A stretch of 64,000 nt of DNA. Source: Utricularia gibba. Taxonomy: Eukaryota; Streptophyta; Magnoliopsida; Lamiales; Lentibulariaceae. The notes below the pieces were generated by a model that ran no database searches, was not told the origin of the DNA, and saw only the letters and a list, made by a program, of their open reading frames with translations. The DNA is taken from NCBI GenBank assembly GCA_002189035.1, contig CM007991.1, forward strand, positions 3,596,001 to 3,660,000. Reading direction: 5' to 3'. The stretch's first letter is position 1, and each line of letters begins with the position of its first letter. Positions 1 to 64,000 of this stretch are shown here, one piece after another. The position numbers were made by a program, and so were the translations under genes.

Positions 1-417
1 CGCAGACCCATGGAATGCAATTTTGATTATTTTTTTAATATTTTTAAAATTGTAAAATAAATATTTGTGTATAATAATAATTTATATTAATTTGTTGAAA
101 CGATGAATGCCTCCCCCTCACCACCTCTGTGCATTCCCGTACCACCCATCAAAACTTCGGCGTCGTTAATCGCCGCCGCGATCTCGTTTTGCAGGCGCAA
201 CGCAACTTCGTTTCGTTAACCGGCGATTTGGTGTTTGATTTTAGGGTTTTTCTTTGAAAACAACTACTGTCGCTCTGGGGCTTTTTTTTGTTTTTTCAAT
301 TGTGAGGGGATTGAATGAAGACGGTTTGGGAAAGGTTGGGGATAAAGATGACAAGAAGAGAATGGGTAGTTCAAAGAGGGGAAGATTGATCAAGGAGGGG
401 AGGGTTCAGCGTTCGGC
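1..417. other. 5' flank of the FRIGIDA-like gene
   Basis: AT-rich up to about 110, then GC-richer DNA that is probably promoter and 5' UTR. A short frame with an ATG at 362 overlaps the main start in another frame. It could act as an upstream ORF but has no protein-like features. Confidence 0.4.
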
Positions 418-2448
418 ATGGGGATACGGGAGAGTGACGGCGATGAAACTGAGCGGCGGAGGTATTTGACTTCTAAACTGAGGGAGATTGCCATGAAGGA
501 GGAGCGTTTGAAGTTAGATGCTGAAGAAGCTGATAAGAGGGAGAAGAAATTAGCAATGGTTATAGGTACATTGGATGGGCGAATAAACGCTGTTGAGGAG
601 AGGGAGAAAGCTCTTGAATTGGCTTTGCGTAAAAATATTGAAAACTTGAGTCTGAAGGAGCAGCAACTGGACATGAAAGCAGAGATCTTTGCTTTGGAGG
701 TGAAAAAGGCTGAGGAGAGGATTCTAAAGCAGTTCGAGAAGGAGAAAGAGGAATTGCATTTTTTCCTTGAGGAGGGTTTGAAAGACTTGGGTCTGAAAAA
801 GGAGACATTTTGGAACAGGGTGGAGGAATTAACTGATAAGGTTAAACAGGTGCAAATGGTAAATGAAAGGCAGAAATCAGGGCATGGGAGTTCTGTGAAG
901 AGGCCGAGAATGGCTGAGAATCAAGTCAAGCATCGGAAAGTGGCTGCAGAAGGGAGACTGATGGTGAGTAAGACACAGTTTCAAAAGGAGAAAGAGGAGT
1001 TTGGTTTCTTCCTTGGGGAGAATATGAAGAAGTTGACTTTAAAAGAGGAGCTGTTTTATAACAAGGTGGGGGATTTAACTGATAAGCTTCAACAGGTGCA
1101 AAGCGTATTTGAAAAGCAGAGGATATTAAGTGAGAACAGTATGAAGAGGCTGGAGCTTGCTGAGGATAAAGTTGAGGTTCTGAAGGTGGTTGTAGAAAGG
1201 AGATTTATGACGGTTGAGTCACAACAGAACACAAGTTTCCAATCTCTATATGAGGTTTTGAGGGAAGCTGAAATGATCAAGGAATCAGCAGAGAAGAAGC
1301 TTGAGGAGTTTGAGAAGATGAAGCAACAATTTGATGCTTATCAGGAGGGAGTGAGAGGACTGGAATTGAAGAAACTGCACCTTGTTGCAATGTATAAGGA
1401 TTTCAATGGTAAGTTGATTGACAAAGAAGGGGCGGTCAATCAGCTCATCGACACCTTGAATTTGAAACTGATTAACGTAGAGGGAATATGGAAATCAGTT
1501 CAAGACACCTGTGAAAGGAACAGACTGAAGGAGACTGAACTTAGCACATTAAGAGATTGGGTTGAGAAGAAAATGGAGGAGGCAGATTCTAAACAAGCGG
1601 AGTTGAAGGAGAGGGAGAAGTTAATCATGTTGAAAGAAGATTCATTGATGGTCAAAGAAAAACATCTCATAATGAAGGGAATGGCTCTGATGACTCAGCA
1701 GAGGGATCTTGAAAGGAGGCAGGGAGAAGTTGATAAAGCTAAAGAACAAAATGAACAAATGTCAGCACTTCTGGAATGGAGGGAGAAGAATCTGAACTCT
1801 GTAAAAGAATTTACGCGCAAGTGTTTCCTTGAGCATCGTGCAATGAAGAAAGAACTGGTTGCTGAAAGAAAAGCTCTAGAGAAACGTGCTTTTGAACTGC
1901 AACACAAAGGAATGAACAGAAATACAGATGACTCTGGGGCTGAAAATTCAATGGTGTCCATGGATGAGGAAACAATGCAAATGCTGTTGGACAACCCCAA
2001 CATGAAAGTGGAGTTGGAGTGCATTTTACAATGCCCAGATCTACTTAGCGAAGAGTACATCACTACACTGCTGACCTATTCCTCTGATCCTGCAAAGGTT
2101 GTTGTAGATGCAATGGCTAGATTGTGTCCTCCTCAGTGGCCAGAGGAAGACTCTGCAATGCAAACATGTATCGCCTTCCTGGAGCAGCTGATGAAAACAC
2201 CACGAAAGATCAGTCCCCAAGTTAGGGAAGAAGCTGCCCAACTTGCATCTCAATGGAAGTCAAACATGAGAGCAGACAGCATTCTGGAGTTGCTAGGATT
2301 CTTGAATCTGTTAGCAGCTTATGATCTGGCTGCTTCCCACTTTGAGAAAAATGAGATCCTCGGTTTTCTCAGGAAGGTGCCTCAAGACAAATCGAGCCCC
2401 AGCTTATGGGAAGCCCTTGGTGTCTCAGAACTTCAGTCGGACAATTGA
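418..2448 (+). CDS. FRIGIDA-like coiled-coil protein
   Basis: Single-exon frame of 676 codons from the first ATG in frame. Residues 1 to about 500 are strongly charged and heptad-rich (many EKE, KEE and LKE runs), a long coiled coil. The last 160 residues match the FRIGIDA/FRL family: a DPAKVVVDAM segment, then ReeA..lA..WK and a LGFLNLLAAYDL helix, then dEiLgFLrkV. FRIGIDA-family proteins act in the nucleus, and FRIGIDA itself raises FLC transcription. The long coiled-coil type resembles FRL5-like proteins, whose role is poorly known. The FRIGIDA domain stops soon after the LGV segment, so it lacks roughly its C-terminal half. I see no downstream exon before the 3' flank. Family assignment is firm; function in flowering is inference. 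Confidence 0.85.
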   Translation: MGIRESDGDETERRRYLTSKLREIAMKEERLKLDAEEADKREKKLAMVIGTLDGRINAVEEREKALELALRKNIENLSLKEQQLDMKAEIFALEVKKAEERILKQFEKEKEELHFFLEEGLKDLGLKKETFWNRVEELTDKVKQVQMVNERQKSGHGSSVKRPRMAENQVKHRKVAAEGRLMVSKTQFQKEKEEFGFFLGENMKKLTLKEELFYNKVGDLTDKLQQVQSVFEKQRILSENSMKRLELAEDKVEVLKVVVERRFMTVESQQNTSFQSLYEVLREAEMIKESAEKKLEEFEKMKQQFDAYQEGVRGLELKKLHLVAMYKDFNGKLIDKEGAVNQLIDTLNLKLINVEGIWKSVQDTCERNRLKETELSTLRDWVEKKMEEADSKQAELKEREKLIMLKEDSLMVKEKHLIMKGMALMTQQRDLERRQGEVDKAKEQNEQMSALLEWREKNLNSVKEFTRKCFLEHRAMKKELVAERKALEKRAFELQHKGMNRNTDDSGAENSMVSMDEETMQMLLDNPNMKVELECILQCPDLLSEEYITTLLTYSSDPAKVVVDAMARLCPPQWPEEDSAMQTCIAFLEQLMKTPRKISPQVREEAAQLASQWKSNMRADSILELLGFLNLLAAYDLAASHFEKNEILGFLRKVPQDKSSPSLWEALGVSELQSDN

Positions 2449-3083
2449 AAATATGCAAACTTGACTTATGTTAAGCAGTTCTTAGTGCTGTATATGACCA
2501 AATCCTATATCTTATTCCATGACATGAAGCGCTTGCTTCATATTTCAGTCACCCCTATTTACAAAAGATCGAGTTAGCTTTTTTTTTTCTAACTTTGCAA
2601 AAGGTTATATCGTTGCAAAACACCAATACATCATTCCCCAGATTTCAACAAGTTACGGAAAGAAAATGGAGAAATTTAGGTCACAGTGTAGGAACCCGGA
2701 TGGGAAACGAACAGAACAGCCGCTTTTCGCGACCGGATCAACACCTGCGGAGGATTTGGTGATTAGACGAGCCGAGGATTGCTCATCGGGATCGTAACCA
2801 GGGTTTAGGCCGCGATCTCGATCGTGGACCACGTCACCACCCTAGCGCCACCGCAGCTGTCACTGTCACTCACCGCCCTTCCTCCCTTGTCCCTAACGCG
2901 ACACGTCAGACCAGATATTCCGCCGATTCGACTCCAAACAAATCCTAAAAGGCCCAAATTCAAATCTCCAGGCCCAACAATTAAAGCCCACCGAATGTCA
3001 ATGTGCTTGTTTGCTGTTCTGTTACCCAAGTAAACCTTATGTTGAAACGCCATAAAAGGACGGGTTCAACTTCCTGAGATCCT
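2449..3083. other. Spacer between convergent genes
   Basis: Holds the 3' UTRs of the FRIGIDA-like gene (+) and the phosphoglycerate-mutase-like gene (-). Between 2690 and 3000 the DNA is GC-rich and has GGCCCA-type boxes near 2950-2990. I see no supported gene. Confidence 0.4.
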
Positions 3084-4577
3084 TCATGCACCGTACTTGG
3101 GGGCCTTCCAGAGCTTGAACGCCACTTCATGTACGAACCGGTCGGCCGGAGTGATGAGATTCCCGCCCCTCTGCATCCAAGACGCACATCAAACACCCGA
3201 TGGGTGAAGAGACTTCCTTTGCTGCAGGCCAATGAAACTTTGTAGCTTTCAGCATTACCTGGATAAACTCCCGGAACGAAAACGACTCCGCCGTGTCCAA
3301 CCGAGTCACCGCCTTCTGGTACTGCGCAAGCAGCATCGGACAATACTGCCTGTGAAAAAGCATGCAGGTTTATAAAGCTTCCATGTGCCATCCGCAGTTC
3401 CCAATTCAAGTCTTTCTGCAATGTCTCTCACCTTACGTTTTCCCTCAGCTTCCCTGCTTTCATCATGTAACTTTGAGGAGGGACAAGTGATGAAAGCTCA
3501 TCCCTGCTCTCGACTTGCGCATCCAAAAGGGAGAAATTCAGATTGTCATTCGCCAAGGTAGGTCCGTAGCTCAAAACTACGGACAGATGCAGCCGAGAAC
3601 CGATCTCGGATTCTGAATCCACCGTGTTTGATAGCTCACCAACTAAATGATCCGTATGTTTGATACTGTTATGCCCATCGGCAGGTCCACAGTGAGCCAG
3701 AACAAGCTCAAAGCCATCAGGATCCAATAGCTTTCCTTGTTCAAACCCAAGAAGCTTTAACAGTCCAGAAGCCAAAGGAGAAGAATTGTTGGAGTCACTG
3801 ATTTCATTCCAATCAAAAGCCTTGAAGCCTAGAATGACTGCAAGAGACTTTACGGCCGAGTTATCAGTGATGATGGCTGCTTTCATTCCCATGAACCTGA
3901 AATCATATTCAAAAGACGTCATCCCCATAACACCCTCCAAGAACCTGAACTCTTTTGAACCACCCAGAGTTCGATGCCAACATCACCGTTGCTTGAAGAA
4001 TAACAGATGCATAGGAATAACTGAAATTAGCAAGAAAAGATTCAAGACCTTTCTTCAACAGTTTGGAATTTGCGATGCTCAGGGGAGTTATCAAGCGGTT
4101 TGTGAGCCTGAAGGGTAAATCGCCGGCCGACCGGTTTAGTAAATTTGATGATAAACCACAGGTACAGTGTCACAGAAGCGCTCTTACTGATTTCTCCACA
4201 ACATCCCTTGCATCCAGTAGCTCCGCCAGCTCCCAAACCGCACTTGCATAATCATTCTCTGCAATCTAAACCCATATAAATTCGAAAGAAACACAAGATC
4301 TTTAAAACCTTAGGATCACAAAACAAGGATTGAAGTCAGACAACAGATAAATCAATTCTCATCCATCCGTACCACAAAAGCAAAACAAAAAAAAAAAAAA
4401 AAACAGAATCCAATTCAACAAATAAGTTGCGTCACCTGAGGGAGGTAAATGAGTTAAAGACAAGAGACCACAAATCCCCCGACGCGCAAAGGCATGCAAA
4501 TGCGTCTCCGCCGGCGTGACCGATCGGGCCGACGCCTCTCCATACAACACCAGTGCTCTGCTGGGCTTGTCCGCCAT
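3084..4577 (-). CDS. Plant phosphoglycerate-mutase-like protein of unknown role
   Basis: Six exons join in phase: 4577-4436, 4258-4188, 4107-4049, 3896-3432, 3349-3259, 3170-3084, giving 304 residues. All introns are GT-AG. Conserved blocks are an N-terminal RALVLYG strand, then RFMGMKAAIITDNS, a FELVLAHCG strand, LRENVRQYCPMLLAQYQ and a C-terminal PADRFVHEVAFKLWKAP. The order resembles the alkaline-phosphatase fold of archaeal cofactor-independent phosphoglycerate mutases, and some plant proteins carry that name. I cannot see the usual Asp/His metal ligands intact: the GDG-type N-terminal motif reads YGEAS here. So catalytic activity is doubtful. The gene model is strong because every phase matches; the function is a guess. 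It lies 360 bp downstream of NLE on the same strand. Confidence 0.75.
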
Positions 4578-4937
4578 TGAAAACCCTCCCCTTTACGCGA
4601 ACCCAGTAATCAAACAACCAGAAAAGCAACACCAATTGCAAAAATTGCAGCGCCACTCCGCCGAATCCGATTCGTGGGGCAACTTTTTTTTTTCTTCTGC
4701 TTCTATAACCACTCCGCATCAGATTATTCGATATTATAATATTAATAAAGTAAAAGTAAAAACATTTTTAAAATTAAATATTAGAAATTGGTGTCCGAGT
4801 TCCGACTACACAAGATCTGGCTCCATGTCCTGAAGCCACTACGCTCTGTCGTGCCGGAGACTTGGCATCTAACAAAAATGGACATTTTCTTCTTGTGGGA
4901 ACTTTCCCCTTCCCCCAGGCGATCCCTCGACAAGTTC
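4578..4937. promoter_or_regulatory. Spacer between NLE end and the next gene
   Basis: Presumed promoter and 5' UTR of the minus-strand phosphoglycerate-mutase-like gene plus the 3' UTR of NLE. The stretch 4738-4790 is very AT-rich. No further gene is seen. Confidence 0.4.
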
Positions 4938-7900
4938 CTAACCCATCCACAACTTCAGAACTTTATCCTTGCCACCGGAAGCAACCTTTTCGCCATCCGG
5001 ACTCCAGTCGACGGCAAAAACCTATAGGGGGATTGAGTGTCAGTGACGTAATCTCTTTGCACATCAAATCAACAAGCCAGAGAACAGAAATCAAGGGAGA
5101 GCTTGAGTGTTTCTTGTTGCAAAAAGCGTGAGGAACTAACCTCATCAGCATGGCCTGGAAGATCTTGTTTCAACTTCTTTGTCCGGATATCCCAAACCTG
5201 ATGAGGATGTCTCATATAGAATGAGAAGTGAAGGGAAAAAAAGATACATTCGAGTTGGGAAGAAAAAGTTCACCTTTAAAGTTGAGTCCTTGCTTCCACT
5301 CAAGAGTAACCTGCTATCCGCTGACCAGCTGTTGCAGTACATAATTGCTCTAGTCAAGTGTGATGCGATGAGGTTCGAAGGAGAAGGGGTCTCACCTTAT
5401 TTGATAAACAGGCCCGACGTGACCACGGAAGGCAGCCACAAACTTTCCTGTGATCCCGTTCCATAATTTCACAGACTTGTCAAATGAGGCACTTGCAATC
5501 CATAGGCCGTCCGGAGAAAAGTAGACATGATTGACAAGCTGCAATGTTAAAACAATACGTGAATCAGGGGTAAAGTCTCATCAACCTGAACTTCAGTTTC
5601 TGACAATCTTAAAAAAGATAGCACATTTCAAGCAAATCTGCTGATACAGATGGAGCCTTTAAAAGAACAAAGGAGAAGGAAAACAAAACGGCTGTACTTG
5701 CTGATGACCGGTCATACGAATCTTTGGGCGTTTGTCCACCATGGGTTCCCATAGAAACATTGTAAAATCATCTGAGCCTGAGACTAGCCTTTCAGGTGCA
5801 TTGCCTTTCATCTTGTTATATTTTTCCAAAGCTGCCTGGTACAAGACCATGCAGCGAGAAAACATATTAGAATTTATGTAGGAAAAATAATGAATGAAAG
5901 CAAACGAGAGAGAACAGTGGTCGACATGCCCCTAATAAAGATACCATCGATGCGAAGAGCAACAGACATGCACTCAAGTTTGAAAAACCAAATGTGATAC
6001 GACAACCGTAAGCAATGGTCACCTGCTTCATTTCTTCGGGGGATGAATACTTCCGACCGGTGTGATCAAATGCACCAGTGCGAAGCATGTATTCCGTACT
6101 GAGTGCCAATGAATTCACCCAATGCCCATGCCCCTAGGAAGCGCCATTGAAAGAGTAAGTTCTGAATTTGTCTAAATAAATTTTTGGAGAGAAGAAAGAC
6201 AAGGAACTCAAAAAGGTCTAACACAATATACAGCCAACACAGTAACAGTCAACGGTAATTTCTTCATGAAAGGCATGATGTATAATTGTATAATTGTAAA
6301 ACAAGAAACCAGATCCCATACACGGTTCAATCTTGAAATAAAGAAAGATTTCGGATCACCAGATGTATAATTGTATAATAAATTCTGAAGAAATACCTTC
6401 AATTCACGGATGAGCTTCCCTTGAGAAGTTTCCCACATTTTAATTGTGCAATCCTGTGATCTGAAACAAAATTTGCATACTTCACCACAAAGAATACGCA
6501 TTTCAATCAGGAACTCAATAATGCAACCAAAAATTCTATTGAATTGGCTACTGGGAAAAGATTGAACCTAGTAACTACAAGAAGCTAACCAGAAGACAAA
6601 ATACAATTGTCAGACGGGTATAAAAGAAAGATTCATACCCAGTATATATGATTCCATCTCCACCCCATTTCACACAGGTTATCGCAAGTGTGTGCCCAGT
6701 AAGACAGATGACACACTTTTTCAAAGAAACATCCCAGATCCTTGCATCGCCATCTTTGCTTGCACTGACAAAGCGGCGACATGGAGCATTGAGATGAAGT
6801 GGCTCCCAAGAAACTCCAGTTATCCATTTTTTGTGGCCCTGGAACGTTACTCTATCAGTCTCCGAGGAAGCCATTTAAAGAGACAGCACAGAGCACTGAA
6901 TAATAATATATCTGATCGAATTTCAATAATTGCCTCTTCATTATGTTATTGCAGACAAAGAACAATAAGAATTCAGGGAACAAGTATGACTTTTCCTAGA
7001 AGAAATAAGCAAACTATTCATGCAGAGCTGAAGTACGACAGGGAAAAAAATACACTTAAACTCACAGTGAGCGGGTTTCCAGATTGCTTTCCAGTAAGAG
7101 GATCCCAACATATTAGTTCTCCAGACTTGCTTCCGCTAACAAGATATTTACCATCTGGAGACCATGCGATACAGAGAACCCAATTTCTGTGTCCTGTGAA
7201 AAAAATTAAAACAAATCATTAGAATTTAATGGTATTAATACATGAAAAAAAGATGGATGCAACCAGAAAAGGCACAAATAGAGGAAACAGGCATGAAAAT
7301 CGCAAAAAAAAGTCGACAGCATTGAAACATATTCAGTGCACCATGCTCAAATTTGAGCGATGAAAGATCGGGGCCCAAGAGGGAATGCACGAAACATGAT
7401 AACTCATTTTATCTTTTATTTCAATGCAAGGACATCATATGTATACGATTATATTAATATTAATATGCAGAGAGTAATGTGAACCTTTGCCAATAATGCA
7501 GCGGAACCAACCAAACCAAATTTCCTTGGGGAAATCATGGAAAGCAAAATAAAATATGCACCAAATCTTATGTGAAATAGATTCTGCTGATGATATCTAG
7601 AACAAAGACATGTAAAAATCCTACGTACTCATGGAAAAAAGTTAATTCTAAAAAAATTACAAACCTTGACATGTGAATAGTGGCGTCTGTGTGTTTAAAT
7701 CCCAGAGACGAACAGTTGTATCACCAGATCCACTCGCCAACTGCCTTCCATCTGGACTAAAAGAAACTGAAAGCACTGCTTCAGCATGACCTGTCAATGA
7801 CCATTGAAACATTATTTGAAAGTTTATGCTTTTGAAATATACCTTTTCCTGATGCGCAACACAATGTAATTCCAAATAACGTTTACCAGAGATGGTGGAA

Positions 7901-8425
7901 GAACACCGTGTTACAGGGCGTATTCGAAATACTGCTTGTGGCTGATAGACTATGGTGATCACCTTCTCCACCGAAACTGCATCAATGAACAAAATTAAGC
8001 TTCGAATATAACAGCATACAAACGAAGATGTATCGATGAAGAAGCATTGACCAAAAGCTCTTACCTTTATTCTGCTGAAGGTAGTTACCAAGCGGCCCCG
8101 TAAGCTCATCATCCGATATATAAAATGCATAAGGCAATTTCTCCTCCTTAAAAATATTCAATCACAAAAAGATAAAAAAACTTCAGCACGTAGCTTAAGA
8201 AGAAAAATTGGATACAATCAACACCGAAGGTTTTTGCTTTTTATGATGTAGAGAGTGTACGTTTTTCAGGAGTTGATTAACCAATTGCTGCAACTCCTTA
8301 GGGCCGGCGGCTTCCGAGAGAAAAATGGAGGCGCCCAGGGCTGTGCCCTCAGGGTCCGTCAATTTACACATAACGCGATTGCCCAGCTCTCTACTATCGT
8401 CATCCATGGCCGTTTCTACCTCCAT
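4938..8425 (-). CDS. NLE1: Notchless homolog, WD40 ribosome-biogenesis factor
   Basis: Thirteen exons join in phase: 8425-8261, 8146-8065, 7976-7887, 7790-7665, 7193-7066, 6838-6639, 6460-6397, 6133-6023, 5835-5698, 5538-5396, 5328-5274, 5197-5141, 5021-4938. They give 480 residues, the normal length. Residues about 15-80 form the NLE domain ([10 protein letters not shown]) that binds the MIDAS domain of the AAA ATPase Midasin/Rea1. WD repeats follow, for example [24 protein letters not shown] and [13 protein letters not shown], closing with [13 protein letters not shown]. In the nucleolus and nucleoplasm the protein lets Rea1 strip assembly factors from pre-60S particles. All splice sites are GT-AG and I see no frame damage. 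Start: ATG 8425, with another in-frame ATG at 8407. Confidence 0.95.
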
Positions 8426-9405
8426 CTTATCTCAGTTAAGAACTTCAACGAGCCAGAACTTAAGGAATTTTTTCTCTTATACTAATTAGTTCTGGCTTGC
8501 CGTCAGACACTTTTCATGGTGCCGATTCTCCTTGAAGCCACTACAAACGAAGGAAATGACGTCAGAACATTCAAAACGTACAACGTTCACAGAAAAAAAC
8601 CCACAATTCCCCAAAATAAGAAAGATGAAAACATCGACAACAGATTTGACAAGACCAATCCATTGGATACAAGCCATTCATCCTGAAATAGCTTCCAACA
8701 GAAAATTCAAGAATCAAAAGAAACAAATCTTGAAGGACCATCCAACGAGTAAAACGAATGACCACTCACCAGTAGCCAAGCGCGTAGACGAAGAACGCCG
8801 GCCGCCGCTGAGTATCAAAAACGGACCCCAGCTCCGACAGGGTAGACGGCTGGTCTAGGGTTTAGCGCCAAAAATTCAATAATTGGGTCTGAGTTAATAT
8901 CACAAACAATTTTTTTTATATTACTCGTTTTAAACGATTAATATGTATTATTTTATATTTTTCTTATAATAAAACTTCATCCAAAATTAGGAGATTATTT
9001 ATTTAAACATATTCTGTCTCCGTAACTAAATAGGCCCGAGACTCACGTCATCATCAGACCCAGAAGCTCGAGATATTATGAAGGGGAAGATATTTTGGTC
9101 GGTAATTTGGGCCTCGTGATGAATAATAGTACTCTACCTGGGCTTATTAAGTCAGCATAATGTTTAAAAAATGCACTTAATATCTTCAAATACCCCTACA
9201 TATTTTCATCCCAGCACAGAAGCAAACGGCAGGATCAGGAATGTTTTCAGTGATCACATGTGGGTATACAGTGAAAGCACAGACAGCAAATGGTGGCCAG
9301 AGCCGCAAGTATCTCATAGCCATTCAACAGAAGATCAACAGAAACATGGATGGCTACTAACCAAAATGTTCCCATGAGAAGATTCGGGTAGAAGATGGAG
9401 ATAGG
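8426..9405. promoter_or_regulatory. NLE upstream region and SRP9 3' flank
   Basis: The NLE promoter and 5' UTR occupy the left part. The part around 8880-9000 is AT-rich. Open frames here on both strands are short and lack family features. Confidence 0.4.
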
Positions 9406-10315
9406 CTATTGCTTCCTTCCCCTTCCTTTCCTGGGTGGCTGTGCCTCCATATGTTCCTTTCCACCAGCTTCAGATATGTCCGCTGTACAAACAACAAAAT
9501 TCCTTTCTTTGCTAAGTTAAGAGTTCAGGCAAAGGATGAAGAAGGTAGAATTATGGTAGCTGATAGCCACAGCGGGAGACAGGTATACCGTCAGGTCCAC
9601 GAGCCATCAGAGTGAAGAAGGTATTGTTTAGCTTCTCCATCTTCTTCGCATCCTGAGCTTGATCTGTCTTAAACTTGATGCACTGTGTGGAAAGGACTAG
9701 ATGTTAAAGAGCTGTACACTAGGAAAGGGAATGTACAACCGCACATGGGGTATACGCAGGTATCTCAGCACTTCCATGTTTTTCTAAGGCTAAGATAATG
9801 CTACAGAAATATCTACATGCACAATGAGAAGAACAATAACCAACCACCAACCAGTGACACCAAAAATATATCAAGAACCTCCAAAGCTCAGTTGCAAGAC
9901 AGCTATGAAACACGAAAGAACTACAACACATGAATATGAAAGGAATGAGCTTCATATGTAGGATAAAGGTACATTCAATGTCTACACTAACAAAGAAGAG
10001 GAAAAAATCAACAAATGGTGCTTAAATTCACAGAATTCATGCAAGATACTGATCAAAGAATGAACTTCCGAACATTACCACTTTATTGTCAGTGACTTTG
10101 AGGACAAGTTTACCATCACAATGCCTGTACTTCATCGTATAACGAGTCTGTACGAGAAATGCGGAAAGAAGCGCCATTACAATGCCACAAATAAGTACAC
10201 AAACAGTATCGAAAAGCAGAACAAGCTTCAACCGCAAATTTACCTTTTCCGGATCAGCACGAAACAATTGAACAGATTTCTCCACAAAATCATCCCACGA
10301 CTCAACGTACACCAT
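9406..10315 (-). CDS. SRP9: Signal recognition particle 9-kDa protein
   Basis: Four exons join in phase: 10315-10244, 10147-10079, 9682-9589, 9482-9406, giving 103 residues, the length I expect for plant SRP9. Recognisable blocks are MVYVESWDDF, SVQLFRADPEK, TRYTMKYRHCDGKLVLKVTDNK and FKTDQAQDAKKMEKLN. The tail is basic (PRKGRGRKQ). SRP9 pairs with SRP14 on the Alu domain of SRP RNA in the cytosol and slows elongation while the ribosome docks at the ER. A frame upstream of 10315 is open for 36 more codons, but family alignment places the start at the ATG of MVYV. A site II cluster lies about 110 bp upstream. Confidence 0.95.
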
Positions 10316-10426
10316 GATTCCCAAATCGAAGCTAACTCCCTCGCGGTGTTGATCCCAATCTCGCGAATGCTTACGAATCCAGGTATCATTTAGGGCTTCG
10401 GCGTAATAGCCCATTAATATCATTGA

Positions 10427-10455
10427 TGGGCCCTGGGCCCAATAATAAGGCCCAC
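10427..10455. promoter_or_regulatory. Site II (TGGGCC/GGCCCA) cluster upstream of SRP9
   Basis: TGGGCC occurs twice in tandem, followed by GGCCCA, within 30 bp and about 110 bp upstream of the SRP9 start. Such boxes are TCP-factor sites known from plant promoters of ribosomal and other growth-linked genes. Direct function here is inferred. Confidence 0.6.
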
Positions 10456-10692
10456 AGTAAAAAATGGCTGCAAAAGGTAAATTATTTAAATACTTTCATT
10501 ATTTATTTTTACGAAAATAATATCCCCTTCAAAATAAATACCGTACCACAAAATAAGTGAAAACACTTGGCTTCTTCTTCTTCCGACTTCGGACAGCAAG
10601 TATTCACAACTTTTTTTCACAAGACAGAATCTTGCACAGGTGCTGGTGTCTGAAGAAGAGCTCTGAGAAAGGGCGGCGGTTGGCTGGTTATA

Positions 10693-13206
10693 TCAAGAAT
10701 GTGGAGTTCTTCGAGAATAAAACAACACCATCACGAAGTCCCTTGCTGATGAGCCGATTGCTGCGGACAGGTTCCCAGGTGCCGCTGTCCGGAGCCAGTG
10801 ATCAAGAAGTTTATCGAGAGTCAGGGTGGGAACCACTGTCTGCCCCATGCATTTGATCTCAACCTGGAAAAAAAACCATCTTGTTAAGCCGCAGTATTCA
10901 GTGCTGGTGAAAGTCTTGGACTTGCATGGAGCTACCTCCTCGTAGTTCGATAGATCTAACTTTGTGCTGACGTACTTCTGAATCAAGGAAACTGGCATAC
11001 TTCCATCCCTGTGTTATGTTGCATGGGAAAAAATGTTAGCAAAATATTGATTCAGCCATGCAGCAAAGTCTCTTGTTCCGGTTCTGCATGAACTGGGACC
11101 AAGAGCTTTGATTCTCACAGGCAGCATCATCTAACAAAAATTTCAGAAATAGAATTCCATACTTCATGTGCATGTCTTACTTTATTCTCAAGTAACTCGA
11201 GGAAATCTGAGGGAGGGGTGGTGTATCTGCTGAACTGAGAATACTTCCAAGGAAAATGAGAAAAAAAAAATGAACAGCCATAATTTGATCTTTGGATCAC
11301 GGTTGCTTGTAAAAATAAGGGCAGAAACTTACTGGGACTCAGCGATCAATGAGAACCAAATTGGATGGATTCTGAGGTCAGGTTTTGACCTGGAAGCATC
11401 AAGCACAACCTGTGGTGGGAACTCGAACTCCCCAGATTTTCGTGCTTTCTTCTGGCGAACTTTCTGCAGTTTCTTAGGCCTTTCTGTATCTGGAATGGTA
11501 TGATCACTGTGATTCTTCTCATCCTGAACTTTGGATTTCTGTTTCATCTCTTTATTTTTGGCTTTTCCAAGAGCCCCTTCATTATCTGGAGAATGCAAAG
11601 TTTCTGTTTTGGGGATAGGTTCTTGAACGATAGACTTGGAAGACTTGCTTCTGCTGGCAGCTTCAACCAAGAAATTTAACGGTTTCCAAAGATCAACCTT
11701 CCCTTCCAATGCCTCAGAACCATTCCCCTTCTTTATATCACCATTAGGAACATTAGAAAGCTCACTGGAAACAGAGCCCTACAACAATAATAAGATTAGA
11801 CATGGAATTTACTACACTGATGGGAATCTATGGAGTTCGGAAGCACATTTTCTCATGCTAACAAGATATACAATCCATCATCTTACCTGTCTAGTGTTTA
11901 GAGTAGATTTGTTAGCCATTTCTGGTGAGCTTGAACTCTCAAATTGTTCCTCTGCGGACTCCTCTTCATTCTTAACTGGTTTCTCGTTTGTAATGGATGA
12001 ACCTTTAGATGTTTTTCTTGCAACAGACTTTGATCTCCTACCCGTCATCCCAGAATAAGCTGATACTCTGGGAGTGCTAACTACTAATGACGAAAGAGAT
12101 CTTTCCTTTCTCTTGGCAGGTACTGAAACCGGAGCCACAATTTCGGGAGGTTTCATCTTTATCCTCTTGGAAGGGAATATTTTCGACCTCAAATCTTGCA
12201 AATTATGATCCGCCCTGTCAAGAACCACAGCACCAGTCTCAGATCCGCCGTTCTAGCGAGTTTCAGGGAATAACAGCAGGACCATCATCCCCATCAACAT
12301 CTTACAGAGAAAAATTTTGAGAAACCAGTTTGTCTTAAGGAATCAAGTTTGTAAAATTATCATTTGAATTGAAGTTCACTGCAGAGTTCATTCCAACATC
12401 AATATCATCAACAACATCCATTTCCAGTTCTAATTTCAACACAAGAGTAGAACACCATATGAAAACCATGGATACAGACTCTATCGAAACTGAGCACTTT
12501 GGCTCAGGGTGAGAGATGTGGAAAAAGAGTGACGAAGGAACTCCATTGAAGAGAAAGAATCTAAAACACCTTACCTCAACTTTTCAAGTGGTACACAACC
12601 CAGGTCTATGTTGCATATTGGACAGCGCTCCATTTCCTCATCAGACAGCTTCTTGTATATGCATTTCCTGCAGACTATCAAAACACCCAAAACAAAAATA
12701 ATGTACAAGGCTTACAAAACTTCCATACCAATTTCCAACAACTAAGTTCTTCAAAAGATCGATGATTTCATTGAGAATGGAAAATAATTTAAAATTACGC
12801 AGTTATTTCAACAGCGAATCTTATGATAAACCCCACGAACTTCGTCAGAGCGCATAAAAGAGCAGCAAAAATTAGGACTTTCATTGGTTAAACGTAAAGG
12901 AAACATGTAACCAGATGAAATCCATGTCAACAGCACCAAATTCAAGCAAGAAAATTGTCGACTGAGCAAAACATAGGAGACACTCACGAGAACTCATGCG
13001 AAGGTATATCAAAAAACAAAGCCACAGCGCATCATTGACAAACCATAGAAACGAAAAGGAAACTGCACAAGCATATCGCAGAAGCACCCACATGTGTGGA
13101 GACATTCGATGACAGTAGTCGCGTCGCGGAAAAGCTTGTGGCAGAGTGGGCAAGTCATGCAAGGTGAAACAGTCTCCCGCTTCACCATCACCACCTGATG
13201 CGACAT
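10693..13206 (-). CDS. DRIP: DRIP-type RING E3 ubiquitin ligase (PRC1 RING homolog)
   Basis: Seven exons join in phase: 13206-13092, 12674-12575, 12214-11887, 11778-11333, 11234-11181, 11008-10936, 10863-10693, giving 428 residues. The N-terminal RING-HC finger (residues about 19-57) has CPLC, CLHTFC, RKC and CPIC, followed by the GCVPLEKLRADHNLQDLRSKIFP segment typical of DRIP1/2. A basic, Ser/Lys-rich middle follows. The C-terminal ubiquitin-like RAWUL domain starts near LPQISSSYLRIKDGSMPVS and ends at FVMVLFYSRR. DRIP1/2 ubiquitinate DREB2A and damp drought responses in the nucleus. The small fifth exon (54 nt) was placed by phase and the conserved LPQI motif. No frame damage is seen. Confidence 0.93.
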
Positions 13207-15266
13207 CCTCAGCCAAATTTACACCCAAATCACCAAAACGCACCGATTTGCCCGAACCCCACGTATCTTAATCTGTGCATGCCGATACCAACGCATGACG
13301 AATGGGTTTCACGTTCATTCCTCACAGCTCTGATGTATCTACATCAACCCAACAAAAAAGAATCCGAAAATTTGCGGAATCAAAGATATTCACCAGCAAA
13401 CACGGACACCCAAACACACCCCAAGAAAGGTGAATGCCAGATGGAAAAACCAGATAGTATTCGCGAACCTACAAATCTGGAAAGGAGAGATCGGAGACAA
13501 GGAAAAAACTGGAGTACGGTGAGGCAGATGGGCCTTCGTGAATGATCCCCGGTTGTGATTGCCTGGGTGTTTTGCGTGCTTGTGGGCATGTGGGTTTCGG
13601 AGTCCTCGAGTTGAAATCGGGAGAATGAAAGAGAGAAGAGAGAGAGGAGATAGCTATCCGCATACACACCAAATAAAACGAATATTTTATTAAAATATTC
13701 CCCATTTACCATAACTCTTCTCAAACACAAACTTTCTGCAGTTCTGGACTTCCTCATTATCACCATCAACCAAAGTTCTCCGATGACCGATACCCTGAAA
13801 TGCCACCCGCCTCCGGTCAGCAACATTACAGCATATCTATCCTTATAACCAATGACGCCGCCGCCAAAACGCCAGAACTTGAAGATTACATTCTTCATGC
13901 GGCGGTTCACTCAGAACAGGCTTGTTGCACCTGGTGCAAATCCACACCGGAAAAATATTACAATTCCGGGAGCATGCTTTTCCTCCATTGTCCAGACGTG
14001 GCACTCTGTGGCAGAGAGCGGCAAGTTGCTGGGGAATCTCCCTCCCCCAAGAGAACCCTTCCAAAGCTTTCGCTCTTCCTTTGAAGTCAGGCTATGGAAT
14101 CTACGGTATTCCCTTCCTGGAAGCATCGGAATAAAGGATTCCGCCATACCCAACCTTGCCTTCACCGCATCTTTTTATCAAGTCCACCACTGTGCCATGT
14201 ACTATTGGTTAAGCACCATCTCCGAGATTGCTTGTATTAATTAATTTCCAAGACACTAATAAATGGGCATGTTGCTTTTCCGTACACAAAATGTATTAAT
14301 TTCCAAACGGGGGTTTGGATGGTTAGAACGCAATTCAAATCGTAATTAAATTATTTAATAAAGTTTATCATATACAATATGGATAATAATAATGTTCTCG
14401 TGTAATTGTTGAAACTAGGTAAATTGACTACTCATGTTTTCGATTTTTAAACTTTTCAAACTCGAATCAATTTACAAACTAAATCGTAAATCATGGTTTA
14501 ATTGTAATTGAATTACGATTCAGCTCAATTTCAATTTGCTAGGTGGATGTTCCTTCCTGTTAATTAATAAATGTTTTAAATTACTCAGAATTAGAGATAA
14601 TTTGTAACTGTTTTTTTTTATTTTTTAATGAACAACCTCTTGACTGCTCACGCTGCCGGTGGATTCCCCCAAACTGGACCTACTACTTGGGCCTTAAAAA
14701 TACCAACTTTTGGCCCAATAGTTTTAATTGAGCCCCAGGAGGAAAGCACATGGACATCAAGGGCAGGGAGATTTGTTGGGTTGGCCCGGAAACCAGCGCA
14801 TTTATCAGCTGGCCCACAACCATACACAGAAAATGCAACAAGCAATAACAATGGAATGGATGCGGTCAGCTCATTGAAGAAAAAAGAAATGTTGGGTTTT
14901 TTTAAAAAATACCCACTGTATTTTTACTACCCCAAGCTCAAAGAGTGTCGGTATTGTGGAGTGAATGTAGTTGTTTGATAAGAAAGTATAGAAAATATAT
15001 ATTTAATTTTACATATATATCATTGTTTGATTGATGAATATATGTATATCGATCTTGTATTGCCATATAATTGATATACTTATTTTTTGATTATATAGAT
15101 ACTATATAAATGGATGGGACTACCTATTTATATATATATATCATTCATATATTCAAACTTCTATTTTTATATATTAAACGTTATTGACAATTAAGTATAT
15201 ACATACTTAATTATACTATATTTAAACATATTAATATCTTATTATCAAAAGATCTTTAAAAGTTAT
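13207..15266. other. DRIP upstream region and AT-rich spacer
   Basis: 13210-13700 is probably DRIP promoter and 5' UTR; a GA-rich run sits near 13625-13650. From 13843 to 14165 on the minus strand short frames include a Cys-rich stretch (ICTRCNKPVL) that I cannot assign. From 14250 on the DNA is AT-rich with weak foldback sequence near 14330-14540 and no gene. Confidence 0.35.
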
Positions 15267-15443
15267 TATTATCACATATGAAAGTCTTTTTTGTCCAGAA
15301 TCAACATCTAAAAAAACAATATCATATATGAAAATTTGATATCTTTTTATCAAGATTCAATGTTTAAAACTAATAATATCATGCATGAATATTTGATTCT
15401 TCTTTGTAAAGATTCAGTGTCTAAATCATGAAGATTCAGTGTC
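15267..15443. repeat. Degenerate tandem repeat, unit about 50-56 bp
   Basis: Three diverged copies start at about 15267, 15319 and 15375. Each begins ATATCA..(T/C)ATGAA, passes through a T-rich centre, and ends with a variant of AGATTCA(A/G)TGT(T/C)TAAA. A partial fourth copy ends at about 15443. Confidence 0.6.
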
Positions 15444-17357
15444 ACTAGTTTACATAATCTCATTACTGCTTGCCTTTCCTCCCACTCTCCAACACTCCTT
15501 TGACACCAATACCCCTCGGTAGCTTAAACTACGAATATATTAGAAAATTGATCATCCAATATGAACTATGTAAAAAAAAATTAGCCACCATCAATAAACA
15601 AATTTGATTGAATGTTTAGATAGAAGGGAAAGATGGTCAGTTTAGTAAATAACCCTCTAAATCACTTTCGTACATCTTTTTGTTCATAGGCTCTACCAGC
15701 ACCTCTCGTATTTTTCTTATGTAATCCTATGAAACGTAAAATGTGACATTCATGACGCATTACCAGACGAAAAAAAAAAAATACTTAGATTACTACGTGT
15801 CCTGTTGGTACGTGTATTAATGGTTGACAAATTATTTTATATTAAAATAATATTTTAAAAAGGATAAGATAAGGCGATGCGATGGGCCCCATCAAGATGG
15901 GCCTGAAGTCCATCTCACGTGCGGCCTGGCCCATCCAATTTAATGCCGCGCCCGCGCCGCACGTGTGGGGCTGGCTAGTTAAACAGAACACATCCGTTAC
16001 CAGAGCGTGCGAATGTGCGCAGAGTTTCTTTTTTTTTTCTCCTTTTTTTTATATTGTTGACTGGTTACCAGCGGGCAAAGGGGGCGTCGTGATCAAGCAA
16101 GATGCGCGATCTTCAAATGGGTTGGCTCAAATGTTCACATATAACGTCCCCATCCCCTTCCCCATCACACACCAATGCGATATCTCGATTTGCACAGCAT
16201 GTCACATCCCCTTCGTCCCCACGATCCCCCCCCACCCATCTCAGTACAGCCTCACGCCACAGCCGTACACTCCATCGGAAAGCGGGGAGAAGCGATGTGG
16301 GATGAGGGGTTCCAGTCTGCTACCAGTGTATCAGAACCAAATAAAGTTGCTGATGCGGGAGTAAAGGAGGAGGAGGGTTTGCGGGTGGGTGGTCCTAACC
16401 CTAGTGGACAAAAATGAGTTGGCTCGCGTGTGACGGGGCGCTCGGGTTCAATCAATGCAATGAGCTGGGAGATTTGGAAAGGAAAAGGTACAATTTTGCT
16501 GGTCCCCATGTTGGATTCTTGTCTTGGGGCAATAATGCCGAGTCCTGCGCAGCACTCGGTGTGCAGATAGGGTTAGGGTTAGGGTTAGGTCCATGGGAGC
16601 GAAGGGAGCTGGGGAACTGCTACCTGTTGCTGTTCGTTGGAGGAGACGGAGGAGCAATGTCCGGTCATCCATGCTGCTAGATTCACTGTGTGTGGTCTTT
16701 CAGGCAGCCCTAGCAATGGTGACATCAATTCCAGGGCTACCTACCCTGGTCTGCGATGGGCCCCGGAGCCCTCGTGCCTCCTGAATGCAGTTCTTACCAA
16801 ACGGAGGCTCTCGGGCCCCCGTCACATGCTTCGTCTTGCCGGCCTTCATCGGAATCCGCGCAGTCACTAAACAAATCGTAGGTTCTTTACTGTGCCACCT
16901 GTCATGTTACTGTTGGTTGCCTGCCCGATATCGAAATCTTTTATTTACTTATTTTTTCAAATGTTAAAATACTATATTGAATTAAATTTGTATTGAATAG
17001 GAATAAATAAATCACGATTTAATATAATTTAATCTCAATTTGATGCTTCTTTTTATAAATTGTAAAAAAAACGAATGATTTTTTTGTAATTTAAATTGTT
17101 AGGGGATTATTATTTTTTGTTCTAACAATAACGATACAAATAATATATGAAAATTTATTTCCAAAACGCCATTAAATCCATCTTAGAAGAAAATGAACAT
17201 ATTTCAAGTTTCATTATTTTTTGAGTCAAAAATTACTTTATTTTTAGTATTTTAAAAATAATTTAAATATTATAAATTGAATTATCCTAACAAATATTTC
17301 AAATCACGAATCTATACATAGGCACCAATATATACTAGCAGTTTACTGAAGTGTTTA
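15444..17357. other. Intergenic region with a GC-rich island at 15.9-16.9 kb
   Basis: 15444-15870 is AT-rich. 15880-16900 is GC-rich and holds two CACGTG-type boxes near 15917-15965 and a run of three TTAGGG units at 16568-16589. Open frames on both strands overlap here, but none has recognisable features. It could be a non-coding transcript or a decayed gene. 16930-17357 is AT-rich. Confidence 0.35.
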
Positions 17358-17688
17358 GAATTAAAGTTATGTTCTAGAAAATTTGTATCACCTATTTTTA
17401 CTTTTATAAAGTTAAAAATATTTTTAATTAAGAACACTACCTATTTTTACTTTTATTTTTTCCTAAAATATTTTTGGTATTACACTTCAAAAATTATTTT
17501 TAAAAAATTAGGAAAAAACTACTTTTACATTCTATTTTTATTTTTCAATATAAATCCACAAGTTTTTTCATTATTTTCTAGAACACCCATTTTTTATTTC
17601 TACTTTTGTAAATTATTTATACTTCTAATTTTTACTTTTTTAAAAACAAAAATAGATTCTACGAATTTTCTAGAACACACCTTAATTT
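17358..17688. mobile_element. MITE-like foldback element
   Basis: Terminal inverted repeats of roughly 50 bp face each other: GTTCTAGAAAATTTGTA near 17371 matches the reverse complement of the segment near 17661-17677 with one mismatch. Similarity continues inward through CTATTTTT(A/G)(C/T)TTTT. The interior is AT-rich and non-coding. The target-site duplication is not clear. Confidence 0.6.
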
Positions 17689-18017
17689 GGAGCGGTTTCT
17701 GTTTTTATTGAAATATTTTAGAAATATTATTATTATTATAAAATATTGGAAATTTGGAATGAATTATTATTAATTAGATTTTGAAAAAGCAATTAATAGA
17801 AGCATGTCCGGCATTTGAATAAGGGGGAGTTGGCAGTGGCCCAGTCGTGTTCCCCTCCGCAGTGAATCATGACTAAAGCCTGCCCTTTGCTTACCCGACA
17901 GTGATATCTGTCCGTAGAAAAAATGGTGCCCCACATCTGGACCGTTCGTTTCAATCCAGCAACGCGCTTTCTCTTCCCCACCCATCACCACCATGCCAGC
18001 GAATCTCCGCTGTACGA

Positions 18018-18080
18018 CGTTAACTCCCCACCTGACGCCGTCAACTCCCCACTTAACGCCGTTAACTCCCCCCGCACGTC
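18018..18080 (+). repeat. Three 21-bp promoter repeats upstream of Aux/IAA
   Basis: Three head-to-tail 21-bp units begin with CGT(T/C)AACTCCCC at 18018, 18039 and 18060. The block ends 30 bp before the TATA box of the Aux/IAA gene. The first two units differ at three positions; the third diverges in its second half. Confidence 0.75.
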
Positions 18081-18109
18081 CACTTTTATCCTCCATCCCC
18101 AGGCCCTTC

Positions 18110-18116
18110 TATATAT
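18110..18116 (+). promoter_or_regulatory. TATA box of the Aux/IAA gene
   Basis: TATATAT lies 62 bp upstream of the start codon, leaving room for a 5' UTR of about 30-35 bp. A TGTCGG-type auxin response element core (CCGACA on this strand) is at 17895-17900. Confidence 0.6.
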
Positions 18117-18177
18117 GCGGACCTCACCCCTTCACAATTTCTCTCATCCTTATCAGACAGTCGCAGCGATTGAGTCA

Positions 18178-18824
18178 ATGGATCTGAACATGGAAGCAAC
18201 AGAACTTCGATTGGGATTGCCGGGAGCCTCCTCCAGCAGCAAGAGATCTTCTGCTGGAATGGGAGGAAATCCAGTTCAGAAGTGAGTACAAGCCTCGCTA
18301 CAGAATTTCTTCTTTTCCGATGGTGGTTAGGGTTTTGATGAAATCTGGTTGTGATTTTACAGGCAGCAAGTTGTCGGTTGGCCGCCGGTGAGATCTTACC
18401 GGAAGAACACGCTTCTGAAAAAGGCGGATTCGTCGGAGAACGGCTCTGGAATGTTCGTGAAGGTGAGCATGGACGGCGCTCCCTATCTGAGAAAAATCGA
18501 TCTCAAGTGCTACAACAACTACGCCGATCTCCTCAAGGCCCTGCAAAACATGTTCAAATGCGATCTCGGTACGGCACCCCAACCACTAAGAACAAAAACA
18601 AAAGCTGAAGGAATCTTACGACGTTAGCTTTGGTGATTCCAGGTGTCTATTCCGAGAGAGAAGGGTACTCCGATTACGCGCCGACGTACGAGGACAAGGA
18701 CGGCGATTGGATGCTGGTGGGCGATGTTCCATGGGAAATGTTCATCACTTCCTGCCAGAGGATGCGAATCATGAGAGGCTCAGAAGCCAAGGGGCTGCCG
18801 GTTCAACAACTGTTCATCAAATAG
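18178..18824 (+). CDS. IAA: Aux/IAA auxin-signalling repressor
   Basis: Three exons join in phase: 18178-18281, 18363-18568, 18643-18824, giving 163 residues. Domain I is the EAR motif LRLGLPG (residues 10-16), which recruits TOPLESS. Domain II is [12 protein letters not shown] (residues 37-48), the degron bound by TIR1/AFB plus auxin. The PB1 domain (old III and IV) runs from [17 protein letters not shown] through [26 protein letters not shown] and ends at the [11 protein letters not shown] segment. All parts are intact, so this should be a normal short-lived nuclear repressor of ARF factors. The short length resembles the IAA1-4 type. The TATA box and promoter repeats lie just upstream. Confidence 0.95.
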
Positions 18825-20336
18825 ATGACTTCGCATGCTCCTGGTTCCACATCCATCCTCTTCCCTTCTCGTATTCCTCCGTAAGCTGCTGAACACGAGA
18901 ATGGAAGACGATGGTTGGCTGGGTTGCTCCACTGCTTACTGCACGCACCGTAGGAAGAAAGCTGAGGGTTTTGTTCATCTGTCGGCGGAGAATGGCATCC
19001 CATATGTTGATGTATATACCCCTCCATTTGTTATCTCTTCTGTGTTTCTTGAATCGCTGCTGGTTTCTAGAGACGACGACGTGCCTGCCTGTGTGTTCAC
19101 CATGAATTCAAGATCAACCCTTGGAAGCTCAAAATTCTAAAATGTGGGGAAAATATCAACAAATTTAGGTCAATCCAATATTTAAAAAATGAATTCCATT
19201 ATGGGTAAGATGTATTATATGATTTTTTTAAAAAAAATTATAGTTACATAATTATTTCTATTTATTTATAATAATTTACATTTCATAATAATGATTAATA
19301 ATTAATCAATTCAATTTAACTCATTGCAAAAGATTTAAATCGAGATTAAATTGTCAAACGGATTGAATATGTTTTAAAACAATTTCCATTCTCTTTCTAA
19401 TTATTTGTATAATTTAATGTAGTAATAATTTAGTGTAAAATAAAAAACTTCAGGTTATATAAAAGTATTATCATAAAATAAAATACTATAAATATAAAAT
19501 AATATTAAAATCCTATAATATATAAAACATAGAAAACGGATATTAGGTTTTAAAATTAGTAATGAAAGATAAGGTTGGACACAATCCAAAAATGAACGGC
19601 TGGGATTCAATCATGAATCCAACTTAGGATTGGATCAATCTGAGGACGTCCAACATGTGGGTATTACACAATAATATATGCAATCCACGTCACTATCCAG
19701 TGCAAATTTTTTGAATTATTTAATAATTTTTAAAAATACAAAATAAAATTTTATAATCATTTTTTTTACTACAACTATATAAATTTCACAAAATCATCCT
19801 GATTTTCGTGTTTTTTTAGTAGATTTCTTTTGTGACCGAATGCCACTGAAATAATGCGAATGATTTAAAATAAAATTATAAATTAACGTCTTCAAATATT
19901 GGACTATTGAGTAGTATTTTAAAATCGAATGTTAAGTTCAATTCAATCTCGAATTTTTGAATAAATCATAAAATGAACTTAATTTATTTAAACTATAATT
20001 TTATTTGCTAAATATCTTGAAATAACATTAATGAAGTGAAATACTGTTCATTATAAAAGAGATTAATTTAAATTCGTGGTTAAAAAGATGGGGTTCAATA
20101 AATTGTTAAAACATGGATGCTAAAAAGCTCCTTGTATTTGGGCGGGCCGGAAGTAGGCTCCATTTCCGGCCTGGATTGGATTTGGCAGAAATGGGCTTCG
20201 AGCTTTTGGGACGAAGCGGAAAGCGTGGTTTTGCGTCCAACGACGTGTACACATTTTTCTAGCAGTAGAATTGCTACGGGTTTGCTTCATTTTTAGAGTA
20301 GCTGATTAGCGTCGGAATCGTCCATCCGCCGGAAAA
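18825..20336. other. AT-rich spacer between Aux/IAA and NDUFV2
   Basis: Contains the IAA 3' UTR, then AT-rich DNA without a supported gene. The NDUFV2 promoter is in the last 200-300 bp; GGCCGG- and GGGC-containing sequence lies near 20140-20230. Confidence 0.4.
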
Positions 20337-22279
<1,943 letters not shown>

Positions 22280-23233
22280 AGCTTGGGAGGTGGTTTTAGA
22301 GCAGCAGATCTCTGCAATGAGAACTGGTTAATAAACAAAGACCGCCATTTGATTCTACTTGTTTTGGACACAAGGAAACAAGCACGCAACGATATTTGTT
22401 GTTGGGCTTTTGGATCTCGATAACGGGCCTCGTATTTGGATAGATTTCCGCTTTTTATTAGTGATGTTCATAAATCGAATACTATTCTAAAACTGAAATG
22501 ATTTAAGAATCGATAATATAAAAAGTTAAAGAAATTGATTATGAATTATTTGGATTCGGGTTTGAATTATTATGAATCGTTTATTTAAACCCAAACCGAT
22601 TATTTTTTTATTTTTATGTATATAATTTTTTAAGAATACTAATTATATGATGTATTGTATTTTTATGAACAAATACATATATTATTTAAAGTTTATAATA
22701 CAAATTTATCATTTATATATAAATAAAATTGAAATTTTAGATTATTAATGTTTCAAATCTAAAATATAAATGAATAATTTTATAATATACTGTTATTTGT
22801 AACCGGACCGAAATCAAATAAGAATCGGATCAAAATCGACTAAGAATCTAAATTGATGGTAAATCGATTAACCGAATATTTAATAGAATTCTGTTTTGAT
22901 TCTTACTCATACAGTCATACTGCACCAAACTCGATCCACTAATATCTCTAGTTTTTATTTTTCTGCCACGTCACCTAAATTCTTGAAATTCGGTATTAAA
23001 TTTAATATATTGAAAAAAATATTTTGATATAAAATATATGGATGGTATAAATATCTTTGAATTAATTCTCTAAAAATTATATAATTTTCAAATTAATTCT
23101 CTAAATCTGATTTCAAAATTCTCTAATCCCTTTATCAGCCGTGCACATAACGCAGTTTCATTGCACACGTAAGGCAAAGCATCCATTTTTTCTTTGATTT
23201 CGATTTATTTCTGAGAATTGGAAAAGGTTTGGC
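22280..23233. other. AT-rich spacer with decayed repeat-like sequence
   Basis: 22450-22920 has repeated short motifs of the type AATCG(A/G) and ACCGA typical of decayed plant MITEs, in both orientations, but no clear ends. The last 250 bp should contain the LIFEGUARD promoter. No gene seen. Confidence 0.35.
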
Positions 23234-24145
23234 ATGTGGGGTGGCTGGAAGTATGATCTGGAGAGCGGCGGAGCGGCGGCCGGGACAGTGTCTCTAGAAG
23301 GGCCGGATCTCCGTTGGTCGTTCATCAGGAAAGTGTATTCGATTCTAACGATTCAATTTCTTTTGACAATTGCCGTTGCCGCCGCCGTCGTCTACGTCCA
23401 TCCTGTTTCGCAGTTCATCGCCCACACCAAGGCTGGTTCAGCGGTTTTCTTCGTTATCATCATCATCCCGTTCATCTGTATGCTTTAATCCCTTTTGCTT
23501 TAACGCAGTTTTTCTCGAATTGCTCGTGGTTATCGTGTTCATGATATTTCACCCTTTTGTTTGATGGCTATCTGCACGCAGCTCTTCTCTTTCTGCGTCG
23601 CTATTATCAGAGTCACCCCATCAACTATCTTCTGCTTGCCCTTTTCACAATGTCCCTTGCATTTACTGTGGGCTTTGCATGTGCCTTCACCAAAGGTATA
23701 TATCTTCATCTTTCTCGAATTTGATTTCCTTAAACTGCTTGATCATCAGATTGGTATCTTTGAACCTTTCTCTATAGGAAAAGTGATCTTGGAGGCTGCA
23801 ATCTTAACAGCAGTAGTCACAATCAGCCTCACTTTGTACACATTTTGGGCAGCAAAAAGAGGCCAAGATTTCAGCTTTCTCAGGCCCTTCCTGTTTGCTT
23901 CTCTGTGTCTCCTCATAGTATTTTCCCTGATCCAGCTCTTCGTTCCCTTCGGAAGAACCGGTGTGATGATCTACGGCTGTATTGGGTCGCTAATCTTCGC
24001 CGGATACTTGGTATACGACACCGACAATCTGATCAAGCGGTACACATACGATGAATACATCTGGGCTTCGATTGTCCTCTACCTGGACATCCTCAATCTC
24101 TTCATGATGCTCCTGCAAGTTTTCACAGCTGCTGATGATGCTTAG
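23234..24145 (+). CDS. LFG: LIFEGUARD, Bax inhibitor-1 family membrane protein
   Basis: Three exons join in phase: 23234-23477, 23582-23695, 23778-24145, giving 241 residues. After a short polar N-terminus (LRWSFIRKVYSILTIQ, the conserved entry to the first membrane helix) there are about seven hydrophobic segments. Family marks are the HPINYLLLALFT loop, AAILTAVVTISLTLYTFWA, and the C-terminal DTDNLIKRYTYDEYIWASIVLYLDILNLF, whose paired Asp residues are the proposed pH-sensing pair of BI-1 proteins. These proteins sit in ER, Golgi or vacuolar membranes and limit calcium-linked cell death; plant LFG members affect powdery mildew susceptibility. Substrate or conductance cannot be read from sequence. 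Confidence 0.93.
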
Positions 24146-24339
24146 AACTCTCCCAGAATCGTATAATATAATTGTTTTTTTTTAAAAGATTCATCTCATT
24201 AATCGAAATAAATTGTTTCTGAATCTCACTTCAAGCGAAATGTCTCGAATTTGAACATGAAGAATGTCTGTTGAAGAGAAGAAGTCTTGGAGTTGGCCAT
24301 GAAGAACACCAGGTTTCTTCCGAACTTTAAAGCTGGCCT

Positions 24340-24436
24340 ATCATGGGCCAAACCTGTAAAAGGCCCGGAAATTAAAGTGGGCTTTTAGGCCCATTTCTGC
24401 ACTGAACATTAACATGACCATATCAACACGGCCCTA
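24340..24436 (+). promoter_or_regulatory. Site II boxes in the RPS24 promoter
   Basis: TGGGCC at 24344, AGGCCCG at 24361, TAGGCCCAT at 24386 and GGCCCTAGGG at 24431 lie 150-240 bp upstream of the RPS24 start. Clustered site II elements are the usual signature of plant cytosolic ribosomal protein promoters. Confidence 0.65.
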
Positions 24437-24582
24437 GGGCGAAATTGGCCGTAATTCAACGGAGGCAACGTACAGCAAAGCCGCAGCAGCCGGAGGCGGA
24501 GCAGAGTCTGCTTAAGGTGTATGTTTCTGCTTCATTGGTCATCGTTATTCACTGTGTGTTGATTTATTTCTTTTAGCAGAAA

Positions 24583-25754
24583 ATGGCGGAAAAAGCTGTT
24601 ACTATTAGGACAAGGAAGTTTATGACAAATCGCCTCCTGTCAAGAAAGCAATTTGTATGATCCAATCTGTTATTTTATGGAAAATCGCCTCCTTTTAGTC
24701 TTCCATTTTTGTGATCCATTTAAATTCTGTTTTTTTCTTCGATTGTTCTTAGGTCATTGATGTGCTGCATCCTGGAAGGCCTAATGTTTCCAAGGTTCTT
24801 GTTTTGTATTTTTTTCCGATGTGAAGTTGAATAAAGAGTGTGCTTGATTTCAATTTCTGGGGGTCCATAACTTGAAGAAACACGCTGCATTTTTCGTGCT
24901 TGATTCCAATTTCTGAAATCTCTGAAGCAGTAGACCCTGTGCTGTTTCACCTCATTAAAATTTGCATCATTTCTTCACTTCGTGATAGCTGTGTTTATGT
25001 GAAGTTGTTACTCGTTCACTTTAAGTTTCTGGTCACTGCGCTTTTGCAGGCAGAGTTGAAGGAAAAATTGGCTAGGATGTATGAGGTTAAGGATCCCAAT
25101 TCCATTTTTGTGTTCAAGTTCAGAACACACTTTGGGGGTGGCAAGTCAACTGGATTTGGCTTGATATATGATTCTGTTGAGAATGCGAAGAAGTATGAGC
25201 CTAAATACAGGCTTATCAGGGTAATTTTTCTGACTGAACTAGTCACAGCTCGCGCGGTATAATTAGAGAGCATCTTAATTTTTCAAATCTGTGCAACTCA
25301 TCTGGCATTTATGGTTTATACTGGTGCTCCCTTTATGTTGCCCCAAGTCTATAAATTTTTTCTTATCCAAACCTGGATTATCGTGCATCTATTTCCTATA
25401 GCTCTCTCACAGTTCCCATGCTTATTTTTCAAAATGCGTGATTTTCAGAATGGTCTCGATACCAAGGTCGAGAAGTCAAGGAAACAGATGAAGGAACGCA
25501 AGAACAGAACAAAGAAAATCCGCGGTGTTAAGAAGGTATGCCTTTTCTGGCTACTAGCCTAGTAATGCTTGAGCGTACGCAAGGCATTCCTACCTTTACG
25601 ATCACCCTGAAATATGATTTTCATGTCTCCGTTGTGAAATCATAGTGCATTTGTAGTATATAATCCACTGGAACACCATTACTGAATGAATGAATGGATG
25701 ATTCCTTTGCAGACGAAAGCAGGTGATGCTGCAAAGGGTGGAAAGAAGAAGTGA
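24583..25754 (+). CDS. RPS24: 40S ribosomal protein S24 (eS24)
   Basis: Five exons join in phase: 24583-24654, 24753-24794, 25050-25220, 25449-25535, 25713-25754, giving 137 residues. Conserved blocks are [63 protein letters not shown] and a lysine-rich tail ending KGGKKK. eS24 is a small-subunit protein on the solvent side and is needed for 18S rRNA maturation. Length and motifs are normal. The stop lies 118 bp from the stop of the convergent CPS gene, so the 3' UTRs may overlap. Confidence 0.96.
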
Positions 25755-25872
25755 GATTCTGGTTATCCCTCTCGGCAATCGGCCATTTCCTTTTCAAGCT
25801 CGGTTTCAGATGACATTGCTAAGACAAAAAGCCTTGACTCTTTTTATTGATGTGTATTGAGAATCGAGCAAG

Positions 25873-28800
25873 TCACACAACTTTCTCAAAGAGGACTCGA
25901 GCAACATGAAAATCGATGGTCGCCGGGCTAAAGTAAGCCTTATAGTAAAAAGCCTTAGCCACCATAAGAAAATTCTGCTTCACCTGCAGGCTCAGACCGT
26001 CCCTGGTTCCAGTGAGCACAAGCTCCGCCAGCCTCTGCATCCCCAGTTCGATCTCCGGTGTCATCTTCCCCCCCGCCCCGCCGTTGATCATCTTTTCCCG
26101 CTGAATCTCATGGCACACAGCCCTGGTAGCTTCCATCAGGTGCTGGTACTTGGGGTGAGCCTCCTCCCCCACCAACCATCCGGTCAAGTTCACCGTCCGG
26201 ACGAACAGCTCCGCGTCCCCCCGCCCTCCCTCCGCCCACGTCCTCAGCCATCCCACCCACTGCAGGCATTCTCCTTTTACAACAGATGTATTATTTTGCA
26301 AGGGAAGCACAAGAGCAAGAAAACCAACCGCCTGATGCAGCTTCTGGCGCACGTCGAGGCCTCGAGACAAGAGAGCGTCCAACGCCAACTGGTTCACCGC
26401 CCTCAGCAGCGTCCCCACCATCCCCGCCTTCACTCCATACCCTTGATGGGTCGCCGCAGCCTGGAACTCCTCCAGGAAAACCCGCTTCTGGTCTCCCAGG
26501 TGGACGGCGGAGCACAGGGCGTCGACCAACATCGCCGTTTTGGCCCAGGCGAGGCGCGGCACCCGTCTCTCGGGCTCGAAGATGCAGGCCGCGGCGGTGA
26601 AATACCCCAACAGAAGGGTTCTTTTGCTCGGGCCGGCTACCAGATCGCAGGCCTCGTACCATCTGCAACACATTGTAATAAGGAAACAAGAATTATAGGA
26701 ATTGTTTTTATGGGAATCATTCAGACAGACAGACAGACTGACTGACTTCAGGATGCTGTTCCACTCTTGCTGGTGCAACGCCTGACAGTGGTTGTAGTCC
26801 AGTTTCGCCAGCTCTAGATAAGCGCTGTTGTTCACGTGCGGCATTCTGCGTTTTTTTTTTTTTTTTGAAAAAATGGTTAAAGACAGAGAAAAAGTAAACA
26901 ATTATTACACAAGAAAACCTACCTGTAGAGGGTTTTGCCGATCCAGACGTCGTCGTCTCCGCCGTACTGCTCCAAGTAAAATCGCGCTTCGAGACGAGGA
27001 AGATTCGCGTGCCACGGCACCTCCAACGCATACCCTACCTGCAAAACGCCGCCCTTCTTTGACTCCTTTCACCGGAGAGAATCTCACCATTTTTTTTTCC
27101 TTATTTGGTATTAAGAAAGGTTTTTCTTGTTATTATTTAAATTTAAAAGGGAAAATGCGTGGGGCCCAGATGTCCTTATCCTGTAGTTTTTTTTTTTATT
27201 CATGGTGAGAAAAGCTGACCTCGCCGGGGAGGTCTTTGGTGATGATCCACTTGTCGACGAGGGCATTGCGAGCCCTTTTCTTCCTCAGGAAGTCGCCTGA
27301 GAAAGTGGCCGCCGCCGCGAGAATTTCCTCTCCGGGAACATCACCTGCGCCGCCCTGTACAAGTTGTACATCCCCGTGACCGCCTGAGTCGACTGCCCTG
27401 CGAAGCAGACGAACTCCCCCCTCCTCTCGAACTGCCGCAGCACCCCTGCCATCATCCATCATCCAGTTCAGTTCGCAGGCCTGTAACTCATTTTCAAAAA
27501 TTTCTTTTATTTTTTTGTTGGGTTGTGGATAATTCCGCACCTGATGAGACGGTGTAGCCATGCAACCTGAGCAGCCTGAACCCCATAGACGTGTCGTCGA
27601 TGTCCTGCACCTCCGAGTTTCTCGCCCAGCAGATTCCCTTCTCCGTCCAATACCTTCAATCAGTTCTCATTAAACTTTTCAAACATCAGATTGGATCGAT
27701 ACTTGATGTATTCCAAATGGGATTTAGGAAAAAGAGACAACCCAAGTCCCGAGAAGCATTTGGAAAGGATACCTGTGCAGGTACTGGATGCATGCATCAA
27801 TCTCCGTCTGAAAGTAACGGGAAATCCCCAGCCTCTGCAGCCTGTCCACAGCCCAGATCCGCTCGAACAGGTCCACCGGGTAAACATTAGGAACTGTGGA
27901 GAAAAAAAAACCGATGATTCTGCCATCAAGACCACAAATTCAACTTTAATTCACTGTAGGCTTCACGGTGGGACCGGACCTCCACCGTGAAACCGCCGCA
28001 CAATGTCGTCAAGATACTCGAGGCAGCGGCGGTGGCGCGTGTGATGGAACGCGAAGGCGGTGGATGAGGGAGAGAAAAGGAACGAGCCGTCGGATGACTG
28101 TAGCTTCAATAGGTTCTCCCATTTCAGCCCTTCTGTCGGCATTCCTTCCAAGCTGTGGAGGAGAGTCGTCGGAACACTGTGCATGACATCTCGTGGTATT
28201 CTGTGGGGAATATTAAAATATATAAATGAATTAAAACTAATGTTTATATTTATATTAAATTATTAACATTGTTCCGTACCTCGTGAGCTTGACGTCACGT
28301 TTGGCGTAAATCCGGCGAAGCGCGAGGGAATCGTCGGGAAGTGCGATGTCGAGAAGTCGCGCCTTCTGCAGCAACGACGGGAAGGCGACTTCGAATCCGA
28401 TGGGCATTTGCTCCTCTCTTTCGTCCTCTAGTTTCTGGATGTTTTCTCTGATGAACCGAACGCCTCTGTCGCGCTTATCGGAGTGGACGTTCCACGTAGC
28501 GAGGGCAATCACGCAGGCCAGAGTGTTGAGAATCCGGTCGTAGAGGGAGAAGATGTCGCGGTCACCCCAGGAGCCGTCCCAGAGCTGGTTCCCGGAAATC
28601 CAGTCCAAGCAGGAAGGGAACTGTGGGCGGCGCTGCCCGCTGCTGACGTCTTCCACCATGGCGACGTAGGCGGTGTCGTACGGCGACGCCGAGATGTCGC
28701 CGTCGTCGATGGAGCGGAGGATAGCGCATACTTTCTCCACCAGGGCGGCGATCTTATCCGGACACTGTTGCTGTTGGAGATGATTTGACGGCAAGGCGAA

Positions 28801-29475
28801 CAAAAGAGATCAAGAAACCAGACTCGGACAAAGCAAACAGAATTAGTGCTCACCTTGATATCTTCTTTTTCTTCGTCATCCTCCAATACGTCCTCCTCCC
28901 ACTTTATCAATCTCAATCCCAACTCTGCGTTTGCTGCAAAAAAAAAAAGAAAAAAATTCCCTCTTTATCAGCAAAAGAATCATGTTATCTGAACCAAATC
29001 GGTATCGGTTCCCAACACCCTCAAAAGTTGGGATTGTCGGAGGCCAATTTCAGCCGAGTGAAGTGAACGAGCAGTTCTGCATCAAACCCGATTCCGAATC
29101 CGAATCCGAATCCAGGCTCTTTACCTTGGGTTGTACGGGGACCGGAAACGGCATTACATCGAAGAGAGATCTCCGGCTTCGCCGAGTAAGTTTTAACTGT
29201 GCTTTGTCCTGGAAACACACGATTCCACAGAGCGGGTGAGGGGGAGGTTCACAGAGGGGTGAAGAAAGACAAGGGAAAGAACAAAATTTTAACGCATACT
29301 TCAAAACTATATGCCCCTGTCACCAGGACCAAATAGTAATGAAAACGACTACACTAGTTTTTAAAGCTAAAAAAAAAAAGCAGAGAAATTCAGATTCACC
29401 GCCGGTGAAAACAGGAGTGGAATTGGGTATGGTGGAACGGGCGCCGTGGCCGGCGGAGAGACGGAGGATGGACAT
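25873..29475 (-). CDS. CPS: ent-Copalyl diphosphate synthase (class II diterpene synthase)
   Basis: Twelve exons fit: 29475-29400, 29208-29125, 28933-28854, 28770-28280, 28200-27980, 27893-27773, 27653-27541, 27445-27220, 27038-26923, 26845-26747, 26662-26329, 26259-25873, about 782 residues. The first 45-50 residues are Ser/Thr/Arg-rich, a plastid transit peptide. Signature motifs are [10 protein letters not shown] (about 108-117), LHS (His259), PNV (Asn320) and the protonating DIDD (375-378). The LHS/PNV pair holds the water-binding His-Asn base dyad that marks ent-CPS, so the product is predicted to be ent-CPP for gibberellins, made from GGPP in plastids. Exon 8 lacks one base: at plus-strand GGG 27334-27336 the frame moves from VMFP to [14 protein letters not shown] fourth G would restore it. 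No NSE/DTE or DDxxD class I motif is expected or seen. Confidence 0.9.
26723..26746 (-). repeat. Tetranucleotide microsatellite abutting a CPS splice donor
   Basis: CAGA/CTGA units on the plus strand run directly into the 5' splice site after CPS exon 10. On the gene strand this gives two overlapping donors of the form GTCAGTCAGT, four bases apart. Confidence 0.7.
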
Positions 29476-32163
29476 CACCGGAGTCGCTGAAAATGGAAAA
29501 CAGGTCACCACAGGAAGCCGATAATTGTGTCAGGAAGAGGAGAAAGGGTGGCAAGTGGAAGAATGGGAGACAAGTGAGACTTGTGAAAGGGGGTTTTAAA
29601 GAGTTGGGAGAAGGAACAAGGAAATGGTGACAAAAACGTTGGAGATTCTGAGGAGCGCAGTGCATGGGACGACCATCCACAGCACAGAGAAGTTCTCCTC
29701 CACCTCCTCCTCCTCCTCCCCTGCTGCTCACCATTTTCACGCTTCATCATATTTAATGTAAAGCATCTTATCCTCCTCCTACTTTGTACTGTTCCAAATC
29801 CCTTTTCGCTGCTCGTATTCCTCCGTACCTTGTACACCCCACCAGGCGCCGATACGCGTACCGCAGGCCGTCTTTCCGACGTGCCCTAGTTTTGGACGAT
29901 GCGCATGAAACGGGGAACTCCAGCGATGCGTCGTCGAATATTTCACGACAGTCGCCATTATGCGGATGCTCCCCCTTTCAATAACCTGCTTTTCCTCTCT
30001 CCGTATTAGTTACATAAGTACAAAAGTATTTAAAAATTGTTTATTTAATTACTTTAATATTCCAATTTAATAAATATTTATTTATTTTATAACATCAAAC
30101 ACTCCAAATCATATACAATGTTCTTAAAAATATAAAAATATATTGAAAACACACATTAACCCACAATTTTCAAAACATAGGGAATCAAAAAAATAGGAAA
30201 AGCAAATGGTACGGACTAGGATTGTTCGTTGGGTCGGATTTGATTTGGAATGAAAAGAATCCGAACCCGATTAAAGATATCTGTAATTAATTCCAACCCA
30301 AAATAGAAATTTTCCCATTTTTATTTTAAAATAATATATTATCAATTTCTTATTCAACGGTTATCAAATAGTTTTGACTCTAATTCGTCATAAAACATAC
30401 AAAAACATTTTCATCATATGCGACTATGGACACTCACTCAATCTTCATGGTTTTACGTTTTTCGTATTGGATGGTTTTTCAGCTTATACATTATCACGGT
30501 TTACAAAACACGGATCCATTTGATCCATGAATACGAAAAGGGAGTAGGATTAATTTACTTAGGAACCGACCCACGAGCACCATTCGCAAGTAAACGACTA
30601 AACATGCAGGGGACAAGATGAAGAAAGGTCTTGGTTTAGTTTAGTGTGATAGTACGTTAGTGGGATTGGGGGGCATTTCAGGGATTACACTTTTATTTAC
30701 ATGCATGCGACAAATATTAAATGTTTCTTTTAGGAGAAAAAGTAATCGTTTTATGTTATTTTCACGGGAAAGTTCGCTACTGGGTCCCCCATTTGTGAGA
30801 AGCGACACGTTCATTTTATTCACTTTGGGTATAATAAACCAGAAAGGGAGTAAAGAAAAATCACTCATTGATTTAATATATATATATATTGAAGTAAAGT
30901 GACCTGCATTAGATGATAATATAGTTATTTGTAATCATGTATGAAAATTTTTTTCGAAAGTAAATAACATAAAATCATAAAATTGGATATTGAAAGCTGA
31001 TAATATGATACAAAATGAGTGTATATACTGACATAATTTGTAATAATAAAGTATAAAAGTTTGTTTGGATCATCTTCTGCTTTTAGAAAATACAAAAAAA
31101 AAAAAGAATTTTTAACAAATATGATTGATTTGTATACCAACCAAATATGATTTAATGCTCAAAAATCAATTTTGAAGTGTTTTTAAAAAGTATAATGGAA
31201 CATAACTTAAAGTGAACCCTTTAGTTACTTGTCCATGTAGTGATAGATTGTTGTTAGAGGTGGTATTCGCCCGGTCCGATCTCCTAAAACAGGAAAGACG
31301 ACAATATTGATTTTGAAAATTAGGAAAAAGGTGATTGGACAAGGCAGGGAGCGAGGATTCAGGGTCTAATCGCGGTCGTGTCGTGTCGATCTGGTGCAGT
31401 GGCACACACAGCACAATGGACAACTCTCCTCAAAATGGATTGCAAAATCTTCTGGGGCCCTGCCCATTCCACAACCAGCACCAACATTCTGTGATGGAGC
31501 ATGGACCCGTGGACCAGACCAGCCAGCCATGGCTTCCACCTTTTTCCAGGGAAAAAAAAGCTGGTGATGTGAAGTGAACCCGGTTCAGTCTTCTCTTCCG
31601 AGCCGGCCAGGGCAGACCAGCGATCCCCCACTTCCTTCCTTCATTACTAGTTGTGTTGTATTGGTGATGATGAATGTATTCTGGGAAACGTGTCTGAAAT
31701 GAACAAGATCTTCTGGTTCTGCTCTGCCCATCAAGTGCAGGGTTTTAATGATTAGGGTTCCTTGTCGGGTTTGATCTGATTGATGGGTTCCACTACCCAC
31801 ACCCACACCACAGTGGAGAGGAGTGGAGACTTGGCGTGATTGATTTCATGCTCATCCCTATCACCAGTTCCTGGAACTGGAGCAGATGTTATCACATCGT
31901 AACACACTTTGTCCTCCAACTTTCAAAGCAGGTGTCATTTCGGAGGGACTGCAAATAGGGGATGAGTTTTAATTTTATATATATAATGATCACTTTTTTA
32001 AACACAATGTGTGACATATTGTTAAAATTACCAGGAATTCATCAAAAGTTGCATACAAAATCGATCACTTAGATCATTGTTGTCTACATAGGAAAATGAG
32101 ATTATTCTTCAAAATTATAATATAATCTACATTACTATTACTGTTGCTATTATTTATAGCATA
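29476..32163. other. CPS upstream region and gene-free AT-rich DNA
   Basis: 29476-29990 is the likely CPS promoter, with a (CTC)n run near 29697-29720. 30000-31200 is AT-rich without a gene. 31330-31810 is less AT-rich and has overlapping short frames on both strands, none with protein-like features; a non-coding transcript is possible. 31950-32163 is AT-rich. Confidence 0.35.
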
Positions 32164-32915
32164 GTGGGGGGTAGCCATTTGGACAAGTCCACGTGGACAA
32201 ACAAGCCTACTTTAGACATTGTTAAAAGAATCACATGGTCAGTGATACAAGAGGTATTTCAGGCTACAACCCCTAATAAGATTTAATCACCAGATTTGAA
32301 AAAACTTAACAGTACCATAAATCTTGTACTCATTTTAGGTATCTATAATTTTTTTATTATAAAAAAATATATTTAATAATAAAAAACAATAAATAGTATA
32401 GTATTTCCTTAATTCGCGTTTCTTCCAATTACTTATGTAAGAAAACTTTTCAATGGAGGATGGCAAAATCTCGTATTTTAGGGTCGATTTCAGATTTTAG
32501 GGTTATGTGATTAAAAGAAATTTAAGACACGATGATTTGCTTGAAAGAGCAGAGTTCGATCCTTAATCTAATGGTGGGCACTTCCTTTGAGATGTTTTTG
32601 TGGCCAAAGATTTGGTTGAATAACCGTTTATTGAATATCAGGTGAAAATATGATGCTATGTATAATTTGGATATGTAAAATATAGTTTACATATATTTTA
32701 ATTACTTGGTCGAAATAGAGGCGATATATTTCGTCATTTGGATCTCTAACATAACCAAATGTTGCATCATCTACATGGAAGTCCACCCAATGGTGTGGAA
32801 ATATGAATGACAAAGACGAGGATTAAGGCTTTGGGTGTCAGCACTAACGATGGTGCGATTCTTTTAATAATGTCTAAAGGAGGTTCCCTCACGTGGCCTT
32901 GTCCAATTCCCCTGT
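32164..32915. mobile_element. Non-autonomous DNA element with about 75-bp terminal inverted repeats
   Basis: The left end (32164-32243) and the reverse complement of the right end (32841-32915) share GGGG..TTGGACAAG, CCACGTG, CTTTAGACATT(G/A)TTAAAAGAATC and a looser CA..GT(C/T)AGTG tail. The 600-bp interior is AT-rich with no transposase-like frame. A TA dinucleotide borders both ends, but a longer target duplication is not evident. The family cannot be fixed. Confidence 0.7.
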
Positions 32916-34214
32916 ATGAAAAAATAGAGGGCTAGAAATGTGCTTGTGCACTCAGGAGAGAAACTGATCAATTCTTCACCACACATTGTTTTAGGCATTA
33001 CATTTAAATAAGTAAAAAAAAAAATAGTAATCATGGTGAATATCCTCAAAATACTAAAAAGCAGCATATTTCCTTACTGATAGTAGCAAATTTTGAAAAG
33101 TAGCTACTGTTAAAACATTGTATGAGAAAATTACTTATTGTATATTTAATTCTTTATGCTTAGTATATGAGAAAGAAATCAAGAGCGGGATTATCAATTG
33201 TTGGAGATGATCACATTTACATGCATGTACATGTATCCTTTCATGTATTGTAATAATTTCTCTAATGTATTAAACCACATCATGTTTGAGTTTGGATAAT
33301 TTAGATTATACGGTGACTTTGACACTCTCATTTAGACACATCAACCATTTTATCTCCTATTTCCTTATCACTCTATATTCCTAACTAATTACTCTTCCAA
33401 TGGTCGTTTTCAACATTCCCATCCCTCGGATGTTTTTAAAAGTCAATTCTAAATTTATTAATGTGGACTATTTTATAATTATTTAAATCATATTTAGAAT
33501 TTTTTTAATCAAAAATACAAAAATTATAGGTTTGAATTGAATTCGATCTAGTTTCGAATTCAAATCATTATTTATAAACATATTGTCATTGAAAAAAAAA
33601 ACTCCATTTTATTGGATTAAGAGAACACTACATAGGGATGAGGAAAATTATGAATCGGTTGGATTTTGGTTAGTAAATTTGGTATAAATCGGCTATCGAT
33701 TAGTTCAGTTATTTATCGAATTAATTATTTTTTTAGATAATTGGACAACTTTTATCTACTTTTTTATAATTTAATTTCAGTTATCAGTTTATACATTTAT
33801 TCGATTATCAATTCGGTTTAATTTTGTTTCGGTTAACCCCAATAATGAACTCTGGTTAAATAATTTTTTGAAAATCGATTCATTCAATTAACCCCAAATG
33901 GAACCGATTTAATTAGATTTGGTTTTAAGTATTAGTTTATACATTTATTCGATTATTGGTTCACTTTTTTATTTTTTTATAGGTATTATTCGACCTACCG
34001 TGCAATAAAAGTTTGGTCGACGAGAACTTCGAATTATACCACGTGGATGGGCGAGATTAAATGTAAAAAAAACAAATAAATAACTAAAAATGTTTGGCCG
34101 TTGGATAAATAAGAACGTTGGCGGCTGGTCTAATTTAAAGCAGAGGCTGAAACTAGCCGTTACAGAACTTAGGTCTTCTGTGTCCGGCAGCTGAGCACAC
34201 AAAAAAAATCTCCG
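32916..34214. other. AT-rich spacer with decayed repeats
   Basis: No gene. A phrase TTATACATTTATTCGATTAT occurs at about 33788 and again at about 33938, inside CGGTT-rich sequence typical of old MITEs. The last 100 bp hold the promoter and 5' UTR of the coiled-coil gene. Confidence 0.4.
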
Positions 34215-35531
34215 ATGGCTACTCCGTCACCGTCTTCTCTCGTGAAGGTGGGTCTTGGATTTCTCCATTTTATTAAAGTTAAAAGGTGAGTAATCGACGA
34301 TGTTTGTTGCAGGGATGCTCGAGATATCTGGGCTCTTGTTGTTCTTCTCCTGAGTTCAGTCCTTCCTCCGATCAGCGGTTCTGGAGCAATCTCGGCCGCC
34401 GGGTTGATGCTCTACAGGAGAATAGAAAGCCTTCCGATGAGCCCTTGGTGATGCCAACGGTGATTAATTTGTTGTCTTCACTCGTAATTTTGGGAATTTA
34501 GGGGTGATTTTTGTGCATTACGGTTTTTTCCAGAATGTTGAAGCTGCACATCGAACTAAGAGACTGAAGGAGGATTCCTTGCTTCTCATCAGAGGGTTTG
34601 ATTCGGTAGCTCAGACTCTGTCTCAGCTTTCCAGCAGTCTCGACAATGCCCTTCAGGTGAATTGATTAGGGCTCAAGCATTCACAGTGCGAAGCTCCATC
34701 TTTGACATTCTCATTGTTTGTGTTCTCAGGGAGCTGAGAAGCTAGCCAAGCCACCCAGCTTAAGAGAAATAGCTCGAGCTGCCTTTGAGAAGGCAGAAGA
34801 AGCTGAAGAGAATCCTGTTCATGATGCATTGAGCAATCCCAAAAACAGGGAAGATGGAAAACAGGGGCAGGAAAGGATAACGAAGAGGAAGTTGGATTCG
34901 CAGGAAATTGACGATAACCGAGAAGATTCTAAGGAAGTCGACAGATTCAAGAGAGTGAAAAATGTAAGAACCACCTTTCCGAGCACCTCTCCTTAGCTTT
35001 CTGTCTTCTGTAATCTAACACTGGGGAATATGTGCTTGCTTCTCTGTACATGAAGCTGGCGATTTCAATGGCAGCCAAAGCAGCAACACTGTCAAGAGAA
35101 CTGAAGTCGATCAAATCAGACTTGGGTTTTGAGCGAGAGCGATGTGCCTTGCTGGAGGAAGAGAACAACACTCTCCGGCTCGGATTACTATCGAGAAGGC
35201 AGTTTCCCCGGAGGAAGATGATCTGGTAAGGCTCCAGTTGGAAGCTCTTCTAGCCGAAAAGTCGAGACTAGCGAACGAGAACGCGAATTTGCTTAGGGAA
35301 AACAGATGTCTGCACCAACTGGTGGAGTACCACCAGCTAACATCACATGATGTCTCAGCTTCTTACGAGAATCTGGTGAGGGGGATGTGCCTGGACTTCG
35401 ATTCTCCGCCACAAACAGATCACGGAAGCAGCAGTGCAGATACCAAGACTCCTCCTCCTCCTCAGGTGGATGATGTCTTGGGATTCAACAGATCACTGAA
35501 CCAGTGCTTTGATGATGAAGAGAAGCAGTAA
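34215..35531 (+). CDS. Uncharacterised plant coiled-coil protein, frameshifted in the last exon
   Basis: Five exons: 34215-34247, 34313-34459, 34534-34656, 34730-34963, 35056-35531, about 337 residues if one base is restored. The N-terminus has SPSSLVKGCSRYLGSCCSSPE and SDQRFWSNL; then RTKRLKEDSLLLIRGFDSVAQTLSQL; a basic, acidic-mixed middle; and a C-terminal coiled coil (AISMAAKAATLSRELKSIKSDL, LLAEKSRLANENANLLREN). Similar unnamed proteins occur across plants; role unknown, possibly nuclear. In exon 5 the frame changes between ENNTLRL and SPEEDDLVRLQLEALL. One more G in the GG at 35182-35183 would fix it. A 59-nt GT-AG intron (35144-35202) would too, but it would remove conserved coil residues and is very short. 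Confidence 0.75.
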
Positions 35532-36419
35532 ATTATGGCTGTCTGAAATTCACCAAAATCTGCACCTCGCTCATCCACTTGTTTTCACAGTTGTGTTTGG
35601 TAGTTATTATAGTTAAAGTGGAATTATTAATTAAAATCTAGTATTATGTTTAATATAAACCTTATTAAAATTATTAATAAAATCGTTTACTCAAAAAGAT
35701 TGAATTAAAAGAAGAGGAACATGTGGGCCTACTGGGCTTCAGCCCAAAAATATCAATTTGATGTTGTGGGAGGTACGGATTAGCATTGATTTGTAGTTGA
35801 AATAATATATAATATACAATGTAAATTCAAAGATCAAAATTGGTTATTTCAGATTTTTTAAAAGAATGGAAATGTGAAAAATAAGAAAAAAAAAGGACAA
35901 ACATTAGAGTAAGATCAATGAAAATACAAGGTTTGGATTCTAGACATATGTCTATGTTTAACCTGCATCATATGTGTATGTAAATCTTAAGTTCGATTTA
36001 AATTTTAATGATATTATAATAAAATATTAATATTCATGCTACCTATATAGCATCTTATCTCAAGTCACATGATATAATAGATTATTAATCTTATATTTCT
36101 TAATTCACATGATATAATCTATTAGGCTTGGATGAAATTTCCATATTTTTCTTTATGTTGAACAAATTTTCAGGTCCCAAGCTTGTTGGGTTTATATGCA
36201 TGTCCAATTTCATGTAGTTCATAGTCCACATTTTTTTAATCTTAATCTATCTTCAAATTGATTAAAAATATATTAAAAATCTGAGTTCTTTAAAAAAATA
36301 CAAATTAATTTAAAACATGTAAAATCAATATAATGTAATAAGAAATTGAGGCATAAATTAAGTAATGATAATTAAAAAAAATTAAATTAAAATTAATTTT
36401 TCTGATACATTTTTTTATT
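35532..36419. other. AT-rich spacer
   Basis: The 3' flank of the coiled-coil gene followed by AT-rich DNA. The phrase CACATGATATAAT occurs twice (about 36065 and 36107). No gene seen. Confidence 0.4.
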
Positions 36420-36780
36420 TTACTATAAACATACATTTATCCTACATGTCATATCTCATTAAATTTATCTTGATATCGTAGATAAATTTATATCAAGATA
36501 ATACATATCGATATAAATTTAGGTGGTTACCAAACATGTCTTAAGATAAAAAAAAATAAATAAAGTCAAGTTTTATGCCCATATATTCTACCACACATTA
36601 AGATAAAAAAATATGTTATGAGTGAAGTCAAGTTTTATGATCAGATTTGTAAATGCTATATATATATGATGAGTCATTTATAAATCTGGCTACTTGTATA
36701 CTCTTTCATACATATTAAGATACAAAAAAATACATTGTAAATGATCAGATTACGTACACATATCATGTTTTATGGTTAGT
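36420..36780. repeat. Foldback plus degenerate tandem repeat
   Basis: TTATCTTGATAT at 36465-36476 pairs with ATATCAAGATAA at 36490-36501. Next come diverged copies starting TTAAGATA(A/C)AAAAAA at about 36541, 36597 and 36715, the first two followed by AGTCAAGTTTTATG. Together they look like a nested or decayed MITE. Confidence 0.5.
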
Positions 36781-37299
36781 TTTCTAAATGGTGCTAACTG
36801 CTAATGTTGTTGATCCTGATCCGAGGTGGAATCCATCATTTCTCGTTTGGTTTTAGTTATGAACTAAAATGAAAAGAATAATGAATGCCAATTACACAAA
36901 TGATTTGTGTAGTACGGGTGCGAGAATGATTGTAAGAGAAAAAAGAGGCTTGAAATATTAAAAAAACAAAAAGTAATGGACAGTAACCGCCCGATAAACA
37001 AGTGTGGAGAAGGTGGGTGGGGCGGAGCTCGGAGCAAAGCACCGACGGCGGCAGCAGAAATTCATAAAATAAGCGGGCACTGGGCGTCGATGGGTAAACT
37101 TGGTGTGGTGATTGATAATGGAACCAAATGAAATTAGGAAATGAAGGGTTTTTGTGGATGTGGGTTGACTTTTGTTGTCCAAAGTTAGGTATTTCCATGC
37201 ATCGGGGAGGCATGAGGTTTAAGCCTATAAAGTCAGTGATTCCCATCTCTTTCGTTGCAACCAGTTCAAGAGGGAGCGGCGCACATTCCATTTGATGAA

Positions 37300-37647
37300 A
37301 TGCATGCTGTTCATCGTCCATTTGGTGATTCCGGGTCGTTTCTCAGCCTGGAAATGTGTACTGAATTCTTGGGAAGCGAAACGGGGAGCTGGGATTTCGC
37401 TACGGAGCAGAATCCCAGCAGCACAGCAGCTCAGGTGCAGTGGCAGGACAAGAAGAAGAGGACGAGTAAAAGGTGCGAGTTCAGCTGCCTTCCACCGCCT
37501 CTGAGTTCCAAGGGGCTCCTGCATGTCGAATCGTACCGCGAACCAGGCCGCCACGTGATTACAGCTTCTAAGGTCTCTCCTGTGGGAACATGCCTTCATG
37601 TCGAGCGCGGCAATGGGCGTCTCCGTCTTTCTATTGTATCCCGGTAG
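37300..37647 (+). CDS. FAF: FANTASTIC FOUR (FAF) domain protein
   Basis: The frame from ATG 37300 has SLEMCTEFLGSETG, a motif of FAF proteins, and a FAF domain: CLPPPLSSKG, SYREPGRHVI, then CLHVERGNGRLRLSIV. FAF proteins are plant-specific regulators of shoot meristem size that act on the WUSCHEL/CLAVATA circuit. The frame is open up to a stop at 37237, and an upstream exon cannot be excluded, so the start is uncertain. It stops at 37645-37647 right after the domain. FAF proteins usually continue into a Glu-rich tail, and such a tail (EEEAETEEN...) lies immediately downstream in another frame up to 37754. One missing G at 37643-37644 would explain this. Family call moderate; full extent uncertain. 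Confidence 0.6.
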   Translation: MHAVHRPFGDSGSFLSLEMCTEFLGSETGSWDFATEQNPSSTAAQVQWQDKKKRTSKRCEFSCLPPPLSSKGLLHVESYREPGRHVITASKVSPVGTCLHVERGNGRLRLSIVSR

Positions 37648-38028
37648 CAGAAGAAGAAGCTGAAACAGAAGAGAACGAGAAGAGAGCCGGAGAGGAAGAA
37701 CGAGGATCGGAGTGGCGTAGAGTGGCCTGGCGGGATGCCACTCGAAGGAGTTGACTACCAATTTCCCTTTGTGGTGGGAGACCACGACTATTCTGTAACT
37801 TCTTTGTATTGTATTTTATTGTGTCCCGTGCGCATGGTTCGTTGCATTGGCGCTCCTCTGTTTGCTGCTTTCTAATTCCCAGGTGTTATCTTATTCACAA
37901 TACAACGAATGAGAACCCCCATGAAGAACATGGCACCTGCTCCATATTTACGCTTCATGAGGCACAGCAAGATCTATGGAGGAATATATGCACATGGAAC
38001 AGAAAGGTGCCGAGTTCAAGGATTGTGT

Positions 38029-39150
38029 TCACATACAGTACAAGCAGAAGGTGAAAAAAGCAGCAATGCTTCCAAGGATGCACAGCTTGTCTAACCTGTT
38101 CTCGTACCGCATCTTCTCCTCCTTGAGCTCGCTCTGAACTTTGGAGTACAAATGGCAAGATTCCAGTGCCGCACTGTAGTCCTTGCTACGAGGGCAGCTC
38201 AGCGCTTCATTCAGGACGACAAGGCTGTTACGACCATTGACATGGGATCCTTCCATGTCTACCAGCTGCATACTGAGTTCTGTCAAACTGAGCACTGTCT
38301 GCGAGCCTTCGTTTTCTGTGAGAGCCACTCTGAACTTCATCATGAGAATGCACTCCACTGCTTGGCATGGGAGAATGTCTTTTGCAGGGAGGATGGAGCC
38401 GAATCGTATCAAGAAATCTCTTTCAGTTGGCCAATGCCTCTGACCTCCAACGGGGCTCCAGCTTGAGAGATTAGCAGCCTTCTTGGTTCTTCTGTTGACG
38501 AGGATCCAGCTCAGCCTGATCCCATCTCGAAGCTCTCGCCATAGCTTTCCATCTTTTCTTTCTTGCTCCAGGGACCAAATCGAGGGAAGCCCTTCTGAGG
38601 GTGATAGTGTGGCTTCGTCTGAATGATCATCTTCTCGAGCAGAGTAGGCAAGAAGGTCGATCCGAAAAGGGCAGCTGTAAAACCATCCATTTGAGCCGTT
38701 GGCATTGGGAATGCCCCAGAGAACCTTTGAACACACTGCTTTTTCTTTGTATCTGACATCCACTACAGAGACAAAATCAGATGGTGAAATGTTGTCAAAC
38801 TCATCTTCATCAAAGCAACCCACGAAATCATCCAATTCTTCAGGGTAGTCCGAGTACTCTCTCAACTGAAACTCCTGCACCCCCTTGTTCACTATGAGGG
38901 GAAAACAGTCTGCAAAAAATTTTTTGAACCCTCCAATGGAGCAGATCATATTCTTGACATCATCCCGGTTGGTTGAAGGCCACATAGATGAACACACATT
39001 TTCCCATAGTCTTTCTTCTTTGGAGATAGAATAGAAAGTTTCACATGCACAAGCAGCAGTAGCCAAAGTAGCTCCATCCAGACGCTTAAGTATGTCATAA
39101 CAGAGGTCAGTGCTCAACGAACTCATGATATCAGTGAACAAAACGGGCAT
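38029..39150 (-). CDS. F-box protein with C-terminal membrane segment (At2g27310-like)
   Basis: Single coding exon of 373 residues. The F-box is at the N-terminus (LSTDLCYDILKRLDGATLATAACACETFYSIS, then ERLWENVC), which should bind SKP1 in an SCF ligase. The middle has conserved WFYSCPFRIDLL and LSWILVNRRTKKAANLSSW blocks of this plant F-box subgroup. The final 20 residues (ILGSIAAFFTFCLYCM) are hydrophobic and could anchor the protein in a membrane. The frame extends three codons further upstream but without an ATG; a CTTGCAG acceptor just before it suggests a 5' UTR intron. Substrate unknown. It is convergent with the FAF gene. Confidence 0.85.
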   Translation of the reverse strand: MPVLFTDIMSSLSTDLCYDILKRLDGATLATAACACETFYSISKEERLWENVCSSMWPSTNRDDVKNMICSIGGFKKFFADCFPLIVNKGVQEFQLREYSDYPEELDDFVGCFDEDEFDNISPSDFVSVVDVRYKEKAVCSKVLWGIPNANGSNGWFYSCPFRIDLLAYSAREDDHSDEATLSPSEGLPSIWSLEQERKDGKLWRELRDGIRLSWILVNRRTKKAANLSSWSPVGGQRHWPTERDFLIRFGSILPAKDILPCQAVECILMMKFRVALTENEGSQTVLSLTELSMQLVDMEGSHVNGRNSLVVLNEALSCPRSKDYSAALESCHLYSKVQSELKEEKMRYENRLDKLCILGSIAAFFTFCLYCM

Positions 39151-41391
39151 TATCTGCAAGTGCGTGCCAAATGGAAATCCTGAATAAATCCAACTGAGAA
39201 GAAGATCACAAAATAGAAAGCCTAAGACAGCAAAGGTGGTTGACCCAATTCCTTAGGATGTGGAGGAAAAAAGTTTGATTCCCACAAGTGACATCTATCT
39301 GAGAAACCTGTGGTGTCTGGTTTCCTTCCTAAAAAATAAATAAAGAAATAGCATTAATCATGATTTAACACCACAGGAATCCAAGATTCCCCTGTGCCAG
39401 TAACTCGTCTTGGTTAAAGAACAGATCTTTCGTGCAACAAATGAAGGTTAGCAGAAAAATCTACGAGTGAATCTGTGCAATAATCACTCATTGCGCGTTT
39501 ACGCCGCGCGTAAAAAAGAAGCATTCACCTCTCACAGTCGGCGACTTGACGAAAACAAAAAGAGAGAAAAGCAAAAGGGGCACCTTCTCCTTCACCAAAA
39601 AATCCAATAACCCAGAGCAAGAGCGGCAAGTTCACCCGCACACCAACATTTCGAGCAAAAAATACACTAAAATTCCATAACATCCAAAAACAACCCAGGA
39701 AAGAGGCCTCGAAGATACGTGAGAAGGGAGCCAACAGTACCTGAAAGAAGACAAAACTGCACAGAAGAGTTTCTGGGCATTGACCTGAACGCCGAGAAGG
39801 GCTCACAATTGAGTCAAAAGCGAGACAATGGTGACGAGTCAATCTCAGGAATTGCAGCCTCCCACGGAGGAAATTCTTCTCCTTTTGAGGGGCCCCGACT
39901 TTTTCTGCTCTGATATTTCTCAATTCTCTTTCCTCCGGCCGCCCATTTCTCACTTCTTTTCTACAAAAAATTAAAAAAAAAGAAAAACATTTTTTTTTCA
40001 ATTAATAAGATGAAGCATATTGTAAAATATGTTATAAATTTAATATTGTAATAATATTAAATATTATTGAAACTATTGCATTTCAAAATGATCATCTCCA
40101 CTTTTTATTATATGTATTAACATAAAATATTCTTATGAGACAAAATTGGGCCCATGGTCTTCTTGGATTCTATCTTTTTTTTTTAAATATTTCAAAAAAA
40201 AAAAAGTTTAAAAAAACATTGTTTTAATAATTTTTTTTATGTTTTGACCTAGTGACCATCATATACATTGATTACGAACATGGTAAGAAATACGTTTAAA
40301 TAGAATGACTTTTTTGATCTTATGTGAGATATTTTTTTAAAAAATAAGAATGTAAAATTATGAAGATTGGATGATTAAAATGTAATATCATATAAAAATA
40401 ATATGAATCTTAACATTTAGTATTAAAGTCAAAATTGGACATATGCCAATAGAAGTACAAAGACACTATTGCCTAAACGTGTAATAATGTCAACTAGGTA
40501 CCTAGTGATGATATCATATATTGGTTATAAATAAAGGAAAAATTATATTTAAATAGAGATAATCTTATGTGATTAATTTTTCTTAAAGAAAATAACATAA
40601 AATTGTGATAATTAAGTATTTAAAAGTATAATATCATATAAGTAGAACATAATTGATAACAAGGATTATAAAAATGATCAATTTTCTCTCACACATATCA
40701 ACATATTGTGTAGATTTTTTTATCTAAATAAGGGGATGATGATGAGAGAAGTTGATTTCTCAATCAATGACCTAATCAAGCAAAACAATAAAAGTCAATG
40801 GATTTAATGGGATGGGGCCCTGAGGGATAAGCACAATGTCTTCGCCATGTCATGGGCCCGATGTGCATATGCCCCAACTAAAAGCATTTAATATTTTTTT
40901 AGTAAAAAAGAAAAAAAACCTACTCAATTATTGTGATGATGATGACGTGAGATCTCGACAGGTGGACGGTTGCTAATTAGTCATGCGAAAAGGCCCTCAG
41001 TGAGAAAAAAAAAAAGCTAATCCGGGGCGGGCCCAAAGCGGGTAGCGGGCTTATTGGGTCCGTTTGGATACTTCATGGGCCTCCAGCGCCCTTTTACAGA
41101 ACTGGCCCAAAAATGCACATATTTGACTCTGTACACGGCGGACCTGTCTTCACCGGCGAGGCGAAGATGGCCGTAATCGGGACCCTCGTTACTTCCCAGG
41201 TGTTCGCCGGAGAGTGTGGGTATTTGAGGGTGAGTGATTGCGAGTAACATGATGATTTCTGTTGGATTGCAATGGAGGAAGAAGATATGAATTGAGCAGA
41301 GATTGGGGGGCTTTTACAAAAACTGATCGGATACAAGAAACCAGCCTGCGTCTAAACCCTAGGATCTACTGTACAAGGGAGGAGCGTCCCG
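39151..41391. other. F-box 5' region and AT-rich spacer
   Basis: 39160-39960 is probably promoter, 5' UTR and 5' UTR intron of the F-box gene. 40000-41000 is AT-rich. Two diverged copies of a 110-bp block (about 40295-40405 and 40545-40655) share ATCTTATGTGA and TAATATCATATAA. 41000-41391 is the 3' flank of the DVL gene with GGCCC-type boxes; no other gene is seen. Confidence 0.4.
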
Positions 41392-41505
41392 TCATTCATG
41401 CCAGCAGAGGAGAAGAAGAGCGCATCTCCAGACAATGTAAAGGCGAGCCTTGCGCTGTCTAATCCCATTCCTCATGCTTCTCCCACTCGACAAAACCGAA
41501 GCCAT
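41392..41505 (-). CDS. DVL: DEVIL/ROTUNDIFOLIA-FOUR-LIKE small peptide
   Basis: A 38-codon frame (37 residues) starts at ATG 41505. The C-terminal half reads KARLYIVWRCALLLLCWHE, matching the DVL/RTFL signature of RaRlYI..RC...L.CW. The N-terminal half is short, Ser/Arg/Gly-rich and variable, as usual. These plant-specific plasma-membrane peptides restrict polar cell proliferation when overproduced and shape leaves and fruits. A TATATAA box on the same strand lies at 41617-41611, about 106 bp before the ATG, giving a plausible single-exon gene. A variant feature is Trp-Arg before the Cys, where many members have Arg-Arg. It is at the short end of the family's length range. Confidence 0.8.
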   Translation of the reverse strand: MASVLSSGRSMRNGIRQRKARLYIVWRCALLLLCWHE

Positions 41506-41610
41506 CTTCCTTCTTCTTCCTTTTCGACACAACAAGGACTCACTGTGAACACCAATGGAGGGAGGCAACCTGCAGTGCTTGTGCTGCTGGTATTCGTCGG
41601 GGTGGGCTGC

Positions 41611-41617
41611 TTATATA
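41611..41617 (-). promoter_or_regulatory. TATA box of the DVL gene
   Basis: TATATAA on the minus strand, about 106 bp upstream of the DVL start codon, flanked by GC-richer DNA. Confidence 0.6.
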
Positions 41618-42746
41618 GCACTGGGAATGAATGATTAGAAAGACAGACACAGCAGCCCCTGTCTCGTTCTCTGGATGATGACCATGTTCATATGTTCCGG
41701 CGGTTGAGGGACACAAATCTCCAATCCCATCCACTGAATTTGGACTCCACTGCGGCGGAGCCGGCGGATGCACGTGGCGCCTCCTTGCCGTGTCCCATTC
41801 GGCCGACCAGACACACCACCACCCCTATGGGACACGGGGAGAGTTGGAGTGTAGTGAGACAGGAATCCAGAGCCACCAATGGGAGCTGCACCCCCACGTG
41901 CGTACAGTGCAGGTCACCACACCACCCGATCGTGTATCATTACAGCTGTGTATCAATCATTATGCTTGCCATGGGATGAAGATGATCAAGATGGCAACAC
42001 GTATAGCTTCTCCCCGGGATTAGGACACTGGAGATGATGAGGCCACGTGAGGCTGTTGTGCTGTATAGGTACACATCATTTGGAAGCATTCAAAAAGTTT
42101 AGAATATAATTGTAATTACGAATTATTTAAAAACTTCGTAAATTTTAAATTCTAATGTTATTGCCAAGCAATCATCAGCACAATGCAGGGAATTTTGTCA
42201 GCATTTGCATTCTTTACAGTACCAGGTTTGCTAATAATGTTACAGCAATCTAGCAAGTAAAAATCATATGACTGGAAAAGGAAAAAGGAAAGAGTTCATA
42301 GCAGGTGATATATTACAGTAACCTAGAAGCAATCTGTCAATGAGGATGGTAGACTGACAGACTGACAGACAAGACAGACCGATCCCTTCATTTACAGAAG
42401 GCAAATATTTCTGAGGGAGAGAATACAGCACCTAGAGGCAGGTGTGGATGACATCATGGAAGTTACCAATACCATAACGAACATGTGGTCCTGGCTTGGT
42501 TCATTGACCCACACCAGTTAAAAAAAAAACATCTCCCAACTGCCAAACCACCAAAATCTGAACTTCAGTTCAAGCTCCAGCACAAACGAAAGACATGGGA
42601 TCAAACGTGGAGAGGGAATTGTTACCTGAGAAGCTGGAAAAAACCGGAGATCACCTAGGCCTCCAGTAATCAGAAGCTGAAATGCACAAGAAACCGGAGA
42701 TCAGTTATGGGGAAGAAAAAGGAGGTCAAAAGCTAACATAAAAAGG
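41618..42746. other. DVL upstream region and HUA2-like 3' flank
   Basis: 41618-42030 is GC-richer and probably DVL promoter; short frames on both strands look random. 42060-42180 is AT-rich. 42180-42746 holds the HUA2-like 3' UTR, possibly with an intron, and a (GACA)n-type run at about 42350-42378. Confidence 0.4.
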
Positions 42747-45700
42747 TCAGTCTGGTGAACCTATATTATCAACAGGAATGGGGCCTTCACAATGGCTGTA
42801 GTGATTTACATGCCTATGGTTCACAGGGCCTGGAGGGCAGTTCCATCTGTTGCTTGGAAAAGGGGGATCACGGGGCGAACCAGCATATGAAGGTGGCACA
42901 TTATTCATCCTACCATTATCTTGATAGCATGGACCTGAGAGAGGAGATGAAGAGATGAATATTCTATTAATTATGAAGCGGCTAAGGAACTATAATAAAC
43001 GAGTCAGATAGCTCTAGTTACCTGAATTGTATGGATATGGAGGCCTCCAGTAATCTCCTGGATGACCACGATAGCTAAATTTATTTCTATCCCGGTGTCG
43101 GTAGAAATTACTGTTTTCAGGATTGCGAGAACGATATCTATTATAATGCTGAGGTGGGTTATCTCTACGTGATTGTTCCCGTTCATGGGCATATGAAAAT
43201 TGACTCTGGGCAGCAGACTGTGGAGGCCGCCAATGGAAACCCTTACCATACGGCTCACTTCTCTGGAAATCAGAAGAAGCTCGGCCAGAGAAATGGGAGT
43301 TAGGCCGATTGACAGGACAGGCACTATTTGAATCAGGAACCTTTCTGGGCACCTGGTCTTCAAAATATCCATTGCCCTGATGGCGATGATGAGCAGCATC
43401 CACCGCCGGCCTTACTCTTTGTTGATCAGATTGGTTGCATATTGATTCCCTATTGCTATTCTGCTCACAGACAAATAACACATAATGATTAAAATATAAA
43501 AACTTTCACCAAGACATATGAATATCACACACACACACACACGCAAAACCAGTAAAAAGGGGCTAAGAAAAGAACCTGAGAATTTGATAAATGCTTTGAG
43601 TCAACATCATCTGTAGGGGCTACAGAAGGAAAACCAGATGGCGAGTTTTCATGAGGCAGAGGCTGAGGCTGCTGAGGAGCACACTGAGAAAATGGAGCAG
43701 ATGCGAGCTGCGCATCCCCTTGCTGCAGTGTAAATAATGTCTCATCGTTGTTCATGGATAGATGATGTGAAATCTGAGTGCTATCTGTTCCAGCAGTGTT
43801 GGTTAAAGTAGAATCAGCTTCACAAAAGGGGGCCACATCCTCCATTTCAAGCTCACCCTCAACATCTTCCAAGATGCAGACGCGTTTCTCTACTGTAGGA
43901 ATTGGAGTCCCTTCAGCGTCCTGAGTATCAACACTAAGCCATCCAGATTCGGAGTTCTCTCCATCAGAATAATTTTTTCCATCACTGTGACACCGCATGG
44001 GAGGCATACAGAAACCTGGAAGCTGAATACTTGAATTACTGAAAGAAGACAGGATACATAAGAAACACTTCAGGCCTAAAAAAAACCCGAGTAGAATTAA
44101 ATTGAAGAGATGTATCATCATCAAATGGACTGTGAAAAAAACATCAACTTGCCTTCCATATTCGTCAACTAGCATACCCTCCATTTGTCTAATAGGATCA
44201 TCAAAAGCTCTTTCATTTCTCTGCGGACGCCGGGGGCCAGCCACAGGGTATGGACAACAGAAGGCCTCAAGTTCTCTGATATGATGGCGGATTATGGGTT
44301 CTGGAAGTATTTTTCTCTCCAGCCACACCTTCAAAACCTACTCATTTTCCCAATTAATTAGAATATTATGCACTGAACGAAACATCAAGGAAGTTGATCA
44401 AGAGGTGGATTGAAGCATGAGCATACGGAGCATATCACTCACTTTTAGACACTGCCTATGATTTTCAGTAGAGCTGCTACTAGGAGGGGCAGCAGCTGAT
44501 AACAGACGGGGCAACATTGCCTGCACTGAGGATAGATACACCCCTCCATCACCTGACCATGCAAAGAACTTCAGGCTAAAACATCCAGTAAATAAAAATA
44601 CAACCACCCCACAAGCCCGATTTAAAATGGTGATGACTTCATGACAGAATTGAAAATATATATCTTACCTTTCATTGTCCGGGAGCACTGAGTGATGGAA
44701 TCAATAAGGAAGAACAAATTTACTCTTTTGTGCAAACTTGTTTCACGTTCCAAAACACAAACCAGTATTTCTACCACCTAAAGAATAAGAAAAGGAAAAT
44801 CAATATAAGGATGGCTTCTAGCCAGTCAAACATACACTCAAAAACTTAGGAGGTGAAAACAATCCAGCCAATCATGCAAATTATTGGCATTAGTCTTACG
44901 GCACTCAATAGCTAACTCTTTAAACAGGTATATGTAAGCAACATACTAGAGCTAAAATCAGTTTACAAATATATGATAAAATTAAATTCTCTAGATGGTA
45001 AAGGGTAAAAGATAAAGTTCTACATAATACCTTGGGTGCGAGACCAAATTTTGCAGCATCAATAGCCATTCGAGTAGCACGACCAATACTATCTTTTGTC
45101 CTGGTCAATGATCCTAGCATGGATTCAAAAGCCAATAAAGATTCTTCTTTGTTGCTTGACTTGCTTGCAGAATTGAATTTATCAAGAGTGATGTTATTTA
45201 TCACATCAGTTGCTAAAGAACAAGGTGGAGACTCTCTTGCACCAGGATTTGGCCCATCAGTTACTGAGGAAGAAGATTGAGTAACTGAAATAGTTCTTTC
45301 ATCCATGTATTCACATGCAACAGAAGGCAATAGAGATTGATCAACACTATCTGACAGCTCAATGTGGGCTGGAATAGCATTTGAATTCACAGATGGCAGA
45401 CTCGCTTCTTCATTAGATTCAGACCTAAGGAAATGCAGGAAAAAAAAACAGGATGAATACATGTCCAGGAGCTGGGGAGGGGGTGAACTTTGATGGCCGT
45501 AAAACGTCATTACCTCCTAGCCTCTTGTTTATTTTTTATCAGAAGATCAGTGTTGTTGAACTCATCATCAGCTTTAGGATCTGAATCATTCATAGGAACA
45601 GCAGTATTGTTCTTGGATGGAGCTCTAGAAATTTCTTCCACAGGGTTGGAATGTGAATTCATCTGCAAAATAGCAGGAGCTGCTTTCTCTTCCATGATAG

Positions 45701-48654
45701 CTTCAGTGACTTCTTCTACATTGTTGGAATGTGAATTTATCTGCAAAATCCTAGGATGTGATTTTTCTTCGACAATGTCCAAGTTGGGACTACCAATCTT
45801 GCTCTGATCAGTTGGGGAAATTTTTGGGTGGGTACCCAGTTCATTGCCAGCCGTAGTTGAAGCTAACTTTTTATGAAGCACAACTTCCATTTCCGTTACC
45901 AAATCCTCAGTCATCGAGATCTCAAGGGAACTATCTTCAGTTTTCACACATTCAGATGATTCCCTGTGAATTTCATGACTTGTGTTGTGAACATCAGTTT
46001 CACAACGATCCAGTGTGGCTATAATCATTTGTGTGTTGCCATCCCCACATAGCCCAGATTCATCAGTGCCGACATCCTTTTCTGCCTCCGACACCATTTC
46101 AGCTGAGTCCTTCCCAAAGGCACAGGAATTATTAGAGTAAACACTTACAATAGGAGAATCAAGGAGGGGCCCCTCGCAATCATCAGCAGCATTAGCAGAC
46201 ATTGCCTCTAGTGCACGATGTATACGTTTTGTCGGAGGCAAACTAGCTTCTCCATCCATGGGATATCTCTTAATGTCACAATGGTGAGATTTTTCATCAA
46301 GGCTTACACTTGATAAATATGAATTTGGATGGTTCTCCATGCTTGGCCGTTCCACAACTGCAGAAGTTTTCACAATGCTATGATGGCAATGTACGGATGA
46401 ACTTTCAGGGTCCTTAGACGCTTCTTTCTTGTGAGACATCAAACCTTCTTCTAATGATGATGGAGATGATCTTCCCATTCGCACTCGGGCTCTCTTCACC
46501 AACGGCAAGTGTTCATCACCATCTTCCTTGATAGTTATTTGGACTGACTTCTTAGAGAAACTAGAGGAAGAATCAAAAGAATTTACAACTCCGGCATCTG
46601 AACAAAAAAACCTGGCCTTATCTACGGTAGCATTGTCATTCCCCTGCCGTTTTCGACTTCGCATTCTTTTCTTCTTAATAATTGCTGGATCAATTGGAAA
46701 GTCAAGTCTATCATCTAACTCTCTTTCCAGTACACTCTTTTCAGCTAAAATCCTTGATCCCATGGATTTGGCATTAATATCTGAAGCTTTCCAGTCATTA
46801 ATACTCACTGTATCAGATTCCAATGACAAAATTTCAGAGCCACTTTCTTCATTCTCATCCTCTGACACACTGCAATGCAGATCCGCATCCTGACCTTCAG
46901 AATCATCAGACGCTTTCATGATTCTCCTGCTTCTTCTTAAATGGCGATTCTGAGACACATTAGCCCCAGAATTTCTAGTACGCCTACTACACCCATTTCC
47001 AAGTCCTCTACTACCTCCATAGGAAGTACTTCTGGACCTAAGAGTAGATTTGCTACTCTCAGACGAACCATTTACATGATAAAATTTCGACTCATCCCCT
47101 CGGGAACCAGAAATAGACGGAGGTTCTATAGACACTAAACTTGATGATGCCTCCAGAACCTTTTTCTCTTCATCATGCAAAGGTAATTCAGCAGCTGCAG
47201 CCACAGCTGCCTCACACAGAAAATGAACATCCGTGTTGACCTCTGTTTCACGTGGGTTTTCCATTTCAATGGAAGGTTCGGCTTCACATTTCGCTGGTGA
47301 AGTTGTTGACTGCTTAGAGTTGTTTCCATTGAGTATAATACTCTCTTCAGAACCATTAGCTTTACCATCATCCTTTTGTTTTTTTAACTTTTCAAAGCAT
47401 TCAATTATCTCATTCACTGCTCTACCAAACTCGGCGCCTTTACCATGACGTCTTCCCAACAGAGACACCTTCTTCTCTTCTGTAAACTCTTCAATGTCAG
47501 CAGGATTGCAGAAGGCACTGAAACAGTATCACAAGATAAGTTATTCTCATGAGCAAAAACTTTTGAAAAAAAAAATGAATACCCTTAACCCCGTTATATA
47601 CGTACAAAAATCAGGGTTACAGAACTTTCAAGAGAAATAATAATCGCACAAGAACTCACATCTGTTCGCCACCAAAAAAACATACTACCACTTTCTTTGA
47701 ATCAGCTGAATGGCCCCACTTCTCTGGGTCGCCAACCTGCCAAGGGAAAGCAGAGAGATTGCAGGACTAATAACAAAGTTTATATATCTAGAGTGGCTGT
47801 GAATAAAACAATTAGCAGCTTTTGCATGATGACAAGAAATGCCAAACAGTACACTCTGTCGAATAACAAAGATGTCAAAATAATCCCTCAAAAGATTAAC
47901 CCAATGCCTACACCATTATCAAATGAAAAAAATCTGCAAGGAACGAGAAAATGCTTGAAAAGAAAACATTATCAATTGGAATCCAGAAAAAACTCTTAGC
48001 AAAGACATCGAACTAATTTATTAGCATGTTGAGCAGAAAGGGCATATCCAACTATTATTTTAGCTTTATAAATCCTACCTACATACACATTCAATTCAGA
48101 AATTCTATGTTCATGCATGAGTTGTCAATTGAACAGAATCGAATTAAGTTTGCAGGACATGCCTGATGGCACACATGCAAACAAGAACAATCATCCCCCA
48201 TGAGCCAGTTTCAAACAAATTTCATTCATCTTGAGTTAGAGATTCAAATTAACCATAAAAAACGCCAATTTTACACCATGGACTATGAAATCCCCCACAT
48301 AAATATCTTTTCTTGTATGAAGCACACATGAATCAAATTATAATTTCAACATTAAATACCCTAGTGCCTTCAGAAACACCTAGCAATAATTTAACCAGAG
48401 GAGCAGGACGAGGTTCTAATTCAGATCTAAGCGAAGCAAACAGCCTCCGAAAGCAGAAAAATAAAACCATAAACCGGGAACAAGAGACATACGAAAACAT
48501 ATTCTTTCCTGAAGGAAAACAGAAGCAATTCAAGACTTACCCTCGCAGGCCACGCCGGAAATCCCTTAACTTTGGCGAGCACGAGATCCCCAATCTTCCA
48601 CGTCCGCGGTGCGGCAGACAATCTCTGGGCAGCGCTCCTTCCTCGCGGCGCCAT
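42747..48654 (-). CDS. HUA2: HUA2-like PWWP and CID protein
   Basis: Ten exons join in phase: 48654-48541, 47736-47660, 47517-45514, 45424-45031, 44777-44669, 44552-44443, 44337-44153, 44038-43576, 43460-43022, 42934-42747, giving 1360 residues. The PWWP domain spans exons 1-3 (LVLAKVKGFPAWPAR, KKVVVCFFGGEQIAFC), expected to bind methylated histone H3. Exon 3 (667 codons) is low-complexity and charged, with nuclear-signal-like KRMRSRKRQ. Exons 4-7 form a CID/RPR domain (GLAPKVVEILVCVLERET, LFFLIDSITQCSR), which in this family is linked to RNA polymerase II and pre-mRNA processing. The tail is Pro/Arg/Tyr-rich. HUA2 and HULK proteins promote AGAMOUS and FLC expression. The intron 44152-44039 uses a GC donor. 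No frame damage. Confidence 0.95.
43527..43544. repeat. (AC)n microsatellite in a HUA2-like intron
   Basis: About nine AC units inside the intron between exons 8 and 9 of the HUA2-like gene. Confidence 0.85.
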
Positions 48655-49470
48655 AACGAATTACCAAAAACCCATACATAAACTCCAAAATCAGCACGCT
48701 TATACAAGAAGCCCCAAAACCCACAACAATTCACATAAACGCACTCAGTCTCCCAACCCACTGCACTTCGAGCCACGATACACTGAAAAAAATTAAGAGG
48801 GCGCGCCCTCTAATCAGCAGCGTTAAGGTGTAGAAGGAGAGAGCTGGGTAAAGTTGGTTTGCGGTAGGCAGAAAGGAGGTGAGAACAGAACTCTACTCAG
48901 TCAGAAGAGGAGACAGAATCGAAGTATTTTTTTTTTTTTATTTTTGATCAGTTTGATTTTCTGGTAATGTGCGACGCGGCATCCTCAAGCCCGTCATCAA
49001 GATTCCGTGACCGGAGCATTCTGGGCCCCGTTCGGCCCAAGCCCAATCCCTCCGTCAGTAAATACAATGGAGCCCACTGCATTAAACCTTCAATATCCTA
49101 TAATTTTGAGTTATTTAAAATAATATCAATTTAATATACAGGATAATGCAGAACACTAGCATTACCTTATGTTCAAAAACAAATAATATTATCTAAAATT
49201 AATTTTAATTCAGTAATATATTTATTAATAATCGTAGTTCATGGATTTATAAATTATTTGTATTATAGAAATCATTTTTATTTAATATAATGAGTTACAA
49301 CAAGAATAAATATAATTATAAATTTAAATTTCAAAATTCATTTTTTTAAATGATCCGAATCTATTTTATGCTTCTTGTAAAATTATAATGATTTTAATTA
49401 TTCGCATTAAATGTATAATTTATTCTTTGAACCACAATTGAGATTGTCAATTGGTTTTGATTTCAATATT
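48655..49470. promoter_or_regulatory. HUA2-like promoter region and AT-rich spacer
   Basis: 48655-48930 is probably 5' UTR and core promoter, ending in a T-run. GGGCCC- and GGCCCA-type boxes lie near 49022-49045. 49080-49460 is AT-rich without a gene. Confidence 0.45.
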
Positions 49471-50165
49471 CTACATCATTGAGCAGTTGCCGCCATAGCC
49501 GTGTGGGTCGTAAGCTCCTGGTCTGGTGCAGTGCTGCTGGAAGGAGGGATCCCTCATCGGCCAAGGCAGTGTGTATTGATTGGCGGACATGTAAGGAGGG
49601 AAGTGATGGTGGAACTGGGCGTCCTCCGGGGCGGAATTGCGGAACATCCCCATCTGCCGATGATCAGTGCAGTAAAAATCGCGGCAAAACCGGTCGTCGA
49701 ACGGTACCGGGTCGTACTCCTCGCATCTGTGCTCTTCTCCGGCGGTGTCGTGGCTCCGGTAATGGTGGTTGCTCTTTCTTGGCCGCACGACCTCAGCAAC
49801 CTTCCCACTGTCAGATACTGCTTGCACCAGAAACTTGGGGTCCATGCTACCGGTGACTGTCAGGAGATTCTCCTCCGCGTCGATGGAGACTGATTGCACG
49901 CCTAGTTGAGAAGTAGAACAGAAGACGCGATCAACATACACACGGTCAGCAGATCAGTGAAATGAAAGAAACTGCTGGAGAATCATCACTCATCACCATC
50001 GATCTTGAAGATTTTCCTCCTAAGCCTCCTCTGGTATGATGGGCAGCATATTGTTTTGATCTTCAACTCAACAGTCTGCAAAATGCAAGGCATCAAGGAG
50101 CATACCCTTCACAGGCTGGTCTACAAAAGAAACTCTGTTACCTGATTGTCAGAGGAGTATTCCAT
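49471..50165 (-). CDS. HIPP: HMA-domain isoprenylated protein with degenerate metal motif
   Basis: Three exons join in phase: 50165-50142, 50075-49997, 49901-49471, giving 177 residues. A heavy-metal-associated fold occupies residues 9 to about 73 (TVELKIKTICCPSYQRRLRRKIFKIDGV, VSIDAEENLLTVTG, VSDSGKVAEVV). The middle is His/Asp/Tyr-rich. The protein ends in CSMM, a CaaX box for farnesylation, which defines HIPPs. In most HIPPs the metal loop is MxCxxC; here it reads ICCPSY, so the first Cys is present but the second is Tyr. Copper or zinc binding by the classical site is therefore unlikely. HIPPs act in metal handling, stress and pathogen susceptibility at membranes. The role of this one is open. 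Confidence 0.88.
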
Positions 50166-50472
50166 GATCAGAAAACGAGAAGAAGAAGATGAAGAAACGC
50201 TGCTCTTCTTTCGTCTGTAACCGTAGGCTATGTATGGATCTTGGTGTAACGACTTAAAGGCGAGATTTTCTACTGTGAAATTTGGTAAAAATGGAGACCC
50301 AATAAAGGAAATGCTGAAATTCAGGATTTTCTGCATAAGGCAACGATTGCCAAGAGATCACAACGTTTCGACAAGAATATCAAATGCAACACTAAGGAAC
50401 TAAACTCAAATTTTGCCTTCCATAAAACCCAAATGCACCACCGCAGCGTTTCCATAAATCCTGAAAGCAGAG
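50166..50472. other. HIPP promoter and LSM2 3' UTR
   Basis: Short spacer between two minus-strand genes. Nothing further seen. Confidence 0.5.
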
Positions 50473-51200
50473 CTAACCACCACGAGCTTCTCGTCTGGTG
50501 GCATCATGAAGCAGTTCAGCATCAACCCCCTCAGGAGGTAGCTGAACATACCTGACAACCGATCCTCTAATGAAGCAGTTCCGGACTGAGAGCTGCAGTA
50601 TTATCAACCATTAGCCTTAGGATGGATGGTATGTGAAGCTTGCAACATAATAGCAGAAAATCCATTTCGCACTTAATGCATATCATAAGATGCAGCATTG
50701 ATACCCCAAGAGCAACTCAGGAGTGAACGAATCAAGAAATGCTATCAGGTCTATAACATAATCGATCAGCGAAAGCAATGCTTCAACAGTTAATGTGAAC
50801 AGAAAACCACTTCATAGAAAACTCAGATACCCCATTAGAAGCTCATGCTCAAGCATTCAGTGCTTTCAAACAGACACATCTACAAACCACGGGAACAAAA
50901 TCAGAACACAAATTGGGCAATGCCTTCGCACCCATCACGCAGTTTCCTTTTCGCAAGAAATTACCATGTGAGGGTACTTGTCTTGATCAACAGCCCTTGT
51001 GTTCTCCAACTTAATGTTGAGATATTGATCAACCGAGTGAAGAGTTCCCCTAATACCCAAATCGTTCTTCAACTCCACAGTCACCTCTCTGCCCACCAAA
51101 TCCTTGAAGTACGAAAAGAACAACTGCAAGAAGAAACAAGAAAACGAAAGGTCAATAAATTAGCAGAAGAAGCGTCGTAAGGGTAAGAAACCGGAACCAT
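50473..51200 (-). CDS. LSM2: Sm-like protein LSM2
   Basis: Three coding exons join in phase: 51200-51198, 51123-50965, 50592-50473, giving 93 residues, the length I expect for plant LSM2. Sm1 and Sm2 motifs are clear: LVGREVTVELKNDLGIRGTL, VDQYLNIKLENTR, then SVRNCFIRGSVVRYV. LSM2 is part of the LSM1-7 ring (cytoplasmic mRNA decapping) and the LSM2-8 ring (U6 snRNA in the nucleus). The first coding exon contains only the ATG; the 74-nt intron follows with a weak GTTCCG donor. This split is supported because the protein family starts MLFFSYFKDL and the second exon starts exactly at Leu. Confidence 0.93.
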
Positions 51201-54200
51201 TTTCTCCGCACTTGCAACAGTCTACTCGCGATAAGCAGCAGCAGAATCCTCGACACCCGACGCCGGAAGAGCCCCTGAAGTTGAAACGAAGCGGCTTCGG
51301 GTGGTTTGCAAACAGTCCCCCGAAACTCATTATTTACAAACAAAACCCCTGCCTTTCATGTTTTTCAGGAATGCCTGCCTAATTTCTTCTAAATGTCAAT
51401 TTCAGTACCCAATTCGAAATCAGAAAATTTTTCGAATTTTGTGTATTCAAATGAAAATACACCCACAGACAGGGCCACGATTAAAACAGGTAACAAATGA
51501 AGGGCCTCTTAGTACAAATTCACCTGTTGGGCCGCGTAACTGACCTTGGGCCTTCACCCAGTACCCAGTTATTGTAATTATTATTATTGAATATTAATTA
51601 TTTAACATATTATTAAAAGCAGTAATAGACGTTTTACAATGATGCGGTTTATAATTATGAACCGTGGTCCGTGGGGAGGCGTGAACCGGGGCCAGGCCGA
51701 ACCAAATTATATAACACCTTTAGGCGGTTGAGGATGATGTTATTGAGCAAAATACTTTTGGGCCCAACATTTTTAATTTTTCTCCAATAGGTCCCCTCTT
51801 TAAAATTATTAGTTCAATATTAGAAAATAGTAAATGTGATTTAATTCATTATATTCAAATATATGATTAAATCAAAAAATGAATTCAATCCCTTTTTAAT
51901 ACAAGACACCTCACAACCCTAGTTTTTTTAGGTCTTCCAAAATAAATATTCATATCCCCCTTCTTGACTAAAGTGTGCCTAGGGCTAGGGTTGTCATTTC
52001 ACCAAGGTCCCATGCTTTGATTCCTTGGTTGGGTTGTAAACAGGACCTTGCTACTCATCACATCCTGGTTGTCTTTTTCTTAGGCAATGAGAAAGCAAAG
52101 CCAAAAAAAAAAAGTACACCTACTATTCACAATGTTGGTGATCCTAAATGAGTCACATGGACTAAGTAAAAGTACATGCTTTATAACCTAAGTTGAATCT
52201 CTTAAAGATAAAAATTGTGTAAATAGTTATGTGAGTTCTACATATGAGTTCAAGTTGACATGATTCTCAAGTCAATGAGCCTAGAACCTCACATTGGTAG
52301 GTATAAGAATAAGTAAATATTGTAGATTATTGATATTGTTATCATTCTGTTTCGGTGTATATGATGTTATTTATTTCAAATATATAGTAATCATAATATT
52401 ATGCACTTTCCCATCTTTAGATAAATAGATTTCCTATTTTTTCCTTTGTAAGATTTACATAATTCTTCATACTAATCATTTCAACTTTCATATAACAATC
52501 TCCATTTTTTTGATAATCCTTGACATGAACATGTGATATATCAAGATATTTTAGAGATGAAACAAAAATGAATAGATCAATATTCACAATGACGATACAT
52601 ATCTTTAGATAGTGAATTAAATCTTTACAATACCATACATCCATAGTAATTCATATTTTTTATATGATATTATACATTGTAGATATTATTTCTCATAATT
52701 TTACATTACCTTCACATCTTTAAAATGATAGTTTTTCCAAGTAATCTTCAATCTTGAAACTCATGAAGATAAGACATGTTTCACTCTATTTAATTTCTTC
52801 CCTCCTCCCCCACCATAGTAACCGATATGAGATTCACTTACCATTGCGCTGTCACGTTTCCTCAGACACGGGATTTAACGTAGGCAATGCAATTTATTGC
52901 ATGGATCGAGTGTCGAAACGCTAGGCAGCAACAGGGTAACCGGCAAGTCGGATCATTATTACATTGTCATGCACACACAGCCAGCGCCTTTGGTTGTCTT
53001 TAAAGTGAAGGAAAAAAGGGTGCTTTTATGTTTTGACGTGCTACATGTCCCCCCTCTTAATTTGGGATACTCGATTATTAATAACTATTGGAATTAAAGA
53101 GTCAACCATAACATAAATGTGAATGGGACAATCATTCTGGGTTCTAGCTGTAAACTACATTTTCTCAACTGTCAACCTTAATACACCTCCCCCATTATTA
53201 CAAAACCCCTATTATTTTGTTCAGGAATATGAAACTTTCCACTTACATTATGGATTCTCGGGGCCCTGCCCCCCTACTGGATGCTTCCAAACAAAACCAC
53301 TTCTAAAAAACTACTAGGGCTTGTTTTGTACTTTATTTCAAATTTAGACAACCACATGTAGAAAATTTAATAAAAAACATGTTTTGGGGAGGTTCAAAAT
53401 CATCTAAAATTAATTTTAGATTAAAAATATCGATTTAAATACATTAGACTCCAAAAAACTATTTTTGGATTGGTCCACTTTAAATTAACAAGGATAAATT
53501 TCATAATCAGATATGAAAATGTCGAATTTATGAAAGATAAACAACTGTGAAAACATTTGTCAAGGATGTTTTTATTAATTAAGAAAAAATGTGTAGGGTT
53601 CGAAGATGATAAGATACTGTCTTAATCTCAACCATAAACGATGGTGACTAGGGATCAATGGATGTTGATTTTAGAACTCTATTGACACATTATGAGAAAC
53701 AAATACTCATATTAAACAAAAATATTCCTAAATCAATACAAAACTATATTAATCACGAGTTTTTATTTAATGCCATAGATTGCATGTCACCAGAATTTTA
53801 CTATTTAATAAACTCATAACCACTTTTGTTCAGAAAATATTATCCTTAATTATGAGATTTGTTTGCTTATTAATACTCTGTTTAAATCACAATCTTTTTC
53901 TTTAATTATTAAAAATACTTTTTCATTTTACCTATATTTAATATGTTCAAAATTACACATATTTACTAGCTTTAGGTAAACCTTTTTTTTCTTACCTTTT
54001 AGGTAGAAATTTACTCTTGACACGCATGGGAATGATTGGACCTTTTTTGGTCTCCCATTTACCAAAATTGGTTAAAAAGCTATTCACATTCACTCTTCTA
54101 GGGGATAGGGATGGTTAATTCATAAACCTAGTAATATTTGATTAAAGGGGGATATTTCTCTCTACTGAAAAATAATATTTTTATTAATTAATGGACTTCT

Positions 54201-54794
54201 CTTTTTTTTTTAAAAAAAAAAAAGCTGCAAAATTCCAAAAAAACGTTGGATGCTTTTTAAGAAATAAAAAGTGCAAATAAATAAATAAATGTTTTTTCTA
54301 GGGTGAAGTCTATCTCACTTCTAGGGAGTTGCGCTACACTCAGGCGTGATGGGATACTACGGGGTCCACATACATCTGTCTGCTTTTTGGTGACGTGGAA
54401 TCCTCTTTCCTTCTTTGGTGTCAAAAAAAAATCATATTTTACTCATAATTATATTATAATTTTTCACCGGTTATTTAAAAAGTTGTTTATATTGTGAAAT
54501 GTATGTGGGAAAAATAGTGAATCTAAATATCAAAATATAAATTACTAAAATATTTATAATTAATCATTTACTTATCATACCGTTGACAAAAAAAATTAAT
54601 ATCATATTTTACTATCGTGGGATTAATTAAACCTAATTAATATATGAATTTATGTTTTAACTTAAATAATAAAATTGATAAGATATCTTATTTATAACAT
54701 TATATATCATTAATTATTAAACCGTATGATTAATATTTATTATTTAACGGAAAAATTACGTCAATATCCCTTATTGTTTAACTAAATGACATAA
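51201..54794. other. Gene-free AT-rich region
   Basis: 51201-51560 holds the LSM2 promoter with TGGGCC/GGCCTT boxes near 51530-51560. From 51570 to 54794 I find only short random frames and AT-rich DNA with homopolymer runs. A weak retroelement-like frame on the minus strand near 52417-52644 could not be confirmed. Confidence 0.4.
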
Positions 54795-55059
54795 TTGATT
54801 TCTCGAAATAGTGTTTTAGTTTTCAATATTTCAAAATCATTTATAAATTGATTTCTCGAAATAGTGTTTTAGTTTTCAATATTTCAAAATCATTTATAAA
54901 TTGATTTCTCGAAATAGTGTTTTAGTTTTCAATATTTCAAAATCATTTATAAATTGATTTCTCAAAATAGTGTTTTAGTTTTCAATATTTCAAAATCATT
55001 TATAAATTGATTTCTCAAAATAGTGTTTTAGTTTTCAATATTTCAAAATCATTTATAAT
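54795..55059 (+). repeat. 53-bp minisatellite, five copies
   Basis: Units start at 54795, 54848, 54901, 54954 and 55007 with constant 53-bp spacing. They are nearly identical: the first three carry CTCGAAATAG and the last two CTCAAAATAG. The fifth copy has a small deletion at its end, and a degraded sixth start follows (TTGATCTCTA). Confidence 0.95.
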
Positions 55060-55868
55060 TGATCTCTACTGTTTCGAAATCGGATAAAAATAGTTGACAC
55101 TATTTACACTAATGGTTAAATCAATATCAATTTAAAACTTTACTTTTTTCAAATCAATTTTACTATTTTCGACCGACCGCCGACTATTGCTAACCACCGC
55201 CTGCAACCTCCCCACCGTCCACCGCCCCGCGTCCACTATAAAAAATTATTGAAGTAAAAAAAGTTGATGATTAATTATTTTCAATACATCAAAAGTTAGG
55301 GATTAAATGTATCCGATACATTAAAATTTGGAGACTAAATACGCTTATATGAACTATTTATGCTAATTTCATTAAAGATTGGGAACTAATTTTGCGGATT
55401 TTAAAAACTTTAGGGATTCATGCAACCTAGTGCCCATTATGTAACATGATATCAAACTAACCCAAAGCATGATTCCCAAAAGTGTCATTGTCAATGATAT
55501 GGGTTGGGTGTGGGTGAAGTCAAAGTTGGGCTGTTACTCATTGACTCTGGGAATAGTTTTTTCTATAATTGTTTTTTCGAGGCACCCTACGTTGGGGGGT
55601 GTAACAGAAGCTTGTAATAAAATTTAAGATTAGTACACAAGGCTTATTTACTTCTATCGTTCCATAGAGTAATGATACGTACGCGGCAGATAGAGGCGTC
55701 GCTTTCCTCCCTCTGGAGTTCTCACTTTCTTGTGAAGCCAAACCCACATCATGCCTTTAGTTTCATGAATTTTTCACGCACTACTGATAACTGTCGGCCT
55801 CCGAGCTTCACCATAACGCTTCTTTTCTCTTCCCACCCGCCGCTCTACTCTGGTCTGCTGTGTGTCTC
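55060..55868. other. LRR gene upstream region
   Basis: 55060-55640 is AT-rich except for a GC-richer patch near 55165-55240. The LRR frame is open from 55672, but the TATA box at 55869 makes the upstream codons unlikely to be transcribed. Confidence 0.4.
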
Positions 55869-55876
55869 TATATATA
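55869..55876 (+). promoter_or_regulatory. TATA box of the LRR gene
   Basis: TATATATA lies 40 bp before ATG 55909 and 67 bp before ATG 55936, favouring one of these two starts over the longer frame. Confidence 0.55.
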
Positions 55877-55908
55877 CAGCATCGGCGTACCTTCCCCGCC
55901 CTTTCACC

Positions 55909-57111
55909 ATGCTGGAGAAGGTTTGCGACTTCAGAATGAGGATTGTGTTCCTTTTCGTGTTTTTGTTGTCAGGTTTCGAGCTGGGGGAGTCCATGCTTGA
56001 CCCGAATGATTTCCTGGCGCTGCAGTCTATCAGGAAGAGTTTGAACGATATGCCCGGCTCCAATTTCTTCGAATCATGGGATTTCACTTCAGACCCGTGT
56101 AATTTCGCCGGGGTTTACTGCTCAGCCGGCAGAGTTGTTACGCTTAACCTGGGGGATCCTCGGGCATCTTCCACTGGTTTAAGCGGCAGGCTCGATCCTT
56201 CCATCGGGAAACTCTCTGCTCTCACTGAGTTCACTGTTGTTCCTGGGAGGGTAATGGGCCGGTTGCCTCTGACTATTTCCGATTTAAAGTTCCTGCGGTT
56301 TTTGGCGATCAGCCGGAATTTCATATCCGGAGAAATCCCATCCGGGTTTAGGTTGCTGTGGCGTCTGCAAACTCTCGATCTTAGCTACAATCAGATTAGC
56401 GGTACCATCCCGTTCTCAATCGGAACGCTGCCGGCGTTAAGTAACCTCATTCTCAGCCGCAACCATCTCACCGGTTCGATTCCCCCATTCTTTTCCAAAA
56501 CCTTAACCCGCCTGGATTTGAAACAGAACCAGCTCTCCGGTTGGCTTCCCCGGCTGGGTCTTCCTCCATCCCTACAATACCTTTCTTTATCAGGGAACCA
56601 GCTCACGGGTCCGATTGGCCGGGTCATCGGACGATTAAACCGGTTGAATTATCTCGACCTCAGTATGAACCGGTTCGTAGGTGCAATTCCAGCTATTCTC
56701 TTCACTTTCCCGATCACTACCCTCCAATTACAAAGGAACCAGCTATCGGGCCCGGTTCAGCCCGGCGGTCCGGTCAGGATACAGACCGTCGATCTCAGCT
56801 TTAACCGTCTCTCCGGCGAGATATCCCCGTCCTTTTCCAGCGTCCAGGTTCTGTACCTGAACAACAACCGATTCACCGGCGAGGTCCCTGGTTGCTTCGT
56901 TGACCGGATTCTATCCGCCAGTATCCAGATTCTATATCTGCAGCATAACTATCTGACGGGGATCAAGATCAACCCGACGGTGGAGATTCCTCTGAGCGCG
57001 TCGCTGTGCCTACAGTACAACTGCATGGTCCTTCCCGTGGAGACGCCCTGCCCTTTGAAAGCTGGAATGCAGAAAACACGGCCTGCGGAACAGTGCCGCT
57101 GGCAAGGATAA
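55909..57111 (+). CDS. Secreted leucine-rich repeat protein without kinase
   Basis: Single exon, 400 residues from ATG 55909 (391 from ATG 55936). The second start directly precedes a classic signal peptide (MRIVFLFVFLLSGFELGES). An LRR N-terminal cap follows (DFLALQSIRKSL, SWDFTSDPCNFAGVYC), then about nine plant-type LRRs with LxxLxLxxNxLxGxIP spacing, such as LSYNQISGTIP and LSGNQLTGPIG. A Cys-containing C-cap (CLQYNCMVLPVETPC) closes the protein. There is no transmembrane helix, GPI signal or kinase, so an extracellular protein is predicted, for example a co-receptor ligand binder or wall protein. The ligand is unknown. Expression cannot be read from sequence. Confidence 0.85.
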   Translation: MLEKVCDFRMRIVFLFVFLLSGFELGESMLDPNDFLALQSIRKSLNDMPGSNFFESWDFTSDPCNFAGVYCSAGRVVTLNLGDPRASSTGLSGRLDPSIGKLSALTEFTVVPGRVMGRLPLTISDLKFLRFLAISRNFISGEIPSGFRLLWRLQTLDLSYNQISGTIPFSIGTLPALSNLILSRNHLTGSIPPFFSKTLTRLDLKQNQLSGWLPRLGLPPSLQYLSLSGNQLTGPIGRVIGRLNRLNYLDLSMNRFVGAIPAILFTFPITTLQLQRNQLSGPVQPGGPVRIQTVDLSFNRLSGEISPSFSSVQVLYLNNNRFTGEVPGCFVDRILSASIQILYLQHNYLTGIKINPTVEIPLSASLCLQYNCMVLPVETPCPLKAGMQKTRPAEQCRWQG

Positions 57112-57439
57112 AACTGGAATTTGCAGCCAAAAGAAAAAATATATATATAATTTTATTTTTATCGCAAATGACGAAAAGTCACATATTATTTTTTGTGGGG
57201 CCCCAATTACCTGTTGGAGATCAAGCGTGTGAACCACGGCTGTTTGGTCTTCGGCAAAGTGTGAAAGGACGATTTACTTCTACGCCAATCCTGCTTTGTT
57301 TGATTTGTACCTCCGGTCAGATCCGGTCCGGTCCGTGCCAGATTTTGAGCTTTGACCCGTTCCTCCAGGATGTATAGACCACCAGATTTTTCTTAATTTC
57401 TAATTGCATGAATTTAAATATTTCCATGAATTTAAATTC
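57112..57439. other. 3' flank of the LRR gene
   Basis: 3' UTR and spacer; a short repeated GGTCCG-type sequence lies near 57315-57340. No gene seen. Confidence 0.4.
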
Positions 57440-57667
57440 CTCCGAGTGTGTTTCACATAATCTGAAAATAAGTTATTGAAAAATGAGAATGAAAGACTAT
57501 TCAGTAATTTGTAGAAATATAAATTATTTTCAAATTTCTAATAAATATTAAAATAGAAAAATAATTTATATCTCTATAAAAATAGAAACACATCATGTTC
57601 AAAATTATTCATTTTTAATTTTGAAAATAAGTAAAAATTAAACCAGAAGTTGTGCGGAACACATCCT
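57440..57667. mobile_element. Small MITE-like foldback
   Basis: GTGTGTTTCACATAATCTG near 57446 resembles the reverse complement of the right end near 57648-57665 (reading GATGTGTTCCGCACAACTTCTG). The interior is AT-rich. Ends and target duplication are not exact, so the call is tentative. Confidence 0.45.
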
Positions 57668-57826
57668 ATTTCTTCTATTTTCAATTATCAAACGATTTTT
57701 TTTTGTTAAGGAGGAAGCCCAACAAATATGAGTATTTTTATTTTGGAGTATCAAAGCCCAAGAGATTTTTTTGGAGGGGTAGTGCCACGCTGGCGATCCT
57801 AGTATTGTCGACAGAAGGGATCTGAT

Positions 57827-57920
57827 CGTTGATTGAAATCAACGGCGCGATGGCATCCACGCTTTCGATCCGAGAATAGTCAAAGGAACCAATCAGATGT
57901 AGGAACTCATCATTATAAAA
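57827..57920 (+). promoter_or_regulatory. H2A.X promoter: palindrome, CCAAT and TATA
   Basis: CGTTGATT and its exact inverse AATCAACG are separated by 2 bp at 57827-57844, directly next to GGCGCGAT (E2F-site-like). CCAATCAG is at 57889-57896 and TATAAAA at 57914-57920, 70 bp before the H2A.X start. This is a compact S-phase-type promoter layout; factor binding is inferred. Confidence 0.55.
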
Positions 57921-57989
57921 AGGATTTCATCGTCACTTCTTCGGTACCACTGAGTACTGAAATTCGAAACTCCCTTTCCCTCCAGGAAG

Positions 57990-58500
57990 ATGTCAACTGT
58001 AACTCCGAAAGTCTCTGGCGGCCGTGGGAAGCCGAAATCGAAAGCCGTCTCCAGGTCTTCAAAAGCCGGTCTCCAGTTTCCCGTCGGCAGAATAGCTCGT
58101 TTCCTCAAGAAAGGCCGTTACGCTGAAAGAGTTGGATCAGGTTCGCCGGTCTACCTCTCCGCCGTCCTCGAATACCTCGCCGCTGAGGTGCCTGATTCCT
58201 TCATCTTCTATATTTTTCTGTTGATAACTCGATTGCATGTCTCGATTTGATTTTGAAATCGTTGATTCGGCGTAGGTCTTGGAACTTGCTGGAAATGCGG
58301 CTAGGGATAACAAGAAGAATCGGATAATCCCGCGGCATATTCAACTCGCGGTGAGAAACGACGAAGAGCTGAGCAAGCTTCTTGGTTCCGTCACGATCTC
58401 CAGCGGCGGCGTCCTGCCCAATATACATCAGCTTCTGCTGTCGAAGAAGGCCGGTAAAGGCAAGGGCGGCGAACTTGGCTCCGTATCTCAAGAGTTCTGA
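57990..58500 (+). CDS. H2AX: Histone H2A.X
   Basis: Two exons join in phase: 57990-58187 and 58276-58500, giving 140 residues. The histone fold is typical ([74 protein letters not shown]). The C-terminus is SQEF, the motif whose Ser is phosphorylated by ATM/ATR at DNA breaks, so this is the H2A.X variant. The intron position after AAE is shared by plant H2A genes. Confidence 0.97.
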
Positions 58501-58949
58501 TCGTTATAATATCCTTTTTAGATGCACGTGAAATAGCGCAATTGGGTCCAAGAAGCATTTGTGTAGTCGGCCCAGTGCACCTCCACCCGGTAAATTCATC
58601 ACTAGACCGGAGTCCGGTTTTTTTTTTTTTTTTTTTAATTTCCATCCGGCCCAGTACTAAACAAATCATAACCATTTTAACAAAATTGCTAATTGGAATA
58701 TTAGGACTTATTTATGAACGATTTTAAGATGATTTTTTTATAATTTTAATGTATACTAATATTTTGAGGACAACTTGTAGTTTAAATTTTAAAATTATCG
58801 AACCAGTTGGTCTGAAAGGGCAACAAATTTTGAAAGGTGGCCCCGTGGCGCCGGAGCAATAAAACCCACAGTTCGCTTCAATAATTTCTCCGAGAGAACT
58901 CCGAGATTTCTCGTATGCGCAGTTTTTTCTTGATTTCGTCATCATCTCT

Positions 58950-58985
<36 letters not shown>

Positions 58986-59049
58986 GGGTTCTCGTTTCTC
59001 CGCGAAATAAACCGAAAACTGGGAAATCCCTGTAACCGCCGGCGTCCTC
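58501..59049. other. H2A.X 3' flank and RopGAP promoter
   Basis: A 19-base T-run is at 58619-58637. A CT-rich microsatellite-like stretch at about 58943-58985 lies within 110 bp of the RopGAP start and is probably in its 5' UTR. Confidence 0.5.
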
Positions 59050-60772
59050 ATGACGACGAGTAGCGTATGTGCAGAAGAAAGGCAGGAGGATCCGCGGCAG
59101 CAGCAGCAGCTGTCTTTGTTGGAGTTCATTTTGTCTGCTTTGAGAAAATCCATGGCGTCTAGTTGTCGCTTCGACTGTATGGATCAAGAGGTCATCTCTG
59201 CCGTTCGTCAGATGGAAATCGGGTGGCCGACGAACGTTCAGCATATAACCCATGTTACCTTCGACAGGTTTCAAGGATTTCTTGGTCTCCCTGTGGAGTT
59301 TGAGGTTGAAATTCCATGCAAAGTCCCCAGTGCGAGGTGTGTTTATTTGCTCTCTCTTAAATTCTTTCGATTTTGAATCAGAATATCGGTATTCTTTGAT
59401 GTGTTTCTGGAGTTTTCTTGGTTGTGGGTGTGTTTGATTGACGATGAGGGCAGTGACATCATGGAATCCCACGAACATTGAAGGCATTGCAGAAATAATA
59501 ATGATTTACTTCAGGGAGTAGATACTATTCATTTACTCAAGAGATCAGTAGCTAGACGTAGGTCCATGGATTGCATTTATTCACACTGTAGAGAGTTTTC
59601 TATTAGACGTAGCTGCTCCTTGGGACCAAAGTTTAAGATGGGCATGACCCTCATGTTCCCCGTATTCTCCCTTTCTCTCTTTGCTGGTATGATATGCTTG
59701 TCTACTTTCAAAGGGCTTGCTCCTCTCTCAACTTTACCTGTGCCACGTTTCGTATTGATTGTTAAAAATCTGCCTTTCTCTTCCTCTTGTGAGCTATTTT
59801 GATGTGACTGTGAACTCTTCCAGTATCAGCGTATTTGGGGTGTCCCCGGAGTCAATGCAGTGCTCATACGACTCGAGAGGAAACAGTGTCCCAACCATTT
59901 TGTTGCTAATGCAGGAGAGGTTGTATTCACAAGGAGGATTGAAGGTGACTTGACAGGATTTTGTGTTTAATGCGGTCTCTGAGGGGACTTTACTTTGACG
60001 TCGATTGTCTTTCTTTACTGCAGTCTGAGGGAATTTTTCGAATAAATCCGGAGAACAGCCAAGAGGAACATGTGAGGAACCAGCTCAACAGCGGAATTGT
60101 GCCTCAAGACATTGATGTTCATTGTTTAGCCAGCCTGATCAAAGCCTGGTTCCGCGAACTGCCTTCTGGTATTCTTGATGGAATATCTCCTGAACAGATA
60201 TTACATTGCAAAACAGAGGAGGAGTCCATGGAACTCATCAAGCAACTGAACCCATCGGAAAGTGCTCTTCTCAGCTGGGCCATTGATCTCATGGTGGATG
60301 TTGTCCAAGAGGAGGAATCTAATAAAATGAATGCAAGAAACATTGCTATGGTCTTTGCCCCAACATGACAAAGGTCCTTTTTGTTCTTAGATCACGCTGT
60401 TCCTTTGTACATGGCTCAGTGTTCTTCATTCCTCTGCAGATGTCTGATCCCTTAACTGCCCTGATACATGCTGTCCAAGTGATGAACTTGCTGAAGACAC
60501 TCATCTTGGAATCTCTACGGAAAAGGCAAGTAGCTTACTCACCCCATCCAGACCAAGCACACGACAGCCATCAAGAGATGGAGGGAAGCAGCTGCGAGTC
60601 TGCAGATCATGACAAGCAAGAAGCATGCAGCAGGGACAAAGAGGAAGTTGGATCACTGAACAAAAACACCTTCCTGGATCACCTGAGGGCCAATAAGAAT
60701 GCGATCATTGATTTCAGGAGACAACTAGAAGGCAATGCAGGTCCACCATGTGGTGTTTTGACTGTCAGATAG
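59050..60772 (+). CDS. ROPGAP: CRIB-domain Rop GTPase-activating protein, frameshifted
   Basis: Four exons: 59050-59336, 59824-59944, 60024-60373, 60440-60772, about 363 residues if one base is restored. The CRIB motif (EIGWPTNVQHITHVTFDRF, residues 56-74) binds active Rop GTPase. The RhoGAP domain follows: FGVSPESMQCSYD, GNSVPTILLLMQ, then the arginine finger in SEGIFRI (Arg142), WFRELPSG and ARNIAMVFAP. RopGAPs switch off Rop at the plasma membrane in polar growth, hypoxia signalling and wall patterning. In exon 3 the codons after VFAP read ACA TGA, a stop at 60366; adding one A to AA at 60362-60363 gives the expected NMTK and joins exon 4 (MSDPLTALIHAVQVMNLLKTL) in phase. The tail is acidic. 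Confidence 0.85.
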
Positions 60773-61368
60773 AATGACGGGAAGTTCATTTCTCAGCAGG
60801 ACTCGAGAACGCAGAGCTAGTTCTGTCACTAGAGTCGTTATAAGAGACAAATGTTCCCCTGTTTCTGTGGTCAGAAACATGGCAGATCAGCATACCTGCG
60901 ATGGTCTGTTTTAGTTACCCGTATTCTTTTGTCTTTTGAAGTACCCCGTTTGTATGAAGTTTGATGCTACCAATAATCCTTGTGACTGTGAGGTGTAACT
61001 TAGGATTCATGGCGATGGAGTGACGTGAAATTCGTCTTCCTTTTCTTTGAAATGCCAGGGCTTGACTTTCATGGGTCAAATATTGGGCCGCATAGCCATT
61101 TGAGCTCGTTTTAGGCCCAATAAGTAACAAAAGGCCTAGCCCAGTATGGGCCTTTAAGATATTTTAATATAATAATTATTATTATATCGTGAAAAAAAAC
61201 ACCCACACCATGACACTATTACAGTAACTCACGAGGCAGAAACCAAAGGTACTGTCACACTGTAGGCATATGAAGAAGCATCCTGCCTGTAGAGAAATTC
61301 ATCAAGCTAACGTGTGAACTTCCATTGAAGTAGAATAAACTGCTCCCCAAGGAAAATAAGCTTCAAAT
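60773..61368. other. Spacer between convergent RopGAP and AGP genes
   Basis: 3' UTRs of both genes. GGCCCA/GGCCT-type boxes occur at 61080-61155. No gene seen. Confidence 0.45.
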
Positions 61369-61773
61369 TTAGCAGAATCCCAGCACCCCGAGTGCGAGCA
61401 GAGTCACGGCTCCTGGTAAATTGAGCCCAACGGAAGAAGAGTCGGCGGAGCGTGTGAGGGGCACCGAGGCGGCGTCGGGACTGAAGGGCGCATTTGCTGT
61501 TGCATCAGGGTTTGGTGGGCTGGGGAACGATGGAATGAAGGGGATAGTGTGCTCACTGGGGCTTGGAGACACATCCTCACCCCCCGCCGGAGAAGGGAAC
61601 AAGGGAATGTAATCTGGCGACAATGCCGGAGGGGAAGCCACCGGAGAAATGGGGTCAGGCAGCAATGCTGGCGCAGCAGAGATATGAGCTGAGGATGCTA
61701 GTGGCGCAGAGAGAGCGATGACGAGCACAACTGCAGCGAACAGGGGAAACTCAATCGCTGCTGCTGCCGCCAT
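61369..61773 (-). CDS. AGP: Classical arabinogalactan-type protein
   Basis: Single exon of 134 residues. A signal peptide covers residues 1 to about 29 (AAVVLVIALSAPLASSAH). The mature part is rich in Pro, Ala and Ser with non-contiguous prolines (APALLPDPISPVASPPALSPD, SPSPSEHT), the pattern for arabinogalactosylated hydroxyproline. The C-terminus (SSSVGLNLPGAVTLLALGVLGFC) fits a GPI-anchor signal. Such proteins sit at the outer plasma membrane and wall. The frame is open for 75 more codons upstream, but the upstream part is not protein-like in composition and the signal peptide fixes the start at 61773. Confidence 0.8.
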   Translation of the reverse strand: MAAAAAIEFPLFAAVVLVIALSAPLASSAHISAAPALLPDPISPVASPPALSPDYIPLFPSPAGGEDVSPSPSEHTIPFIPSFPSPPNPDATANAPFSPDAASVPLTRSADSSSVGLNLPGAVTLLALGVLGFC

Positions 61774-62059
61774 TAATCCTAATGATGATGATGACGAGGA
61801 AATGCCGCGTTTGTTGGGTTGAAGTAACAGGATGGGGTCTTGCAGCAGATAAAGAGAGATGGAGGTGTGGGGGCGGAGCAGACGAAAAGGAGAAGAGGAG
61901 TGAATGAAGGGACACCAGCGAAGCATCTTGTGGATATCAAGGCGGGGCGGAGTAGGTTTCAGTTGTCTTGATCGAAGCGTCTGGTTTCTGGAGTTCACGT
62001 GCTCGCAGAGCAGTTGTCGAACCTTGAAATTTCATTCATCAAATGCCCAATCAGGGGAC

Positions 62060-62162
62060 TGATGATTGGACTGGATGCCATAGTCTCACTTAGTCCTCCC
62101 TAATCTGAACCGATGCAAGAACATTCAAACCGGTCAATCACTTAAGACATTTCAACAAATCA
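62060..62162 (+). repeat. Direct repeat, left copy
   Basis: Starts TGATGATTGGAC(T/A)GGATG, contains CACTTAGTCCTCCCTAA, GAACATTCAA and CGGT(C/T)AATCACTT, and ends ACAAATCA. It matches 62894-63000 with a few substitutions and single-base indels. Confidence 0.85.
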
Positions 62163-62893
62163 TTCAAATTTTTGGCCCTATAAATTGGCATCAAACCCAA
62201 ATTGGGAAGGATAATCAATGGTGAAATAAACATCAATGAGAATGTTGAGTTTTCAATGGAGGTGGAAGGTTTCGACCCAAAGAACTTCAATGAATTTTAC
62301 ATCCATTGCGAATGGGATAGAAATAATGTTTATATAAAAAGAATTGATGAAGTACTAAATTGGGATATGTGATGTGGAGTCGAAATAAGTTGAAAAAAAG
62401 GTTTTGGGTGGGTTCTAATAGTTTGTAATAGACGACAAACCAATATGAGCCAAAATTGGGCAATAGTAACCATATTTGACAAAGTATTAAGAGTAACTAC
62501 GTTATAGAAATATCAAAGTAATCAGTGGTTATTTATCAACAAAACTACGTATATGATAGTTAGAAGTAGAAAGTGGATGACACCTAATATTGAGGCAACT
62601 CCTATAAATAGGAAAATGATTGAGTAAAAATTGATTTAATTCTTAATATACTTTTTGTAATGTTTCTTATCTCCTTTTATTTTTTTGTCCTCTAACAATT
62701 TTTACGTAAAAATACTTATCTCTTTTTATTTTTTCATCCCAACATTAATACAAAAATCGACAAAAATTCCAAATCGGATACTAACAAACTAACTTTACAA
62801 CCCTAAAATTGATCAATTTCAATAGAACTGATATTCGACAGCAACAATAACTTATCTAATATTGCATGAGCCTTTTGATAGTGATGCTGTGAG

Positions 62894-63000
62894 TGATGAT
62901 TGGACAGGATGGCATAGTCTTCACTTAGTCCTCCCTAAAATGTGAACCGCTGCTTGAACATTCAAGCCGGTTAATCACTTGAAGACATTTCTACAAATCA
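62894..63000 (+). repeat. Direct repeat, right copy
   Basis: Second copy of the block at 62060-62162, 834 bp further on, same orientation. Both copies begin TG and end CA, but no primer-binding site or target duplication supports an LTR element. Confidence 0.85.
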
Positions 63001-63474
63001 TTAAATTTTTTTGTTAGAAACATCCTCACGTGGGTCTGCTGTCATCCATTGGATCGGATTTCTAATGGGCCCAATGGGCTTCGGAATGGATAAAATGCCA
63101 TTTTCCCTCCAAAATGTACGAAAAGCTGCGTTTAGTACCCGGTACGTGAAGTCCGTTGCAATTTCCTTGAAATACATCTCTGGAAGCGTCGTCTCCGAGG
63201 AAGGCGATTCGCATTAATCTCGCTTCTGTATTTTCTGCTGCTGCGAAGCTCTTAGGTACTTAATCCTTTTCATTTGATTATCTCTTTCACATGATTTCTA
63301 TGATTTAATTTTACTTTTCATGCTTCCGTCTTCTGGATTCCCTGGCTTTCCCTTGTTATGGCGGTGTATATTTTTTTCTGGTCTGCTGGTGATGTTGCTG
63401 ATGTTGATGATCAGTGATCGTATATTTGATTACTGCTCGTTTAATCTGCGTGCAGAATATATTGTTTGTGGCTA

Positions 63475-64000
63475 ATGATGGACGTGCACTATTACTGTGC
63501 TCCAGTGGATGAGATGACCAATTTTCAAAGCTCCATTATGGAATCCTATTTTCCCATTGTTGATTTGAGCTGCGAATTTATTGACGATTGCGGGTATGTC
63601 GAAGATTCTGAAGAGCAGATGAAGGAAGTTGTGCTTGATAGTGATGATGATGCTAGAGAAGAGCACCAGGGCACCGCTTCGGAGCCTGGGAAACGCGGCC
63701 ATCTCACTGGGTCTTTTTCTGGAAGAGCAGTGGTGACATTGCCAAGACGCCGCTGGCTTCCATCCGGTACGTACTTTGGGTATGATTTATGTTGAACGCG
63801 TTAGCTTCCATTTACCTCCTTCCTGTCTACATATTAGGATGCTTTGTGACCGTGTTTTTATCTTGAAGCAGCTTACACCGTTAAGCGGGGTAAAGGAATG
63901 GCTAGTGGGTTATCTACTACTAGGTTTCTGGACCATGATATTGTCATGAGCAATACAGAATCCAAGCCACCTCCTCAAAAACAATTTCACACTGATGCCA
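63475..64000 (+). CDS. Unrecognised gene, 5' part only
   Basis: Two coding exons fit: 63475-63766 and 63872 to the window end, joined at GT...AG in phase. The visible protein starts MMDVHYYCAPVDEM, has an acidic patch (DSDDDAREE) around residues 58-66, and a basic GRAVVTLPRRRW segment near 85-97. A polar region rich in Ser/Thr/Pro (KRGKGMASGLSTTRF, SKPPPQK) follows. I do not recognise the family. The composition would fit a nuclear or cytosolic regulatory protein, but that is only impression. The gene continues beyond the window. Confidence 0.55.

Follow-up and report, generated by a model that had tools for sequence, protein, structure and literature searches.

Does a minus-strand frame of 37 codons, in the 64-kb stretch of DNA analysed here (the window), encode a growth-regulating peptide of the RTFL/DVL family, and if so, by what means might that peptide act? 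Read from 41505 to 41392, the frame comprises 37 codons and a stop, and its product, MASVLSSGRSMRNGIRQRKARLYIVWRCALLLLCWHE, contains the signature RLYI..RC..LLCW to which the first-pass annotation had drawn attention, or, in its exact reading, RLYIVWRCALLLLCW. That annotation had also suggested comparing the 37 residues with the DVL profile of Pfam, and the comparison bears it out, since hmmscan returned one family, DVL (PF08137), at 33.4 bits (curated cut-off, 19.6 bits) and E = 3.8e-8, with peptide residues 16-34 spanning the whole 19-position profile (1-19). A six-frame search of the genome (100.09-Mb assembly, 516 contigs) found the window DVL segment at C3:3637404-3637460 with E = 1.1e-5, and the two E values together exclude chance for the coding match. 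The family is defined by a conserved C-terminal RTF domain of about 30 residues and a variable N-terminus; residues 9-37 of the window peptide align with its paralogs at 53-64% identity, while its N-terminus is divergent. With 37 residues the peptide is small, 3 residues under the 40-144 aa of the Arabidopsis members (PMC4408365), and the remark that its frame falls below common ORF-length cut-offs is true, and nearly as true of these known members. In its N-terminal segment, MASVLSSGRSMRNGIRQRK, inspection by eye showed no hydrophobic core; known RTFL/DVL peptides are non-secreted, and the RTF domain by itself suffices for their overexpression phenotype (PMC4408365).

The frame and the elements upstream of it are listed in Table 1. 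The TATA box that had been described as good is real: TATATAAG, at 41617-41610 and 105-112 bases upstream of the ATG, occurs just once in the window, both strands counted. The start codon is the first AUG past this box and has a strong context (AAG-ATG-G, with A at -3 and G at +4), no leader ATG being present in the last 80 nt and none being visible between box and start codon; were transcription to begin about 30 nt past the TATA box, the leader would measure about 80 nt. A TATA box is likewise present in two of the three closest paralogs, 53-58 nt ahead of the likely start. Within 700 nt downstream of the gene the canonical AATAAA is absent, a signal often missing from plant genes.

Table 1. 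Features of the DVL/RTFL locus, in window coordinates.
Feature	Position	Strand	Basis or remark
DVL/RTFL peptide CDS, single exon, stop included	41392..41505	-	Translation, Pfam DVL, paralogs, nonsynonymous below synonymous differences
Core RTF/DVL motif RQRKARLYIVWRCALLLLC, residues 16-34	41404..41460	-	Pfam alignment limits
Cys34 codon, aligned with S-acylated Cys42 of Arabidopsis ROT4	41404..41406	-	Motif position
TATA box TATATAAG	41610..41617	-	Sole window copy; first base 112 nt upstream of ATG
G-box CACGTG	41771..41776		271 nt upstream of ATG
G-box CACGTG	41895..41900		395 nt upstream of ATG
G-box CACGTG	42044..42049		544 nt upstream of ATG

Eleven DVL loci lie above the cut-off genome-wide, window gene (L011) included, and the paralogs measure about 43-112 aa when counted from likely starts. 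Grouped by eye, they comprise ROT4-like copies (L002, L003, L006), a pair ending in KWKK (L005, L008), single types (L001, L010), and four short copies with the string YI-x-WRC, namely L004, L007, L009 and the window gene. The ROT4-like copy L002 (1395-1590) is peculiar in that its frame is open across the whole domain without an in-frame ATG ahead, and an out-of-frame ATG stands just before a G run; the cause may be a frameshift, initiation at a non-AUG codon or a minor error in the assembly. The three other WRC copies, which are 64% (L009), 55% (L007) and 53% (L004) identical to the window peptide, share with it the YIxWRC..LLLC core, an end just past the motif, a single exon and upstream G-boxes. 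They are 43-45 aa long whereas it has 37, with about 5 residues fewer before the core, between RSM and IRQRK, and L007 and L004 end in CCND where the window peptide ends in CWHE. Neither L009 nor L007 has neighbour genes in common with the window gene within 20 kb, and a whole-genome-duplicate partner was accordingly rejected; the text of published papers yielded no sequence matching the WRC hexamers. Over 23 gap-free C-terminal codons, compared between the window gene and these three paralogs of the same genome, pN was 0.15-0.19 and pS 0.40-0.65, with pN/pS below 1 in every case; Fisher tests on rounded counts gave p = 0.03, 0.02 and 0.0007, values that come from few sites and are not mutually independent, all in one direction.

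The WRC copies also stand apart in their upstream DNA. Within 1 kb upstream, CACGTG occurs three times in L004 and in the window gene, twice in L007 and once in L009, making 9 in 4 kb for these four genes, whereas the 7 kb upstream of the other seven DVL genes contain none. The hexamer has a rate of 0.19 per kb in 144 kb of comparison DNA, where no 1-kb stretch outside the window DVL promoter holds three. By a Poisson estimate, 9 in 4 kb would arise with a probability of about 1e-7, a post hoc figure given that the first G-boxes were spotted by eye, and one to be read with the caveat that G-boxes may generally be denser in promoters than in the comparison DNA. PIF4 and PIF7 occupy the G-boxes of Arabidopsis RTFL16, 17, 18 and 21 (PMC10613268), so that the finding fits a control already known for part of the family and is not new. 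We tentatively suggest, as a possibility rather short of an even chance, that the WRC-type DVL genes of this genome constitute a separate regulatory group, whose clustered G-boxes would link light or shade (through PIFs), ABA or other G-box signals to BSK-dependent growth, the ROT4-type genes being controlled otherwise.

On the opposite strand, an overlapping frame of 78 aa (41398-41634, plus strand) was rejected as a gene; it is uninterrupted in the window, but stop codons interrupt it in each of the three WRC paralogs (L009, L007, L004), and Pfam gave no match for it. A transposon or repeat origin of the DVL locus was rejected as well, since the 1-kb region has no second copy at the DNA level in the genome. 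The nearest larger frames lie on either side: a minus-strand frame of 407 codons (38029-39252) with an F-box-like domain (PF12937) is located some 2.1 kb downstream of the DVL gene, and a minus-strand exon series from about 43.0 to 47.5 kb reads by eye as a HUA2-like gene, three tested exons of which gave no Pfam match.

What, then, is the locus? A frame that resembles DVL by chance, without being a gene, would fit the mere 37 codons and the antisense frame that overlaps them, but the E value over the whole genome, the paralog alignment that extends past the 19-residue profile, and the lack of Pfam match and of conservation in that antisense frame have already refuted it at sequence level, leaving it a negligible probability. 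Profile match, paralogs and codon conservation agree with the DVL/RTFL identity first proposed from the letters, and the locus is a real DVL/RTFL gene, an ordinary, added member of a well-known family. Judged by its sequence it is also probably functional. A copy that has recently decayed or fallen silent, with its frame still open and its expression or need lost, would account for a window peptide that ranks last among the four WRC members both in length and in score (33.4 vs 37.5-43 bits) and lacks about five residues found in its paralogs, and so many paralogs could make it redundant; yet nothing has been lost from the frame, the start codon, the signature residues or the TATA box, every comparison gives a pN/pS below 1 and the G-box cluster is present, all of which makes such decay distinctly improbable.

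A functional gene could also act independently of BSKs, the receptor-like cytoplasmic kinases bound by known family members, if the WRC type had a partner unlike that of ROT4 and RTFL18. By motif register, we take I36, I39, R40, M43, L46, L47, H50 and D51 of RTFL18 to correspond to L22, V25, W26, A29, L32, L33, H36 and E37 of the window peptide, a mapping that uses the positions given in PMC10613268. RTFL18 binds BSK3 and BSK6 and lowers brassinosteroid signalling and PIF4, and it has been modelled as one long helix whose R40 contacts N367/E368 of BSK3 through a hydrogen bond (PMC10613268). That this arginine is a tryptophan in all four WRC members, and that M43 gives way to A29 in the window peptide, speaks for a different partner. 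On the other side, the hydrophobic residues I36, I39, L46 and L47 have L22, V25, L32 and L33 as counterparts and the other modelled contacts are kept, H36 and E37 standing for H50 and D51, so that the hydrophobic and end contacts appear mostly retained and the arginine replaced. Moreover, with R at position 26 in place of W the Pfam score is 31.2 bits instead of 33.4, which indicates that tryptophan is common at this position; W26 is a normal family variant, and the idea that the tryptophan of 'VWRC' is an oddity was rejected. W26 may nonetheless alter partner choice, and the BSK contacts may differ. About six full loci with BSK-type TPR domains place the partner class in this genome. On balance we regard BSK-independent action as unlikely. 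As a separate observation, a DVL gene lies near a BSK-type kinase gene on two contigs, L007 and L024 at about 38 kb on C321 and L004 and L025 at about 48 kb on C1, and the two pairs probably represent a duplicated block; DVL peptides bind BSKs, but the linkage may be due to chance.

The reading we prefer, and hold with considerable confidence, is that the window contains a functional, intronless nuclear gene for a presumably non-secreted RTFL/DVL peptide with a membrane-held, BSK-binding and growth-damping part, by analogy with ROT4 and RTFL18. Factors that bind G-boxes, for instance PIFs, may drive transcription of the gene. Its product is expected to fold as one long helix, as modelled for RTFL18, and AlphaFold2, run on the single sequence, gave one helix over residues 9-36 with pLDDT 82-86 over the motif, at moderate overall values (mean pLDDT 69, pTM 0.33) and with a lone helix constituting a weak test; a solved-structure match for the peptide was sought and none was found. 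By motif register, Cys34 presumably occupies the position of ROT4 C42, and S-acylation is predicted there. A cysteine at this position occurs in most RTFL/DVL members, some being without it. In ROT4, S-acylation at C42 brings the peptide to the plasma membrane and favours BSK5 binding (PMC10897394), and plasma-membrane location, BSK binding and short organs on overexpression are known in Arabidopsis members. On the model of ROT4 and RTFL18, S-acylation at Cys34, and possibly at Cys28, would hold the window peptide on the inner face of the plasma membrane, where it would bind the C-terminal domain of BSKs; brassinosteroid or other receptor-kinase signalling would be damped, and polar growth and cell proliferation reduced. 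In sum, organ growth is probably restrained by a peptide lying against the inside of the cell membrane.

With this locus, a redundant family of growth-regulating peptides gains one well-supported member in a very small plant genome, where loss-of-function tests may be easier because there are 11 DVL copies instead of upwards of 20, and the G-box split between DVL subtypes offers a modest lead on subtype control. It further allows one to test whether frames of fewer than 40 codons escape automatic annotation in the genome. The gene was possibly overlooked; DVL is a curated Pfam family, 188 members of which were counted across 22 species in one survey (PMC4408365), and homology-based annotation can therefore find such genes.

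Among known systems, the closest parallels besides the WRC paralogs are two Arabidopsis peptides. ROT4 (RTFL/DVL16, AT2G36985) has the same core RTF motif, cysteine at the S-acylation position (C42/C34) and following tryptophan as the window peptide, but it is 53 aa long, bears a C-terminal tail and has an unlike N-terminus, and in this genome it is L002, L003 and L006 that resemble it rather than the window gene. RTFL18/DVL1 (AT5G16023), placed in Clade 4 (Subgroup 4) by Guo et al. (2015), is a short RTFL peptide that, like the window peptide, ends at the conserved C-terminal domain with an acidic last residue after a histidine (HD in RTFL18, HE in the window peptide) and combines a long helix with a cysteine at the S-acylation position. 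The two differ in length (51 vs 37 residues) and in having R40 and M43 in RTFL18 where the window peptide has W26 and A29; they agree in their upstream G-boxes, which in the RTFL18 promoter are bound by PIFs.
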